Shown: positions 1 through 64,000 of the stretch, one piece after another
Position numbering within the stretch: position 1 is the stretch's first letter
Layout: each line of letters opens with the position of its first letter
NCBI RefSeq assembly: GCF_009910705.1
Contig: NZ_JAAAXJ010000008.1
Location: forward strand, 1 to 64,000
DNA: 64,000 nt
Source of the DNA: Microvirga arsenatis
GTDB lineage: Bacteria; Pseudomonadota; Alphaproteobacteria; Rhizobiales; Beijerinckiaceae
Direction of reading: 5' to 3'
The notes under the pieces: model-generated
Told to the model about the DNA's origin: nothing
The model's input: only the letters and a program-made list of their open reading frames with translations
Databases searched by the model: none
Translations under genes and position numbers: made by a program

Positions 1-695
1 AACCGAAGCGGTGTACTCACCAAAGCGCAAGACTGGTCGATGTCTATTCCACCCGGCCCTCTCGGGCCGGCGCAAGGACACCGCCGCCTACGCTTCTCTT
101 TCCTTCTCAACAATGTCAAAGAGCAAAACCCATCCCAGCAGGGACGGAAAAGAACCTCAAACACCCCGGCCGTCCCGAGCGGACCAGCCAGAGCCCGAAG
201 CTCCCCACAGCACAAGCTCAACAAAGAACCGCGCCGCCGATGAGGATGTTCTATCCGAACCTCTCCGGAAGGTCAACAGCAATTTCGAAATTCCTTCGAA
301 ATTTTTTGCCTTCCCCCGCCAGATTTCAAGCATAGGCAAGCTTCACCGTTCGCAAAAGACGTATTCGTCCCCTGCGTTTACTTGATCCAGATCAACGAAT
401 TCGATCCGGATACATTCACCTGTCGTCAGAGGAGCCGCTCGGACGTGCCAATGACTGGCGTCTGCGGCTCGTGGCGTGGCCATAACCTTTCGAGATCATG
501 GCCGGGACCGTCACGCGTTGCGGGATCCGAGGACCTCGGCTGCGTCAGGTCTCTTGTGAGATTGAAGCCTGCCCGAACTGAATTCCGGCGGGGCTGCGGA
601 TATGTCGATTCCCGGATCGTTTGTCAACACCCGAGAAGCGTCGGGTGTTCGACTCGCCTCAATCCGTAGGCTGCGTGCTTTGACCCGGGGATCGT
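1..695. other. Intergenic region, no gene supported
   Basis: This stretch holds only short open frames whose translations are rich in Arg, Ser and Pro, show no domain pattern and overlap in several frames, so I read it as non-coding. It lies on the 3' side of the minus-strand tRNA-Gly, which is the side where tRNA-targeting elements normally insert. I see no integrase fragment and no duplicated tRNA tail in it. Confidence 0.5.
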
Positions 696-769
696 TGGAG
701 CGGGTAGCGGGAATCGAACCCGCGCGTTCAGCTTGGGAAGCTGACAGGCTACCATTACATCATACCCGC
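696..769 (-). tRNA. tRNA-Gly (anticodon CCC)
   Basis: Read on the minus strand this folds as a complete 74-nt cloverleaf. The acceptor 5' strand GCGGGTA starts at 769 and pairs with TACCCGC near the 3' end. The anticodon stem TCAGC/GCTGA encloses the loop TTCCCAA, giving anticodon CCC. The T arm contains GGTTCGAATCC. The discriminator T is followed by an encoded CCA at 696-698. It decodes GGG glycine codons. Confidence 0.95.
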
Positions 770-888
770 CTGCTCCTATTCCTACCGGAAGCCGCTGCAT
801 GGCGTCAATTGGAGATCACGGGAATGGACGAGATGCTGCCGATGGGGCAAGGCTCCCCCTTTCGCCAACCCGGAAGCGATCATCCAGA

Positions 889-1842
889 ATGCAGCATTCC
901 ATCGCCCAGGCCCTCGGCACGGTCGCCGCGTCCGAGCAGCTCCTTTTCGACCTCTATGTGCGCCTGCGCGCCGACCTGCGAAAGTGGTCCAACATCACGT
1001 TCCAGACGCCGCAGGCGCGCATGGGCTATGTCGGCCAGCACCTGACCTCCGTGGTGACGGGCTACCGCGGCGGGCGGTCAGGAGCACGCGGGAAGGACCT
1101 CGTGCTTCCGGACGGCTCCTATGCGGAAATCAAGACCTGCACGCGGGTCGACCAGCTCGGGAAATGCAATGCCTGCGACGCGCCCGTGGCGAGCATCGAG
1201 CAGGCCTGCTCCGAATGCGGCAGCACGAAACTGAAGCGTAACGACGACTCGAAGTGGCTGATCGGGATCCGGCACGACGACGAGCTGCGCCAGCTCTTCG
1301 ATCCGCAATGGTACTATCTCGTCCTGTTCGACTTCGCCGACTTCGCGCAGGCGGCCGACATCAACGCGCGGATCTACCGGGTCGATCCGCGGCAGAGGGG
1401 CTTCGCCTATTGCATGGTCGACTACTACTTCAACATCCGCGCGCGTTCGACCTCGAAGGCGCCGTTCAATCTCTGGCCGTTCCAGCTGAAGTTCTATCTG
1501 ATGAAGCCGGAGCTGATCTATCACTCGGTCATCGGCGCCAAGGATACGATCAGCACCCTGATCTTTCCCGGCCGGGATCGCCCGCAGCCGATCCCGCTGC
1601 CGTCCCTGGTCGAATTCTCGCGCGCCAGCAACCTCTCCGATGCGGCCATCGATGCGCTGCGGGACCGCTTCGGAGTGAGGCTCGCCTCAGGGAGCAGCAA
1701 GGCCCTGTGCCTCGACATCCTGCAGCGCACGAGACTGGCGGATCGCTGGAGCGACGAGGAGCTGGCGGATGTGCTGGCTGAGGGCCTGTACCGGGACGGC
1801 ATTACCGGTCACGAGGAATGGCTCCCGGCACAGCTCCGATGA
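889..1842 (+). CDS. Type II restriction endonuclease, MamI-like
   Basis: Probable restriction endonuclease that would cut unmethylated DNA. The 317-residue protein has a PD-(D/E)XK-type core: Asp70 and Asp75 precede the E-I-K triad Glu80/Lys82. A four-cysteine knuckle follows directly (Cys93, Cys96, Cys107, Cys110; C-x2-C-x10-C-x2-C), presumably binding zinc. The overall pattern recalls the MamI family (GATNNNNATC cutters), but that assignment is from memory and unverified. An upstream ATG at 799 is in frame, but codons 799-888 have low third-position GC, unlike the rest of the gene, so I chose ATG 889. The gene is convergent with the methylase at 1884, which is the expected partner protecting host DNA. 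Confidence 0.7.
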   Translation: MQHSIAQALGTVAASEQLLFDLYVRLRADLRKWSNITFQTPQARMGYVGQHLTSVVTGYRGGRSGARGKDLVLPDGSYAEIKTCTRVDQLGKCNACDAPVASIEQACSECGSTKLKRNDDSKWLIGIRHDDELRQLFDPQWYYLVLFDFADFAQAADINARIYRVDPRQRGFAYCMVDYYFNIRARSTSKAPFNLWPFQLKFYLMKPELIYHSVIGAKDTISTLIFPGRDRPQPIPLPSLVEFSRASNLSDAAIDALRDRFGVRLASGSSKALCLDILQRTRLADRWSDEELADVLAEGLYRDGITGHEEWLPAQLR

Positions 1843-1848
1843 ATGAAA

Positions 1849-1876
1849 GGCAGGTCCGGGAACGCCCGGACATGCC
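1849..1876. terminator. Convergent hairpin between restriction and methylase genes
   Basis: The arms GTCCGGG (1854-1860) and CCCGGAC (1865-1871) form a 7-bp stem with loop AACG. It extends through one mismatch by GGCA/TGCC to 1849-1876. It fills the 41-bp gap between two convergent stop codons, so it may stop both transcripts. It has no strong T-tract. Confidence 0.55.
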
Positions 1877-1883
1877 ATGCCGG

Positions 1884-3854
1884 CTATGAAAACAGCTCCG
1901 CGTTGAGGGCGGCGATGTCGCGCCTCTTCCGAAGCTGGGCGGCGGCCAGGGCCATCTGGTCGGAGACAAGGCTCAGGAGCTGCTCCAGCCTCTCGCCGTT
2001 GAGGCGGCCCGGATCGGGGACGAGCAGTTCCGCCGCGTCGTCGGGATAGAGGTGGGCCGTCTGGCCGCGGATCATCCTCTGGAGAACCTCCTGCGCCTGC
2101 TCCGTGCGCAGGTAGGCCAGGAGATAGAGCGGCGAGATCCGGTCCGGGTTCGCCCGCACCATCATCACCTCGCCGACGAAGGTGCATTCCGGAGGGATGA
2201 AGTCCGGCACCTCGCCCACCATGTCCACCTTCTTGCCGATATATTTCGGCGCGTGGGCCGTCGAGGTCAGCACGATGTCGGTCGGCCGCAGGATCAGGCT
2301 CTCGGCCCTGCGCGAGGCCCTGATCTTCTCCATATAGGCGCGGGACACGAAATTCCGGTCTCGCGCGAACCAGTCGATGCCGCTGCCGGTAAGATTGCCG
2401 ACCTTGAGGATGAAGAAGCCGTCCTCGTCCAGGTATTGATCCCGCGGCGGCGTCTTGCCTGTTGCAACCACCGTCGCGATGTCGCCGAGCTTGAAGCCCT
2501 GCGCGCCGGAGGCCCGCGATTTCGCCGGGCGGGTCAGCTGGATGCAGAAATCCGAGAACTCCTCTCCCGGCTTGACCCGGACCGCGTGATCGAGCGCCGG
2601 CCCGCCTTTGAAGTAGGCACAGAGCGCGCGGCTGACCTGCGGCAACTCGTTGCCGGAGCGCTCGCGGCCCGTGGAATCGTAGCCGATATTGCCGGGGCGG
2701 GCGTGGAACACCAGGCCCGGCTCATGGTGCACCAGGTCGCCGCCGCCTCTTTTGACGAAGAAGAGTACCGAGGTCGTGGCCTGGGTGCCGGCGGTGTAGA
2801 AGGTTTCGGGCGGCAGCGTCACCGCCGCGACCAGGACGCCCAGGGTGTCGATGATGGAGCGCGCTTTGGAAAGCCGCGTGGTGGTCAGCACGCTGTTGGG
2901 CACCACGATGGCGAGAATGCCGCCGGGACGCAGAAGCTGCAGGCAGCGTTCGAGGAAGAGGAACTCGCTCGGAAAGCGACTGGTCGGATTGCCGGCGGAC
3001 GATGTCCTGAACTCGTCCTCGCTCACCACCGACGGATCCACGTAAACTCCGAACGGCGGATTGGTGAAAACCGCATCGAAGCTCCCATGCGCGAACCAGT
3101 CCGGGGCGTCGCCGGCCTGCTTCAGGGGCATGAGGGAGTCGAGCTGCGCGCGATGGAAGCGCCCGCCGATGCGGGCGCCGATATTGATCTCCGCCAGCCG
3201 CAGGATGCGTTCGTTGCGCTCGCAGGCCCAGACGTCGTGATTCGGCTGCGCCCCGGTGCCCGAGCCCGCGATCCGGCGCCACCTCAGCAGGGAGTGCAGC
3301 AGGAAGCTGCCCGAGCCGCAGCAGGGATCGAGAAGCCTGCTTCCGGGGGCGAGATCGACCGCATCGACCACCATCTGGACGACCGTGTCGGGCGTGAGGA
3401 ACACGCCGAGGCCACGCCGCGAGGCGCCCGTGAGGAAGACCCGAAGGGCGGCGCTCTTGAGATCGAAGTCGAGGCCGCGCAGATCGACCTCGCTGATCGT
3501 GCCGACCACCTGGTGCAGGGTGCGGTCGCTCAGGCGCAGCGCCGGCGCCGAGACGGACGGATCGTGCTCCTCGCGCTCGCGCAGGAAGCGGGCGAACAGC
3601 GCGCGGAACTGCCGGGCGGCCTCCTCGGGCCTGGCGCGGGACAGCTCCCGGAAGTCGACGCTGCCGCCGCCCTCCGGCGCGTGGAGGAACACGAACAGAA
3701 CCTTGGTGAATTCGTCCAAGGCATCGTCGGGCTGCAGCCCGTCGCCGTTGCGGATGAGATCGTGCGCCCGGCCGAACACGCGCGCAATCTCATGGGCCGA
3801 GACCTCCGCCTTGACTGGAAAGAGCGTCTCTTGCTGGGCCGAGCTGGTTTTCAT
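1884..3854 (-). CDS. N6-adenine DNA methyltransferase fused to specificity-like domain
   Basis: Modification enzyme of the restriction-modification pair, transferring methyl groups from S-adenosylmethionine to adenine. The 656-residue product has an HsdM-like layout: helical N-terminal part, SAM-binding motif I (DPCCGSGSF, about 176-184), catalytic motif IV NPPF at 265-268, and a C-terminal target-recognition segment from about 453 resembling half of a type I HsdS subunit (F-K-L-G-D-I-A start, then a K-V-G-N-L-T strand). One chain thus carries both methylation and recognition, as in bipartite-site type II systems. A TTG at 3929 would add 25 residues; ATG 3854 fits the alignment of the N-terminal domain better. 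No separate hsdR or hsdS gene is nearby. Confidence 0.85.
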   Translation of the reverse strand: MKTSSAQQETLFPVKAEVSAHEIARVFGRAHDLIRNGDGLQPDDALDEFTKVLFVFLHAPEGGGSVDFRELSRARPEEAARQFRALFARFLREREEHDPSVSAPALRLSDRTLHQVVGTISEVDLRGLDFDLKSAALRVFLTGASRRGLGVFLTPDTVVQMVVDAVDLAPGSRLLDPCCGSGSFLLHSLLRWRRIAGSGTGAQPNHDVWACERNERILRLAEINIGARIGGRFHRAQLDSLMPLKQAGDAPDWFAHGSFDAVFTNPPFGVYVDPSVVSEDEFRTSSAGNPTSRFPSEFLFLERCLQLLRPGGILAIVVPNSVLTTTRLSKARSIIDTLGVLVAAVTLPPETFYTAGTQATTSVLFFVKRGGGDLVHHEPGLVFHARPGNIGYDSTGRERSGNELPQVSRALCAYFKGGPALDHAVRVKPGEEFSDFCIQLTRPAKSRASGAQGFKLGDIATVVATGKTPPRDQYLDEDGFFILKVGNLTGSGIDWFARDRNFVSRAYMEKIRASRRAESLILRPTDIVLTSTAHAPKYIGKKVDMVGEVPDFIPPECTFVGEVMMVRANPDRISPLYLLAYLRTEQAQEVLQRMIRGQTAHLYPDDAAELLVPDPGRLNGERLEQLLSLVSDQMALAAAQLRKRRDIAALNAELFS

Positions 3855-3978
3855 GGGCAGGGATCCGAGGCCATAGCGGGCCGTGACATGGCACAGCTTG
3901 GTTCTGGCAGATTCGGCCCCGGCCGACAATTGGAATGAATTCTAAATTTTTAGCCCGGACCGGCAGGCCCGCGGCCGG

Positions 3979-5070
3979 TCAGCGGAAATGCTTGGAGAGC
4001 TTCAGCCCCTGCGCCTGATAGTTCGAGCCGGCGCCGGCGCCGTAGAGCACCGCGGGCCGCTCGGCCATGCGCTCATAGACGAGGCGGCCGACGATCTGCC
4101 CGTCCTCCAGGATGAAAGGCACGTCGCGGGAGCGCACCTCGAGCACGGCGCGGGCCCCCTCCCCTCCGGCTCCGGCATGGCCGAAGCCCGGATCGAAGAA
4201 GCCGGCATAGTGAACACGGAACTCGCCCACGAGCGGATCGAAGGGCACCATCTCGGCGGCATAGTCCGGCGGCACGTGCACCGCCTCCTTGGAGGCGAGG
4301 ATGTAGAACTGGCCGGGATCGAGGATCAGGGTGCGGGAGGCATCCGCGTAGAGCGGCTCCCAGAAATCCGCGATGCGGCAGGAGCCCGGCTTGTCCACGT
4401 CGACCAGCCCGGTATGGCGCTTGGCCCGGTAGCCAATGAGGTTGTCGGAGCCGAAACCCGCCAGATCCACGCTCACGGCGACGCCGTCCTGGATCGAAGG
4501 CTCGGCGGAGGTCACCACCCGCTCGCGCCGGTGCAGCGCCAGGAGGTCGGCATCGCTCAGGCGCACCTCGCCCTTGCGCAGCCGGAGCTGGGAGAGCCGC
4601 GTGCCCGTGCGCACCAGCACCGGAAAGGTGCGGGGCGAGATCTCCGCATAGAGGCGGCCGCGGTAACCGGCGCCGATCGTGTCGAATTCCTGGCCGTGAT
4701 CGGTGATCACCCGCGTGAACACGTCGATCCGGCCCGTCGAACTCTTGGGATTGGCCGCTGCGGACAGGTCCTCCGGCAGGGCCAGCTCCTCCTGGAGCTC
4801 GGCGATGTAGACGCTGCCCGTCTCAAGGATGGCGCCACGGGCGAGGTCGATCTCGTGGAAGCTCAGCTGGTCGAGGCGGTCCTGCACCGTGTGCTTGCGG
4901 CCAGGCAGGAAGCTGGCGCGCACCCGGAAGGCCCTGCGCCCCAGCCTGAGGTCGAGGCTCGCCGGCTGGACCTGGTCGGAGGCGAAGGGCGTCTCCGGCC
5001 TGATGGCGCCCGCTTCCGCAAGGCGCATGATGGCCTCGGCCGATTGGATCCCGTCCTTCAACGCAACCAT
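3979..5070 (-). CDS. dcd: 2'-deoxycytidine 5'-triphosphate deaminase (long form)
   Basis: Deaminates dCTP to dUTP, feeding dTMP synthesis. At 363 residues it is about twice the classical 190-residue Dcd. The first half carries the conserved QPASLDLRLG block (35-44) and the NPKSSTGRIDVF block (from 107) of the dCTP deaminase/dUTPase fold. The second half repeats the same architecture (DPGQFYILASKE, then GEFRVHYAGFFDPGFG), so the protein reads as a tandem duplication. This long form is known in alphaproteobacteria. Start ATG 5070 has GGAAG seven bases upstream. It stands alone between the methylase gene and a phosphatidyltransferase gene and is probably monocistronic. Confidence 0.88.
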   Translation of the reverse strand: MVALKDGIQSAEAIMRLAEAGAIRPETPFASDQVQPASLDLRLGRRAFRVRASFLPGRKHTVQDRLDQLSFHEIDLARGAILETGSVYIAELQEELALPEDLSAAANPKSSTGRIDVFTRVITDHGQEFDTIGAGYRGRLYAEISPRTFPVLVRTGTRLSQLRLRKGEVRLSDADLLALHRRERVVTSAEPSIQDGVAVSVDLAGFGSDNLIGYRAKRHTGLVDVDKPGSCRIADFWEPLYADASRTLILDPGQFYILASKEAVHVPPDYAAEMVPFDPLVGEFRVHYAGFFDPGFGHAGAGGEGARAVLEVRSRDVPFILEDGQIVGRLVYERMAERPAVLYGAGAGSNYQAQGLKLSKHFR

Positions 5071-5142
5071 GTCCGTCTTCCGGGGCCCCTGCCCCTCTCG
5101 CTGTGAAGTCTGGCAGTATCTCTAAGGGTTGTTACGGAATTC

Positions 5143-5769
5143 TCAATCGCTTTCCTCGGGCTCGTCCCGAAAGACGTGCCAGGCGAGCGTCGCCCGGGCG
5201 AGCGCGCTCATGACGGTCAGCCCCGCGAAGGCATAGGCCAGGATCGGAAAGGACCGGGGGAACAGGATCATGGCGGCGAAGAACAGGATCGTTTCCGTGC
5301 CCTCCATGAAGCCGGCGGTGAAGGAGATCGATTTGACACCCCGGACGGTGGTAGTCATCCCCCGCTTGGCTCCCACCGCCGCAAAGGCCAGAAATCCTGC
5401 CCCGTTCACGTAGAACGAGAACAGGAGCACGGCCGCCGGCAGGGCGAAGGCCTGCGGTTCACGCAACGCGAAGGCCAGGGGCACGGCGCCATAGAGGGCG
5501 AAGTCGCAGACGATGTCGAAGAAGCCGCCCCGGTCCGTGCTCCGGCCGGCGCGGGCGATGGCCCCGTCGAGCCCATCGAGGAGCCGGTTCAACCCGAACA
5601 GGACGAGCGCCGCCCCATCACGCTGCAGGACGATCATGAGGGCCGCCGCCAGGCCGAGGCCGAGCCCGGCGAAAGTCGCCGCATCGGCGGAGATCCCTGC
5701 CCGCGCGAGCCCCTGCCCCAGCCGCTCCAGCAGCGGATCGATCCTGCGCCGCACCCATCCGTCGAGCAT
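5143..5769 (-). CDS. CDP-alcohol phosphatidyltransferase family protein
   Basis: Integral membrane enzyme that would join a CDP-linked lipid or alcohol to a second alcohol. The diagnostic signature D-x2-D-G-x2-A-R-x7-G-x3-D-x3-D is complete, running from DGLDGAIAR through GGFFDIVCD. The acidic residues bind the catalytic metal. Several hydrophobic helices surround it (208 residues, usual size for the family). The acceptor alcohol cannot be told from sequence. ATG 5769 is preceded by an AGGGGAG ribosome site. A longer frame reaching 5883 would overlap the start of divergent apaG and is rejected. Confidence 0.85.
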   Translation of the reverse strand: MLDGWVRRRIDPLLERLGQGLARAGISADAATFAGLGLGLAAALMIVLQRDGAALVLFGLNRLLDGLDGAIARAGRSTDRGGFFDIVCDFALYGAVPLAFALREPQAFALPAAVLLFSFYVNGAGFLAFAAVGAKRGMTTTVRGVKSISFTAGFMEGTETILFFAAMILFPRSFPILAYAFAGLTVMSALARATLAWHVFRDEPEESD

Positions 5770-5857
5770 GGCCCGCTCTCCCCTGCCTCGATTGACGAGG
5801 TGTGAGGAGGGCCTTACCACGGGCGGGTGGAACTTCTCTACTGGCTGAAGGGGACCC

Positions 5858-6250
5858 ATGTACAAGGCTGTGACCCGCGGCATCTCCGTGACCGTGACAC
5901 CCCGCTACATGCCCGAAGAATCATCTCCCGACGACGGCCGCTACTTCTTCGCCTACACGGTGGAGATCATCAACACGAGCCTGGAGCGGGTTCAGCTCCG
6001 AGCCCGCCACTGGCGCATCACCGACGAGAACGGCCACGTGCAGGAGGTGCGCGGCCCAGGCGTCGTCGGCGAGGAACCGGTGCTGGGGCCCGGCGAGAGC
6101 TTCAGCTACACAAGCGGCTGTCCGCTCACGACGCCGAGCGGCACCATGCAGGGCACCTACCTCATGGAGACCGCGAGCGGCGAGACCTTCGAGGCTGAAA
6201 TCCCCGCCTTCTCGCTCGATATCCCGCGCGCTAGGCGCGTGCTGCACTGA
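5858..6250 (+). CDS. apaG: ApaG domain protein
   Basis: Small cytosolic protein of fibronectin-III-like fold; the family is linked to cobalt/magnesium efflux phenotypes and Ap4A levels, but its biochemical role is unsettled. The 130-residue sequence has the family blocks [25 protein letters not shown]-x-P-V-L-G-P-G-E and [10 protein letters not shown]. Full length. The gene ends 8 bp before argE on the same strand, suggesting co-transcription. It is divergent from the phosphatidyltransferase gene, with the shared control region at 5770-5857. Confidence 0.95.
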
Positions 6251-6258
6251 GGATCCTG

Positions 6259-7431
6259 ATGCCCCGCACCGGCCAGCGGCTGACGCCGCTCGAAATGCTC
6301 GCGAAGCTCGTGTCGTTCGACACCGTGAGCACGAAGTCGAACCTGCCCCTGATCGCCTTCGTGGAAGACTACCTGCAGGGCTGGAACGTGCCTTACGTCC
6401 GCGTGCCGAACGAAGCCGGGGACAAGGCGGCGCTCTATGCGACGGTGGGCCCGCAGGACCGCGGCGGAATCGTGCTCTCGGGCCACACCGACGTGGTGCC
6501 GGTCGAGGGGCAGAGCTGGACGGCGGACCCCTTTACCCTGCGCGTCGAGAACGGGCGGGCCCATGGGCGCGGCGCGGTGGACATGAAGGCGTTCGACGCC
6601 CTGGCGCTCGCGCTGGTCCCCGAGTTTAAGGCCGCGAACCTCGCCACGCCGATCCACATCATGCTCTCCTACGACGAGGAGACGACATGCCTCGGCGTCG
6701 TCGACACCATCCGCCGGATGGGCCGCGACCTGCCTCTGCCGAGGGCAGCCATCGTGGGCGAGCCGACGATGATGGAGGTGGTGGACGCGCATAAGAGCGT
6801 CGTGACCTTCTCCACCACCGTGCACGGCTTCGAGGCCCATTCCTCCAAGCCCTATCTCGGCGCGAGCGCGGTGATGACGGCGGCCGAGCTGATCGCGGAG
6901 CTCAACCGCATCGCCGACGAGATGATGGAGCGCGGGGACACGAGCGGGCGCTTCGACCCACCTTATACGACCGTGCATGTGGGCACGATCGCGGGCGGCA
7001 CGGCGCGCAACATCCTCTCCAAGTCCTGCACCTTCCACTGGGAGTTCCGCGGCCTGCCGAACCTCGACCCGCAGGAGATCCCGAACCGGCTCGACGCCTT
7101 CGCGCAGGAGGTTGCCCTGAAGCGCCTCAACCGCTTCGGCGCGTTCGGGCGCATCGAAACGAAGCTCGAAGTGGCGGTGCCGGGGCTTGCGCCCGATCCG
7201 GGCTCCTTCGCGGAAACGCTCGCCCTGCGGCTCGCCGGCAGGAACCGGACGCAGACCGTGCCGTTCGGCACCGAAGCCGGGCACTACCAGGCGGCCGGCA
7301 TCCCGACCGTGGTCTGCGGCCCAGGCTCCATCGACCAGGCGCACCAGCCCGACGAGTACATCACCCTCGACCAGTTGGAGGCCGGAGCCGCCTTCATGAG
7401 GCGGCTCGCGGCGGCGTGCGCGAGTTCTTGA
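6259..7431 (+). CDS. argE: Acetylornithine deacetylase
   Basis: M20-family zinc peptidase that hydrolyses N-acetylornithine to ornithine and acetate in arginine synthesis. The metal-site motifs are intact: SGHTDVV (His76, Asp78), GAVDMKA (Asp108), DEE (140-141 region), GEPT (Glu168) and the C-terminal SIDQAHQPDE histidine. The dimerisation domain lies between about 175 and 285. Length of 390 residues is normal. It follows apaG by 8 bp and faces the argD-argF-hslO operon, so most ornithine-to-citrulline steps of the pathway cluster within 4.5 kb. Confidence 0.93.
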   Translation: MPRTGQRLTPLEMLAKLVSFDTVSTKSNLPLIAFVEDYLQGWNVPYVRVPNEAGDKAALYATVGPQDRGGIVLSGHTDVVPVEGQSWTADPFTLRVENGRAHGRGAVDMKAFDALALALVPEFKAANLATPIHIMLSYDEETTCLGVVDTIRRMGRDLPLPRAAIVGEPTMMEVVDAHKSVVTFSTTVHGFEAHSSKPYLGASAVMTAAELIAELNRIADEMMERGDTSGRFDPPYTTVHVGTIAGGTARNILSKSCTFHWEFRGLPNLDPQEIPNRLDAFAQEVALKRLNRFGAFGRIETKLEVAVPGLAPDPGSFAETLALRLAGRNRTQTVPFGTEAGHYQAAGIPTVVCGPGSIDQAHQPDEYITLDQLEAGAAFMRRLAAACASS

Positions 7432-7443
7432 TTACCCTCGCCT

Positions 7444-7533
7444 CGTCATGGCCGGACCTGTCCCGGCCATCCCAAGGAGTGAAAGCGCGGCGCTCCATCA
7501 ATCGGGATCACCGGCACAAGGCCGGTGATGACG
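7444..7533. repeat. Dispersed double-hairpin repeat, copy A
   Basis: About 90 bp made of two imperfect hairpins joined by a variable linker. The left arm pair is ATGGCCGG...CCGGCCAT; the right arm pair is ATCACCGGC...GCCGGTGAT. Related copies lie at 45014-45103, 47038-47126 and 55906-55993. This copy sits between the convergent 3' ends of argE and hslO, where it could terminate both transcripts. Confidence 0.8.
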
Positions 7534-7597
7534 TGAAGAGAGTTAGGGGTCCTTAAGCGCGACCTGCGGGCTGCGCAGTGGCAAGCTGGATGCGGTC

Positions 7598-8587
7598 CTA
7601 CGATTCCGATTTCGCGATCTCCGCCTCCACCTCCGCCGGATCGAGGTCGTAGAAGCGGGAGCAGAACTCGCAGGTGATGCCGATGCGGCCGTTGTCGCCG
7701 ACCATGTCGCGGCGGTCCTGCGGGGAGAAGCGGCGCATCATGCCCATGATGCGCTCGTGCGAGCAGGTGCATTCCTCGTGCACGTGCTGCCCTTCGAAGA
7801 CGCGCACGCCGCGCTCGTGGAAGAGCCGGTAGAGCAGGCGCTCGCTCGAGACCGCCGGGTCGATCAGCTCGTGATCCTCCACCGTCGCCAGCAGGGATTT
7901 GGCCTCGACCCAGGCATCGTCCTCCGACGGGCCTGCAAGGTCGTTCGAGGGATGGCCCTCCGGGATGTCGCCCGGATCGAGATCGGCCTGGCGCAGGCGC
8001 TCGGGGGACGAGGGCAGGAACTGGATCATCAGGCCGCCGGCGCGATAGGCACGACGGCCGTCCTCGAACTGCTCGGCCACCGCCAGACGCACTTGCGTCG
8101 GGATCTGTTCCGACTGGCGGAAATACTGGTGCGCGGCTTCCTCGAAGCCCTGGCCCTCGAGGGCGACGACACCCTGGTAGCGGCTGCGCTCGGAGCCCTG
8201 GTCGATGGTCATGGCGAGATAGCCCGAGCCGAGAAGCTCGCCGGTCCCCGGTGAGGCCTGGGCGAGCGCTTCGAGCCTGTCCTTGTCGAAGCGGGCGGTG
8301 GCGCGCAGACGGTCCGGGGCGTTGAAATCCACCACCACCATGTCGATGATGCCGTCGGTCTTGGTCTGAAGCTGGAAGCGCCCCTCGATCTTGAGGGACG
8401 CGCCAAGCATGACGGTCAGCGCCGCGGCCTCGCCGATGACGCGGGCCACCTTGTCCGGGTAGCCGTGGCGGGCCAGGATCGTATCGATGGAGGCTCCGAG
8501 GCGCACCACGCGCCCGCGCACGTCGAGGGGCTCGACCGCGAAGGGCAGGACGACGTCATCGTGACCTTCGAACGAAGCTGAACTCAT
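7598..8587 (-). CDS. hslO: Hsp33 family redox-regulated chaperone
   Basis: ATP-independent cytosolic holdase that switches on when oxidation releases zinc from its C-terminal cysteines. The redox switch is clear: C-T-C, then 30 residues, then C-E-F-C near the C terminus, matching the family CXC-X27-32-CXXC pattern. The 329-residue length is typical for alphaproteobacteria. ATG 8587 overlaps the argF stop by four bases (ATGA), so translation is probably coupled. The long in-frame extension upstream lies inside argF and has no family similarity. The chaperone is therefore made from the arginine operon promoter at about 10800. Confidence 0.95.
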
Positions 8588-9510
8588 GCGCTTGCTGCTC
8601 CCAGGCACCACGCCAGGATTCCCTTCTGGGCGTGGAGCCGGTTCTCGGCCTCGTCGAAGACCACCGATTGCGGCCCGTCCATGACCTCGTCCGTGACCTC
8701 CTCTCCGCGATGGGCGGGAAGGCAGTGCATGAAGACCGCGTCCTTGTCGGCTACGCCCATGAGTCTGCTGTTGACCTGATAGGGCTTGAGCAGGTTGTGG
8801 CGGCGGAACTCGTCGTCGTCGCCCATGGACACCCAGCAATCGGTGACGACCGCATGGGCGCCGTCGGCAGCCTCGAAGGCATCGGTGGTCACGCTAATCT
8901 CGGCCCCTTCCTGTTTCGCCCAGGACAAAAGCTCGGGACGCGGGGCAAGTTCCGGCGGGGTGGCGATCTTGAGCCGGAAATTGAGCCGCGCCGCCGCATG
9001 GATCCAGGAGGCCAGCACGTTGTTGGCATCGCCCGTCCAGGCGACCGTCTTGCCCTCGATGGGACCGCGATGCTCCTCGAAGGTCATGATGTCGGCCATG
9101 ATCTGGCACGGATGCGTCATCTTGGTCAGGCCGTTGATCACGGGGATCGTGGCGTACTGCGCGAGTTCCGTCACCATGGCATGGTCGAGGGTGCGGATCA
9201 TGATGGCGTCCACATAGCGCGACAGCACCCGCGCCGTGTCGGCGATGCTCTCGCCGCGGCCAAGCTGCATCTCCTTGCCGGTGAGCATCAGGGTCTCGCC
9301 GCCGAGCTCGCGCATGCCCACGTCGAAGGAGACGCGGGTGCGGGTGGAGGGCTTGTCGAACACCATGGCCAAGACCTTGCCCTCGAGCGGGCGCTCCTTG
9401 GCCTTTTCGCCCCGGCGGCGCTTGGCCTTGATGTCCGAGCCGATCTTGAGGAGGGTGCGGATCTCCTCGCCGGAGAAATCGCTGAGGTCGAGGAAATGAC
9501 GGGTCTTCAT
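8584..9510 (-). CDS. argF: Ornithine carbamoyltransferase
   Basis: Cytosolic enzyme condensing ornithine and carbamoyl phosphate to citrulline. The carbamoyl-phosphate site STRTR is at 55-59 and HPCQ at 133-136; the ornithine-loop HCLP follows near residue 265. The 308-residue length is standard. Its ATG overlaps the argD stop by four bases (ATGA), and its stop overlaps the hslO start the same way, giving a tightly coupled argD-argF-hslO operon. Confidence 0.96.
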
Positions 9511-10715
9511 TGAACGGCTCCCCGCTGGGCGGCCGATGCCTGCTCAGCTTCCAAGGCTTCGCAGGCGGCCTCGATGCGGTTGACGGCTTCCGAGATCTCC
9601 GCATCGCCGATGATCAGCGGCGGCAGGAGCCTGGCGACGTTGTCGCCTGCCCCGATCACGAGCAGCTTCTGCGCCCGGGCGGCGGCGATGAACCCGGTAT
9701 TGGGGACCACGGTGCGCAGACCCATCATGAGACCCTGGCCGCGAACCTCGGCAATAATGCCCGGGTGGCGGTCCTTCAGCTCGGCCAGGCGCTGCTTGAG
9801 CAGCAGCCCCTTGCGCTCGACCTCCTTCAGGAAGCCGGGAGCCAGGATCACGTCGAGCACCGCGTTGCCCACCGCCATGGCGAGCGGATTGCCGCCGAAG
9901 GTGGTGCCGTGGGTGCCCGCGGTCATGCCTTGGGCCGCCTCGGCGGTGGCGAGGCAGGCGCCGAGGGGGAAGCCTCCGCCGATGCCCTTGGCCACGGACA
10001 TGATGTCGGGGGTCACGCCGGTCCATTCATAGGCGAAGAGCTTGCCGGTGCGGCCGACGCCCGTCTGGATCTCGTCGAAGATCAGGAGCAGGCCGTGGCT
10101 GTCGCAGAGGGCGCGCAGCTCGCGCAGGAAGGCGTTGGACACCGTGCGGATGCCCCCTTCTCCCTGGATCGGCTCGATCATCAGGGCGGCCGTCTCGGGG
10201 CCAATGGCGGCCTTCAGGGCATTCAGGTCCTCGACGGGAACCTGATCGAAGCCCTCCACCTTGGGGCCGAAGCCCTCCAGGTACTTGGCCTGGCCGCCGG
10301 CGGCGATGGTCGCCAGGGTCCGGCCGTGAAAGGCGCCCTCGAAGGTGACGATGCGGAAGCGCTCCGGCTGCCCCTTCGCGGCATGGTACTTGCGGGCCAT
10401 CTTGATGGCCGCCTCGTTCGCCTCGGCGCCGGAATTGGAGAAGAAGACCACGTCGGCGAAGGTGTTGTCGACCAGGCGCTGGGCCAGGCGCTCGCCCTCC
10501 GGGATCCGGAACAGGTTGGAGGTGTGCCAGACTTTTCCGGCCTGCTCCGTGAGGGCCTTGACGAGGTGCGGATGGGCATGGCCGAGGGCATTGACCGCGA
10601 TGCCGGCCCCGAAATCGAGATATCGCTCGCCGTCTCGGCCATGGAGCCAGGCCCCCTCCCCTTTCTCGAAGGACAGGTCGGTGCGCGCGAAAACGGGCAG
10701 CAGGGGCGATGTCAC
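9507..10715 (-). CDS. argD: Acetylornithine/succinylornithine aminotransferase
   Basis: PLP-dependent class III aminotransferase making N-acetylornithine from the semialdehyde, possibly also acting in lysine synthesis. Visible family marks are [17 protein letters not shown] near the N terminus, [15 protein letters not shown], the PLP-contacting [12 protein letters not shown] and the Schiff-base lysine in [13 protein letters not shown]. Start: GTG 10715 has GGAG eight bases upstream; an extension to 10742 would need a CTG start and adds residues outside the fold. First gene of the operon, preceded by a hairpin leader and a clear promoter. Confidence 0.94.
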
Positions 10716-10758
10716 GGGTTGTCTCCGCCTTGAGGGACCCAAGGTCGCACCCGGGTCC

Positions 10759-10789
10759 GAAAAAGAAAGCGCCGCCCCAGCGAGGGCGG
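10759..10789 (-). terminator. Terminator-like hairpin in the argD leader
   Basis: On the minus strand GCCGCCC pairs with GGGCGGC around a 6-nt loop, followed by GCTTTCTTTTT. This has the form of an intrinsic terminator, yet it lies between the predicted start of transcription (about 10793) and argD. It could be an attenuator, a 5' stabilising hairpin, or the end of an aborted leader RNA. Confidence 0.6.
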
Positions 10790-10799
10790 CACGGCGGGG

Positions 10800-10827
10800 A
10801 TTCTAACGAGGCGCATCACCCTGTCAA
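10800..10827 (-). promoter_or_regulatory. Sigma-70 promoter of argD-argF-hslO
   Basis: On the minus strand the perfect -35 box TTGACA (10822-10827) is followed by a 16-bp spacer and the -10 box TAGAAT (10800-10805). The last bases of the -10 box form a GAATC site, i.e. a GANTC CcrM methylation target. Predicted start of RNA is near 10793. Confidence 0.7.
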
Positions 10828-10909
10828 TTCAAGAGAAATGAACTGACTCATCACAGGGAATTTTTCCCCTGGGAGAGTTCCTTGGGGAAAACGGCAGGCC
10901 CTGTTCGGG

Positions 10910-11054
10910 GACTCTTGCGCCCGAGTCCACCCATCCTGTAACTTCGGGTCAGTCGAGTACGGCATTCGTGCGGCGGCAATCACCCTCAGGAGCGACCCTC
11001 GCAACGCGGTCGGACATAAAAACCCTGTCCGCGAAGCAGCCGGGATTCTGAGTC
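10910..11054. promoter_or_regulatory. GANTC cluster upstream of gcrA
   Basis: Four GANTC sites lie in 145 bp: GACTC 10910-10914, GAGTC 10923-10927, GATTC 11044-11048 and GAGTC 11050-11054. GANTC is the target of the alphaproteobacterial methylase CcrM, and GcrA works with RNA polymerase at methylated GANTC promoters. The cluster sits in the divergent control region between argD and gcrA. Confidence 0.5.
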
Positions 11055-11087
11055 CGAAACGCCGCCACCCATGGAGGCAGGTTAAAA

Positions 11088-11627
11088 ATGATAGATGCGG
11101 GCGCAACTTGGACGGACGAGCGGGTCGAGCTTCTGAAGAAGCTCTGGACGGATGGCTTGAGCGCAAGCCAGATCGCTGCCGAGCTCGGCAACGTCACCCG
11201 CAATGCGGTGATCGGCAAGGTTCATCGCCTCGGCCTCTCCGGCCGCGCCAAGGACGCCAAGCCTGCCGCAGCCGCAGCCGCCCGCCCGCGCAAGGCCACC
11301 CGCGCCCCGAGCGCCCCGGCGCCCCTGCCGCCGCAGCCCCATCCCGGCAACGTGGTGATCGCGCCGGTGCCCCTGCAGCCCGTCACGAAGGAGCCCGAGG
11401 TCTTCGTCGCCGAGGAGGACGTGGCCATCCCCATGTCCGAGCGCGTGACCATCATGGACCTGCGCGAGTCCATGTGCCGCTGGCCCATGGGCGACCCGAC
11501 CAAGCCGGAGTTCCGCTTCTGCGGCGCCCGTTCCATCACGGGCCTGCCCTATTGCACCCACCACGCCCGCATCGCCTACCAGCCGGTTGCCGACCGCAAG
11601 CGCGAACGCAAGCTGGCCCGGGCCTGA
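11088..11627 (+). CDS. gcrA: GcrA cell cycle regulator
   Basis: Transcription cofactor that binds sigma-70 RNA polymerase and DNA carrying methylated GANTC to drive cell-cycle genes. The N-terminal helix-turn-helix block runs from TWTDERVELL to KVHRLGLSGR (7-53). A proline/alanine-rich linker occupies about 57-110. The C-terminal RNA-polymerase-binding block contains MCRWPMGDP, RFCGA and YCTHHARIAY. At 179 residues it is typical. Start ATG 11088 follows GGAGGCAGG. It is monocistronic, with a strong terminator at 11647. Confidence 0.95.
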   Translation: MIDAGATWTDERVELLKKLWTDGLSASQIAAELGNVTRNAVIGKVHRLGLSGRAKDAKPAAAAAARPRKATRAPSAPAPLPPQPHPGNVVIAPVPLQPVTKEPEVFVAEEDVAIPMSERVTIMDLRESMCRWPMGDPTKPEFRFCGARSITGLPYCTHHARIAYQPVADRKRERKLARA

Positions 11628-11646
11628 ATTGAAGAAGTTTCATGGA

Positions 11647-11680
11647 AAAGGCCGCATTGGGTCTCCCCAATGCGGCCTTT
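11647..11680. terminator. Strong hairpin between gcrA and phoB
   Basis: A 15-bp uninterrupted stem (AAAGGCCGCATTGGG and its complement) encloses the loop TCTC and ends in TTT on the plus strand and in the equivalent on the minus strand. Placed between convergent gcrA and phoB, it should terminate transcription in both directions. Confidence 0.9.
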
Positions 11681-11704
11681 CTTGTTGATGCGCCATCGGA
11701 TGCC

Positions 11705-12421
11705 TCAGGCATCCATCGCCTGCTCCTGGCGCGCGAAGGTCTCGTCGAAGGAATAGCCGGCGCCGCGCACCGTGCGGATGGGATCGGGCTTGCGCGGCAG
11801 GTTGATCGCCTTGCGCAGGCGGCCCACATGCACGTCCACGGTCCGCTCGTCGATATAGACGTCGTGGCCCCACACCGCGTTGAGCAGGTGCTCGCGGGAG
11901 AAGACGCGGCCGGGACTCTGCATCAGGAACTCCAGCAGGCGGAACTCGGTCGGACCCAGATGCAGCTCCTGGCCGGCGCGGCGCACGCGATGCGTCTCCC
12001 GGTCGAGCTCGATGTCGCCGGCCCTGAGAAGGGTGGCGATATGAGCCGGCTTCGCCCGGCGCAGGAGCGCCCGCACCCGCGCGAGAAGCTCCGGCACGGA
12101 GAAGGGCTTGACGATGTAATCGTCGGCACCGGTGGAAAGGCCGCGGATGCGGTCGCCCTCCTCGCCCCGGGCCGTGAGCATGATCACCGGCAGGCGCTCG
12201 GTCTCCGGGCGCGCGCGGATGCGGCGGCACAGCTCGATGCCGGAGAGGCCGGGCAGCATCCAGTCGAGCAGCACGATGTCGGGAACCTGCTCCCGCAGGC
12301 GGATCTCCGCCTCGTCGCCGCGGGACACGCCGTCGACCTCATAGCCTTCGGCCTCGAGGTTGTAGCGCAGGAGGAGCATCAAGGGCTCCTCATCCTCCAC
12401 GATCAGAACGCGGGGCCCCAT
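11705..12421 (-). CDS. phoB: Phosphate regulon response regulator PhoB
   Basis: OmpR/PhoB-type regulator, activated by PhoR, that binds PHO boxes. The receiver domain has the acidic pocket ED (9-11), phospho-acceptor Asp53, Thr83 and Lys105. The winged helix (about 135-232) contains LGPTEFRLLEFLM and RTVDVHVGRLRKA. The 238-residue length is normal. ATG 12421 lies 2 bp after the phoU stop, so it is probably translated by coupling. It is the last gene of the pst locus and likely controls its own expression through the PHO box before pstS. Confidence 0.96.
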   Translation of the reverse strand: MGPRVLIVEDEEPLMLLLRYNLEAEGYEVDGVSRGDEAEIRLREQVPDIVLLDWMLPGLSGIELCRRIRARPETERLPVIMLTARGEEGDRIRGLSTGADDYIVKPFSVPELLARVRALLRRAKPAHIATLLRAGDIELDRETHRVRRAGQELHLGPTEFRLLEFLMQSPGRVFSREHLLNAVWGHDVYIDERTVDVHVGRLRKAINLPRKPDPIRTVRGAGYSFDETFARQEQAMDA

Positions 12422-12423
12422 CG

Positions 12424-13137
12424 TCACGCTCCCGAGGGAATGCTGGCGTCGATGGAACGGTCGTTCTTCGGCCGGTCGATGGCCAGGGTCTCGCCCGTGA
12501 CGAGGTAATGGACCGTCTCGGCGATGTTGGTGGTATGGTCGCCGATGCGCTCGATGTTCTTGGCGCAGAAGAGGAGATGCGTGCAGAACGAGATGTTGCG
12601 CGGATCCTCCATCATGTAGGTGAGGAGCTCCCGGAACAGGGAGGTGTAGAGCGCGTCGATGGCGCCGTCGCGTCTCCACACGTCGAGGGCCTTCGCGGTG
12701 TCCTTCTGCGCATAGGCGTCGAGCACGTCCTTGAGCTGGCCGAGGACGAGATCGCCCATGTGCTGAAGGCCGACCACGATCTTCTGCGGCTGAAAGTCGT
12801 CGCCGATGGCGAGCGCCCGCTTGCCGATGTTCTTCGCCATGTCGCCGATGCGCTCCACATCGCCGGAGATGCGGATCGCCGAGATGGTCTCGCGCAGGTC
12901 GACCGCCAGGGGCTGGCGCCGGGCGATGGTGAGGATGGCGCTCTCCTCCACCTCACGCTGGAGGATGTCGAGGCGCTTGTCCGACGCGACGACGTTCTGG
13001 GCCAAGCCCTTGTCGTGCCGCACCAGTGCCGCGATGGAATCGACGAGCATCTTTTCGGCGATCCCTCCCATCTCGGAGATCCGCTGCCGAAGACCCTGCA
13101 GGTCGTTGTCGTAGGAGCTGACGATATGCTCCGCCAT
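12424..13137 (-). CDS. phoU: Phosphate signalling protein PhoU
   Basis: Peripheral cytoplasmic protein that links the Pst transporter with PhoR and keeps the regulon off when phosphate is plentiful. The 237 residues form the expected two PhoU three-helix repeats; the metal-binding E-R-I-G-D motif occurs in each (VERIGDMAKNIGKRA and IERIGDHTTNIAE). It sits between pstB and phoB on the same strand with short gaps. Confidence 0.95.
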   Translation of the reverse strand: MAEHIVSSYDNDLQGLRQRISEMGGIAEKMLVDSIAALVRHDKGLAQNVVASDKRLDILQREVEESAILTIARRQPLAVDLRETISAIRISGDVERIGDMAKNIGKRALAIGDDFQPQKIVVGLQHMGDLVLGQLKDVLDAYAQKDTAKALDVWRRDGAIDALYTSLFRELLTYMMEDPRNISFCTHLLFCAKNIERIGDHTTNIAETVHYLVTGETLAIDRPKNDRSIDASIPSGA

Positions 13138-13165
13138 GGGATAGGCCTCCCTTGAAACGCTCCGG

Positions 13166-13984
13166 TCAGCCGAAGCGGCCCGTGATGTAGTCCTGGGTTT
13201 GTTTCTTGCTCGGGTTCATGAACATCTTGGTCGTGGGCCCGAACTCCACGAGCTCGCCCAGATACATGAAAGCCGTGAACTGCGAGATCCGCGCCGCCTG
13301 CTGCATGTTGTGCGTGACGATCACGATGGTGAACTCGGAACGGAGCTGCTCGATCAGCTCCTCGATCTTGCCCGTGGAGATCGGATCGAGCGCCGAGGTG
13401 GGCTCGTCGAGGAGGATCACCTCCGGGCGCTGGGCAATGGTGCGTGCGATGCACAGGCGCTGCTGCTGACCGCCCGACAGGCCCATGCCGGACTGGCGCA
13501 GTTTGTCCTTCACCTCGTCCCAGAGCGCCGCCTTCCGAAGGGCCTCCTCGACGCGCCCGTCGAGCTCGGCCTTCGAAAGCCTCTCGTAGAGCTTAATGCC
13601 GAAGGCGATGTTGTCGTAGATCGACATGGGGAACGGCGTCGGCTTCTGGAAGACCATGCCGACGCGGGCGCGAAGCTCGTTCACGTCGATGGAAGGCGAG
13701 AGGATGTTCTGGCCGTCGAGCAGGATCTCGCCATCGGCGCGCTGTTCGGGATAGAGGCTGTAGATGCGGTTGAAGGTGCGCAGCAGCGTCGACTTCCCGC
13801 AGCCGGAGGGACCGATGAGCGCCGTCACCTGCCGGTCGTAGAAGTCAAGGGAGATGTCCTTCAGGCTGCGGAAGTCGCCGTAATAGAAATTGAGGTTCCT
13901 GACGGCGATGCGCACCGGGGCGCCGGCATCGGCGGCGGCCGCGTTGCCGATGGCGCTGCTCGTGTTGAGGGCAATCGTGCTCAC
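13166..13984 (-). CDS. pstB: Phosphate ABC transporter ATP-binding protein
   Basis: ATPase of the high-affinity phosphate importer. Walker [10 protein letters not shown] is at 58-66, the Q-loop at VFQKP (111-115), the ABC signature LSGGQQQR at 169-176 and Walker B VILLDEP at 189-195. Starts with GTG 13984, which overlaps the pstA stop (GTGA). The N-terminal 25 residues are an alanine-rich extension before the conserved core. Confidence 0.97.
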
Positions 13985-14877
13985 CGGACTTTATCCTTCT
14001 TCAGGAGCAGGCGCGCCACGATGGACAGCGCCAGGATCGACAGGGTGATGATGAGGGCTCCGGCCCAGGCCAGCTCGCGCCAGTTCGGATAGGGCGCCAA
14101 TGCGAATTGATAGATGGTGACAGGCAGGTTCGAAACGCCGCCCATCAGGTTCGGGCTGAACCAGAACGTGTTGTTGAGCGCCGTGAAGAGCAGAGGTGCA
14201 GTCTCGCCGGCAATGCGCGCGGTTGCAAGAATCACGCCCGTGACCATACCCGCGCGGGCTGCTTTCCAGCTGATCTTCACGATCACCTTCGACATGGGAG
14301 CGCCCAGAGCAGCGCCTGCCTCCCGCAGGGAGCCCGGCACGAGCCGCAGCATGTCCTCGGTCGAGCGCACGATCACAGGAATGGCGATGATCGCCAGCGC
14401 CACGCCGCCGGCCCAGCCGGAATAGCCTCCCATCGGCTGCACCATGAGGATATAGACGAAGAGACCGATCAGAATGCTGGGTGCTGCGAGAAGGATGTCG
14501 TTCACGAAGCGAATGATCGTGGCGAGCGGCGAATCCTTGCCGTACTCGGCCAGATAGGTTCCGGCGAGAACGCCGATAGGCGTTGCAATCACGATGCCGA
14601 GAACCGTCAGGATCAAGCTGCCGACAATAGCATTCGCGATACCGCCCCCTTGCGTTCCCGGGCCAGGGGTCGTCTCCGTGAACACCTCGGGAGAGAGACC
14701 TCCAATGCCCTCCACCACAAGCATCAGCAGGATCCAGCCCAGGACGAATGCTCCCAGCAGCGTGAACAGCGTGCAGACGATCCTGAGCACGCGATCCGCC
14801 AGGTGGCGGCTGCGGCGCACTCGCCCCCAGGGAGCCGGAGCCGCGGTAGCGGCCTGATCATATACGGCGGTATCCAT
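13981..14877 (-). CDS. pstA: Phosphate ABC transporter permease PstA
   Basis: Inner-membrane permease subunit pairing with PstC. The 298-residue chain has a cytoplasmic N terminus, a first helix at about 30-58 and a MetI-type permease region; the EAGAALGAP coupling loop that contacts PstB is near 185. It overlaps pstB by four bases and follows pstC by 10 bp, in the normal pstSCAB order. Confidence 0.95.
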
Positions 14878-14887
14878 TCTCCACCTC

Positions 14888-15862
14888 TCAATGAGTCTTC
14901 ATGCGGGCGATCAGAAGACGCGCGAGGGCAAGCACGATGAAGGTGACCACGAACAGGATGCAGCCCAGCGCCAGCAGAGCGTTCATCTGCATGCCGGCTG
15001 CCTCATTGAACTCGTTGGCGATGCGGGACGCGATCGTCGAGCTCGGATCGAAGAGCGAAAGAGACAGGCGGTTCGCATTGCCGATGACGAAGGTCACCGC
15101 CATGGTCTCGCCGAGCGCCCGCCCCAGGCCCAGCATGATGGCACCGATGATGCTGACGCCCGCCTGGGGGAGCAGCACGTAGCGCACAACCTCCCATGTG
15201 GTGCAGCCGATGCCGTAGGCGCTTTCGCGCAGCACGGTCGGAATCTGATCCAGGATATCGCGCGTGATCGATGCGATGAAAGGGATGATCATGATCGCCA
15301 GGATGATCCCTGCCGTCATCATCCCGACCCCGGACGGCACGCGGGCATAGAGAACGGTCCCCAGGATCGGTATGCCCTCGACAAGGGTCGTGAGCGGGAT
15401 CTGCACATAGTTGGCGAAAAGCGGGGCGAAGACGAAAAGGCCCCACATGCCGTAGATGATGCTAGGCACTGCAGCCAGCAGCTCGATGGTCGTCGAGACC
15501 GGGCGCCGGAGCCACGGGGGGCAAAGCTGCGTCAGGAAGATCGCGATGCCGATCGAGATGGGAACGCCGATGACAAGGGCAATGAGAGCCGAGGTCAATG
15601 TGCCGGTGATGGCAACCCAGGCGCCATATTGGTCTGCCCCCACGTTCCAGATGCTGGACGTGATGAAGCCGAAGCCGAATTCCTGAAAGGCCGGCCATCC
15701 ACCGTAGACCATCGTTCCGATGATCCCGGCGAGGACCGCGAGAACGATCAGGGCAGAGCCGTAGCTGGCCGAGCGAAAGCCCTGATCGAAGAGGGGTGAA
15801 GTGCGGTGGCGGACGGTCTGTTTGTTGGTCGACACGATGATCTCATCAGACAAAACAGCCAT
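14888..15862 (-). CDS. pstC: Phosphate ABC transporter permease PstC
   Basis: Second permease subunit of the phosphate importer, 324 residues with about six membrane helices. The ATPase-contacting loop ESAYGIGCTTWEV lies near 218-230, followed by GRALGETMAVTFVIG, a strongly conserved PstC stretch. It begins 33 bp after the pstS stop. Confidence 0.95.
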   Translation of the reverse strand: MAVLSDEIIVSTNKQTVRHRTSPLFDQGFRSASYGSALIVLAVLAGIIGTMVYGGWPAFQEFGFGFITSSIWNVGADQYGAWVAITGTLTSALIALVIGVPISIGIAIFLTQLCPPWLRRPVSTTIELLAAVPSIIYGMWGLFVFAPLFANYVQIPLTTLVEGIPILGTVLYARVPSGVGMMTAGIILAIMIIPFIASITRDILDQIPTVLRESAYGIGCTTWEVVRYVLLPQAGVSIIGAIMLGLGRALGETMAVTFVIGNANRLSLSLFDPSSTIASRIANEFNEAAGMQMNALLALGCILFVVTFIVLALARLLIARMKTH

Positions 15863-15895
15863 CCGCCTTACTCCATCAACAGGCCAGAAGCCAGC

Positions 15896-16939
15896 TTACA
15901 TCTTGTAGACGGGCTGGCCGGCGCTGGTCTTGATCTCCTTGGCCCAGGTGGCGCGGATCTGCTCGACGACGTTGTCCGGCAGCGGAACATAGTCGAGGTC
16001 CGACGCGAGCTTGTCGCCGTTCTTGAACGACCAATCAAAGAACTTCAGGACCTCGGCCGTCTGCTCCGGCTTCTCCGCGGTCTTGTAGACCAGGATGAAG
16101 GTCGGGTTCGTGATCGGCCAAGCATCGTCGCCAGGCTGGTTGGTCAGCGAGATGCCGAAGCCCGGAGCCGACGTCCAGTTGGCATTGGCAGCCGCCGCCT
16201 GGAAGGATTTCATCTCGGGCTGCGGATACTTGCCGGCCTGGTTCTGAATCAGGGTGTGCGGGATGTTGTTCTGCTTGGCGTAGGCATACTCGACATAGCC
16301 GATCGAGTTCGGAACCTGCTTCACCGTGGCAGCAACGCCCTCGTTGCCCTTGCCGCCCTGGCCAACAGGCCAGTTGACGGTGGTGCCGGCGCCGAGCTCG
16401 GACTTCCAGGCGCTGGAGACCTGGGACAGGTAGGTGGTGAACACGCTGGTCGTGCCCGAGGAGTCGGAGCGGTAGACCGGGGTGATATTGGCATTGGGGA
16501 GGTTCACGCCGGCGTTCAGCTGGGCGATCTTGGGATCGTTCCACTTCAGGATCTTGCCCTGGAAGATGTCTGCCAAAACCTGGCCCGTGAGCTTGATCTG
16601 ACCGGGCTGGATGCCCTGGATGTTCACGACCGGAACAACGGCGCCCATCACGGTCGGGAATTGCAGAAGACCATTCTTCTCGAGATCTTCACCCTTCATC
16701 GGGGCATCGGTTGCACCGAAATCCACGGTCTTGGCCTGAATCTGCTTGATGCCGCCGCCAGAGCCGATCGACTGGTAGTTCATGCCGTTACCGGTCTCCT
16801 TCTTGTAGGCCTCAGCCCACTTGGAATAGACCGGGAAGGGGAAGGTTGCGCCTGCGCCGGTGATGTCAGCAGCAGAAGCCGTGGTCGTAAAGCTCGCGAC
16901 GGCAAGGCCGGCCGCAATGGCGAAGGACATAATCTTCAC
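15896..16939 (-). CDS. pstS: Periplasmic phosphate-binding protein PstS
   Basis: Captures phosphate in the periplasm for PstCAB. The first 23 residues form a signal peptide ending at ASA, and the mature chain starts ADITGAGATFPFPVY. Phosphate-contacting stretches are visible: GAGATFP, SIGSGGGIKQI, DFGATDAP and RSDSSGTTSVFTTYL. The 347-residue length is normal. Transcription should start at the PHO-box promoter at 17034-17062, about 95 bp upstream. Confidence 0.96.
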   Translation of the reverse strand: MKIMSFAIAAGLAVASFTTTASAADITGAGATFPFPVYSKWAEAYKKETGNGMNYQSIGSGGGIKQIQAKTVDFGATDAPMKGEDLEKNGLLQFPTVMGAVVPVVNIQGIQPGQIKLTGQVLADIFQGKILKWNDPKIAQLNAGVNLPNANITPVYRSDSSGTTSVFTTYLSQVSSAWKSELGAGTTVNWPVGQGGKGNEGVAATVKQVPNSIGYVEYAYAKQNNIPHTLIQNQAGKYPQPEMKSFQAAAANANWTSAPGFGISLTNQPGDDAWPITNPTFILVYKTAEKPEQTAEVLKFFDWSFKNGDKLASDLDYVPLPDNVVEQIRATWAKEIKTSAGQPVYKM

Positions 16940-17033
16940 GGTTAAGTCTCCTGTTCATAAGCGCGACAGGCAGCTTCGAAGGCCAGGGCCACATCACGCG
17001 ATGGGACAGCTAGGCCTGACGGATGTCTCCTCT

Positions 17034-17062
17034 ACGACAGTTGGATGACAATTACATGACAG
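17034..17062 (-). promoter_or_regulatory. PHO box upstream of pstS
   Basis: On the minus strand three copies of a CTGTCAT-like heptamer (CTGTCAT 17056-17062, TTGTCAT 17045-17051, CTGTCGT 17034-17040) follow at an exact 11-bp period with 4-bp A/T-leaning spacers. This is the classical PhoB-binding pattern. It lies between phoR and pstS and points toward pstS. Confidence 0.88.
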
Positions 17063-17111
17063 CGCGAAAGGATCCCGCAAACGTGGCCTCCGCCTGCCAC
17101 ATCGGCAGCCG

Positions 17112-18419
17112 CTACATGGGATCGGCTGGGCGGCCTGCCTCCGCTCCCGGCAGCGTCACCGTGAACCGGGCGCCCTTGCCCGGCTCGCTCTCGATGCTGA
17201 AACGGCCCCTGTGGCGGGTGACGATATGCTTGACGATCGCAAGGCCAAGCCCCGTTCCGCCCTTGTCACGGCTCTGGGCGACGTCGGCCCGGTAGAAGCG
17301 CTCGGTGAGACGCGGCAGGTGCTCGGGGGCGATGCCGGGGCCGTAATCCTGCACGCTGAAGGCCACATGCGGTCCCTGATCGCCGTCGGAGGCCCCGATG
17401 CGGGCAACCTCCACCTCGACCCGGCCGCCGCTCTCGCCGTATTTCACCGCGTTCTCGATCAGGTTCTCCGCCACCCGCAGCAGCTCGTCGCGGTCGCCGC
17501 GCACGGGGGTCGGGCGGTCGGGGAGCCTGGCCTGGATGGTCACGCCCCGCTCTTGCGCCAGGGGCGAGAGGGTCTCCACCATCTGGGCGGCGATGGAGGC
17601 CAGATCCACGGTCTGGGTTGGGGAGAGATGGGCGCGCATCTCGATGCGCGACAGGGACAGGAGATCGTCGATCAGACGCCTCATCCGCTCGGCCTGCCCC
17701 TTCATGATGTCGAGGAAGCGCTCCCGGGCCTTGGGATCGTCGCGGGCGGGACCCTGGAGGGTCTCGATGAAGCCGAGGAGCGAGGCGAGCGGCGTGCGCA
17801 GCTCGTGGCTGGCATTGGCGACGAAATCGGCCCGCATGGCCTCCAGGCGCCGGGCCGAGGTGAGATCGCGGAAGAACAGGACCACCCCGGTGCCGGGCGC
17901 ATCGGCCTGCAGGGAGCCGATATGAACCTCGAAGGTGCGCTCCGTCGGGATCCGCTCGGAATACTCGACCTTCAGGGGCTCGCCCCGCTCCAGAACTTCC
18001 TGGATGCCGTCGAGAACATCGGGGTTGCGCAAGGCGAAGGACAGGGGATGGCCGATCTTCAACCCTCCCAGGAGCGCCTGGGCTGCCCTGTTGGCCTCGA
18101 GCACCACGGCCCTCCGATCCACCAGGATCACCGGGTCGGGGATCTGAGCCAGCACGGCCTCGGCGACGCTGGAACGCTGGGGTGCCTTCGGCCTCGCCCC
18201 GCCCTCGCCGGGCAGCCTTGCCTGCGGCTTCGCAACGAGGAACCCTGCGAGAACGGCGACGATCGCCCAGAACAGCAGCCATCCATCCCCGTAGCCCCGC
18301 ACCAGGCCCACGAGCACCAGCACGAAGCATGCCACGACGGCTCCGCGCAGGGCGGCATCGCGGATCGGATTGGCGCGCCGGGACCTGGGTTCCGGCGTGA
18401 GGTCGTCGGGATCGGTCAT
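17112..18419 (-). CDS. phoR: Phosphate regulon sensor histidine kinase PhoR
   Basis: Membrane kinase that phosphorylates PhoB when phosphate is low. Two hydrophobic helices (about 27-42 and 46-62) anchor it, a PAS domain follows (about 84-190), then the HisKA dimerisation helix with phospho-acceptor His205 in NASHELRTPL, and the ATPase domain with N-box ENLIENAVKYG and G-boxes DYGPGIAPEHL and GGTGLGLAIVKH. No large periplasmic sensor domain, typical of PhoR. Encoded just upstream of pstS, as in many Hyphomicrobiales. Confidence 0.95.
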   Translation of the reverse strand: MTDPDDLTPEPRSRRANPIRDAALRGAVVACFVLVLVGLVRGYGDGWLLFWAIVAVLAGFLVAKPQARLPGEGGARPKAPQRSSVAEAVLAQIPDPVILVDRRAVVLEANRAAQALLGGLKIGHPLSFALRNPDVLDGIQEVLERGEPLKVEYSERIPTERTFEVHIGSLQADAPGTGVVLFFRDLTSARRLEAMRADFVANASHELRTPLASLLGFIETLQGPARDDPKARERFLDIMKGQAERMRRLIDDLLSLSRIEMRAHLSPTQTVDLASIAAQMVETLSPLAQERGVTIQARLPDRPTPVRGDRDELLRVAENLIENAVKYGESGGRVEVEVARIGASDGDQGPHVAFSVQDYGPGIAPEHLPRLTERFYRADVAQSRDKGGTGLGLAIVKHIVTRHRGRFSIESEPGKGARFTVTLPGAEAGRPADPM

Positions 18420-18491
18420 GATGGAGGGTCTTGGAGGCGTCGCAACCCTGTTTAGGCCAGGCCCCGCCCAGTGTCATCTCCCGGCCGGACG

Positions 18492-19538
18492 CTACTCCGC
18501 CGGAACCTCATTGTCGTCCGGCTTGAAGGAGAGCCGGGCGGAGCGGATGCGGTTGCGGATCTCGTAGGCGCCGAGGAGCGCCAGCGCGATCACGAAGGGG
18601 ATCAGGTAGTAGCAGAGACGGTAGAGCAGCAGCGCGCCCAGAACCGGCTCGCGGGGATAGGCCGAGAGCGCCAGCAGGATCGTGGCCTCGAACACGCCGA
18701 GGCCTCCGGGGGCGTGGCTCGCAACGCCCAGCATGACGGCGAAGATGTAGACCGCGACGAAGGTCTCGAAGCTCAGGTTGTGGCCGCCAGGCAGCAGCAC
18801 GAACAGCACGCCCGCTCCCGCGCAGACGTCGCCGGCGCCGATCAGGATTTGGGCGAGGGACAGGCGAAAGCCCGGCAGTTCCAGCTTCCAGCCCTGGATT
18901 CTGACCGAGCGTCGCCTGAGCGAAACCCAGATCATGTAGACGACGACGAACACCGCTGCCCCGAGGCCGACCAGCTGGTTCACCCAGATGTTGGTGTAGA
19001 CCAGGCTTGCGAGTTCATCGGCCTTGCGGATCAGGCTCCAGGCGAGCACGAGCGCCATGCCGAGCCAGAACGTGACGCCGGCAATCACGGTCAGGCTCGC
19101 CACCCGTCCCGGCTTGACGCCTTTCGGGGAGTAGATCCAGTACCGCACAGTTCCTGCCGTCAGGAGAGGAAAACCGAGGGTAAAGCTCACCGCATAGCTG
19201 GTGAAGGAGGCGAGCGCCGTCGTGCGATAGGGAATCTGCAGCTTGAGCTGGCGCAGGGCGATGGCGTCGTAGCAGGTGAGCAGGCTGTAGCTGAGGGCCG
19301 TGAAGAGGACCGCCAGGCCGATCTGGCGGAAGCTCGCCGCCGTGAAGGCCGCCTTCAGCTCATTGACGTCGATCTCCGACACCATGTGCCAGAGAACCAC
19401 CAGCGAGGCGCCGAAGAGCACAATGCTGGCGGCCATGCCGATCCAGGCGAAGCGTCGCGAGCGGCGCTCCTTCGGGTGGAGAGCTTCGGCAGAGGACATC
19501 TCCGGCGGGGTCGCCGGGTGGGAACTCATATCGTTCAT
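18492..19538 (-). CDS. UPF0104/YbhN-like integral membrane protein (LPG-synthase flippase-type)
   Basis: Polytopic membrane protein of the family to which the flippase half of lysylphosphatidylglycerol synthase belongs. The 348 residues have about eight hydrophobic helices and family marks such as SYALLTCYDAIALRQL, YRTTALASFTSYAVSFTLGF and the HAPGGLGVFEATIL block. It lacks the soluble aminoacyl-transferase domain, so it cannot itself lysinylate lipid; its substrate is unknown. Start ATG 19538 chosen because the further upstream start would be TTG at 19550. No partner gene is evident. Confidence 0.8.
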   Translation of the reverse strand: MNDMSSHPATPPEMSSAEALHPKERRSRRFAWIGMAASIVLFGASLVVLWHMVSEIDVNELKAAFTAASFRQIGLAVLFTALSYSLLTCYDAIALRQLKLQIPYRTTALASFTSYAVSFTLGFPLLTAGTVRYWIYSPKGVKPGRVASLTVIAGVTFWLGMALVLAWSLIRKADELASLVYTNIWVNQLVGLGAAVFVVVYMIWVSLRRRSVRIQGWKLELPGFRLSLAQILIGAGDVCAGAGVLFVLLPGGHNLSFETFVAVYIFAVMLGVASHAPGGLGVFEATILLALSAYPREPVLGALLLYRLCYYLIPFVIALALLGAYEIRNRIRSARLSFKPDDNEVPAE

Positions 19539-19806
19539 GAAAACTGTCAATCAGCCTCGGCTTAGGAGGGGGCGCCTCAAGGGGCATGGGCTGCCCTGCA
19601 TCTATGCTCTGGCAGCAAGAAGCGCCAGACGCAGGGGCCTTTTAATGGTTTCGCAAGGCTGGCGCTACTCTTGCGCCCGGGAAAATGCGGCTTCAACCCA
19701 TTGTGGGTTGTCAGCCTCGAAAAAGGCCGACAACTATGCTTCCCTGATAGCAAGAGAGTTAGCCTTCGGGAGAACAGGCCGCACCGGCGGTCCTCGGGAG
19801 TTCTGA

Positions 19807-21198
19807 GTGGATTTCAAGGAAACCGAAACGCAATTCGCCGTTCTGGCGGAGTCCCTGCCGCAACTCGTCTGGTCGGCCCGCCCCGATGGCCATGTCGACT
19901 ACGTCAACCGCCGGTGGTGCGAATTCACCGGGCTGCTCCCCGAGCAATCCACGGGCGAAGGCTGGCAGAGGGCGATCCACCCTGACGAATTCCCCGGGGC
20001 TCTCGATCACTGGCATCGCTCGATCGCAACCGGCGAGCCCTACGAACGGGAATTCAGGCTCCGGAATGCCGCCGGACATTATGAGTGGTTTCTCACCCGG
20101 GCCATCCCGATCCAGGATCTCACGGGAGAGATCGCCCGCTGGTTCGGCACCTGCACCAACATCGACAGGCAGAAGCAGGCAGAGGAGTCCGTTCGGATCC
20201 TCGAATGCCAGTACCGGCTGGCCCTGGAGGCTGCAAACCTGGGAACCTGGCAGATCGATCTCGAAAACAGGCGGATCACCTGGGACGAGGGCAGCTGCGC
20301 TCTCTACCACCTGCCGCACAACGGCCTTTACAGCCTCACCCTCGAAGAGGCTTGGGAGATGGTCCACCCCGACGACCGCGAGACGGTGAAGGCGCGGATC
20401 GCGGCAGCGGCGGATCCTGCCTCCGATGGCCATTACGAGAACGAGTACCGGGCCGTGCTGCCGGACGGGAGAATGCGCTGGTTCCGGTCGCACGGTCAGG
20501 CTCTCTACCGGGAGGTGAGCGGCGAGCGGCGGGCGGTGAGCCTTTATGGCGTCATCAGCGACATCACAGAGCGCCACGCCCTGGAAGAAGGGCAGAAGCT
20601 CCTGATGCGCGAGCTCAATCATCGGGTGAAGAACCTGTTTGCCATCGCCAACGGCATGGTCTCGATGACCGCCCGCACCGCCAAGGACCCGAAGGACATG
20701 GCCACGGCCCTGCGCGGCCGCCTCAGCGCCCTGTCTCGGGCCCATGAGCTGGTCCAGCCCGTCTCGGCTGCGGAGGCGGGCGCGGGGACCGCCGTCGAGC
20801 TGTCCCGGCTGATCGGCGCCGTCCTCGATCCCTACAAGCAGGCGGGGGAGAACCGCATCGTCATCGAAGGCCCTGACGTGCCCGTGGGCGCCAACACGAC
20901 CACGAGCCTGGCGCTGGTGCTGCACGAATTGGCCACCAACGCCGCCAAATACGGCTGCCTGTCCTGGGAGGGGGGCGAGCTCGCCATCTGCTGGACGGTG
21001 CAGGACGACGTCGCGGAGCTCCTCTGGACCGAGAGCGGCGGGCCGCCCATCGAGGCTCCGCCCGGCTTCGAAGGCTTCGGAACCCAGCTTTCGCAAAGGA
21101 GCATCACCGGCCAGCTCGGGGGAGCGCTGGAGCGGGAGTGGCGGCCCGAGGGCCTGCGCGTCCGCATGAGCCTGCCCCTGAGCCGCTTGACGGCCTGA
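19807..21198 (+). CDS. PAS-domain HWE-family sensor histidine kinase
   Basis: Soluble two-component kinase with two PAS domains (about 8-125 and 135-258) and an HWE catalytic region. Phospho-acceptor His272 lies in ELNHRVKNLF, the N-box is LHELATNAAKYG (372-383), and the W-x-E motif that names the family is at 407-409. HWE kinases are common in alphaproteobacteria and often act in light or general-stress signalling. Neither PAS carries the NCRFL cysteine motif of LOV photosensors, so the signal is unknown. Start is GTG 19807 with GGGAG eight bases upstream. No response regulator is adjacent; cobU follows after 4 bp. Confidence 0.9.
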   Translation: MDFKETETQFAVLAESLPQLVWSARPDGHVDYVNRRWCEFTGLLPEQSTGEGWQRAIHPDEFPGALDHWHRSIATGEPYEREFRLRNAAGHYEWFLTRAIPIQDLTGEIARWFGTCTNIDRQKQAEESVRILECQYRLALEAANLGTWQIDLENRRITWDEGSCALYHLPHNGLYSLTLEEAWEMVHPDDRETVKARIAAAADPASDGHYENEYRAVLPDGRMRWFRSHGQALYREVSGERRAVSLYGVISDITERHALEEGQKLLMRELNHRVKNLFAIANGMVSMTARTAKDPKDMATALRGRLSALSRAHELVQPVSAAEAGAGTAVELSRLIGAVLDPYKQAGENRIVIEGPDVPVGANTTTSLALVLHELATNAAKYGCLSWEGGELAICWTVQDDVAELLWTESGGPPIEAPPGFEGFGTQLSQRSITGQLGGALEREWRPEGLRVRMSLPLSRLTA

Positions 21199-21202
21199 GG
21201 CC

Positions 21203-21751
21203 ATGATCGTCCACCGTCGCGTTCTCGTGCTCGGAGGAGCCCGCTCCGGAAAGAGCCGCATCGCCCAGAAGCTCGCCGAGAGCGCATCCCCGCAGCGGAC
21301 CTACATTGCCACGGCCCAGGCCTTCGACGAGGAAATGGGTGAGCGCATCGCGCAGCACCGCAGGGAGCGGGAGGACGGTTCCTGGCGGACGGTCGACGCC
21401 CCCCTGGCGCTGGCCGAGGCCATCGAGGCCCAGGCCGGTCCCGCCGGGGTGGTGCTGGTCGATTGCCTGACGCTGTGGCTCTCCAACATGGTTCTGGCCG
21501 AGCGCGACCCGGAGCGGGAATCCGCCCGCCTCATCCAGGCCGTGAGGGACGCCCAGGGTCCCGTCATCCTCGTCTCGAACGAGGTGGGTCAGGGCATCGT
21601 CCCCGCCACGCCCCTTGGGCGCCGGTTCCGCGACGCGCAGGGGCGCCTGAATCAGAGGGTAGCGGAGGCTTGCGATGCCGTCGTCTTCGTGGCGGCAGGC
21701 TGCCCCATCCTGCTGAAGCCGGCCGCCCCCCTCGATCTGCGGCTCGGCTGA
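21203..21751 (+). CDS. cobU: Adenosylcobinamide kinase / adenosylcobinamide-phosphate guanylyltransferase
   Basis: Bifunctional enzyme of late cobalamin assembly: phosphorylates adenosylcobinamide, then transfers GMP. The P-loop GGARSGKS is at 11-18, followed by YIATAQAFDEEM, AQHRRER, the VDCLTLWLSN strand and VSNEVGQGIVP, all family hallmarks. The 182-residue length is usual. It is 4 bp after the HWE kinase gene and tail-to-tail (6 bp) with a periplasmic binding protein of a type used for cobalamin or siderophore import. No other cob gene lies in the window. Confidence 0.95.
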   Translation: MIVHRRVLVLGGARSGKSRIAQKLAESASPQRTYIATAQAFDEEMGERIAQHRREREDGSWRTVDAPLALAEAIEAQAGPAGVVLVDCLTLWLSNMVLAERDPERESARLIQAVRDAQGPVILVSNEVGQGIVPATPLGRRFRDAQGRLNQRVAEACDAVVFVAAGCPILLKPAAPLDLRLG

Positions 21752-21757
21752 TCGCCC

Positions 21758-22603
21758 TCAGCGCAGCTTGCCCCTCGCTTCCTCCGCCAGGGCTTCGATG
21801 GCGGCCGGCGTCGAAGGGCCGCCGCAGATCGTCAGGCGGGCCGGGACGGCGAGGCGCCGCTCGGGCGGCACGGCGGCGGCGAGGGCCGGGTGCGCCAGCA
21901 GAGCCGTGCCGTTGTCGATGGCCTGCTGGGCCGCCGAGTCCACGAGCAGGGCATCGGGTGGCGCCATCACGACGGCCTCCAGACGTGCAAGGCCCCCGGC
22001 GTCCAGACCGAGCGCCGGCTGGTGGAGCGCGAAGCCGAAATGGGCGAGGATCTCGCTCAACGGCGAGGACGCGGCCGCGACCCAGCCTCCCCGCTCATAG
22101 ACCAGGATGCGGCGCGATCCCCGCACGATGCCGCGCGTTCCCGCCAGCGCCGCGTCGATTCTCGCGACGAGAGCTTCGCCCCGCTCGGGATGGCCGAGCC
22201 TGGCGGCAAGGGTTCGGATCTGCGCGCGCCCCTCCTCCAGGCTCGACCATGGGCCGAGCTGAAGCACCTCCAACCCCTGTTTCCTGAGAAGCGCCACCTG
22301 GTCGTTCTGCCCATAGGTGCCCGTCAGCACGAGATCGGGCCGGCGGAACAGCAGGGGCTCGGCACCCTCGCTCGTGGGCATGCCCCGCGCCCGCTCAGCC
22401 AGGAACGAGATCTCGGGGTCGCGGGCCAGACGGCTCAAGGAAGCGATCTGGCTGTGGTCGGCAAGGGCGAGGACGAGCTGGTCCGTGCAGAGATTGAGTG
22501 AGGCAACCTGTCGCGGCTGCGCCAGCCCCGCACCGGCCGGGAGCATGAGGCAGCAGGCCAAAAGTGCTGGCTTGAAAACGCTTTGCCAAGCGCGGTGCGG
22601 CAT
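21758..22603 (-). CDS. Periplasmic substrate-binding protein, BtuF/FhuD-like
   Basis: Cluster-A (type III) ABC solute-binding protein for cobalamin or iron-siderophore class ligands. After a signal peptide (about 1-28 from ATG 22603) the N-terminal lobe begins RQVASLNLCTDQLVLAL, the typical start of BtuF-like proteins. The long inter-lobe helix is around LRKQGLEVLQLGPWSSLEEGRAQ. Adjacent cobU makes cobalamin a reasonable guess for the ligand, but the protein has no permease or ATPase beside it. An extension upstream to 22690 has no signal-peptide logic and was dropped. Confidence 0.8.
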   Translation of the reverse strand: MPHRAWQSVFKPALLACCLMLPAGAGLAQPRQVASLNLCTDQLVLALADHSQIASLSRLARDPEISFLAERARGMPTSEGAEPLLFRRPDLVLTGTYGQNDQVALLRKQGLEVLQLGPWSSLEEGRAQIRTLAARLGHPERGEALVARIDAALAGTRGIVRGSRRILVYERGGWVAAASSPLSEILAHFGFALHQPALGLDAGGLARLEAVVMAPPDALLVDSAAQQAIDNGTALLAHPALAAAVPPERRLAVPARLTICGGPSTPAAIEALAEEARGKLR

Positions 22604-22911
22604 GGTCGCTGAGGTCCAAGGGAATGATGGGCTTCTAACGAAAAGTGCTGTCGTGTTGAAGCTGCCGCAATGCTTGTTCGAATAAATCATTAACCAAACA
22701 GTAATTTACGGCCAAGCATCGTCCTTTCGAAGCAAGCCCTCTGTATATGGATAGTTGCAAAACGTCGCAGGCGGAAACAAGCTGAAAATATACCGTCAAG
22801 CTGACCTATTCTGGACATATCTACCTAGCACATACCTGCCTCACTTGAACGAACAACGACCGCACACCCGTGACGAACGGCGAAGCGGCACACTTTCTGG
22901 GGGCTCTTCAC

Positions 22912-24069
22912 ATGCAAATCGCTCTCAAGGCGGCTCACGCCTCACGCCAGTCTGCAGCCGTTTGCCTCAGCGATGAAGCCAGCAGCCTCGCTGCCGGACG
23001 CGAAACCCGGAACTGCTCACGTCTTCAAGGAGGACAGACCCTGCTGAACCTCACCAAGGTTCTGGGCCTGGGAGCCTGCATCACCTTCGGCATCAGCCTG
23101 GCGGGCCCCCTGCAATCTGCGTCCGCCGCGGAACCGCGGACGCTTCTCCCGGCGGGCCTCGAGGCCGGTGCGGATGCCATCAGGCTGCCGGCCGCTCAGC
23201 CCAATGCGCCCTTCGTGATGGCCGCAAGCGATGCCGCGCCCGTCGATCCCCTCGCTCAGGTTGAGCCTGTCGAGCCGGTCGTCGCCTCCGCCTCGGAACT
23301 GCAGAAGCAGATCATTCTCTCGCTTCCCCTGACCAACCCGCCCACCTCGGAAGGCAGCGAGGACGACGAGCCCATGTCGCGGGAACTCACGGAGTACATG
23401 GAATTCGAGGACATGCGCGTCCCGGTCTGGATCGTGGACACGATCCTGCGGGCCTCCAAGTTCACCGGCGCGGACCCGGTCTACATGATGGCCCTGGCGG
23501 ACAAGGAGTCGAGCTTCCTGCCCGGCAACAAGGCCTCGACCTCGTCCGCCGTGGGCCTGTTCCAGTTCATCTCGAGCACGTGGCTTGAGGTGGTTCGCTC
23601 CTTCGGCCCGGCGCACGGTCTGATTGCCGAGGCCCAATCCATCGAAGGCGCTGGCGGGAAGCTGTCGATCCCGAACGAGACCATGCGCGAGCATATCCTC
23701 GGGCTGCGCCGAAATCCCTATATCTCGGCCCTCATGGCCGCCGAGATGATGAAGCGCGACAAGGCGAAGATCGAGGCGCGCCTGGGCCGCAAGCTCAGCC
23801 GCTCGGAATTCTATCTCTCGCATTTCTTCGGCGTGGACAGCGCAAGCAAGTTCATCGCGCTCGTGGACGACACGCCCAGGAAGAGCGCCCCCGATGCCTT
23901 CCCGGCAGCGGCGAGGTCGAACAAGTCCCTGTTCTTCACCAAGGATGGCAAGAAGACCCGGCAGCTCAGCGTGGCCGAGGTCTACGGCAAGATCGACGGA
24001 ATGATCGACAAGCGCCTCAACCGCTATGTCGACGTGTCGGCGCGGGCGACGGCCGATTCGTCCTTCTGA
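22912..24069 (+). CDS. Lytic transglycosylase (SLT domain) exported protein
   Basis: Probable periplasmic peptidoglycan lyase. The SLT/lysozyme-like domain begins near residue 185; catalytic Glu199 is in ADKESSF, followed by SAVGLFQFISSTW, the classic Ser/Gln motif. Start is uncertain. ATG 22912 gives 385 residues with an unusually long stretch before a clear signal peptide. A perfect AAGGAGG (23027-23033) lies 7 bases before an in-frame CTG at 23041, which would start the protein directly at the signal peptide (cleavage after ASA). The leader codons have lower third-position GC than the rest. The last 46 bp overlap the opposing MFS gene. Confidence 0.85.
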   Translation: MQIALKAAHASRQSAAVCLSDEASSLAAGRETRNCSRLQGGQTLLNLTKVLGLGACITFGISLAGPLQSASAAEPRTLLPAGLEAGADAIRLPAAQPNAPFVMAASDAAPVDPLAQVEPVEPVVASASELQKQIILSLPLTNPPTSEGSEDDEPMSRELTEYMEFEDMRVPVWIVDTILRASKFTGADPVYMMALADKESSFLPGNKASTSSAVGLFQFISSTWLEVVRSFGPAHGLIAEAQSIEGAGGKLSIPNETMREHILGLRRNPYISALMAAEMMKRDKAKIEARLGRKLSRSEFYLSHFFGVDSASKFIALVDDTPRKSAPDAFPAAARSNKSLFFTKDGKKTRQLSVAEVYGKIDGMIDKRLNRYVDVSARATADSSF

Positions 24070-25316
24070 TCCCCTGCCCCGTCGGGGCCGCCGTTCGCCT
24101 CCGCCCGCGGCGCCATGGCTGGAGAGGCGGAGCTCGTCGGCGCAACATCCAGGAATCCCCCTTTGGTCGGGGTGCGCTGGATGCGGATGATCCGCATCGC
24201 GATGAAGAGCGCCAGCCCCAGCGAAGCCACGGCCGCATAGATGAAGAGCCCTCGGGGGCCGATGATCTCCATCGCCAGGGCTCCGAAAAGCGGACCGACG
24301 GTGACGCCGGTCGCCCAGGAGAACAGCAGCGTCCCGACGGTGGAGACGATCTGGCCCGGCTCGACGATGTCGCAGGCATGGGCCACGCAGACCGAGTAGA
24401 TGCACAGGGCAAGCCCGCCCCAGATTGCGAAGCACCAGAGGATCAGCAGGCTTGCGCCCTGCGCGCTGGCCCACAGGATCAGCAGGGACACGAGGCTCGT
24501 TCCCGCCGCCAGGCCTGCGATGACGTAGCGGCGGTCCGCCCGGTCCGAGAGCCAGCCCAGGGGCCATTGCATGGCCAGGCTGCCCGCCTGCAGGGCGAAG
24601 AGGAGAGCGGCCGCCTGATCCTGGTTGAGCCCGATGCTGACGCCGAACACGGGCGTGATGGCGATCACCGGACCGTTGACCAGCCCCACCACGAAGGCTC
24701 CCACCACGGCCGAGGGGGCGGTGGCGAGAAGCTTTCTCACCTCGATGCGCACGCCCTGCGGCGCACCGGGCTCCTTTGTCGTGGTGGCCGCGATCGGCAG
24801 CAGCGAGAGGGTGATCAGCGCGCTGACGGCCATGAAGAGACCGTCGGTGCGGATGTCGCCGAACCCGATCCCCAGCGGAGACAGCATCAGCGCGACCTTG
24901 GTGCAGATCATGTAGATCGACAGGATCCGCCCCCGATGGCTCGAGGTCGCGCGGGCGCTGATCCAGCCGTCGGTGACCGTGAAGATGCAGGCGAGCGTGA
25001 CGCCGCTCAGCCCGCGCAGGACGACCCAGGCCAGGGTCGAATGCGCCTGGGTCATGGCCAGCACGAGCACGGAAACCAGCGCCGCGAGGCTCGCGAAGGC
25101 GCGGATATAGCCCACATGACGGATGAAGCTCGGCGCAATGAAGCAGCCGGTGGAGAAGCCGAGCCCATAGGCGGCAGCCACGACGCCGATGGAGGCGACG
25201 GAGATCCCCTCCGCCTGCATGCGCAGCGGCATCAGGGCCTGGAGAAGACCGTTGCCGGCCTGCAGCAGCGTGGTGGCGGCCGTAATGGTCCAGATCAGGG
25301 CAAGGGATGAATTCAC
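24024..25316 (-). CDS. MFS transporter
   Basis: Major facilitator superfamily permease of 430 residues with hydrophobic helices spread over the whole length in two halves (loop around 188-205). The first-half motif A equivalent is weak; the second half shows GWLSDRADRRYVIAG, a good motif A copy. The pattern resembles YcaD/UMF1-like exporters of unknown substrate. A hydrophilic C-terminal tail of about 40 residues lies in the part that overlaps the 3' end of the transglycosylase gene on the other strand. Confidence 0.85.
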   Translation of the reverse strand: MNSSLALIWTITAATTLLQAGNGLLQALMPLRMQAEGISVASIGVVAAAYGLGFSTGCFIAPSFIRHVGYIRAFASLAALVSVLVLAMTQAHSTLAWVVLRGLSGVTLACIFTVTDGWISARATSSHRGRILSIYMICTKVALMLSPLGIGFGDIRTDGLFMAVSALITLSLLPIAATTTKEPGAPQGVRIEVRKLLATAPSAVVGAFVVGLVNGPVIAITPVFGVSIGLNQDQAAALLFALQAGSLAMQWPLGWLSDRADRRYVIAGLAAGTSLVSLLILWASAQGASLLILWCFAIWGGLALCIYSVCVAHACDIVEPGQIVSTVGTLLFSWATGVTVGPLFGALAMEIIGPRGLFIYAAVASLGLALFIAMRIIRIQRTPTKGGFLDVAPTSSASPAMAPRAEANGGPDGAGDQKDESAVARADTST

Positions 25317-25464
25317 GATCGGATCGAGGGTGCGAAGCGGCGGGGGCGCGGGTCACCCAGAAGAGAGCAGGCGCCGCTCAAGATCAAGGGTCGATCCGAA
25401 GCGTGGAGATTTCTCGGTGGGACGGCATGCCCGGTCGCAGGGCAGGGCACGCCGCAAGCTTTGC

Positions 25465-25701
25465 TCAGGCCGAGCGGTTCGCGCGGTCCTTCTGGAAGCT
25501 GGCGAAGAGGTAAAATCCGTTGAAGCGCACGCCTTCCATGGCCGCCCTCCTGTCGAAGCCGAGAGGCACTTCCCGGTCTTCGATCCGCCCGCCGAACTGC
25601 CAATGGGGTTCGACGACGAATGGAGGAACCGTGCGCTCTTCCGGTACTGCACAGACGAGGCCGTCAGGCTTCGTGCTGCGGAACAGATTATATGCGTACA
25701 T
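25465..25701 (-). CDS. Small conserved-looking hypothetical protein
   Basis: A 78-residue soluble protein I cannot assign to a family. It starts MYAYNLFRSTKPDG and contains a proline/valine-rich centre (VPPFVVEPHWQFGG) and an aromatic C-terminal part (FNGFYLFASFQKD). Start ATG 25701 has GGAG six bases upstream, which supports it over the longer frame reaching 25821. It lies alone between the MFS gene and ggt and is divergent from ggt. Confidence 0.6.
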   Translation of the reverse strand: MYAYNLFRSTKPDGLVCAVPEERTVPPFVVEPHWQFGGRIEDREVPLGFDRRAAMEGVRFNGFYLFASFQKDRANRSA

Positions 25702-25880
25702 GTCCTGCTCCATTTTTCGCGACGAATCGCACCCTGGCGGAAAAGAATGACAGGAGTGTGATATTGCAGCGCAATAATCGAAGAATGTCCCGCTTTTGTT
25801 GCAGATTGGGAAGTGGCGCAAAGGGATGATCCCTTGTTATGATCTTTCATCCCGAAGCCTAAGAGAGGGAAGATCCAAGC

Positions 25881-27635
25881 ATGACCACCCACAGCGCGTT
25901 CCGGCAAAGCCTCTTTGGCCTTGGCCTTCTTGCCAGCCTGTCCATGCCGGCAGCGGCCTTTGCGCAAGCGGTTGCTCCCGCTCCCGAAGCTCCGACCGGA
26001 CGCGCGGCCAAGACCGCCGGTTCGGCTGCGAAGGACATGGTTGCAGCCGCCAATCCCCTGGCCGCTCAGGCCGGCCGCGAGATCCTTGCGGCGGGAGGCA
26101 GCGCGGTCGATGCGGCCGTGGCCGTTCAGCTCGTCCTGAACCTCGTGGAGCCGCAGAGCTCCGGCATCGGGGGCGGAGCCTTCATGGTCTTCTGGGATGG
26201 AAAGACCATGACCTCCCTCGACGGCCGCGAGACGGCACCCGCCGCCGCCAAGCCGGAGCGTTTCCTGGGACCCGACGGGAAGCCGATGAAGTTCTACGAT
26301 GCCGTGGTGGGAGGCCGCTCGGTCGGGGTGCCGGGAACGCTGCGCCTGCTGGAAGCGGCGCACCGGAATTGGGGCAAGCTGCCTTGGCGCCAGGTTATCG
26401 AGCCGGCCATTCGCCTCGCGGAGGAGGGCTTCGCCGTCTCGCCGCGCCTCAACGGGCTCCTGACCCAGGAGAAGTACCTGCAGAACGACCCGATCGCCCG
26501 CGCCTATTTCTACGAGGCCGATGGCAAGCCGAAGGCGGTCGGAACCGTTCTCAAGAACCCGGCCTTCGCCCAGACCCTGCGCACCATCGCTGACAAGGGA
26601 GCCGACGCCTTCTACACCGGCGAGATCGCACAGGACATCGTGGCCACCGTGACGGGCCATCCCACCAATCCGGGCGACATGACCTTGGAGGACCTCAAGG
26701 GATACAAGGTGCAGGAGCGCGAGGCCCTGTGCGGCACCTATCGCACCTACAGGATCTGCGGCATGGCCCCGCCGAGTTCCGGCCAGCTCGCCGTGCAACA
26801 GATCATGGGCATCCTGGAGACACAGGACCTGGCTTCCATGAAGCCGGGTCCGGAGGCCGTCCACTGGATCGCCGAGGCGGGTCGCCTCGCCTATGCGGAT
26901 CGCGCCCTCTTCGTGGCCGATCCCGCCTTCGTGAATGTGCCGGTCAAGGGCCTGACGGATCCAGGCTACATCAAGAGCCGAGCGGCTCTCGTGGATCCCA
27001 ACAAGTCGATGGGCAAGGCCAAGCCGGGCGATCCGCCCTTCCAGAAGACCTTCCTGTGGGGCTCCTCGGACGGAATCGAGTACGGCACGAGTCACATCTC
27101 CATCGTGGACCGCAATGGCCATGCGGTGTCGATGACCACCACGATCGAGGACGGGTTCGGCGCACGCCTGATGACGAAGAGCGGCTTCCTGCTCAACAAC
27201 GAGCTGACGGATTTCTCCTTCGCGACGACGGAGGACGGCAAGCCCATCGCCAACCGGGTCGAAGCCGGCAAGCGCCCGCGCTCGTCGATGGCGCCGACCA
27301 TCGTGCTCGACAGCAGCGGCAAGCTCCATGCGGTGGTCGGCTCCCCGGGCGGCAGCCTGATCATCAACTACGTGGTCAAGACCCTCGTCGGCATCCTCGA
27401 CTGGAAGCTCGATCCGCAGGTGGCCGCCGACCTTCCCAATGTCGGCAGCCGCAACGGCCCGACCGAGCTGGAGGCCGGCACGGAAGCGGAAGGCTGGAAG
27501 GCCGCGCTTGAAGCCAAAGGCCATGAAGTGAAGCTGATCGACCAGAACTCCGGCATCCACGCTATCGTTGTAACGCCGGCGGGGCTTGTCGGCGGGGCCG
27601 ACAGCCGCCGCGAAGGCGTTGCGATCGGCAATTGA
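25881..27635 (+). CDS. ggt: Gamma-glutamyltransferase
   Basis: Ntn-hydrolase of the periplasm that cleaves or transfers the gamma-glutamyl group of glutathione. Residues 1-29 form a signal peptide ending AFA. The precursor self-cleaves before the nucleophile Thr403 in YGTSHISIVD, giving large and small subunits. The oxyanion/substrate loop PGGSLIINY follows near 485. The GIGGGAFMVFW block near 95 is conserved. At 584 residues it is full length. rfbD begins 59 bp downstream on the same strand. Confidence 0.95.
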   Translation: MTTHSAFRQSLFGLGLLASLSMPAAAFAQAVAPAPEAPTGRAAKTAGSAAKDMVAAANPLAAQAGREILAAGGSAVDAAVAVQLVLNLVEPQSSGIGGGAFMVFWDGKTMTSLDGRETAPAAAKPERFLGPDGKPMKFYDAVVGGRSVGVPGTLRLLEAAHRNWGKLPWRQVIEPAIRLAEEGFAVSPRLNGLLTQEKYLQNDPIARAYFYEADGKPKAVGTVLKNPAFAQTLRTIADKGADAFYTGEIAQDIVATVTGHPTNPGDMTLEDLKGYKVQEREALCGTYRTYRICGMAPPSSGQLAVQQIMGILETQDLASMKPGPEAVHWIAEAGRLAYADRALFVADPAFVNVPVKGLTDPGYIKSRAALVDPNKSMGKAKPGDPPFQKTFLWGSSDGIEYGTSHISIVDRNGHAVSMTTTIEDGFGARLMTKSGFLLNNELTDFSFATTEDGKPIANRVEAGKRPRSSMAPTIVLDSSGKLHAVVGSPGGSLIINYVVKTLVGILDWKLDPQVAADLPNVGSRNGPTELEAGTEAEGWKAALEAKGHEVKLIDQNSGIHAIVVTPAGLVGGADSRREGVAIGN

Positions 27636-27694
27636 TCATTGAGAGCAGCGGCCCCGAGAGGGTCGCTGCCGTCATCGAGAAGGTTTCAGGTTCC

Positions 27695-28600
27695 ATGCGT
27701 ATCATCGTCGTCGGCAAGGAAGGTCAGGTTGCTCGCTCCCTCGCGGAGCGGGCGCGGGCTCACGGCGCCCAGGCCGTGCTCGTCGGCCGGCCCAAGCTCG
27801 ACCTTGCCGATCCATCGGGCATCGAGGACGCCCTCATCGACACCGGCGGCGACGTGATCGTGAACGCGGCTGCCTATACGGCCGTGGATCAGGCGGAGTC
27901 CGACCGGGAGCTCGCCGAGGCCATCAACGGGATCGGCGCCGGCGTGGTGGCCGGCGCCGCTGCCTCCATGAACGTGCCCGTCATCCATCTCTCCACCGAC
28001 TACGTGTTCGACGGCACGGCGGACCGGCCCTACCGGGAGGACGATCCGGTTTCTCCCCTGGGCGTCTACGGCGCCTCGAAGCTTCTCGGCGAGGAGGCGG
28101 TGGCGGCTGAGGCTGAGAACCACGTCATCCTGCGCACCGCCTGGGTCTACAGCCCCTTCGGCAAGAACTTCGTGAAGACCATGCTGCGTCTTGCCGGCGA
28201 GCGGGAGGAGGTTGGCATCGTGGCCGACCAGCAGGGCTCGCCCACGAGCGCCCTCGACATCGCCGATGGAATCATCGCCGTCAGCCGCAACCTGATCGAG
28301 CGGCCCGAGGACCGGAGCCTGCGCGGCCTGTTCCACATGGCCGGCACGGGCTTTGCCACCTGGGCGGAGTTCGCGGCCGAGATCTTTGCCGTCTCGTCGC
28401 GGCTCGGCGGCCCCTCCGCGAAGGTCCGGCCGATCGCCACGTCGGATTTCCCCACCCCGGCCAAGCGCCCGGCCAATTCACGGCTCGACTGCACCAAGCT
28501 GAAGGAGGCGCACGGGGTCGTGCTCCCGCCCTGGCGTTCCTCCCTAGAGGTGTGCGTGAAGCGCCTGATCGGGGAGGCGCGCAAGGAAGTCGCCCGCTGA
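27695..28600 (+). CDS. rfbD: dTDP-4-dehydrorhamnose reductase
   Basis: NAD(P)H-dependent SDR enzyme for the last step of dTDP-L-rhamnose synthesis. From ATG 27695 the 301-residue chain begins MRIIVVGKEGQVARSL (nucleotide-binding turn), with NAAAYTAVDQAE, STDYVFDG and the catalytic YGASK (Tyr-x3-Lys). The in-frame start at 27632 overlaps ggt and only adds a non-family tail. The usual partners rfbA, rfbB and rfbC are not in the window. Confidence 0.92.
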   Translation: MRIIVVGKEGQVARSLAERARAHGAQAVLVGRPKLDLADPSGIEDALIDTGGDVIVNAAAYTAVDQAESDRELAEAINGIGAGVVAGAAASMNVPVIHLSTDYVFDGTADRPYREDDPVSPLGVYGASKLLGEEAVAAEAENHVILRTAWVYSPFGKNFVKTMLRLAGEREEVGIVADQQGSPTSALDIADGIIAVSRNLIERPEDRSLRGLFHMAGTGFATWAEFAAEIFAVSSRLGGPSAKVRPIATSDFPTPAKRPANSRLDCTKLKEAHGVVLPPWRSSLEVCVKRLIGEARKEVAR

Positions 28601-28639
28601 GCCGCTACAAGCTGCGCCGAAGCTATCCTGCAAAAGAAG

Positions 28640-28667
28640 ACGGTTGTTCTTTATAAAGAACAACCGT
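28640..28667. promoter_or_regulatory. Perfect 28-bp palindrome before metZ
   Basis: The half-site ACGGTTGTTCTTTA (28640-28653) is followed without spacer by its exact reverse complement (28654-28667). It ends 11 bp before the metZ ATG. In DNA it looks like a dimeric-regulator operator; in RNA it would be a long hairpin close to the ribosome site. No T-tract follows, so a terminator is unlikely. Confidence 0.75.
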
Positions 28668-28678
28668 AGGGTGGCTCC

Positions 28679-29869
28679 ATGACCAAGCCGCATGATGTTG
28701 AATACCGACTCGAAACCCGCCTCGTTCACGAGGGCCATCAGCGCACCCCCTTCGGGGAGACGGCCGAAGCGCTCTTTCTCACGCAGGGTTTCGTCTACGA
28801 GAGCGCGGAGAGCGCCGAGCGGCGGTTTCTCAATGAGGAGCCGGGTTACAGCTACAGCCGCTATTCAAACCCCACCGTCGATGCCTTCGAGCAGCGCATC
28901 GCCTCCCTCGAAGGCGCCGAGGCGGCGCGCGCCACGGCGAGCGGCATGGCCGCGGTCACGGCGGCCATGGTCGGTCAGGTCCAGGCCGGAGACCACGTGG
29001 TGGCCGCCCGCGCCCTGTTCGGCTCATGCCGCTGGGTGGTGGAGGATCTGCTGCCCCGGTTCGGGGTCGCCTGCACCCTGGTGGATGGAAGGGACCTCGA
29101 CGGCTGGCGCAGGGCGGTGCGGCCGCAGACCAAGGCCTTCCTGCTGGAAACGCCCACCAATCCGAGCCTTGAGATCATCGATATCGCCGCCGTTGCCGCC
29201 ATCGCCCATGAGGCCGGGGCAACGCTTACCGTCGACAACGTGTTTGCAACCCCGCTCTTTCAGAAGCCCCTCGCCCTGGGCGCCGACTGCGTGGTCTATT
29301 CCGCGACGAAGCACATCGACGGGCAGGGCCGATGTCTCGGCGGCGTGATCCTGGGCTCTCAAGAGTTCATCGAGACCAAGGTGCAGCAGTTCCTGCGCAT
29401 GACAGGTCCCTCGATCTCGCCTTTCAATGCCTGGGTTCTTCTCAAGGGCCTTGAGACGCTGCCCCTGCGCGTCGAGCGGCAGACGCAGACCGCAGCCTAT
29501 CTGGCCGATGCGCTGCACGATCATCCGAAGCTGCGGAAGCTGACCTATCCGGGGCGTCCCGATCACCCCCAGGCCGCCCTCATCAAGCGGCAGATGAGCG
29601 GCGCCTCCACCATGATCGCCCTCGAGGTGAAAGGCGGCAAGGCCGAGGCCTTCCGGTTCCTGAACGCGCTGAGGCTGATCCGGATCTCGAACAACCTGGG
29701 CGATGCCAAGAGCCTCGTCACGCATCCGGCGACCACCACCCACCAGCGCTTCACGCCCGAGCAGCGTGCGGAGATGGGCATCTCGGATGGGCTCGTGCGC
29801 CTCTCCGTCGGCCTGGAGCATCGCGACGATCTGCTGGCTGACCTCGCCTGCGCTCTCGAACAGGTCTGA
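28679..29869 (+). CDS. metZ: O-succinylhomoserine sulfhydrylase
   Basis: PLP enzyme of the Cys/Met metabolism family that makes homocysteine directly from O-succinylhomoserine and sulfide. The Schiff-base lysine is Lys211 in YSATKHIDGQG; substrate and cofactor contacts include SGMAAVTAA, ETPTNPSLEI and TVDNVFATP. The 396-residue length is typical of alphaproteobacterial MetZ. It could be confused with MetB or MetY, but GQGRCLGG and the C-terminal THQRFTPEQRAEMGI fit MetZ best. Expression is probably governed at the palindrome just upstream. Confidence 0.93.
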   Translation: MTKPHDVEYRLETRLVHEGHQRTPFGETAEALFLTQGFVYESAESAERRFLNEEPGYSYSRYSNPTVDAFEQRIASLEGAEAARATASGMAAVTAAMVGQVQAGDHVVAARALFGSCRWVVEDLLPRFGVACTLVDGRDLDGWRRAVRPQTKAFLLETPTNPSLEIIDIAAVAAIAHEAGATLTVDNVFATPLFQKPLALGADCVVYSATKHIDGQGRCLGGVILGSQEFIETKVQQFLRMTGPSISPFNAWVLLKGLETLPLRVERQTQTAAYLADALHDHPKLRKLTYPGRPDHPQAALIKRQMSGASTMIALEVKGGKAEAFRFLNALRLIRISNNLGDAKSLVTHPATTTHQRFTPEQRAEMGISDGLVRLSVGLEHRDDLLADLACALEQV

Positions 29870-30183
29870 CGCAGCACACTTCGTGCTTCACGATAACGTG
29901 AAACCTCGCGCCGCGCGGGCCGTCGCCGGGCCCGGTCGGCCGAGGCGGACTTGAGGCTCTCACCGATCGCTTCTTCAGAAGCGGCAAAGCACCTGCTCAC
30001 AGCAATTCGGGGGAGCAGCCCTCTGCAGGTCGAGAGCGTCTGCGACTGAGGTCTATGGTCGGTGTCCGGCGCCGGCCCTTGAAGTCCCTAGGGAAATGCC
30101 ACACCATCCCCTCAGGAACAACGCGGCCCGAACAGAAGAAGACGCGGTCCTCACAACAAACCAGGGGGTTGAGGGAGGAAGCC
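29870..30183. other. Intergenic region between metZ and TRAP operon
   Basis: No gene is supported. It holds a small inverted repeat TTCACG-ATAA-CGTGAA (29887-29902), 17 bp after the metZ stop, which may be an operator or weak hairpin. The TRAP gene's GGGAGG ribosome site is at its end. I could not identify a convincing promoter. Confidence 0.45.
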
Positions 30184-31317
30184 ATGAAGAAGGACAATCC
30201 AGGACCAAAGACTTCAAGCCCGTCCAAGCAGTCACGTCGCCGCTTCCTGCAGGTCGCCGGCCTCGGAGCGGCAGCAACGGTCGCCGCTCCCCAGGTCTCC
30301 CGGGCCCAGACGGCCACCTGGAAATTCCAGTCGACGTGGCCCAACCGGGACATCTTCCACGAGTTCTGCAACGACTTCGCCAAGCGCGTGAACGACATGT
30401 CCGGCGGGCGCCTGAAGCTCGACGTTCTCGCCTCCGGCGCGGTGGTTCCGGCCTTCCAGCTGCAGGATGCGGTGCATGCGGGCATCCTCGACGGCGGTCA
30501 CGGCGTGGCGGCCTATTGGTACGGCAAGAACAAGGCTTTCGCCCTGTTCGGCACCGGCCCATCCTTCGGCTGGAACGCCAATTCGTTCCTGGGTTGGATG
30601 AATCACGGCGGCGGCTACGATCTCTACAACGAGCTGCAGAACCAGATCCTGAAGCTCAACATCGTCGGCTTCCTGTCCGGCCCCATGCCGGCCCAGCCCC
30701 TCGGCTGGTTCAAGAGCGAGGTGACCTCGGCCGATGCCTTCAAGGGGCTGAAGTACCGCACGGTCGGTCTCGCAGCGGATCTCAACCGCCAGCTCGGCGC
30801 GGCCGTCACCATCCTGGCCGGCGGCGAGATCGTGCCCGCTCTCGAGCGCGGCGTGATCGATGGTGCGGAGTTCAACAACCCGTCCTCCGATCTGGTGCTC
30901 GGATTCCCCGACGTGTCGAAGAACCTGATGCTTCAGAGCTATCACCAGTCCGGCGAGACCTTCGAGATCATCTTCAACAAGGCAAAGTTCGATGCACTCC
31001 CGGCGGAGCTGAAGGCCATCATCAAGTACGCTGCCGAGTCCTCTTCGGCCGACATGTCCTGGAAGGCGCTCGACCGTTACTCGAAGGATTTGGAGGCCAT
31101 CCGCGGCCGCGGCGTCCAAGTCAGGAAGACCCCGGACTCGGTGCTGAAGGCGCAGCTCGATGCCTGGAACAAGGTGATCGACGAGTTCTCGAAGGATCCG
31201 TTCTTCAAGAAGGTGATCGACAGCCAGAAGGCCTGGGTGCAGCGCACCTATGCCTATGAGCGGCTGAACGAGCCCTCGCGCGACATGGCTTACGACCACT
31301 TCTTCAAGTCCACCTGA
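30184..31317 (+). CDS. dctP: TRAP transporter substrate-binding protein (DctP family, TakP-like)
   Basis: Periplasmic receptor of a tripartite ATP-independent transporter, delivering an organic acid to DctQM. The N terminus has a twin-arginine signal (SRRRFLQVAG from residue 17) ending near SRAQ. The mature part shows the family pattern: WKFQSTWPNRD, the arginine-bearing KYRTVGL, and ALERGVIDGAEFNNP, which resembles the 2-oxo-acid receptor TakP. The exact substrate is not decidable from sequence. ATG 30184 has GGGAGG upstream; longer frames are leaderless noise. 377 residues. First gene of a three-gene operon. Confidence 0.92.
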   Translation: MKKDNPGPKTSSPSKQSRRRFLQVAGLGAAATVAAPQVSRAQTATWKFQSTWPNRDIFHEFCNDFAKRVNDMSGGRLKLDVLASGAVVPAFQLQDAVHAGILDGGHGVAAYWYGKNKAFALFGTGPSFGWNANSFLGWMNHGGGYDLYNELQNQILKLNIVGFLSGPMPAQPLGWFKSEVTSADAFKGLKYRTVGLAADLNRQLGAAVTILAGGEIVPALERGVIDGAEFNNPSSDLVLGFPDVSKNLMLQSYHQSGETFEIIFNKAKFDALPAELKAIIKYAAESSSADMSWKALDRYSKDLEAIRGRGVQVRKTPDSVLKAQLDAWNKVIDEFSKDPFFKKVIDSQKAWVQRTYAYERLNEPSRDMAYDHFFKST

Positions 31318-31429
31318 GGAGTGGCCTGAAGGCTCGCCTCCAGCCAAGGCACGACTTTGTAACGGCGCGGGCGGCACAGACGATGCCGCCCTCGTAGTAT
31401 CCCGCAGGCTTCCGGAAGGGCCTTGCCCC

Positions 31430-32014
31430 ATGCGCTTCGTCTATGTCATCGACCGCATCAACACCTTCATCGGCAAGGCCGTGGCCTGGGCGATCCTCGC
31501 CCTCACCTTCGCCGTTTGCTACGAGGTGTTCGCGCGCTATGTGCTGCGAGCCCCAACGGAATGGGCCTTCGACGCAAGCTATATGCTCTATGGGCTGCTC
31601 TTCATGGTGGCGGGCCCATACACGCTGGCACGTAACAACCACGTGAGAGGTGACTTCCTCTACCGCAACTGGCCGCCGCGCCGGCAGGCGGCCATGGACC
31701 TCGTGCTCTACTTCCTGTTCTTCTTCCCCGGCATCCTCGCCCTCGTCTATGCAGGCATTCCGTTTTCCCAGATGTCATGGATGATGAACGAGCACTCCAT
31801 GAACTCGCCGAACGGGCCGCCGATCTACCCCTTCAAGGCGCTGATCCCTCTCGCGGGCATTCTGATGGCTTTCCAGGGCATGGTCGAGGTGATCCGCTGC
31901 ATCGAATGCCTGCGCACCGGCGCATGGCCGCAACGGCTCCATGACGTGGAAGAAACCGAAAAGCTCATTCTCGAGCAGGCCGAGCAACAAGGCCTTACGA
32001 AGGGGACCGTCTGA
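31430..32014 (+). CDS. dctQ: TRAP transporter small permease (DctQ)
   Basis: Four-helix membrane subunit that joins with DctM. Of 194 residues, helices lie at about 17-38, 50-66, 87-110 and 130-152. The conserved ARYVLRAPTEWAFD stretch follows helix 1. Its TGA stop overlaps the dctM ATG by one base (TGATG), so translation is coupled. Confidence 0.9.
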   Translation: MRFVYVIDRINTFIGKAVAWAILALTFAVCYEVFARYVLRAPTEWAFDASYMLYGLLFMVAGPYTLARNNHVRGDFLYRNWPPRRQAAMDLVLYFLFFFPGILALVYAGIPFSQMSWMMNEHSMNSPNGPPIYPFKALIPLAGILMAFQGMVEVIRCIECLRTGAWPQRLHDVEETEKLILEQAEQQGLTKGTV

Positions 32015-33351
32015 TGCTGGCATCTTGGGGGTTGGGAAATCCCGAACTGGGCGTGCTGATGCTCGGCCTGTTCGTGGTCTTCATCATGTTCGGGTTTCCC
32101 ATCGCCTTCACGCTGATGGCGCTGGGCTTCGGCTTCGGCTACATGGCCATGGGCGACATCGTGTTCTCCCTCGTGGTGCAGCGCGCCTATTCGGTGATGA
32201 CGAACGACACGCTTGTCGCCATCCCGCTCTTCGTCTTCATGGGCTACATCATCGAGCGGGCGAACATTCTCGACCGGCTCTTCTACTCGATCCAGATCGC
32301 CGTCGGCGGCCTTCCCGGATCGCTCGCCATCGCGACGCTGCTGACCTGCGCCCTGTTCGCCACCGCCACGGGAATCGTGGGCGCGGTCGTCACGCTCATG
32401 GGCCTTCTCGCCTTCCCGGCCATGCTGCGGGCAGGATATGATATCCGCCTGTCGGCCGGCGTCGTCTGCGCCGGCGGCTGCCTCGGCATCCTGATCCCGC
32501 CCAGCGTGATGCTGATCCTCTACGGCGCAACCGCCGGCGTGTCGGTGCCGAAGCTCTATGCGGGCGCCCTGTTCCCGGGCCTGATGCTCGCCGGATTGTA
32601 CATGCTCTACGTGCTCATCCGCTGCATGATCAATCCGAATCTCGCGCCCAAGCTGCCGGCCGAGGAACGCAGGGTTCCGCTCGCCAAGATCATCTGGTCG
32701 CTGGCCACGTCGTTCTTCCCCCTCGCCCTGCTCATCCTGTCCGTGCTCGGAGCGATCTTCTTCGGCATCGCGACCCCGACCGAGGCGGCAGCCGTGGGGG
32801 CGATGGGCAGCCTGCTGCTCGCCGCGGCCTATCGCTCGCTCTCCTTCGGCAAGCTCAGGGAATCGGTGATCCTCACCGCTCGCACCTCGGCCATGGTGTG
32901 CTGGCTCTTCGTCGGGTCCTTCATCTTCTCGTCGATCTTCGCCTTCCTCGGCGGCCACCAGCCCATCGAGCACTTCGTCACGGGCCTGAACCTCTCGCCC
33001 TTCTGGTTCCTGATCCTGACGCAGGTGATCATCTTCGTGCTCGGCTGGCCGCTGGAATGGACGGAGATCGTGGTGATCTTCGTGCCGATCTTCCTGCCGC
33101 TCCTCGACAACTTCGGCATCGACCCGATCTTCTTCGGCGTGCTGATCGCCCTCAACATCCAGACATCGTTCCTATCGCCGCCGGTGGCGATGGCGCCCTT
33201 CTACCTCAAGGGCATCGCGCCGCCGCATGTGAGCATCAACGACATCTTCGCCGGAGTGATGCCGTTCCTGTTCCTCGTGATCGTCGCCATGGCCATGTTC
33301 TACATCTTCCCGGGACTCGGCCTGTGGTTGCCGCGCTATCTCTACGGGTAA
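32014..33351 (+). CDS. dctM: TRAP transporter large permease (DctM)
   Basis: Main sodium-coupled permease subunit, 445 residues with about 12 helices. Conserved blocks are FGFPIAFTLMALGF, ATATGIVGAVVTLMG, GCLGILIPPSVMLILYG, GIATPTEAAAVGA and LNIQTSFLSPPVA. Complete with DctP and DctQ, so the transporter should be functional; the substrate is probably a carboxylate. Confidence 0.93.
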   Translation: MLASWGLGNPELGVLMLGLFVVFIMFGFPIAFTLMALGFGFGYMAMGDIVFSLVVQRAYSVMTNDTLVAIPLFVFMGYIIERANILDRLFYSIQIAVGGLPGSLAIATLLTCALFATATGIVGAVVTLMGLLAFPAMLRAGYDIRLSAGVVCAGGCLGILIPPSVMLILYGATAGVSVPKLYAGALFPGLMLAGLYMLYVLIRCMINPNLAPKLPAEERRVPLAKIIWSLATSFFPLALLILSVLGAIFFGIATPTEAAAVGAMGSLLLAAAYRSLSFGKLRESVILTARTSAMVCWLFVGSFIFSSIFAFLGGHQPIEHFVTGLNLSPFWFLILTQVIIFVLGWPLEWTEIVVIFVPIFLPLLDNFGIDPIFFGVLIALNIQTSFLSPPVAMAPFYLKGIAPPHVSINDIFAGVMPFLFLVIVAMAMFYIFPGLGLWLPRYLYG

Positions 33352-33401
33352 TCGGGCGTCATCCCTGCGGCGCAATCCGCGGTGAACGGAACGGCCAAGC
33401 C

Positions 33402-33426
33402 GGAACCGTCACTCCCCCTTCACGTT
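33402..33426 (+). promoter_or_regulatory. EcfG-type general stress promoter
   Basis: GGAAC (33402-33406), a 16-bp spacer and CGTT (33423-33426) match the consensus of the alphaproteobacterial EcfG sigma factor (GGAAC-N16-17-CGTT) exactly. The expected RNA start, near 33433, leaves a short leader with AAAGGAGG before the ATG at 33459. Confidence 0.7.
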
Positions 33427-33458
33427 GGCCTCCTGTTCGTGCCGCAAAGGAGGCCATC

Positions 33459-33623
33459 ATGAAGTGCCAGTTCTGCCACCAGGACATCGACAATCCCTGC
33501 CACAACGCACAGGAGATGCAGCAGCGCGCCCAAAGCCATGTCGAGCGCTGCGAACATGCGCTTCAGTCTCAACAGGGTGCGGGCGCGGGGTCCCACCGCA
33601 GCGACATCCAGAGCAACGGCTAG
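33459..33623 (+). CDS. 54-residue cysteine-containing small protein
   Basis: Unrecognised small protein. It begins MKCQFCHQDIDNPCHNAQ, giving C-x2-C plus Cys14, Cys31 and several histidines, so a single zinc site is plausible. The rest is hydrophilic and Gln/Ser-rich. The start is well supported: AAAGGAGG lies six bases before ATG 33459 and an EcfG-type promoter just upstream. First of three tiny genes in tandem (next start 3 bp after its stop). Confidence 0.75.
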   Translation: MKCQFCHQDIDNPCHNAQEMQQRAQSHVERCEHALQSQQGAGAGSHRSDIQSNG

Positions 33624-33626
33624 GCC

Positions 33627-33821
33627 ATGGCCGCCGCGCCCGAGGACCGCACGGAAGGCCTGGCCGAGCGGAGCCTGAACACCAGCATCGTGCCCCCGGC
33701 AGAAGACCACCGGGACAGGCCTGCGCAGGACAATTCGACGGGCCAGAGAAGCTCGGCCGGCAACGATCAGCGGAAGGGTCTGGAGCAAGCCAGTCCCAAG
33801 TCTCCCCATCACGAGCGCTAG
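33627..33821 (+). CDS. 64-residue hydrophilic small protein
   Basis: Unrecognised product with high content of Asp, Glu, Arg, Ser, Pro and Gln and no hydrophobic core, so it is probably disordered. It starts 3 bp after the stop of the preceding gene and ends 9 bp before the next one, which supports an operon. Its ribosome site is weak, so coupling with the upstream gene is likely. It could also be a non-coding spacer, hence the moderate confidence. Confidence 0.5.
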   Translation: MAAAPEDRTEGLAERSLNTSIVPPAEDHRDRPAQDNSTGQRSSAGNDQRKGLEQASPKSPHHER

Positions 33822-33830
33822 GAGCCGTTC

Positions 33831-33932
33831 ATGTCCCGCAAAGCCCGGATGAGACCGTCTTGGAAGAAGGGAAGCCGACGCAAGCAGAAGGTGTCGGGCT
33901 CCCGCAAGGCCCGCGTCACCCGACGCAGCTGA
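33831..33932 (+). CDS. 33-residue strongly basic micro-protein
   Basis: ATG 33831 to TGA 33932 encodes 33 residues of which 15 are Lys or Arg, beginning MSRKARMRPSWKKG. A GGAG ribosome site lies six bases before the ATG. Such composition suits nucleic-acid or ribosome binding, but I know no family for it. It is the last gene before a hairpin terminator at 33948. Confidence 0.6.
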   Translation: MSRKARMRPSWKKGSRRKQKVSGSRKARVTRRS

Positions 33933-33947
33933 GTGCAGGGCAGCAAA

Positions 33948-33975
33948 AAGGAGGGCGGCCTGCGCTGCCCTCCTT
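33948..33975 (+). terminator. Hairpin terminator of the micro-gene cluster
   Basis: AAGGAGGGC (33948-33956) pairs perfectly with GCCCTCCTT (33967-33975) around a 10-nt loop, 15 bp after the last stop. It faces the RTX gene's 3' end and may serve both sides. Confidence 0.75.
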
Positions 33976-34011
33976 CTGTGTGCATCATGCCCTTAAGGCT
34001 CGCCCAGCCCT

Positions 34012-37000
34012 TTAGAGCACGAACCAGCCCTTCTGCAGGTCGATCGCGCCTTTGAGCTTGATCACCGCTTCGGCAGCCTTGTCGCTGTCGGTGTTCAGGT
34101 AGACGTAAGTGTCCTTGCCCGCCTTTTCGTAGCGCACCTGTCCGGCTTTGGTGAAGTCGGTCTTGCCGATGAAGCTGAAGGCCTGATCGCCCTTCTTCTT
34201 CACATCCGCATCGATCAGCTTCAGGTCGAGGCGGTCGCCCTCCCGGCCTTTGAAATCGGTGATCGTGTCCGCCGTGCCTTTGCTGGTGCCGGTGTCCTTG
34301 GCACCGAAGGCAAACACGTCCTTGCCGGCGCCGCCGCTCAGGGTATCCTGTCCACCACCGCCGATGAGACGGTCGTTGCCGATGCCGCCCTCCACCTTGT
34401 CCTTGCCGGCGCCGGCATCCAGAACGTCATTGCCGCCGCCACCCGCGAGCGTGTCGGAACTCGCCCCGCCCGAGACCGTGTCGCTCCCGGTGGTGCCGGT
34501 CGTGTTCTCCTTGTCCACGTTCTGCAGGACGACGGTCAGGTCATAGGTGATGCTCTTGTTCAAAGCCTCATCGATCGCCTGGACCGTGATCCTATGGGTT
34601 GCGGCCTGCTCATAGTCGAGAAGAATGCCGTTCTTGACCACGATGGATTTTCCGTCGGCTCCGATCATGAAGCGGCCGCCGGCATCGTTGAGCAGCGCGT
34701 ACTTGGTGTAGTTGCTGGCGGCATCCGGATTCGCCACCGTCAAGGTCCCGACTTGAGTACCCGCGGCGCTGTTCTCTGCGACTACCCCGTTGCTCATGCC
34801 AATTCCGGAGCCGTAATTGAGCACCTCGGCCAGGTTGAGGATCGTGCCGCCGAAGTTGAAGAACTCGGCGTCGATTACCGTGTCGGTGCCATCCGCGCCA
34901 TTGCGTTGATCCGCAACTGTAAGAGTCGTTCCATTGATCGTAACGCGATAGTTGGACCGGTTTCCGCTGTAGATGATTGTGTCTGCTCCGGCACCGCCCT
35001 GAAGATCATCGTTTCCGGCACCGCCTCTGAGGAGATCGTTGCCTCCATCACCCCTCAGGCGATTGTTCAGATCGTTGCCATAGATGATATCGGCATGATC
35101 GGTGCCGCGGGCCCGCTTGATGTTGATGAGGGTGTCGACGCCTCCGGTGGCATCCAGCACCTGTCCCGCGGCGAGGTCGATCGTCATGCCGACCGTGCGG
35201 CCGGCGGCCCTCGCCTCGGAGCGGTAATCGACCTCCGCATTGCTGTCGAGGCTGCCCTCGAACGTATCGTTGCCGCCATGGCCGATAAAGCGGTAGTTGC
35301 CTGTGCCGCCTTTGAAGGAGTCGCCAAACTGCGATCCATGAACGGCATTGATGTTCGTGAAGGTGTCCTGGCCTCCGCTGCCGTCATCCGTCACCACGCC
35401 GGCCAGTGCCTGATTGTCGTCAAAATCGATGACGATACCGGCAGAGGCCGTGTTGCGGTAGGAGATGTCATTGAAGGCATCGGGATTGGGATCTCCGCCT
35501 CCTCCATCGATGGTGTCGTCACCGCCACCGACTTCGAAGTAGTCATCCCCGAAGCCTCCATTGACCGTATCGTTCCCAGCGCCGTCCTGAAGGGTATCGT
35601 TCCCCAATCCTCCGGTGATGGTATCGTTGCCATCGCCACCCTCGAGACGATCGTCACCGTCACGGCCGTCGATGATGTCGTTGCCTTTGTCACCACGCAG
35701 GCGGTTGTTGAGCCCGTTGCCACGCACGGTATCGTTCTGCTCCGTCCCGCGGACACGCTCGATCAGGGTCAATGTATCGGTGTTGCCGCTGAGATCGGTC
35801 ACCGTGGCGGTATTCTGCGATCCGAGATCGACAGTGATGCCGGTCGTGATCCCCAGGACCCTTGCTTCGGTCCGATAATCGACCTCGTTGACGCCCTTGG
35901 TTCCGTCGAAGGTGTCGTTCCCTTTGTAGCCGACGAAGCGCTGGACACCATAAGTGTCTCCGCCACGGAACGTGTCCGCACCATTCGTGCCGAGAATTGC
36001 TTGGATGGCAGAGAAAGTATCGGTGCCGACAACACTGCCGCTACCATTCTTCTTCTGGACAGTTCCCGGCCCGCCATTGTCACCGAACTGAACCTCGATA
36101 CTCCCAAAGCCGCTGTCGAAGTACCGGATCTCGTTCCAATTGAAGTCGGGGTTGTCGCCCTGGAATTCGCTCCCGCCGTAAATCGTATCGTTGCCGTTGC
36201 TGGCGAGGAAGTAATCCTCATCGGTCAGATTGCCGATGCCGCCGATCAGGAGATCGTTGCCGTTGCCGCCATCGAGGGTATCCCAGCCGGCAGCGCCTAG
36301 AAGCGTGTCGTTGCCTTCGTCACCCAAAAGGACATTGGCGCCATTATGACCAACAATGTGATCGTCGCCATCGTGGCCGTATGCCGTGACGACCTTGTTC
36401 ACAATCCCCGGCGAAACAACGGATTCATTGATGTTGAAGGTGTCATCGCCGGCCGTTCCGCCGACGATGTAGCCGTCATTGTTGGGATCGCCATAAGCGA
36501 TGATGCCGAAGGTTGCTCCGGTGAACTTCGCCGGGTCCTCGAAGTTGCCGCCGATCGAGATATTGATCGCATCGACATTGGTCAGCGTGTCGATTCCGTA
36601 ACCTATGTTCCTTGCATCGACGGTCCAGGAACCATCCTGATTGCGGGTCGCGGTGACGAGGGTGTGGACGACTCCTCCGTCGGTCCGTGTGAATATGATC
36701 GTGTCCTCACCCTGATCTACGTCCAACGTGCCGTTCGTATCGGCCGGGAGGATATAGTTCATCGAATCGCCCCAGCCGGTGCCTCCGTTGACGGTGTCAT
36801 TGCCGGCATCGGCTTCGACGTAATTGACGCCACCGCCTGCGTTGATGACGTCATTGCCGTCGCCGCCGTTCAGCCCGTTGTCGCCATTGTGCCCGGTGAT
36901 CGTGTCGTTGCCGTCTCCGGCGAAGATGTTGACACTGTCTGTTTGCTTAAGGCCCACAATGAGATTGGCATTGATGGTGTTGTCCAGGAAGCCCCCATAG

Positions 37001-38640
37001 ATATTGTAGCCCTGCTGATCCTGATGTTGATAAACCGATACGCCGATCTGGAGCCGGAAGCTGTCGTTCGGACGGCCGGGGAAGTAGAACAGCATCTCAT
37101 CGACATTCGAGACGGTGTCGGTTCCGAGAGGCGAACCATCGCGCAGATCTTGGACTATAAATGTGGCGGTGGTCGATGTCGTCCGCGTGATACTGAAGAT
37201 GTCGACAGGCTGCCCCCCGTCCGTCAGGGTGATGTAAGCCTCGGTCTCCGATACGACCCTGATTCCGAGTTCCCCCGGGATCGAGCCCAGGTTGTATGCC
37301 GCCCGATCGTTGGTATTGCTGGCTCCGCCTGTGCCGGCGCCGCCATAAATCGTATCGTTGCCGGCGCCGCCTTCCATGGTGTCGGCGAATCCTGCTCCGC
37401 CGATCAGAACATCATTGCCTGCGTCGCCCAAGAGAAGGTCGCGCCCATCGCCACCGTCAAGATTGTCATGGCCATTCCCGCCTTCGAGAGTGTCATCGCC
37501 ATTGAGGCCGTTGAGTGCATCACTCCCGGCATCGCCGCGCAGGCGGTTGGAGCCATTGCTTCCGGTGATGGTGTCGTTGTTGCGTGTGCCGCGGATCCTC
37601 TCGATGCTGATGAGAGTATCCACGTCCCCATTCGCGCCAGCGACCGTGACGACGCCTTGAGCATTGACGCTCGACAGGTTGAGGTTGATACCCGCCTTTC
37701 CGGCGACCTCCGCAGTGTCGCTCCGGTAATCGACCTCGTCGTCTCCTGCGCCGCCGTCGAAGGTATCGTTGCCGCCGAAGCCGCGGAAGCGCTGATATCC
37801 TTCCGCGCCTTTGAAAGAATCGGCCTTGTCGGTGCCGTAGACGAATTCGACGTTTGTGAAGCTGTCGATCTCTCCCGCTCCACCAGCCACGATCCCTGAA
37901 TGCGCAGAGTCGAAGGTGACCTGGATGCCGTTCGTGCGGGTTTCGAGGCCTCTGTAAGAGATCATGTCGAAGCCGTCGCCGCCATCGATGATATCATTGC
38001 CGAACCCGCCCCAGAACTCGTTGTCGTAGGCGTCGCCTGTTATGCGATCGTCGAAGGCTGTCGCATAAACACCGCCGATGCCGTTCAGGGTGTCAGTTTC
38101 GACCGTACCACCCTTCTCGATGGTCACCTTGCCTGCACTGTCTTCGTCGTCGCCATCGTCGAGATCCACGATGATCCCGATATCGCGATGCGAATAGTCG
38201 ACATAATCGATTGTCGTGAAGTTGATGAAGTCGCTGTAACCGTTGATCGTGTCGTCGCCCGTGCCGCCAACGAAGCGGTCGTCGCCATTGCCTCCGTTCA
38301 GAACGGAGCCTCCGCCGAGAAGCAGGGAGAACACATCGTTCGGCGACGCCGTATCGGTGAGCCAAGCCTGCTCGAAGTCGGCTAGGGCCACATTGTCGAC
38401 ACCTGTGAACTCAGCGAGCACGGTCGCCCCATCGGCACCGTACAACCTGACGGTCTGGATCGTCGTGATCGTGCCCGAACCGCCGTCCGTTCCGATGACA
38501 ACAATGGTGCGCGATGCAGATCCGGTCCCATAGGTGTAGGATTTTTCCGTCGCCGTCGGCTCCTCTTGCGTGATGCCGGTGCTGGGAAAGACGCTCGCGG
38601 GCGTAAGGCCGGACGCGGCGAGAATATCAAATGTAGCCAT
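34012..38640 (-). CDS. RTX calcium-binding repeat protein with cadherin-like domain
   Basis: Very large secreted protein, 1542 residues, with no N-terminal signal peptide and many GGxGxDxLx nonapeptides that fold as calcium-loaded beta rolls. Blocks occur at about 112-132, 287-300, 357-435, 577-620, 757-802, 968-1049, 1186-1222 and 1384-1441. A roughly 100-residue module recurs three times (about 284-400, 901-1003, 1117-1215). A cadherin-like domain spans about 1284-1376. The C terminus (1384-1542) resembles the serralysin M10 C-terminal secretion region, so type I secretion is expected. No ABC/MFP secretion genes are in the window. GC content is visibly lower than its neighbours. A surface or adhesion role is inference. 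Confidence 0.9.
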   Translation of the reverse strand: MATFDILAASGLTPASVFPSTGITQEEPTATEKSYTYGTGSASRTIVVIGTDGGSGTITTIQTVRLYGADGATVLAEFTGVDNVALADFEQAWLTDTASPNDVFSLLLGGGSVLNGGNGDDRFVGGTGDDTINGYSDFINFTTIDYVDYSHRDIGIIVDLDDGDDEDSAGKVTIEKGGTVETDTLNGIGGVYATAFDDRITGDAYDNEFWGGFGNDIIDGGDGFDMISYRGLETRTNGIQVTFDSAHSGIVAGGAGEIDSFTNVEFVYGTDKADSFKGAEGYQRFRGFGGNDTFDGGAGDDEVDYRSDTAEVAGKAGINLNLSSVNAQGVVTVAGANGDVDTLISIERIRGTRNNDTITGSNGSNRLRGDAGSDALNGLNGDDTLEGGNGHDNLDGGDGRDLLLGDAGNDVLIGGAGFADTMEGGAGNDTIYGGAGTGGASNTNDRAAYNLGSIPGELGIRVVSETEAYITLTDGGQPVDIFSITRTTSTTATFIVQDLRDGSPLGTDTVSNVDEMLFYFPGRPNDSFRLQIGVSVYQHQDQQGYNIYGGFLDNTINANLIVGLKQTDSVNIFAGDGNDTITGHNGDNGLNGGDGNDVINAGGGVNYVEADAGNDTVNGGTGWGDSMNYILPADTNGTLDVDQGEDTIIFTRTDGGVVHTLVTATRNQDGSWTVDARNIGYGIDTLTNVDAINISIGGNFEDPAKFTGATFGIIAYGDPNNDGYIVGGTAGDDTFNINESVVSPGIVNKVVTAYGHDGDDHIVGHNGANVLLGDEGNDTLLGAAGWDTLDGGNGNDLLIGGIGNLTDEDYFLASNGNDTIYGGSEFQGDNPDFNWNEIRYFDSGFGSIEVQFGDNGGPGTVQKKNGSGSVVGTDTFSAIQAILGTNGADTFRGGDTYGVQRFVGYKGNDTFDGTKGVNEVDYRTEARVLGITTGITVDLGSQNTATVTDLSGNTDTLTLIERVRGTEQNDTVRGNGLNNRLRGDKGNDIIDGRDGDDRLEGGDGNDTITGGLGNDTLQDGAGNDTVNGGFGDDYFEVGGGDDTIDGGGGDPNPDAFNDISYRNTASAGIVIDFDDNQALAGVVTDDGSGGQDTFTNINAVHGSQFGDSFKGGTGNYRFIGHGGNDTFEGSLDSNAEVDYRSEARAAGRTVGMTIDLAAGQVLDATGGVDTLINIKRARGTDHADIIYGNDLNNRLRGDGGNDLLRGGAGNDDLQGGAGADTIIYSGNRSNYRVTINGTTLTVADQRNGADGTDTVIDAEFFNFGGTILNLAEVLNYGSGIGMSNGVVAENSAAGTQVGTLTVANPDAASNYTKYALLNDAGGRFMIGADGKSIVVKNGILLDYEQAATHRITVQAIDEALNKSITYDLTVVLQNVDKENTTGTTGSDTVSGGASSDTLAGGGGNDVLDAGAGKDKVEGGIGNDRLIGGGGQDTLSGGAGKDVFAFGAKDTGTSKGTADTITDFKGREGDRLDLKLIDADVKKKGDQAFSFIGKTDFTKAGQVRYEKAGKDTYVYLNTDSDKAAEAVIKLKGAIDLQKGWFVL

Positions 38641-39078
38641 GGATTGCCCCTCTAGATCCGTCAGGTTGGTCTTCGGTCCAGTCGGGGGCTAACACAGCTT
38701 CCTACTTGCAGCCGAAGTTTATCGTTTGAAGAAATCTATTCAGAAGTTGGTACCACAAACAAGTACCTCCAAAGAGGAGTCCTTGCATGGTTTTGCAGTT
38801 CTAATCTGAGAGGCTATTCTGAGGATTGCACCTGCTCCAAGAAATAAAGGCCCAGAGGCTCTTCTTGTACGCATAACGCTGAAGTTTGTCTGGGTTAGAA
38901 GCGACAATGTTTTCTAATTATAAGTATGTTTAGAGAAAATCTAAAATGAATTGTTGCGTTATCACATAACATATAACGCTGAGATAATCTGTTGTGATTT
39001 TGAGCACATCAGTCAATGTGAGCATGGCTGTAATAAAAAGCATCCCTCAGCCAGGGAATACTTCCGGAGGACCCGATC
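38641..39078. other. AT-rich divergent intergenic region
   Basis: About 440 bp with much lower GC than the surroundings and no coding frame. It separates the divergent RTX gene and a small membrane-protein gene and must hold both promoters. It contains a 10-bp direct repeat ATAACGCTGA at 38873-38882 and 38973-38982, exactly 100 bp apart. Confidence 0.6.
38917..38945 (-). promoter_or_regulatory. Candidate promoter of the RTX gene
   Basis: On the minus strand TTTAGA (38940-38945), a 17-bp spacer and a perfect TATAAT (38917-38922). The -35 box matches four of six consensus bases. The leader would be about 270 nt long, which is unusual but possible. Confidence 0.4.
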
Positions 39079-39489
39079 ATGAATGCTTCTACACTCAGCT
39101 TCAGGCTTGCCGTTCTGTTCGTCATCGCGGGGATGGCGATGGGGATCGGAATGGCTGCGACACAGAACCACGCCATCATGCCCGCCCATGCCCATCTCAA
39201 CCTGCTGGGCTGGGTCTCCCTGTTCCTCTTCGGCATCTACTACGAGCGCCGCCCTGCGCTTGATGCGAGCAGGCTGGCAAGAATTCAGGTTGTCCTGTGG
39301 TCGCTCGGCACCGTTGTGCTGACGATCGCCGTTGCCGCCATTCATCTGGGCTACCCGGCGGCCGACCCGATCGCCGCGCTCTCCTCCCTTGCCGTGCTGG
39401 CTGCGATGATCCTGTTCGCCTACTTCGTCTTCCGTCCGGCACGGGACCTTGCTCCCGGCCCAGCGGTTCATCTGACGCCTGCCGAATAG
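39079..39489 (+). CDS. Small four-helix membrane protein with HAHLNLLGW motif
   Basis: 136 residues with hydrophobic segments at about 8-27, 43-55, 72-90 and 100-118. The stretch A-H-A-H-L-N-L-L-G-W (His37, His39) resembles the haem-ligand region seen in cbb3-oxidase subunit I and NnrS-like proteins, so haem or metal binding is possible but unproven. The start ATG 39079 has GGAGG eight bases upstream. Stands alone. Confidence 0.75.
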   Translation: MNASTLSFRLAVLFVIAGMAMGIGMAATQNHAIMPAHAHLNLLGWVSLFLFGIYYERRPALDASRLARIQVVLWSLGTVVLTIAVAAIHLGYPAADPIAALSSLAVLAAMILFAYFVFRPARDLAPGPAVHLTPAE

Positions 39490-39634
39490 GCGCGAGGCCC
39501 AGGGGCGGCCGCGGCCGCCCCGCCAACATTCCACGAGTGGAAAACTGTCGGATCTTTCTCGATCCGAAGGATGCGGCCACCCGAGGGCAGCTCGAAACGC
39601 AGGTTGGACCAACCGCGGCTCAGCCTCCGCGCAA

Positions 39635-39661
39635 CAAAAAAGCCCCGCACATGGCGAGGCT
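39635..39661 (-). terminator. Terminator downstream of tRNA-Glu
   Basis: On the minus strand a stem AGCCTCGC/GCGGGGCT with a short loop is followed by TTTTTT. It lies 16 bp after the tRNA 3' end. Confidence 0.85.
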
Positions 39662-39676
39662 TGCCTATCGAACCTT

Positions 39677-39752
39677 TGGCGCTCCCTAGGGGACTCGAAC
39701 CCCTGTTTTCGCCGTGAGAGGGCGACGTCCTAGACCGCTAGACGAAGGGAGC
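39677..39752 (-). tRNA. tRNA-Glu (anticodon CTC)
   Basis: A 76-nt cloverleaf on the minus strand. The acceptor 5' strand GCTCCCT (39746-39752) pairs with AGGGAGC. The anticodon stem CGCC/GGCG encloses CTCTCAC, giving anticodon CTC. The T arm has GGTTCGAGTCC, and CCA is encoded at 39677-39679. It reads GAG codons. Confidence 0.95.
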
Positions 39753-39846
39753 TAGCAAGGTGGAGGCCGCTCGTATAACCACCCTTCTGATTTGCTTCAA
39801 GCCCTTTTGCCGAAAAAAGCGAGGGCGCGACGGAAATGAGGATGCG

Positions 39847-40845
39847 GTGAACGACGCGACCCGGCAGGAATGGATTGTGGATGAGGATGGCGCGGGCGAG
39901 CGGCTGGACCGGGTGCTCGCGCGGCTCCAGGGCAGCCTGTCGCGCAGCCGCCTGCAGGCGCTGATCCGCGACGGCCAGGTCACCCTCGACGGCGCGCCGG
40001 TCCTCGACCCGAACCGCAAGGTCCCCGGTGGCGCCCGCCTCGCGCTCACCGTCCCGCCTCCGGCACCGGCGGAGCCCGCGGGCGAGGCGATGGCTCTCGC
40101 CGTCGTCCACGAGGACGAGGACGTCATCGTCATCGACAAGCCGGCCGGCCTCGTGGTCCACCCGGCAGCGGGGCACGATTCCGGCACCCTCGTGAATGCG
40201 CTGATCGCCCATTGCGGCGAGAGCCTGTCCGGCATCGGCGGCGTGAAGCGGCCCGGCATCGTGCACCGGCTGGACAAGGACACCTCCGGCCTGCTCGTGG
40301 TAGCCAAGAACGATCTCGCCCATCAGGCGCTCGCGGCGCAGTTTGCCGATCACGGGCGAACGGGCCCCCTGGAGCGCGCCTATCTCGCCATCGCCTGGGG
40401 CGTGCCGGGGCGGCGGCGCGGAACCGTGGAGGCGGCGCTCGCCCGCTCCACGCACAACCGCGAGAAGATCGTCGTGGTGGGCGAGGATCGCGGACGCTAC
40501 GCCATCACGCATTACGAGGTTCTGGAGGATCTGCCGCCCGCGCAGCCGCTGGCGAGCCTGGTGCGGTGCGAGCTGGAGACCGGACGCACCCACCAGATCC
40601 GGGTGCATATGGCCCATCTCGGGCACCCGCTCCTGGGCGATGCCGCCTATGGATCCGGATTCAAGACGAAGGCGAACCGCCTCTCGGCCGAGGCCAGGGA
40701 GGCCCTTTCCACCCTGAGCCGGCAGGCGCTGCATGCGGCCGTTCTCGGCTTCGAACATCCCCGAAGCGGCAAGCTCCTGCGTTTCGAGAGCCCGCTTCCG
40801 CCGGATATGGCGGCCCTTCTCATGGCCCTGCGCGGGGGCGTTTAA
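39847..40845 (+). CDS. rluD: RluA/RluD-family 23S rRNA pseudouridine synthase
   Basis: Isomerises uridines to pseudouridine, most likely in helix 69 of 23S rRNA. An S4 RNA-binding domain covers about 16-70, and the catalytic Asp143 sits in HRLDKDTSGL. Other family stretches are INKPAG-like VIDKPAGLVVHP and GRTHQIRVHMAHLGHPLLGD. Start GTG 39847 has GAGG six bases upstream; an earlier ATG at 39760 would begin almost at the tRNA 5' end. RluD versus another RluA paralogue cannot be settled here. rpoH follows on the same strand after 188 bp. Confidence 0.88.
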   Translation: MNDATRQEWIVDEDGAGERLDRVLARLQGSLSRSRLQALIRDGQVTLDGAPVLDPNRKVPGGARLALTVPPPAPAEPAGEAMALAVVHEDEDVIVIDKPAGLVVHPAAGHDSGTLVNALIAHCGESLSGIGGVKRPGIVHRLDKDTSGLLVVAKNDLAHQALAAQFADHGRTGPLERAYLAIAWGVPGRRRGTVEAALARSTHNREKIVVVGEDRGRYAITHYEVLEDLPPAQPLASLVRCELETGRTHQIRVHMAHLGHPLLGDAAYGSGFKTKANRLSAEAREALSTLSRQALHAAVLGFEHPRSGKLLRFESPLPPDMAALLMALRGGV

Positions 40846-41033
40846 GCGTCAATCCGTCGCAAAATGAGGCCACGCTGGCACCCTTGCGGATTTGGAGCGT
40901 TCACCACGTCTTGAAGCCTGACGCCTCTATTCGGACAAGGCGGGACCGCTTATATAAGCAAGTTGGGCGGCCGGCCAGAGAGGGGGCCGCCTCAGGCTTG
41001 CCTCATGGTGAGGGAGCCAAAGGAGGAGAGACT

Positions 41034-41924
41034 ATGGCTACAGCGCTTCCGGTGCTTGCCAACGAAGGGGGCCTTTCGCGCTATCTCGACGAGATTCGTC
41101 GCTTCCCCATGCTCGAGCCGCATGAGGAATACATGCTCGCCAAACGCTGGCGCGAGCATGGGGACCGCGAAGCAGCCCACAAGCTCGTCACATCCCACCT
41201 GCGCCTGGTCGCCAAGATCGCCATGGGCTACCGCGGCTATGGCCTGCCGATCAGCGAGGTGGTGTCGGAGGGCAATGTCGGCCTCATGCAGGCCGTCAAG
41301 CGCTTCGAGCCCGACAAGGGCTTCCGCCTCGCCACTTATGCCATGTGGTGGATCAAGGCGGCGATTCAAGAATACATCCTGCGGTCCTGGTCGCTCGTGA
41401 AGATGGGCACCACGGCGAACCAGAAGAAGCTGTTCTTCAACCTGCGCAAGGCCAAGGGCCGCATCTCCGCCCTGGAGGAAGGCGACCTGCGCCCGGACCA
41501 GGTGAAGCAGATCGCCACCCAGCTCGGCGTGACCGAGCAGGACGTGGTGGAGATGAACCGCCGCCTCGGCGGCGACGCGTCGCTCAACGCCCCCCTGCGG
41601 GACGAGGGCGAGGGCGGCGGCGAATGGCAGGACTGGCTCGTCGATCAGAGCCAGAGCCAGGAGCAGGTGCTTGTCGAGGAGGAGGAGGGCCAGAACCGGC
41701 TGAAGGCCCTGCGCAATGCGCTCTCCGTGCTCAACCCGCGCGAGCGCCGGATCTTCGAGGCACGCCGCCTCTCGGACGACCCGATCACCCTGGAGGAGCT
41801 CTCGACCGAGTTCGGCGTCTCCCGCGAGCGCGTCCGCCAGATCGAGGTGCGCGCCTTCGAGAAGGTGCAGGAGGCGGTCAAGAAGAACCTGACGCAGATC
41901 GAGACCTCGTCGGCCGAAGCCTGA
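41034..41924 (+). CDS. rpoH: RNA polymerase sigma factor RpoH (sigma-32)
   Basis: Heat-shock sigma factor of 296 residues. Region 2 contains VSEGNVGLMQAVKRF and FATYAMWWIK-type LATYAMWWIKAAIQEYI. The diagnostic RpoH box QKKLFFNLRKA is at 130-140, used for FtsH/chaperone control. Region 4 ends FGVSRERVRQIEVRAFEKVQ. ATG 41034 follows AAAGGAGGAGAG. The longer frame upstream is an artefact through the intergenic region. It should drive ftsH (57713), which has a matching promoter. A TATATA at 40951 may be part of its own promoter. Confidence 0.96.
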   Translation: MATALPVLANEGGLSRYLDEIRRFPMLEPHEEYMLAKRWREHGDREAAHKLVTSHLRLVAKIAMGYRGYGLPISEVVSEGNVGLMQAVKRFEPDKGFRLATYAMWWIKAAIQEYILRSWSLVKMGTTANQKKLFFNLRKAKGRISALEEGDLRPDQVKQIATQLGVTEQDVVEMNRRLGGDASLNAPLRDEGEGGGEWQDWLVDQSQSQEQVLVEEEEGQNRLKALRNALSVLNPRERRIFEARRLSDDPITLEELSTEFGVSRERVRQIEVRAFEKVQEAVKKNLTQIETSSAEA

Positions 41925-41945
41925 GGCCTCAACGGCAAGCCCGAC

Positions 41946-41975
41946 AAAAAAGCCGCGCCTCACGCGCGGCTTTTT
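41946..41975. terminator. Bidirectional terminator after rpoH
   Basis: GCCGCGC/GCGCGGC stem with loop CTCAC, flanked by A6 on the left and T5 on the right. It can end both rpoH (+) and the opposing hypothetical gene (-). Confidence 0.92.
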
Positions 41976-41996
41976 GCTGTCCGAAACGCTCCCGCC

Positions 41997-43184
41997 CTAC
42001 TGCCACTGGCTGAAGGCGTCGTTGATGATCTGCTCCCCCGAGCCTCCCTTCTCGAAGCTGAGGATCGCGCGCTGGCCCGAGGCCATGCGCACCGGCAGGT
42101 CGATCCAGTTGCGGCGCACGAAGAGCTGCGTATTGCGCGCCACGTCGCTCTGGAGGTTGGAGAGGCCGATCAGGAACAGGTTTTCGCGCACGGGGACGGG
42201 CAGGCCGGCCACGGGGGTGCCGCGGGCGGCCTCCTCGCTCTTGAACTGGAGCAGGCCCACATCCCGGATCACGCGGGCGGTGTCCCCCTCCCGGGTGGTG
42301 AAGGTGAGCTCGACGGTGTGGGAGGCCGGCAGCGTGGTGTCGAGGTTGCGCCGCAGCACCATCTTCATGGTCAGCCCCGCATCGGGAATCTCCACCTGGG
42401 CGATCACCGCGCGCTCGAGCGGCTGTCCCTGGCCCGGATTGACGTTCTCGAGACGCCACGTCACGCGGCCGACCTGGGCTTTCGGCGCCTGCGGGTTGGC
42501 CGGGTCCTCCTCGTAGAAGACGGCGCGCTGCGCCACGCCCGTCTCCTGCCGGGGAGCGGCGGGAGCCGAGGAGGCCGGCGGGGGAGCCTGACCGCCCACC
42601 CGCTCGTTGATCTTGGACTCGGCCGGGGCGGGCGGGGGCGCCTCCGCCACAGGCGTCTCGGGGGGCAGGTTCTCCGGCCTGTCGCGCCAGAGGAAGGCGA
42701 AGGCGGCGATGGCTGCGATGACGAGGGCCAGCACGGAGCCGAAGACGATCGTGCGCGTGCGGCCCCGGTTCTGCATGGCCGGATGGGGGCGGCTGTCGAT
42801 CCTCGGGCGAGCCACGGCGGGCTCCGCATAGGCATCGCCCGGCTGGTCCTCCACGGCAGGAGCGGGAGCCCTCAGGCCGTGGACGGCGGCGCGGGAGGCA
42901 TCGGCGGCAGGCTGGGTGGGCCGGTCGTCGGCGAGGGTGCTCGCGAAGGCCTCGGCATCGAACCCTGCAGGCGGCGGTGCATAATCCGCCTCGACCCGGA
43001 CGATCGCCTCGTCGAGGGAGCGGATTTCCTGCTGGATCTCCGCCTCCGAGAGAGGAGGATCGAGGGAGCGCAGCTGGGCCGTCAGAGCCGTGCGGGCACG
43101 CTCGTAGACAGCCTGACGCCTGTCGGGGCTCTGCTCCGACAAGCCTTCGACGGCGCGGGCGATGAGAGGGTAATAATCTGCCAT
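41997..43184 (-). CDS. Hypothetical membrane-anchored protein
   Basis: 395 residues of unknown function. The N-terminal cytoplasmic domain (1-70) is helical, beginning MADYYPLIARAVEGL with regular Arg/Glu spacing. A Pro/Ala-rich linker follows, one membrane helix at about 145-166, a second Pro-rich linker (to about 235), and a C-terminal beta-rich periplasmic-looking domain (about 240-395). The topology suggests a cell-envelope scaffold. It is convergent with rpoH and starts 34 bp after the purA stop on the same strand, so co-transcription with purA is likely. ATG 43184 was preferred over a start at 43196. Confidence 0.75.
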   Translation of the reverse strand: MADYYPLIARAVEGLSEQSPDRRQAVYERARTALTAQLRSLDPPLSEAEIQQEIRSLDEAIVRVEADYAPPPAGFDAEAFASTLADDRPTQPAADASRAAVHGLRAPAPAVEDQPGDAYAEPAVARPRIDSRPHPAMQNRGRTRTIVFGSVLALVIAAIAAFAFLWRDRPENLPPETPVAEAPPPAPAESKINERVGGQAPPPASSAPAAPRQETGVAQRAVFYEEDPANPQAPKAQVGRVTWRLENVNPGQGQPLERAVIAQVEIPDAGLTMKMVLRRNLDTTLPASHTVELTFTTREGDTARVIRDVGLLQFKSEEAARGTPVAGLPVPVRENLFLIGLSNLQSDVARNTQLFVRRNWIDLPVRMASGQRAILSFEKGGSGEQIINDAFSQWQ

Positions 43185-43218
43185 TTCTCTTCGCAATGGA
43201 CCCGCTGAGGCCCCCTCG

Positions 43219-44511
<1,293 letters not shown>

Positions 44512-44530
44512 CGCTTGAAACCCTCACATG

Positions 44531-44557
44531 AAAAAGCCCCGGCGCAAGGCCAGGGCT
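44531..44557 (-). terminator. Intrinsic terminator between orphan unit and purA
   Basis: On the minus strand AGCCCTGGC pairs with GCCGGGGCT (one G-U) around CTTGC, followed by five T residues at 44535-44531. It ends 19 bp before the purA start. Confidence 0.85.
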
Positions 44558-44944
44558 GGGTCAAAAACCTTGCAAACCCTCATGGTGGATCACGCGCCTC
44601 AGGTCAAGGCGGAATGAGCCCTGCACCCCCGCATCATAGGCATCCGAAAGGCGGGAATGTGGTTTTCCACTGCCGCGTCGAAGATCCAGCGCCTTCGGGC
44701 CCGCAGCGTGAGCTGCGAGCCGTCAGGGTTGCTCGAGGGTGGCGCTTGGGGCAGCCCGGCTCGATGGGGGATGGTGGTGAGTGTGAGAGCCAAGCTGCTC
44801 GTCACGCGCGGTTCTTTTCAGGCGGACCTGGAACAAGCCAGGATCGGCCTCCCGCGACCACAGGTGTGCGAGACCTGCGGCGGGACCGCGCCCCGTCCCG
44901 CATCTGCGACGCCTCGCGAGCGCGCCCCTCACCGGACGAGGATG
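44531..44944 (-). other. Orphan transcription unit of unknown content (possible SOS sRNA or small protein)
   Basis: Roughly 414 nt bounded by a consensus promoter with LexA-type operator (44951-44994) and an intrinsic terminator (44531-44557), all on the minus strand. No reading frame in it has a recognisable domain. The best small frames are GTG 44932 to 44723 and GTG 44805 to 44599 (68 codons, reasonable third-position GC), but neither has a clear ribosome site. It does not resemble RNase P RNA, tmRNA or SRP RNA in the conserved stretches I know. Confidence 0.5.
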
Positions 44945-44950
44945 AGCCAT

Positions 44951-44994
44951 GATATAGCCCAGCTTAGAGCAACTGTCAAGAACAAAGTAAGAAC
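44951..44994 (-). promoter_or_regulatory. LexA-type operator abutting a consensus promoter
   Basis: On the minus strand GTTC-TTACTTT-GTTC (44994-44980) matches the alphaproteobacterial LexA box GTTC-N7-GTTC. It is immediately followed by -35 TTGACA (44979-44974), a 17-bp spacer and -10 TATATC (44956-44951). LexA binding there would block the promoter until DNA damage. Confidence 0.7.
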
Positions 44995-45013
44995 ATAAAA
45001 ATACGCCTTCCCA

Positions 45014-45103
45014 CGTCATCACCGGCCTTGTGCCGGTGATCTCGATGGTCTGAGGCGCATCGCTCTTCCAGTTGGGATGGCAGGGACAAGCCCGGCCATG
45101 ACC
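45014..45103. repeat. Dispersed double-hairpin repeat, copy B
   Basis: Same two-hairpin element as 7444-7533 but in reverse order on the plus strand: ATCACCGGC...GCCGGTGAT first, then the CCGGCCAT arm. Its linker is nearly identical to that of copy C at 47038-47126. Located downstream of the amidotransferase gene. Confidence 0.8.
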
Positions 45104-45162
45104 GTGGAGGGATGACCCCACTCTATCGTGGATAGGGATGACGATAGGGAAGCGTCAAAGCC

Positions 45163-46026
45163 TCACGCCCGCCCGCGGGCACTCTTTTCCGTCCTGACCC
45201 GATGCTCGATGAAGTTGCGGATCTCGCGGGTGCGGCGGGCGGGCTCCAGAACCTCCGCGTCGATGCCGTGGCGCCAGGCGAGATCGAAGCGGGCCGGGTC
45301 CCGGTCGAGGGCCGCCAGATCCTCCGCATAGGCCAGGGCCTCCGCCTGCGTGCGGCAGAAACCTTCGCGCACGAGAATGTCGGCGCGGCGGCTCAGGATG
45401 GCGGCGAGCTCGCCGAGCGAGAATTCCGGGTGGTACTGCACGCCCCAGAACGTGCCGCCATCCTGGCGGATCTCCGCCGCCTGGACGGGAGAGACCGCAT
45501 TGCTCGCCAGCACGGTGCAGTCCCCCGGCAGGGCCGTGACCATGTCGAGATGGATGGCGGGCGCGTCGTAGGCGGCAGGCCGCCCGTCGAGAAGAGGATG
45601 CGTCCTCCCGGCCTCCGTCGGCGTCAGCCTGCGGGCGATGCCGACCTCCCGGCCGAGCGGGTTCTGCCGCACGTCGCCGTCCGCCGCCACGGCCGCCACC
45701 TGCAGCCCCCAGCAGGAGCCGAAGGAGGGGGTGCGCGAGGCATAGATCGCCCGCATGAGGTCGATCTGGCGCAGGATCTCGGGGGTGCGGTCGTAGATGT
45801 TGAGATGGGAGCCGGTGAGCACGATCCCGTCATAGGATTCGAGCCCCGCCGCATCGGGAAGGTTCGCGCCCTCGTCCGTGGGAAAGGCGATGTCGCAGAC
45901 GGCGTCCTGCGCGATGGCCTGGATCACCTCCGCATAGGACTCGGAGAGCGTCTTTCCATAGGCCTCCCTGTGGGCCTGCCTTGCGCCCCGCGTATTGCCC
46001 TCGACCACCAGAAACCTTAAGGCCAT
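45163..46026 (-). CDS. Class I glutamine amidotransferase-like protein
   Basis: GATase1 domain of 287 residues. The catalytic triad is present: Cys105 in FGSCWGLQ, His199 and Glu201 in QYHPEF. The TGSHLNIYD stretch lines the active site. It has no fused synthetase domain and no partner gene, so it could be a gamma-glutamyl hydrolase of the PuuD type or an amidase of another substrate. ATG 46026 fits the domain start; an earlier one at 46080 overlaps the divergent exporter leader. Confidence 0.85.
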   Translation of the reverse strand: MALRFLVVEGNTRGARQAHREAYGKTLSESYAEVIQAIAQDAVCDIAFPTDEGANLPDAAGLESYDGIVLTGSHLNIYDRTPEILRQIDLMRAIYASRTPSFGSCWGLQVAAVAADGDVRQNPLGREVGIARRLTPTEAGRTHPLLDGRPAAYDAPAIHLDMVTALPGDCTVLASNAVSPVQAAEIRQDGGTFWGVQYHPEFSLGELAAILSRRADILVREGFCRTQAEALAYAEDLAALDRDPARFDLAWRHGIDAEVLEPARRTREIRNFIEHRVRTEKSARGRA

Positions 46027-46102
46027 GCGTGTCACCCGCTTGCTGTCATGCCGGTTTAGCCGAAAGGCATGCGGCGGCAAGCGTCATGAGGTCCCGCCAG
46101 CC

Positions 46103-47008
46103 ATGAAAATCCTGCATTCGTTCTGGAAAGGGCTGTGGGGGCAGGCTTACGTGCTCCTCACCCTCACCACGCTGATGTGGGGCGGCAATGCCATCGCGGG
46201 CCGGCTCGCCGTGGGCGAGGTCTCGCCCATGATGCTCACCTGCCTGCGCTGGGTGATCGTGGTCAGCGTGCTGCTGCCGCTGGTGGGGCGGCAGGTGGCA
46301 GCGGCATGGCCGCAGATCAGGGAGCGGTGGCTCTTCACGATCCTCATGGGGGCCTTCGGCTTCACCGGCTTCAACGCCCTCTTCTACGCGGCCGCGCATC
46401 ACACGAGTGCCGTGAACCTCACGATCATCCAGGGATCGATCCCGGTTCTCGTGCTTCTGGGCACCGTCCTTTTGTTCAAGGCCCGCGTGATCCCCCTGCA
46501 GGTCATCGGCATGATCGTGACGATCCTGGGCGTGATCCTGGTCTCGGTGAAGGCCGATTTCGAGATCCTGCGGACGCTCGCGCTCAACATCGGCGATGTG
46601 TGGACGCTCGTCGCCTGCGTGTTCTATGCGGCCTACACGCTGGGCCTGCGCCACCGCCCGGCCCTTCCGGGACTGATCTTCTTCGCGGCCCTTGCGGCGG
46701 TGGCCTTCGCAACCTCCCTGCCGCTGCTCTGGATCGAGATCGTGCAAGGAGACGCGCAACTGCCGACGCTGAAGGGCTGGCTGATCCTGCTCTATGTGGG
46801 CCTCCTGCCCTCGCTGCTGTCGCAGGTGTTCTTCATGCGCGGAGTGGAGCTCATCGGCCCGGCGCGGGCCGGCCTCTTCGTCAATCTCGTGCCGGTCTTC
46901 GGCGCCCTGCTTGCGGTGGTGCTGCTGGGCGAGCCCTTCGCCCTCTATCACGCGCTGGGATTGGTGCTGGTTCTCGGCGGCATCTGGCTTGCGGAGAGGA
47001 AGCGGTAA
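46103..47008 (+). CDS. EamA/DMT-family transporter
   Basis: Drug/metabolite exporter of 301 residues with ten hydrophobic helices in two EamA repeats (about 15-145 and 160-298). The first repeat has TLMWGGNAIAGRLAVGEVSP and the FNALFYAAAHHTSAVNLTIIQ loop; the second ends PVFGALLAVVLLGEPF. Substrate unknown. ATG 46103 chosen because the upstream extension lies over the start of the divergent amidotransferase gene. Confidence 0.88.
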   Translation: MKILHSFWKGLWGQAYVLLTLTTLMWGGNAIAGRLAVGEVSPMMLTCLRWVIVVSVLLPLVGRQVAAAWPQIRERWLFTILMGAFGFTGFNALFYAAAHHTSAVNLTIIQGSIPVLVLLGTVLLFKARVIPLQVIGMIVTILGVILVSVKADFEILRTLALNIGDVWTLVACVFYAAYTLGLRHRPALPGLIFFAALAAVAFATSLPLLWIEIVQGDAQLPTLKGWLILLYVGLLPSLLSQVFFMRGVELIGPARAGLFVNLVPVFGALLAVVLLGEPFALYHALGLVLVLGGIWLAERKR

Positions 47009-47037
47009 CCGAAACTCCTGCAGCCTCCAACTCGCCA

Positions 47038-47126
47038 CGTCATGGCCGGGCTTGTCCCGGCCATCCCGATTGGAAGAGCGATGCGCCTCAGACCATCGAG
47101 ATCACCGGCACAAGGCCGGTGATGAC
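47038..47126. repeat. Dispersed double-hairpin repeat, copy C
   Basis: Left hairpin ATGGCCGGG-CTTGT-CCCGGCCAT and right hairpin ATCACCGGC-ACAAG-GCCGGTGAT are both intact. It lies in the 148-bp gap between convergent exporter and purU genes. Confidence 0.85.
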
Positions 47127-47156
47127 AAGGCGGGAGGTGCGTGACGATGAACGACT

Positions 47157-48029
47157 TCAGTCCGCGAACACAACCGTCTTGCGACCGTTGAGCAGGATGC
47201 GGTCCTCCAGGTGGTAGCGCACTGCGCGCGCCAGCACGCGGCGCTCGATGTCGCGGCCCTTGCGCACGAGATCCTCCGCGGAGTCGCGATGGGTGATCGG
47301 CTCCACGTCCTGCGCGATGATCGGGCCTTCGTCCAAGTCCGACGTCACGTAATGCGCGGTGGCGCCGATGAGCTTCACGCCGCGGGCATGGGCCTGATGG
47401 TAGGGCTTGGCGCCCTTGAAGCTCGGCAGGAACGAATGATGGATGTTGATGCAGCGCCCCGCGAGCTTTGCGGCGAGCCCGTCCGAGAGCACCTGCATGT
47501 AGCGCGCGAGCACCACGAGATCGGCCTGCGCGTTGCGGATGATCTCCCAGACCTGCGCCTCCTGCTCCAGCTTCGTGTCCTTCGTCACGGGCAGGTAGTG
47601 GAACGGGACGCGGCCCAGATCCACGTGGCTGTAGGTTTCGATGGGGTGGTTGGCGATGACGCCGACGGGCTCGAAGTCGAGCTCGCCGATGCGCCAGCGG
47701 TAGAGGAGATCCGCGAGGCAATGGTCGAACTTCGAGACCAGCAGCATGACGCGGCGCTTCTCGGCCTGGTCGCGCAGGGTCCAGGTCATGCCGAACCGCT
47801 GGGCGAGCGGAGAGAACCCGTCCTTGAGCGCGGCGATGTCGCCTTCCCCGGAAACGGGATTGAAGACGACGCGCATGAAGAACCGGTCCGTCTGCGTGTC
47901 GTCGTATTGCTGGGCGTCGAGGATGTTGAGACCCGCATCCGACAGATGCCCTGCCACGGCGGCCACGATACCAGGGCGGTTCGCGCAGGCGAGCGTCAGA
48001 ACGAAGCGCTGCGGCAGGGGCGACGGCAT
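47157..48029 (-). CDS. purU: Formyltetrahydrofolate deformylase
   Basis: Hydrolyses 10-formyl-THF to formate and THF, balancing one-carbon pools. An N-terminal ACT domain (about 8-88) is followed by the formyltransferase fold with the catalytic [10 protein letters not shown] (Asn195, His197) and SDLDEGPII aspartate. The 290-residue length is normal. It precedes no operon partner but lies 22 bp downstream of serA on the same strand, so the serine and one-carbon genes are probably co-transcribed. Confidence 0.95.
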
Positions 48030-48051
48030 GATGCTTTCCTCACAAGTCCTT

Positions 48052-49644
48052 TTAAAACCGCACCGCGCGGGCGCGCTTGACCTGCGGGATCTCCTCGATC
48101 CGGCGCAGGAGCTCGTCGGAAACCGGCTGATCGACCGAGACGAAGCAGATGGCGTCGCCGCCGGGCTTGTCGCGGCCCAGCGCGAAGGTCGCGACGTTCA
48201 CGCCGGATTCCCCGAGCAGCGTGCCGAAGCGGCCGATGAACCCAGGCTTGTCGTCGTTCCTCACATAGATCATGTGCGGCGCGAATTCCGCATCCACCGC
48301 GATGTCGCGGATCTCGATGACCCGCGGCTTGCCGTCCTGGAACACGGTGCCGCCGGCATGGCGCGGCATGTCGTCCGCATCGACGACGATGCGGATGAAG
48401 CTCTCGTAGTCGCGCGCCGCGTTCTCGCGCTTGACCTCCTCCACCATGATGCCGCGCTCGCGGGCGACGACCGGCGCCGACACCATGTTGATGTCCTGCA
48501 GGAAGGGACGCAGCACGCCGGTCACGGCAGCGGAGGTGAGCGCACGGGTGTTCATCTCGGCCACCGCGCCCTCGTACTCGATGCGGATGCCCTTGATGGG
48601 GGCTTCCGTGAGCTGGCCGAGGAAGGAGCCGAGCTTTTCCGCGAGCGCCACGAAGGGCTTGAGGCGCGGCGCCTCTTCCGCCGTAATCGACGGGAAGTTC
48701 ACGGCGTTCTGGATCGCACCCTGCAAGAGGTAGTCCGACATCTGCTCGGCCACCTGCAGCGCCACGTTCTCCTGCGCCTCCGTGGTGGCCGCGCCCAGGT
48801 GGGGCGTGCAGACCACGTTGGGATGGCCGAAGAGCGGGTTCTCCGTTGCAGGCTCCTCCGAGAACACGTCGAAGGCCGCTCCCGCCACATGGCCGGATTC
48901 GAGCGCCGCGCGCAGGGCCACCTCGTCGACCAAGCCGCCGCGGGCGCAGTTGATGATGCGCACGCCCTTCTTGGTCTTGGCGATGTTCTCGGCCGAGAGC
49001 ACGTTCCTCGTCTTCTCGGTCATCGGCACGTGCAGCGTGATGATGTCGGCGCGGCGGAGCAGGTCGTCGAGCTCCACCTTCTCGACGCCGAGCTCAACGG
49101 CGCGCTCGGGCGACAGGAAGGGGTCGTAGGCGATCACCTTCATGCGCAGCCCGATGGCGCGATCGGCCACGATGGAGCCGATATTGCCGCAACCGATGAC
49201 GCCGAGGGTCTTGCCCGTGAGTTCGACGCCCATGAAGCGGTTCTTCTCCCACTTGCCGGCCTGGGTGGAGGCATCGGCCTGCGGGATCTGGCGCGCCAGC
49301 GCGAACATCATGGCAATGGCATGCTCGGCGGTGGTGATGGAATTGCCGAAGGGCGTGTTCATGACGATGATGCCCTTCGCCGTGGCGGCGGGGATCTCGA
49401 CATTGTCGACGCCGATGCCGGCGCGGCCGATGACCTTCAGGTTTCTGGCCTGTTCGAGAATCTTCGCCGTGACCTTGGTGGCGGAGCGGATGGCGAGGCC
49501 ATCGTAGTCGCCGATGATCTGGGCGAGCTTCTCCTTGTCCTTGCCGAGGTCGGGCTGGAAATCGACCTCGATGCCGCGATCCTTGAAGATCTGCACGGCG
49601 GCGGGTGAGAGAGCATCGGAAATGAGAACGCGGGGTCGGGGCAT
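48052..49644 (-). CDS. serA: D-3-phosphoglycerate dehydrogenase
   Basis: First enzyme of serine synthesis. The 530-residue long form has the catalytic/nucleotide-binding core with GCGNIGS at 151-157, [10 protein letters not shown], the catalytic CTPHLGA histidine near 283, an intervening (ASB) domain and a C-terminal ACT domain (about 455-530) for serine feedback. ATG 49644. A longer frame reaching 51006 runs backwards through a repeat region and serC in another frame and is not real. Confidence 0.96.
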
Positions 49645-49672
49645 GGGGCACCTCAGTTTGGCCGCCCCTTCA

Positions 49673-49887
49673 CCCTCCCCTTGAGGGGGAGGGTCGGCTC
49701 GAAGAGCCGGGGTGGGGTGAACGGCGCTGTCGTTTTGAATAGTTGGCGTTAGGTCAGAGGGCAGTCGGTAAAGAGTGGCGTTGCCACCCCACCCCGCCGC
49801 CCTAGCGGGCGTCGACCCTCCCCCTCGGATCTCGGGTGTTCCCGAGATCCGCATCCTCAATGCGCAAGTCGGGAACACCCGACTTGC
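49673..49887. repeat. Hairpin-rich intergenic repeat between serA and serC
   Basis: Contains CCCTCCCC-TTGA-GGGGAGGG (49673-49692), GGCTC-GAA-GAGCC (49696-49708), and three adjacent hairpins at 49827-49887: GGATCTCGGG-TGTT-CCCGAGATCC, GCAT-CCTCA-ATGC, GCAAGTCGGG-AACA-CCCGACTTGC. The outer parts (GGGGTGGGGTGA and CCACCCCACCCC) form a long inverted pair. Confidence 0.75.
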
Positions 49888-49904
49888 GTCGGGGAGGGTG
49901 AAGT

Positions 49905-51077
<1,173 letters not shown>

Positions 51078-51201
51078 GTGATCCATCCTTTCAGATGGGC
51101 GCCTCTCGGTGGGGAGAGGTGTCCCGCCGACCGGTATGACGGAGGCGGAGCGCGCGGTCAAGGCGACAATGGGCTGATCTGTCGTTGCGGCAGGAAGGCA
51201 G

Positions 51202-51217
51202 ATTACGAAATCGTAAT
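51202..51217. promoter_or_regulatory. Operator-like inverted repeat before efflux operon
   Basis: ATTACGA-AA-TCGTAAT, two perfect 7-bp arms. It lies 107 bp upstream of the RND adaptor start and 125 bp upstream of serC. TetR/MarR-type repressors often bind such sites before efflux genes, but no regulator gene is adjacent. Confidence 0.5.
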
Positions 51218-51323
51218 ACAAAACATTGTGTTCACAGGGATCTCTTCGGATTAATTGGCATATATTGTGCTGTAAGAAATTCCGGCATTGAGAACGACAA
51301 AGACCGAAGGTCGAGGAGCGAGC

Positions 51324-52595
51324 ATGCGTGTGTCCGGTCAACTCGCCGTCATAGCCTTGCTGGGGGCAGCGGGCTTCGGCGGCTGGTACGCCTACAAGGG
51401 CGGCCATTTGGCCAATGTGCCCGTGATCGGCGCCTATGTGAGCCAGCCTTCGGGCCAGCAGGCGGCCGCCCCGGGCGGCCGCGGGCGCGGCGGCCCGGCG
51501 GGCCCTGCGACGGTCGAGGTCGACACGGTCAGGACCGGGCGCATCGTCGAGACCCGGGAATCGGTGGGCACGGTGCGCGCCTTCGAGTCGATCACCGTCA
51601 CCGCCAAGGTAGCCGGGATCATCAGCGAGATCGGCTTCGAGGAAGGCCAGAAGGTCAAGGCCGGCGACCTGCTGGTCCAGTTCGACGCAGCGGAGCGCCG
51701 CGCCGCCATCGAGCAGGCCAATGCGGAAGCCGCCCGCGCCGCCGCCCAGCGCAACGAGATCGCGATCAAGCTGGAGCGCGCCCAGGCCCTGCGCCGGACG
51801 GGCGCGGGCACGGAGGCGCAGGTGGAGGACCTGACCGCCCAGGTGAAGTCCCTCGAAGGCTCGATCGCTTCGGCCCAGGCCCAGCGCAAGGCCGCCGAGG
51901 CGCGGCTCGAGGAACTGACCATCCGCGCGCCCTTCGCCGGCCGCGTCGGCACCCGCTCCGTCTCGCTCGGCGCCTATGTGGCCCCGGGCACCCGCATCAC
52001 CACCCTCGACGACCTGTCCAAGGTGCGCCTGGATTTCGCGGTGCCCGAAAACCTCCTCGGCCGGCTGCAGCCGGGCCAGACGGTGAATGCGATGTCCGCG
52101 GCCTATCGCGGCCGCACCTTCAAGGGCACGGTCTCGACCATCGACACCCGCGTGGACCAGACCACCCGCACCGTGCGGCTTACGGCGGATTTCGAGAACC
52201 CTGACGAGGCCCTCAAGCCCGGCATGTTCCTCTCCGTGGCGCTGGAGGTCTCCACCAAGGACGATGCCGTGGTGGTGCCGGAGGAGGCCATCGTCAGCGA
52301 GGGCCTGCGCCACATCGTCTATCCGGTGAAGGACAACAAGGTGGAGCGCCGCGTCATCGTCATCGGCCAGCGCCAGGGCGGCAAGGTCGAGGTGGTGGAG
52401 GGGCTCAAGGCCGGCGAGACCGTCGTGGTGCTGGGCGTGCAGCGCGTGCGGCCCGGGGCCGAGGTGATCGCCCGCCCCGTGGGCTCGGCGCCGCCCGCCT
52501 CCGCGGTGCCTGCCGCCAACCGGGAGCAGCCCTCCCGCTCCTCGCTGAACGTGCCGCAGGCCATCGGCAGCGCGCAGGCGGCGGAGCGCAAGTAA
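51324..52595 (+). CDS. RND efflux periplasmic adaptor (MFP)
   Basis: HlyD/AcrA-family adaptor linking the inner-membrane pump to an outer-membrane channel. An N-terminal signal or anchor helix (1-20) is followed by a Gly/Arg-rich linker, first beta-barrel/lipoyl half (about 65-100), a coiled-coil hairpin (about 105-170), second lipoyl half, and the beta-barrel and membrane-proximal domains. 423 residues from ATG 51324 with GAGGAG upstream. No TolC homologue in the window. Confidence 0.92.
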
Positions 52596-52601
52596 TTCCA
52601 T

Positions 52602-52619
52602 CTCCCGCTCCGGCGGGAG
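52602..52619 (+). other. Hairpin between adaptor and pump genes
   Basis: CTCCCGC-TCCG-GCGGGAG, a 7-bp stem six bases after the adaptor stop. It lacks a T-tract, so it may stabilise or attenuate the message rather than end it. Confidence 0.55.
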
Positions 52620-52655
52620 GTTTCGTTTTCAGGATTGGACCAGAGCCGAACCGTC

Positions 52656-55600
52656 ATGCAGGTTTCAGACCTCTTCATCCGCCGTCCCGTCTTCGCCGTG
52701 GTGGTCAGCCTGCTGCTGATCGTGGGCGGCCTTGCCTCGCTCATGAACCTGCCGGTGCGCGAGTACCCGCAGGTCGACCGGCCCGTGGTGTCGGTGTCCA
52801 CCGTCTATCGCGGCGCCTCGAACGAGGTGATCGAGAGTCGGGTGACGGAGATCGTGGAAGGCGCGGTGGCCGGCATCGAGGGCATTCGCCAGATCACCTC
52901 GCAGAGCCAGAACGACCGCTCGTCCGTGTCGATCGAGTTCGAGGTGAGCCGCGACCCGGAGGCCGCCACGTCGGACGTGCGCGATGCCGTGTCCCGCATC
53001 ACCGGCCGCCTGCCGGACGGCGCCGACACGCCGGTGGTGCGCAAGGTCGACGCCAACGCCTCCGCCATCATGTGGATCGGCGTCACCTCCACGACCCTCG
53101 ACGCCCTCGAACTCAGCGACTTCCTCAAGCGCGTCTATGTGGACCGCCTCTCCACGGTCCCCGGCGTCGCCAACGTCAACTTGAGCGGCGAGCGGCGCTT
53201 CGCCATGCGCGTCTGGGTGGACAGGCCGGCGCTCGCCGCCCGCGGCCTGACGGTCCAGGACCTCGAAACCGCCATCAAGCGCCAGAACGTGGAGCTGCCG
53301 GGGGGGCGCATCGAGTCGTCCCAGCGCGAGTTCACGGTCAAGACCGATTCCCGCCTCGCGACGCCGGAGCAGTTCAGGCAGGTGATCGTCAGCAGCAAGA
53401 ACGGCTACCTGGTGCGCCTCGGCGAAGTGGCGCAGGTCGAGGTCGGCCCGGAGGATACGCGCTTCGAGTTCTACCAGTCGGGCGAGACCGCCATCGGCAT
53501 GGGCGTCGTGCGCCAGTCGACCGCGAACACGCTGGCGGTGGTCGACGGCGTGCGCAAGGAGCTGGAGGAGCTCAAGGATTCCCTGCCGCCCGGCACCACG
53601 GCGGAAATCTCCTACGACGAGAGCCAGTTCATCCGCGCCTCGATCAACGGCGTGCTGCGCACGCTCATCGAGGGCGTGGCGCTCGTGATCCTGGTGATCC
53701 TGGTCTTCCTGCGCGACTGGCGCTCCACCATCGTGGCCATGGTGGCGATCCCGGTCTCCATCATCGCGGCCTGCATGGTCATGGCCTTCTTCGGCGCCTC
53801 CATCAACGTGCTGACCCTGCTCGCCGTGGTGCTCGCCATCGGCATCGTGGTGGACGACGCCATCGTGGAGATCGAGAACGTGCACCGGCGCATCGAGGAG
53901 GGTCAGCCGCCCCTGCTCGCCGCCTTCGACGGCGCGCGCGAGATCGGCTTCGCAGTGATCGCCACCACCGCCACCCTCATGGCGGTGTTCGTGCCGCTGG
54001 CCTTCATGACCGGCAACACCGGCAAGCTCTTCCGCGAGTTCGGCATCACGCTTGCCGCCTCCATCTTCTTCTCCGGCGTGGTGGCGCGCACGCTCACGCC
54101 GATGATGTGCTCGAAGCTGATGGTGCCGGCCCACGGCCGGATCCAGCGCATGACCGAGCCGCTCTTCGAGAAGATGAACAGCGGCTACCGCTGGCTCCTG
54201 TCCCAGGCCCTGAAGATCCCGGTCGTGATCCTTTTCATCGGCTTCCTGGTGTCGCTCTCCGCCTACGGCCTCTTCCAATCCCTGCCGAAGGAGTTTGCGC
54301 CCACCGAGGATCGCGGCGCCATCATCGTGCGCATCCAGGCTCCCGAGGGCGCGAGCCTCGACTACACCCGCGACCGGGTGAAGGAGATCGAGCGCGCGAT
54401 CCTGCCCCTGCAGGAGCAGGGCCTCGTGGGCTCGACCCTGAGCCAGGTGGCACCGGGCTTCGCCCGCCCCTCCCCGGTCAACGAGGGCATGGTGATCGTG
54501 CGCCTGGTGCCCTGGGAGCAGCGCAACCAGAGCCAGCAGGACATCGTGCGCCAGCTGACCCCGAAGGTGTCGAACTTCCCCGGTGCGCGCGTGTCCGTGG
54601 TGAACCCTCCGGCCTTCGGCGGCGCCGGCGGCTTCGGCCAGCCGATCCAGTTCGTGCTCGGCGGCCCCGACTACGAGACCCTGCGCGGCTGGCGTGACAC
54701 CGTCATGCAGAAGGCGCAGGAGACGGGCAAGTTCGTGAACCTCGACTCCAACTACCGCGAGTCGCAGCCGGACATCCGCGTCCAGATCGACCGTCAGCGC
54801 GCCGCAGATCTCGGCGTCTCGGTGGAGGATATCGGCCGCACGCTGCAGCTCATGTTCGGCGAGACGGAGGTCTCCACCTTCGTGAGCCGCGGCGACGAGT
54901 ACCCGGTGATCATGCGCGCCCGCGCCGAGGATCGTGCGAGCCCGAACGATCTCACCAACACCTTCATCCGCGCCGCCAACGGCGAGCTCGTTCCCCTCTC
55001 CTCCTTCGTGACGCTGACGGAATCGGCGGCGCCGCAGGCGCTCAACCGGTTCGACCGCCTGCGCTCGATCACGATCCAGTCCTCGCTGGCGCCGGGCATC
55101 TCCATCGGCGAGGGGCTCGAGACGCTCCAGCAGATCGTGCGCGAGAACCTGCCGCCGGAGGTGCGCATCGGCTATACGGGCCAGTCGAGGGACTTCCTCG
55201 ATTCCACCAATGCGATCTACGTGACCTTCGCCATGGCGCTGCTCGTGGTGTTCCTGGTGCTGGCGGCGCAGTTCGAGAGCTGGATCAACCCGTTCATCAT
55301 CATGCTCACCGTGCCGCTCGCGGTCACGGGCGGCCTGCTCGCCCTGTTCGTCACGGGGCAGACGCTCAACATCTACAGCCAGATCGGCATGATCCTGCTG
55401 ATCGGCCTGATGACCAAGAACGGCATCCTGATCGTCGAGTTCTCGAACCAGCTGCGCGAGCGCGGCTACGGCGTGCGCGAGGCGGTGCTCGAGGCCTCGG
55501 TGCTGCGCCTGCGGCCGATCCTGATGACCTCCATCGCCATGATCGGCGGCGCCGTTCCGCTCGCCTGGTCCACCGGCGCGGGCGCCGAGGCGCGCAACGC

Positions 55601-55817
55601 CATTGGCACGGTGATCGTGGGCGGCGTGACGGTCTCCACCATCCTCACCATGCTGGTGGTGCCCTCGATCTACCTGCTCATCGGCGGCTTCACCAAGCCT
55701 GCAACTTACGTGGGCGAGATGCTGGAGCGGCTGCGCGCCCAGACGGGCCAGCGCCCCCACGGCGAGGACCTGCCGCGCCACACCGCCCCGCAGCCTCCGG
55801 CTCATCCGGCCGAGTGA
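52656..55817 (+). CDS. RND multidrug efflux permease (AcrB-like)
   Basis: Proton-driven inner-membrane pump of 1053 residues. The start MQVSDLFIRRPVFAVV is typical. The proton-relay aspartates Asp400 and Asp401 lie in GIVVDDAIVEIEN, and the partner lysine in LMTKNGILIVEF near 930. Two large periplasmic loops (about 30-335 and 555-865) separate the helix bundles. A TTG at 52635 would add seven residues; ATG 52656 fits the family. Probably co-transcribed with the adaptor. Substrates unknown. Confidence 0.95.
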   Translation: MQVSDLFIRRPVFAVVVSLLLIVGGLASLMNLPVREYPQVDRPVVSVSTVYRGASNEVIESRVTEIVEGAVAGIEGIRQITSQSQNDRSSVSIEFEVSRDPEAATSDVRDAVSRITGRLPDGADTPVVRKVDANASAIMWIGVTSTTLDALELSDFLKRVYVDRLSTVPGVANVNLSGERRFAMRVWVDRPALAARGLTVQDLETAIKRQNVELPGGRIESSQREFTVKTDSRLATPEQFRQVIVSSKNGYLVRLGEVAQVEVGPEDTRFEFYQSGETAIGMGVVRQSTANTLAVVDGVRKELEELKDSLPPGTTAEISYDESQFIRASINGVLRTLIEGVALVILVILVFLRDWRSTIVAMVAIPVSIIAACMVMAFFGASINVLTLLAVVLAIGIVVDDAIVEIENVHRRIEEGQPPLLAAFDGAREIGFAVIATTATLMAVFVPLAFMTGNTGKLFREFGITLAASIFFSGVVARTLTPMMCSKLMVPAHGRIQRMTEPLFEKMNSGYRWLLSQALKIPVVILFIGFLVSLSAYGLFQSLPKEFAPTEDRGAIIVRIQAPEGASLDYTRDRVKEIERAILPLQEQGLVGSTLSQVAPGFARPSPVNEGMVIVRLVPWEQRNQSQQDIVRQLTPKVSNFPGARVSVVNPPAFGGAGGFGQPIQFVLGGPDYETLRGWRDTVMQKAQETGKFVNLDSNYRESQPDIRVQIDRQRAADLGVSVEDIGRTLQLMFGETEVSTFVSRGDEYPVIMRARAEDRASPNDLTNTFIRAANGELVPLSSFVTLTESAAPQALNRFDRLRSITIQSSLAPGISIGEGLETLQQIVRENLPPEVRIGYTGQSRDFLDSTNAIYVTFAMALLVVFLVLAAQFESWINPFIIMLTVPLAVTGGLLALFVTGQTLNIYSQIGMILLIGLMTKNGILIVEFSNQLRERGYGVREAVLEASVLRLRPILMTSIAMIGGAVPLAWSTGAGAEARNAIGTVIVGGVTVSTILTMLVVPSIYLLIGGFTKPATYVGEMLERLRAQTGQRPHGEDLPRHTAPQPPAHPAE

Positions 55818-55828
55818 ACCGGCTTCTT

Positions 55829-56054
55829 CCCTCCCCCCTTGCGGGGAGGGATTGAGGGTGGGGGTCGGGACGGTGGAGCGCGGCTCTCGATGACGCCCTC
55901 AGCGTCGTCACCGGCCTTGTGCCGGTGATCCCGATTGTTTGAAGCGCCTCACCTGTCCGTATCGGGATGGCCGGGACAGGCCCGGCCATGACGGGAAGGT
56001 CTCACCCGGCCACACCACCCCCACCCCTGCCCCTCCCCGCAAGGGGGAGGGAGG
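55829..56054. repeat. Nested repeat: double-hairpin copy D inside an inverted GC-rich pair
   Basis: The double-hairpin element (55906-55993) is flanked by two inverted copies of a CCCTCCCC...GGGGAGGG hairpin sequence (about 55829-55873 and 56008-56054). It fills the gap between convergent pump and glmM genes. Confidence 0.8.
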
Positions 56055-56071
56055 TATGGCAGAATGGAGAA

Positions 56072-56098
56072 AGCCCCGGCGATCATCTCGCCGGGGCT
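56072..56098 (-). terminator. Terminator of glmM
   Basis: On the minus strand an 11-bp perfect stem AGCCCCGGCGA and complement with a 5-nt loop, followed by TTTCTC. It lies 33 bp after the glmM stop. Confidence 0.88.
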
Positions 56099-56130
56099 CT
56101 TGCTTAAAACTCTGGAGGGAAGCAGCGCTC

Positions 56131-57486
56131 TTACGCCGCGACCTTGGAGGCCGCCTGGCTCACGGCCTGCACCACGTCGTCCACCACGCGGTTGACGAGA
56201 TCCTCGTTGTCGCCCTCGCCCATCACGCGGATGACCGGCTCGGTGCCGGAGGGACGGATCACCAGGCGCCCGGCGGCGCCGAGGCGCTCGCGCCCGGCCT
56301 CGATGGCCTGGATGACGGAGGCGTCCTGGAGCGGCTTGCCCGACTTGTAGCGCACGTTCTTGAGCACCTGCGGCAGGGGCTCGAAGCAGTGGCAGACCTC
56401 GGAGACCGGCTTGCCCATGCTCTTGACCACCGCGAGCAGCTGGAGGGCCGCCACGAGGCCGTCGCCCGTGGTGGTGTAGTCCGACATGATGATGTGGCCG
56501 GACTGCTCGCCGCCGAGGTTGAAGCCGTGGGCGCGCATGTGCTCGAGCACGTAGCGGTCGCCGACGGCGGTGCGCACCAGGTTGAGGCCCATCGCGTTCA
56601 GGTAGCGCTCGAAGCCGAGATTGGACATGACCGTGGCGACGATGCCCGGCTGCGCCAGGCGCCCGTCCTCCTTCCACGAGCGGGCGACCACCGCCATGAG
56701 CTGGTCGCCGTCGACCTTGTTGCCCTTCTCGTCGACGATGAGGACGCGGTCCGCGTCGCCGTCCAAAGCGATGCCCACGTCGGCCCGCATCTCGCGCACC
56801 TTGTTGACCAGGGCATCGGGCGCGGTCGAGCCGACGTCGTGGTTGATGTTGAAGCCGTTGGGCTCCACGCCGATGGAGATGACCTCGGCGCCGAGCTCCC
56901 ACAGGGCCTCGGGAGCCACCTTGTAGCCGGCGCCGTTGGCGCAATCGACCACGACCCGCATGCCCTCCAAGTCGATCTGGCGCGGCAGGGTGCGCTTGGC
57001 GAACTCGATGTAGCGGGCATGGACGCTCTCGATGCGCTTGGCGCGGCCGAGGGTGGCGGAGCCGGAGAGGCGCTGCGTCAGGTCGGAATCGATCAGGGCC
57101 TCGATCTGGAGCTCCATGTCGTCGTTGAGCTTGAACCCGTCGGGGCCGAACAGCTTGATCCCGTTGTCCTCGTAGGGGTTGTGCGAGGCCGAGATCATGA
57201 CGCCGAGGTCGCAGCGCATGGAGCGGGTGAGCATGGCGACCGCCGGGGTCGGGATGGGCCCCAGGAGCAGCACATCCATTCCCACCGAGGTGAAGCCGGC
57301 CTGAAGGGCGGATTCGATCATGTAGCCGGACAGCCGCGTATCCTTGCCGATGACGACCCGGTGGCGGTAGTCGCCGCGTTGCCGGAACATGACTCCAGCC
57401 GCCTGCCCCACCCGCAGGGCGAGATCCGGGGTGATGATGCCATTGGCGCGGCCGCGAATGCCGTCGGTCCCAAAGTATTTACGCAC
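56131..57486 (-). CDS. glmM: Phosphoglucosamine mutase
   Basis: Converts glucosamine-6-phosphate to glucosamine-1-phosphate for peptidoglycan and lipopolysaccharide. The phospho-serine is Ser101 in [14 protein letters not shown], metal binding by DGDADR and sugar binding by GEQSGH; phosphate loop [12 protein letters not shown] near the C terminus. Start GTG 57486 with GGAG eight bases upstream gives [13 protein letters not shown], the normal N terminus, 451 residues; a longer frame to 57561 adds a basic tail. It follows ftsH but with a strong terminator between. Confidence 0.95.
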
Positions 57487-57654
57487 GTGCTTTGTCTCCG
57501 CATTCCGTTGCGCCGATGCGCGCTTTTGCTTTTTCAAAGCAACCTCCCCCACTTCGGTCAAGGCATGGAGGCCGATCCGCGCATCACAAGTGATAAGCGA
57601 TTGTTACAAACCTTCCGCCTAGCTCATGTGTAGTATTAGTACTTCAGGGTAAAC

Positions 57655-57687
57655 AAAAAAGAACGCCCGCTGATAAAGCGGGCGTTC
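57655..57687 (-). terminator. Terminator of ftsH
   Basis: On the minus strand an 11-bp stem GAACGCCCGCT and complement around 5 nt, then TTTTTT. It lies 26 bp after the ftsH stop. Confidence 0.92.
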
Positions 57688-57712
57688 CTGGATTTCACAA
57701 CTACTGGCGCTT

Positions 57713-59632
<1,920 letters not shown>

Positions 59633-59693
59633 TGGATCAGGTTCTGCCCCAGAGGGAGATGAGCGTGAGGAGATCTCCCCGCGCGGCTAAACT

Positions 59694-59724
59694 CAATGTA
59701 GGCACACCGTCTCGCCTTGCCAAG
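59694..59724 (-). promoter_or_regulatory. Candidate RpoH (sigma-32) promoter of ftsH
   Basis: On the minus strand CTTGGC (59719-59724), a 16-bp spacer and CCTACATTG (59694-59702). This resembles the alphaproteobacterial heat-shock consensus CTTGAC-N16/17-CCTATAT. The leader to the ATG would be about 55 nt. Confidence 0.5.
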
Positions 59725-59775
59725 GGAATGAGGCGCCCGTGCGGCATCATCCGATAGCCTTGGCAGGTGACTTGG

Positions 59776-60795
59776 CTAACGGCCCCGGCGACGGGGGGGT
59801 TCCCGGGCGAGCGTCACCTTTCCCCCGGGGTCGAGGCGAACGAGCGCTCCGGCGACGGTCGCGCGCAGGGCTTGCCCCTGATCCACCGCCTCCCTGAGGC
59901 GCTCCGCGCAGGCTTCGAGCCGGCTGAGGCGCGGGCTTTCGAGCCCGATGCGGGCGAGGCTCAAGGCCAGCATCCGCACGGCGATCTCGAAGGGCTCGCG
60001 GCCCAGCGCACCGGCCTGGAACGCCAGGCCTCCCCCCTCCTGGACCGGCCCTGCCCGCTCCAGCGCCTCCCGGGCCATGCGGTCGAGGGCCTCGTCCGCC
60101 CGGGCGGCGCGCTCGGCGAGGCGCGCGAGGCGCCCGGCGGTGAGCCCCTCCTCGGCCAGGAGCGGCATGAGCCTGCGCCAGCGCACGCGGGCGTAGAGCT
60201 CGTTCGCATTGGAGGGATCGAGGACGAAGCGCCAGCCCTCCCGCCGGCAGAGGTCGAGAAGAAGCGACTTCGGCAGGCCGAGGAGCGGCCGGCCGTGGCG
60301 GATGCCCTGCCTGTCCGTTTCCCGGCGCATGCCGGAAAGCCCCTGCAGGCCGGAGCCCCTGGCGAGGCGCATCATCACCGTCTCGGCCTGATCGTCGAGC
60401 GTATGGGCGGTGACGAGATGGGAGGCGCCGAGCTCCCGGGCATGGGCGACGAGAAGGCGGTAGCGCGCCTCGCGGGCGGCCTCCTGAACCCCGGCTGCGG
60501 GCTTGCTCCCGGTCCAGGGGAGCGTCCGGTGCGGCAGGCTCAAGGCGGCGGCCTCGCGGGCGACGAAGGCGGCCTCCTCGGCAGCCTCGGGCCTCAGGCC
60601 ATGATCCACGGTGGCGACGAACACGGGCGGGCGGCCGGGCCCAGCGGCCCAGCGCGCGAGAAGGTGCATGAGGGCGATGGAATCCGGACCGCCGGAGACG
60701 GCGGCCACGATGCCGGAGGCGCGATCGAGGGAAAGGAACATGCGCTCCAGCCCGTCATCCGAGAGCGGATCGTCGGGGGGCGGAGGAAGAGCCAC
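59776..60795 (-). CDS. tilS: tRNA(Ile)-lysidine synthase
   Basis: N-type ATP pyrophosphatase that converts C34 of the tRNA-Ile CAU anticodon to lysidine. The PP-loop SGGPDS is at 34-39 (AAVSGGPDSIALMHLL). Other family stretches are TVDHGLRPEA, HTLDDQAETVMMRL and the RPLL block. 339 residues, a normal short alphaproteobacterial form with reduced C-terminal domains. It sits between cpoB and ftsH, an arrangement common in Hyphomicrobiales. Confidence 0.94.
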   Translation of the reverse strand: MALPPPPDDPLSDDGLERMFLSLDRASGIVAAVSGGPDSIALMHLLARWAAGPGRPPVFVATVDHGLRPEAAEEAAFVAREAAALSLPHRTLPWTGSKPAAGVQEAAREARYRLLVAHARELGASHLVTAHTLDDQAETVMMRLARGSGLQGLSGMRRETDRQGIRHGRPLLGLPKSLLLDLCRREGWRFVLDPSNANELYARVRWRRLMPLLAEEGLTAGRLARLAERAARADEALDRMAREALERAGPVQEGGGLAFQAGALGREPFEIAVRMLALSLARIGLESPRLSRLEACAERLREAVDQGQALRATVAGALVRLDPGGKVTLAREPPRRRGR

Positions 60796-60822
60796 GGCGC
60801 GGCCTGAAGGCTTTTTAAGGGA

Positions 60823-61779
60823 TCAGCTGCACTTGATCCGCTTCTGCTCGCGCTCGGAGGCCTGGCGCACGGCGGCGGAGGCCTGCGGGTACTTGCGGTC
60901 GAGCTCGGCGAAGACGGCGCAGGCGCGGTCCTTGGCACCCAGCCCGTTGAGGGAGATGCCGAGCCGCAGCAGGGCGTCGGGAGCCTTGGCCGCATCGGGG
61001 TGCTCGGCCGAGACGTTCAGGAACTGCTCCGCGGCCTCCCGGTAGCGGCTGCGCACGAGATAGGTCTCGCCCAGCCAGAAGGTGGCCTCGGGCACCAGCC
61101 TGTCGCGCGGATTGGACTGCAGGAAGCGGCGAAAGCCCATCTCGGCCTGGTCGTACTGCTTCTGCGTGAAGGAGGCATAGGCCGCGTCGAAATCCGCGCG
61201 CGGGTTGCCGACGCTGGTGGCCGCCACGCTCGGGCCGGGCCTTTCGCTGATGGCGCCCTGCGGCAGGGCCGCGGCGGGGCCATCCATCGGGGCGCCGGCC
61301 TCGTCCTGCTCGATCAGGTCGCCGATGCCGGCAAGCTGGCCGCCGGGCAGCGGCATCGGGCGGCCGGCATCCGCCGCCAGCGGGGCGGACGGCGGCGTGG
61401 AGCCGAGCGGACGGGGCGCGCCCGGGGCATCCGGCGCCTCCGACGGATCGAAGACGTCGCTGCGGCGCTGCGGCTGGGGAGCGGGGGCGGGCTGCGCCTG
61501 AGGCTGGGCCGGACGCGGGGGCGTCGCGGTGGAGGGCGCGGGCTTGGAGCCGCCGCCCCGCCCCTCCTGGAAGCGGAACTCCACGTCCTCCTGGAACTTG
61601 CGCAGCTGTTCCTTCAGCTGGCGGTTCTCGAACTGGAGCTGCTCCATCTGCCCCGCGAGCTGGCGGAACTGGCTCTCGAGCCGGTTCAGGCGCACGACCA
61701 CCTCGGCGGCATCCTGCGCGGCGGCAGGGGCTGCGAGGGCGAGGGCAAGGGCGAAAAAGGCAAACAGGCGTCGATACAT
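60823..61779 (-). CDS. cpoB: Cell division coordinator CpoB / YbgF
   Basis: Periplasmic partner of the Tol-Pal system, 318 residues. A signal peptide ends at AAA-Q (about 1-21). A trimeric coiled coil follows (about 25-68; LNRLESQFRQLAGQMEQLQ). A Pro/Ala-rich linker spans about 75-185 and TPR repeats cover about 190-315 (YASFTQKQYDQAEMGFRRFL, ATFWLGETYLVRSRYREAAEQF). ATG 61779 is at the signal peptide; the longer frame upstream runs through a palindromic repeat and is rejected. Confidence 0.93.
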   Translation of the reverse strand: MYRRLFAFFALALALAAPAAAQDAAEVVVRLNRLESQFRQLAGQMEQLQFENRQLKEQLRKFQEDVEFRFQEGRGGGSKPAPSTATPPRPAQPQAQPAPAPQPQRRSDVFDPSEAPDAPGAPRPLGSTPPSAPLAADAGRPMPLPGGQLAGIGDLIEQDEAGAPMDGPAAALPQGAISERPGPSVAATSVGNPRADFDAAYASFTQKQYDQAEMGFRRFLQSNPRDRLVPEATFWLGETYLVRSRYREAAEQFLNVSAEHPDAAKAPDALLRLGISLNGLGAKDRACAVFAELDRKYPQASAAVRQASEREQKRIKCS

Positions 61780-61893
61780 GCTGGGATATCCGTGAGGATC
61801 CTCGAACGAGGCGCCGTTAACACAAAAGCGCCGCCACGGCGAGACTATGGCGGCGCTCCAGGATTTCACAGGGACTTGAGCGAGAGTATCGGA

Positions 61894-61995
61894 CCCAAAA
61901 GTGGGCCCCACTTTTGGGGACAATTTCGAGACTCCCTCTCTTGGCCGGCGCATCGTTCGGAGCGGAAAACCGGATCCACTTTTCCGCACGATGCG
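61894..61995. repeat. Two palindromic repeats between pal and cpoB
   Basis: CCCAAAAGTGGG and its exact complement CCCACTTTTGGG (61894-61918) form a near-perfect cruciform with a 1-bp centre. A second one runs from CGCATCGT (61949-61956) with GCGGAAAA to TTTTCCGC and ACGATGCG (61980-61995). Confidence 0.8.
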
Positions 61996-62007
61996 CTGGG
62001 TGAGGCC

Positions 62008-62508
62008 TTATGCCCCGGCGCCGCCCCCGAGCACCGTCACCGCGCGACGGTTCTGCGACCAGCAGGAGATGTCGTTGCACACCGCCACCGGGCGCTCCTT
62101 GCCGTAGGACACGGTGCGGAAGCGGTTGCCCGGGATGCCGCGGGAGATCAGGTAGTCGCGCACGACCTGGGCGCGGCGGGCGGAGAGCGAGAAGTTGTAC
62201 TCGCGGGTGCCGCGCTCGTCCGCATGGCCCTCCACGATGAAGGTGTATTGCGGGTAGCGCTGCAGCCACTGGGCCTGCTTGTCGAGGGTCGCGACGGCGG
62301 TGGGGGTGAGGTCCGTGGAGTCGGTCTCGAAGAACACGCGGTCGCCCACGTTGACGACGAAGTCCTGGGCGCTGCCCGGGGTGGCGGCGCCGCCGGCGCC
62401 GAAGCCGCCGGCTCCGCCCGCCATCTCATCTTTGTTGGACGAACACGCCGCCGCCCCGAGGGCGAGGACGAGAGCAGCGGCGAATTTGACGGCGCGCAGC
62501 GTCATCAT
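62008..62508 (-). CDS. pal: Peptidoglycan-associated lipoprotein Pal
   Basis: Outer-membrane lipoprotein that grips peptidoglycan and interacts with TolB. Lipobox LGAAAC with lipidated Cys22, a Gly-rich linker, and an OmpA-like domain with EGHADERGTREYN and LSARRAQVV. ATG 62508 has AAGGAG eight bases upstream; a TTG at 62514 is too near that site. 166 residues. The expected neighbour tolB is not upstream; a divergent PLD gene is there instead. Confidence 0.95.
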   Translation of the reverse strand: MMTLRAVKFAAALVLALGAAACSSNKDEMAGGAGGFGAGGAATPGSAQDFVVNVGDRVFFETDSTDLTPTAVATLDKQAQWLQRYPQYTFIVEGHADERGTREYNFSLSARRAQVVRDYLISRGIPGNRFRTVSYGKERPVAVCNDISCWSQNRRAVTVLGGGAGA

Positions 62509-62754
62509 GGGCAATACTCCTTACACATACGTTTGCCGAACGTTGTGTCTTTCATATCGGGAGGATGGTTAAGGGAGGGTTCCGTCAACCGTGAGGACAA
62601 GCGCCGGATCAAGGTGAATTATGGCCAAGTTGTGGAAGTTGGCCTTAGGGTTAACAGAACGTGAAGACCACGGCGTCCAGCCCTGGGATACATTCCTTTA
62701 GGGAAGTTAGACGAAGCTCGGCTGCCGATTGCCCGTCTCACGCGTTGAGAGGTC

Positions 62755-64000
62755 ATGAACATCGTGACGACCCCGCCCGGTACCCTCGGACAGCCCTACC
62801 GCAAGGCCCTCGACGACCTGCGTCTGGAGCGGGCCTTCTCGCGCATCGCCGACAGCGACCTGCGCCATGGCAACGCGGTCGCCCTGCTGCGCGACTCGCG
62901 GGAGAACTACCCGGCCTGGCTCGAGGCGATCCGCTCCGCCGAACGGGTCGTCCACTTCGAGAACTTCATCGTCGCCGATGACGACACGGGCCGGGAATTC
63001 GCCGAGGCGCTCATGGAGCGGGCGCGCGCCGGCGTGCGGGTGCGGGTGCTCTACGACTGGCTGGGCTCCTCCGCCCGCGCCCTGCCGCCCTACTGGCGGC
63101 GCCTGCGCGAGGCCGGCGTCGAGGCAAGGGTTTTCAACCCGCCCCGGCTGACGGACCCGTTCTGGATCCGCCGCAACCACCGCAAGCTGATCACGGTGGA
63201 CGGGCGCATCGCCTTCGTCTCGGGGCTGTGCGTGTCCGACAACTGGGTCGGCAAGGACGGCCAGGAGCCCTGGCGCGACACGGGCGTGTCCCTCGCGGGA
63301 CCCGTGGTGGCCGATCTCGACGCCACCTTCGCCGAGAGCTGGTCGCTTGCGGGCATGCGGGCGATCCCGAAATCCGAGCTGCCCCATGCGGATCTCATCC
63401 CGCATGCGGGCACCATCGCGGCGCGGGTCATCAGCGGCGAGCCCGGCATGTTCCGCACCTACCGGGTCGACCAGTTCATCGCCGCCACGGCCCAGCGCAA
63501 CCTCTGGATCACCGACGCCTATTTCGTCGCCACCACCTCCTACGTGCAGGCCCTGGGCGAGGCGGCCCGGGACGGCGTGGACGTGCGGCTCCTCGTTCCG
63601 GGATCGAGCGACGTGCCGGCGCTGCAGCCGGTCGTGCGGGCGGGCTACCGCTCCCTCATCGAGGCCGGCATCCGCGTGTTCGAGTGGAACGGCTCCATGC
63701 TCCACGCCAAGACCGCCGTGGCGGACGGGCGCTGGGCGCGGGTGGGCTCCACCAACCTCAACCTGGCGAGCTGGGCCACCAACTGGGAGCTCGACGTGGT
63801 GGTGGAGGACACGGGCTTCGCCGAGGCGATGGAGGCGATGTACCTGGAGGACCTCGCCAACGCCACGGAGATCGTGCCCGGCTGGCAGTCGCGCCGCCGG
63901 CAGGCGAAGAACATGCGCTCGCGCCGCGGGCACCGCTATGCCAAGGGCGGCGTCAGGCGCCTTGCGGCCGGCGCCCTGGCGCTCTCCACCACCGTGGGCC
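62755..64000 (+). CDS. Phospholipase D-like protein (cardiolipin synthase family), partial at window edge
   Basis: Open from ATG 62755 (GAGAGG upstream) to the end of the window, at least 415 residues. Two HKD motifs are present: His142-x-Lys144-x4-Asp149 in NHRKLITVDG, and His317-x-Lys319-x4-Asp324 in LHAKTAVADG followed by GSTNLN. Both are needed for PLD chemistry, so the enzyme is probably active, most likely a cardiolipin synthase or related phosphatidyltransferase. The 3' end, starting with a basic stretch near 380-400, is cut off. Confidence 0.92.
   Translation, partial: MNIVTTPPGTLGQPYRKALDDLRLERAFSRIADSDLRHGNAVALLRDSRENYPAWLEAIRSAERVVHFENFIVADDDTGREFAEALMERARAGVRVRVLYDWLGSSARALPPYWRRLREAGVEARVFNPPRLTDPFWIRRNHRKLITVDGRIAFVSGLCVSDNWVGKDGQEPWRDTGVSLAGPVVADLDATFAESWSLAGMRAIPKSELPHADLIPHAGTIAARVISGEPGMFRTYRVDQFIAATAQRNLWITDAYFVATTSYVQALGEAARDGVDVRLLVPGSSDVPALQPVVRAGYRSLIEAGIRVFEWNGSMLHAKTAVADGRWARVGSTNLNLASWATNWELDVVVEDTGFAEAMEAMYLEDLANATEIVPGWQSRRRQAKNMRSRRGHRYAKGGVRRLAAGALALSTTVG

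Follow-up and report, generated by a model that had tools for sequence, protein, structure and literature searches.

What does a LexA-type promoter control when no recognised gene follows it? This question is raised by a locus on the minus strand of a 64,000-nt stretch of Microvirga arsenatis DNA (hereafter the window), in which a GTTC-N7-GTTC operator directly precedes a promoter. The first-pass annotation had described an orphan SOS-type transcription unit that runs from this operator to an intrinsic terminator about 414 nt further on and would encode a DNA-damage-induced small RNA or small protein. The array of GTTC-N7-GTTC adjoining TTGACA-17 bp-TATATC is indeed present on the minus strand, with the following elements:

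44980..44994, minus strand: LexA-type operator GTTC-N7-GTTC, from the sequence and the conservation of its half-sites
44974..44979, minus strand: −35 element TTGACA, abutting the operator, from the sequence
44951..44956, minus strand: −10 element TATATC, 4/6 against the consensus at 17 bp spacing, from the sequence

The operator of the window copy reads GTTC-TTACTTT-GTTC (44994-44980), and TTGACA follows at once. A 22-base pattern spanning operator and −35 occurs once in the 64-kb window with up to three mismatches and in none of 100 shuffles. The description of the promoter as well formed applies to the perfect −35 but not to the −10, which matches TATAAT at four of six positions and at which a sigma-70 scan demanding a final T reported no promoter. 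Transcription would start near 44944 on the minus strand.

The downstream boundary of the unit had to be redrawn. A DNA search across 61 genomes split the proposed unit into a repeat (approximately 44996-44677) and a separate block belonging to purA (44667-44518), so that the unit as first drawn is a composite of these parts:

44677..44996, minus strand: a member of the dispersed RNA gene family, spanning operator, promoter and RNA body, with repeat boundaries from 89 aligned copies and an RNA-body model match at 44822-44955
44518..44667, minus strand: purA leader block, separate from the repeat, from the DNA search of relatives
44531..44557, minus strand: intrinsic-terminator-like hairpin inside the purA leader, from a scan and the conservation of the leader
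43219..44511, minus strand: purA, adenylosuccinate synthetase (Pfam PF00709, E 2.3e-175)

The terminator does exist at 44557-44531 (the same scan yields 0.7 such sites on average in shuffles), but it belongs to the purA leader, since Microvirga genomes conserve the purA block that contains it whether or not they carry the element upstream. A single unit running from the operator to the purA terminator was rejected because the leader is conserved independently and, in a crude scan, only one other copy of the element has such a site at a comparable distance. By eye, a GCAAGG in the purA leader upstream of the terminator can pair with the CCTTGC of the latter, which suggests attenuation of purA. 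A SorX match at 44530-44590 (21.5 bits for a cut-off of 46.6) is weak, falls on the purA terminator and was discarded. Elsewhere in the window, a serC leader RNA (RF00517) lies at 51078-51129 on the minus strand.

The repeat part, of about 320 bp, is no orphan. In the DNA search it matched at least 10 places in its own genome and recurred in many congeners. The operator/−35 pattern GTTCTYACTTTGTTCTTGACAG, with up to three mismatches, was found at 26 places in the M. arsenatis genome and at none for the reversed control, and an RNA-body model (R2), which begins within the −10 and holds neither operator nor −35, recovered the identical 26 loci from 150 candidates scored. One type accounts for 24 of these copies; the other two (L045 and L051) are longer, have a different core loop, and do not enter the type I profile or the identity counts below. 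The longer subtype, seen also at L226, L237 and L239, has the core GAGGGACGCGCCCGAGGCGTCGG and likewise stands behind a GTTC-N7-GTTC operator. Duplicates were removed from the sets of copies aligned for the repeat boundaries and for the identity counts. Over GTDB genomes, the operator/promoter pattern was found in at least 103 stretches, all from Microvirga among the matches listed. In two assemblies with few contigs (G342 and G351), exact pattern matches (26 and 19, respectively) were all on contig C1 and none elsewhere. A crude scan detected a terminator-like site inside the element in 0/26 own copies, the 3′ intrinsic terminator of a typical sRNA thus being found in none, and a site 350-700 nt further on only for the window copy and L056. 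With no such site at its end, the element does not define where the RNA stops on the 3′ side.

The position of the window copy, 165 nt from the purA start codon on the same strand with the terminator in between, and the recurrence of the element next to purA in a number of species would fit an action in cis, with SOS transcription entering the purA leader and altering purA expression. We consider this explanation unlikely given that other Microvirga have the purA leader with no element in the upstream stretch examined, and that the other copies adjoin other genes, the next gene lying on the opposite strand for about 8 of the 26 according to rough gene calls. At the window site transcription may run through into the purA leader, but this cannot be the general role of the family.

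The nature of the product was addressed by aligning copies from many genomes, which outlined the following RNA elements:

44891..44941, minus strand: helix P1, 44941-44934 pairing with 44898-44891, strongly covarying and enclosing P2, from covariation
44906..44930, minus strand: P2 hairpin with the near-invariant core GAGGGGCGCGCTCGCGAGGCGTC, from alignment and fold
44846..44887, minus strand: P3 (GGTCCC pairing with GGGAGGCC) and its inner hairpin P4, from covariation and fold
44742..44807, minus strand: P5/P6 stem, 44807-44804 pairing with 44745-44742 and 44794-44787 with 44762-44755, from RNAalifold on 50 representative copies
44698..44721, minus strand: P7, a covarying 3′ hairpin followed by no T run, from RNAalifold and the terminator scan

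In a plain MAFFT alignment of 59 copies (A1, without the second-subtype rows L045, L226 and L237), 94% of the pairs in three helices are standard, and 99 double-change cells were counted versus 41.6 in shuffles, none of which (0/500) reached that value; slid controls gave at most 31. In A1, 10 pairs had double changes, a count that 17 of 500 shuffles also reached. An alignment of 42 copies including other families (A2), fitted to the structure, gave 100 double-change cells versus 27.2 in shuffles (0/500), with double changes in all eight P1 pairs, and 14 of 500 shuffles reached the same number of such pairs. For both alignments the covariation score was equalled in 0/500 shuffles, and slid controls scored far lower. 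The full-length fold of 50 type I representatives comprises 47 pairs, 96% of them standard and 15 with double changes, including the 3′ hairpin; P3 and a helix formed by 44889-44886 and 44811-44808 overlap and cannot both form. The folding energy of the single window sequence is unremarkable (z −1.38, with 16 of 200 shuffles folding equally well), and folding energy alone was set aside as uninformative (z −1.38 and −0.61). The covariance search suggested for this locus thus turned up covariation of the RNA type in its relatives, which strongly supports a structured, strongly covarying RNA as the predicted product. The earlier statement that nothing known lies behind the promoter holds against Rfam 15, in which no family matched at the gathering score (window and 20 own loci) and nothing relevant matched at relaxed thresholds (window; 10 loci).

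The other half of the earlier proposal, a small protein, did not survive the same alignments. LexA control combined with multiple copies resembles TisB- and Ibs-type loci, and the element could on that ground be an SOS-induced leader or type I toxin-like gene whose transcript encodes a peptide. In the alignment of 89 copies, however, the two columns at which ORFs most often start, with 80 copies apiece, lie in the operator/−35, upstream of the presumed transcript start, and the next (69 copies) leads to ORFs of 27 different lengths. The two frames singled out by the first-pass annotation are not conserved either: the one at 44932 begins with GTG or ATG in 26/89 copies, and the one at 44805 with GTG in 52/89, its 45 ORFs of at least 12 amino acids showing 30 different lengths. 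No conserved short ORF of the kind expected for a TisB-like type I toxin was found in the 89 copies; we rejected the small protein and consider a peptide-encoding transcript very improbable.

We then come to the operator itself, which was predicted to be kept in close relatives if the unit is real, and it is. For the best match per genome of a second RNA-body model (R1) in 30 Microvirga genomes including our own, taken from the 38 genomes of the genus that gave a match, a perfect GTTC-N7-GTTC was present in 30/30, with 16 different spacers and at 63-68 nt from the RNA core. R1 excludes the operator, but some of its training copies came from operator-containing queries, so that more distant matches could differ; the own-genome result, with 26 loci under R2, is free of that limit as to number. 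In a second set of 34 loci fetched by DNA search, the operator was present in 31, and the RNA core was not found in the other three. The first-aligned copies were chosen by the operator pattern and their operators are not counted as evidence. Fixed half-sites around a drifting spacer are the pattern predicted for a direct-repeat LexA operator. The same box precedes the lexA match by about 65 nt and the recA match by about 144 nt in the own genome, which thus shows the features of a LexA regulon, with the operator abutting the promoter at 26 loci and recurring at lexA and recA. The own genome contains 172 GTTC-N7-GTTC matches versus 105 for the reversed control, and the 26 family operators would therefore be a large part of the genomic excess. 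Because the LexA reading of the operator is drawn from sequence, another regulator might recognise GTTC-N7-GTTC. This is hard to reconcile with the box at the genome's own lexA and recA, or with its identity to the established LexA motif described for alpha-Proteobacteria in the accessible text of PMC3323433 and for Caulobacter in that of PMC12700426, and we regard it as highly unlikely. A LexA-type operator ahead of an RNA gene is in our view strongly supported, and LexA binding, transcription and SOS induction would follow at these loci.

The distribution of the RNA extends beyond that of the operator. R1 matches, own genome included, were obtained in 50 of 397 genomes of the family, representing 5 of 43 genera; 12 of these genomes are not Microvirga, and six of the 12 (genera g36 and g53) are marginal, with E values of 4e-4 to 9e-4. 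At the level of the order, R1 matched 6/297 genomes and R2 13/397, most with several copies, and among 385 genomes drawn across the class R2 matched the own genome only; per-genome copy numbers in all of these surveys, and in the DNA search of 61 genomes, are lower bounds. Among the same-genus genomes listed, 38 of 45 carry the RNA, and the genus can evidently do without it, as 7 of 45 gave no match under strict filters. These matches describe an RNA family with a patchy distribution in Hyphomicrobiales. GTTC-N7-GTTC was found at none of the copies from other genera in two sets, 0/13 and 0/19 (the latter leaving out L346), for a total of 27 distinct copies. The operator thus seems to be an acquisition of Microvirga, and since the same RNA exists in other genera without it, a whole gene family has apparently been rewired to LexA. 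At several loci of other genera (L321, L324, L336, L337, L339, L340, L343 and L345), a recurring upstream motif close to TTATCCCCGCC takes the place of the LexA-type operator.

The family also has an unusual history. A synteny search of related genomes, of the kind first suggested for the window locus, showed that 15 of the 26 own copies are matched in another sampled Microvirga by a copy lying between the same pair of flanks, and with one exception the orientation agrees; the remaining 11 have no two-flank partner among the loci sampled, the comparison having covered fetched loci only. For 26 of 26 syntenic pairs, which involve 12 own copies and only partners present in the identity alignment, the own copy shows higher identity to its paralogues in the same genome (G000; mean 0.893) than to its syntenic counterpart (0.794), a value near that of non-syntenic cross-genome comparisons (0.787). 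The own copy was the closest G000 copy to its syntenic partner in 3/26 pairs. Homogenisation is not complete, however: in 19/26 pairs the identity to the syntenic copy lies slightly above the cross-genome average. Orthologues at the purA site are closer than average in two comparisons (G011/G006, 0.861; G035/G016, 0.821), and some genomes show low identity among their own copies (G025, 0.762; G003, 0.795; G026, 0.688). Judged from these identities, concerted evolution of the family within the genome is strong but not complete.

Such a dispersed, many-copied sequence could instead be a non-autonomous mobile repeat, MITE-like or mosaic, that carries a LexA-type operator and a promoter by chance and has no RNA function. 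By eye, the copies often adjoin other short repeats (CTCTCCCGC...GGGGAGAGG upstream and GTCATCCCGGA...TCCGGGATC downstream, in the flanks of L031-L056), and in other genera several copies are found at the ends of contigs, a usual position for long repeats. We nonetheless judge this origin improbable: inspection of the ends by eye revealed no terminal inverted repeat, 15/26 sites are common by synteny, and base changes are compensatory. In G095 (genus g60), moreover, the RNA bodies of two copies agree at 99% over 321 nt, counted from near the transcript start, with different promoters in front. A phage or plasmid origin was rejected, as the 23-base core has no exact match in viral contigs and the element has no match in PLSDB plasmids.

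Our preferred interpretation, to which we assign a probability of roughly 0.78, is that the locus belongs to a family of LexA-repressed, multi-locus structured noncoding RNA genes, with 26 copies and an RNA of about 270 nt, probably under SOS control in Microvirga. LexA bound to GTTC-N7-GTTC, abutting the −35, would hold the promoters off until DNA damage leads to RecA-stimulated loss of LexA, whereupon some 26 dispersed promoters would fire at once and produce very similar RNAs in large amounts. Many of the copies are old, retain positions that other Microvirga genomes share, and are homogenised within the genome; gene conversion would be the simplest cause, and RecA-driven recombination in the same response may be what homogenises them. 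An action in trans through the fold is favoured since substitutions in the helices are compensated whereas a few motifs in loops and core do not vary, and the large dose together with a fold kept by compensation suggests stoichiometric binding, for which a protein is our favoured partner; that the RNA binds protein in bulk, as a scaffold or sponge, is speculative, and we would not bet on it at even odds. Less favoured alternatives to protein binding are regulation by base pairing and a role that is selfish or purely structural.

Several known systems share individual traits with this family. HEARO/omega RNA and other mobile-element RNAs are about 300 nt long and exist in many copies; the Microvirga family differs from them by the lack of such an Rfam match and by its shared syntenic sites. 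Genes for rRNA are likewise dispersed and kept alike by concerted evolution, but the Microvirga family has no rRNA match in Rfam, carries a LexA-type operator and yields no match in some congeners. We know of no dispersed bacterial small-RNA family, outside rRNA and tRNA, with so many copies, shared sites and within-genome homogenisation. The enterobacterial tisB/istR and symE/symR systems resemble it in having a LexA-controlled promoter and an RNA-level component; they are, however, single-copy toxin/antisense loci under LexA, unlike the large, structured RNA in 26 copies with no conserved ORF described here. SymE/SymR is presented as a toxin/antisense locus in the accessible text of PMC1891008. 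Rhizobial sRNA families such as SmelA075/SmelA099 also occur in several copies per Rhizobiales genome, and the two to four similar hairpin modules attributed to SmelA075/SmelA099 in the accessible text of PMC3927594 set them apart by description; the passages concerned make no mention of LexA. Among the open-licence papers searched, we found nothing on an RNA family of this kind.

An observation that was partly right has thus led to what appears to be a multicopy, concertedly evolving RNA family behind a LexA-type operator, with no Rfam relative found. Tentatively, and with the odds against us, we propose a new class of noncoding RNA with about 26 loci that evolve in concert as rRNA genes do, whose promoters would all have been acquired by LexA in one genus and whose damage-released burst would titrate or scaffold a damage-response protein. 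Such a family would offer a testable system in which SOS control, RNA function and gene conversion come together.
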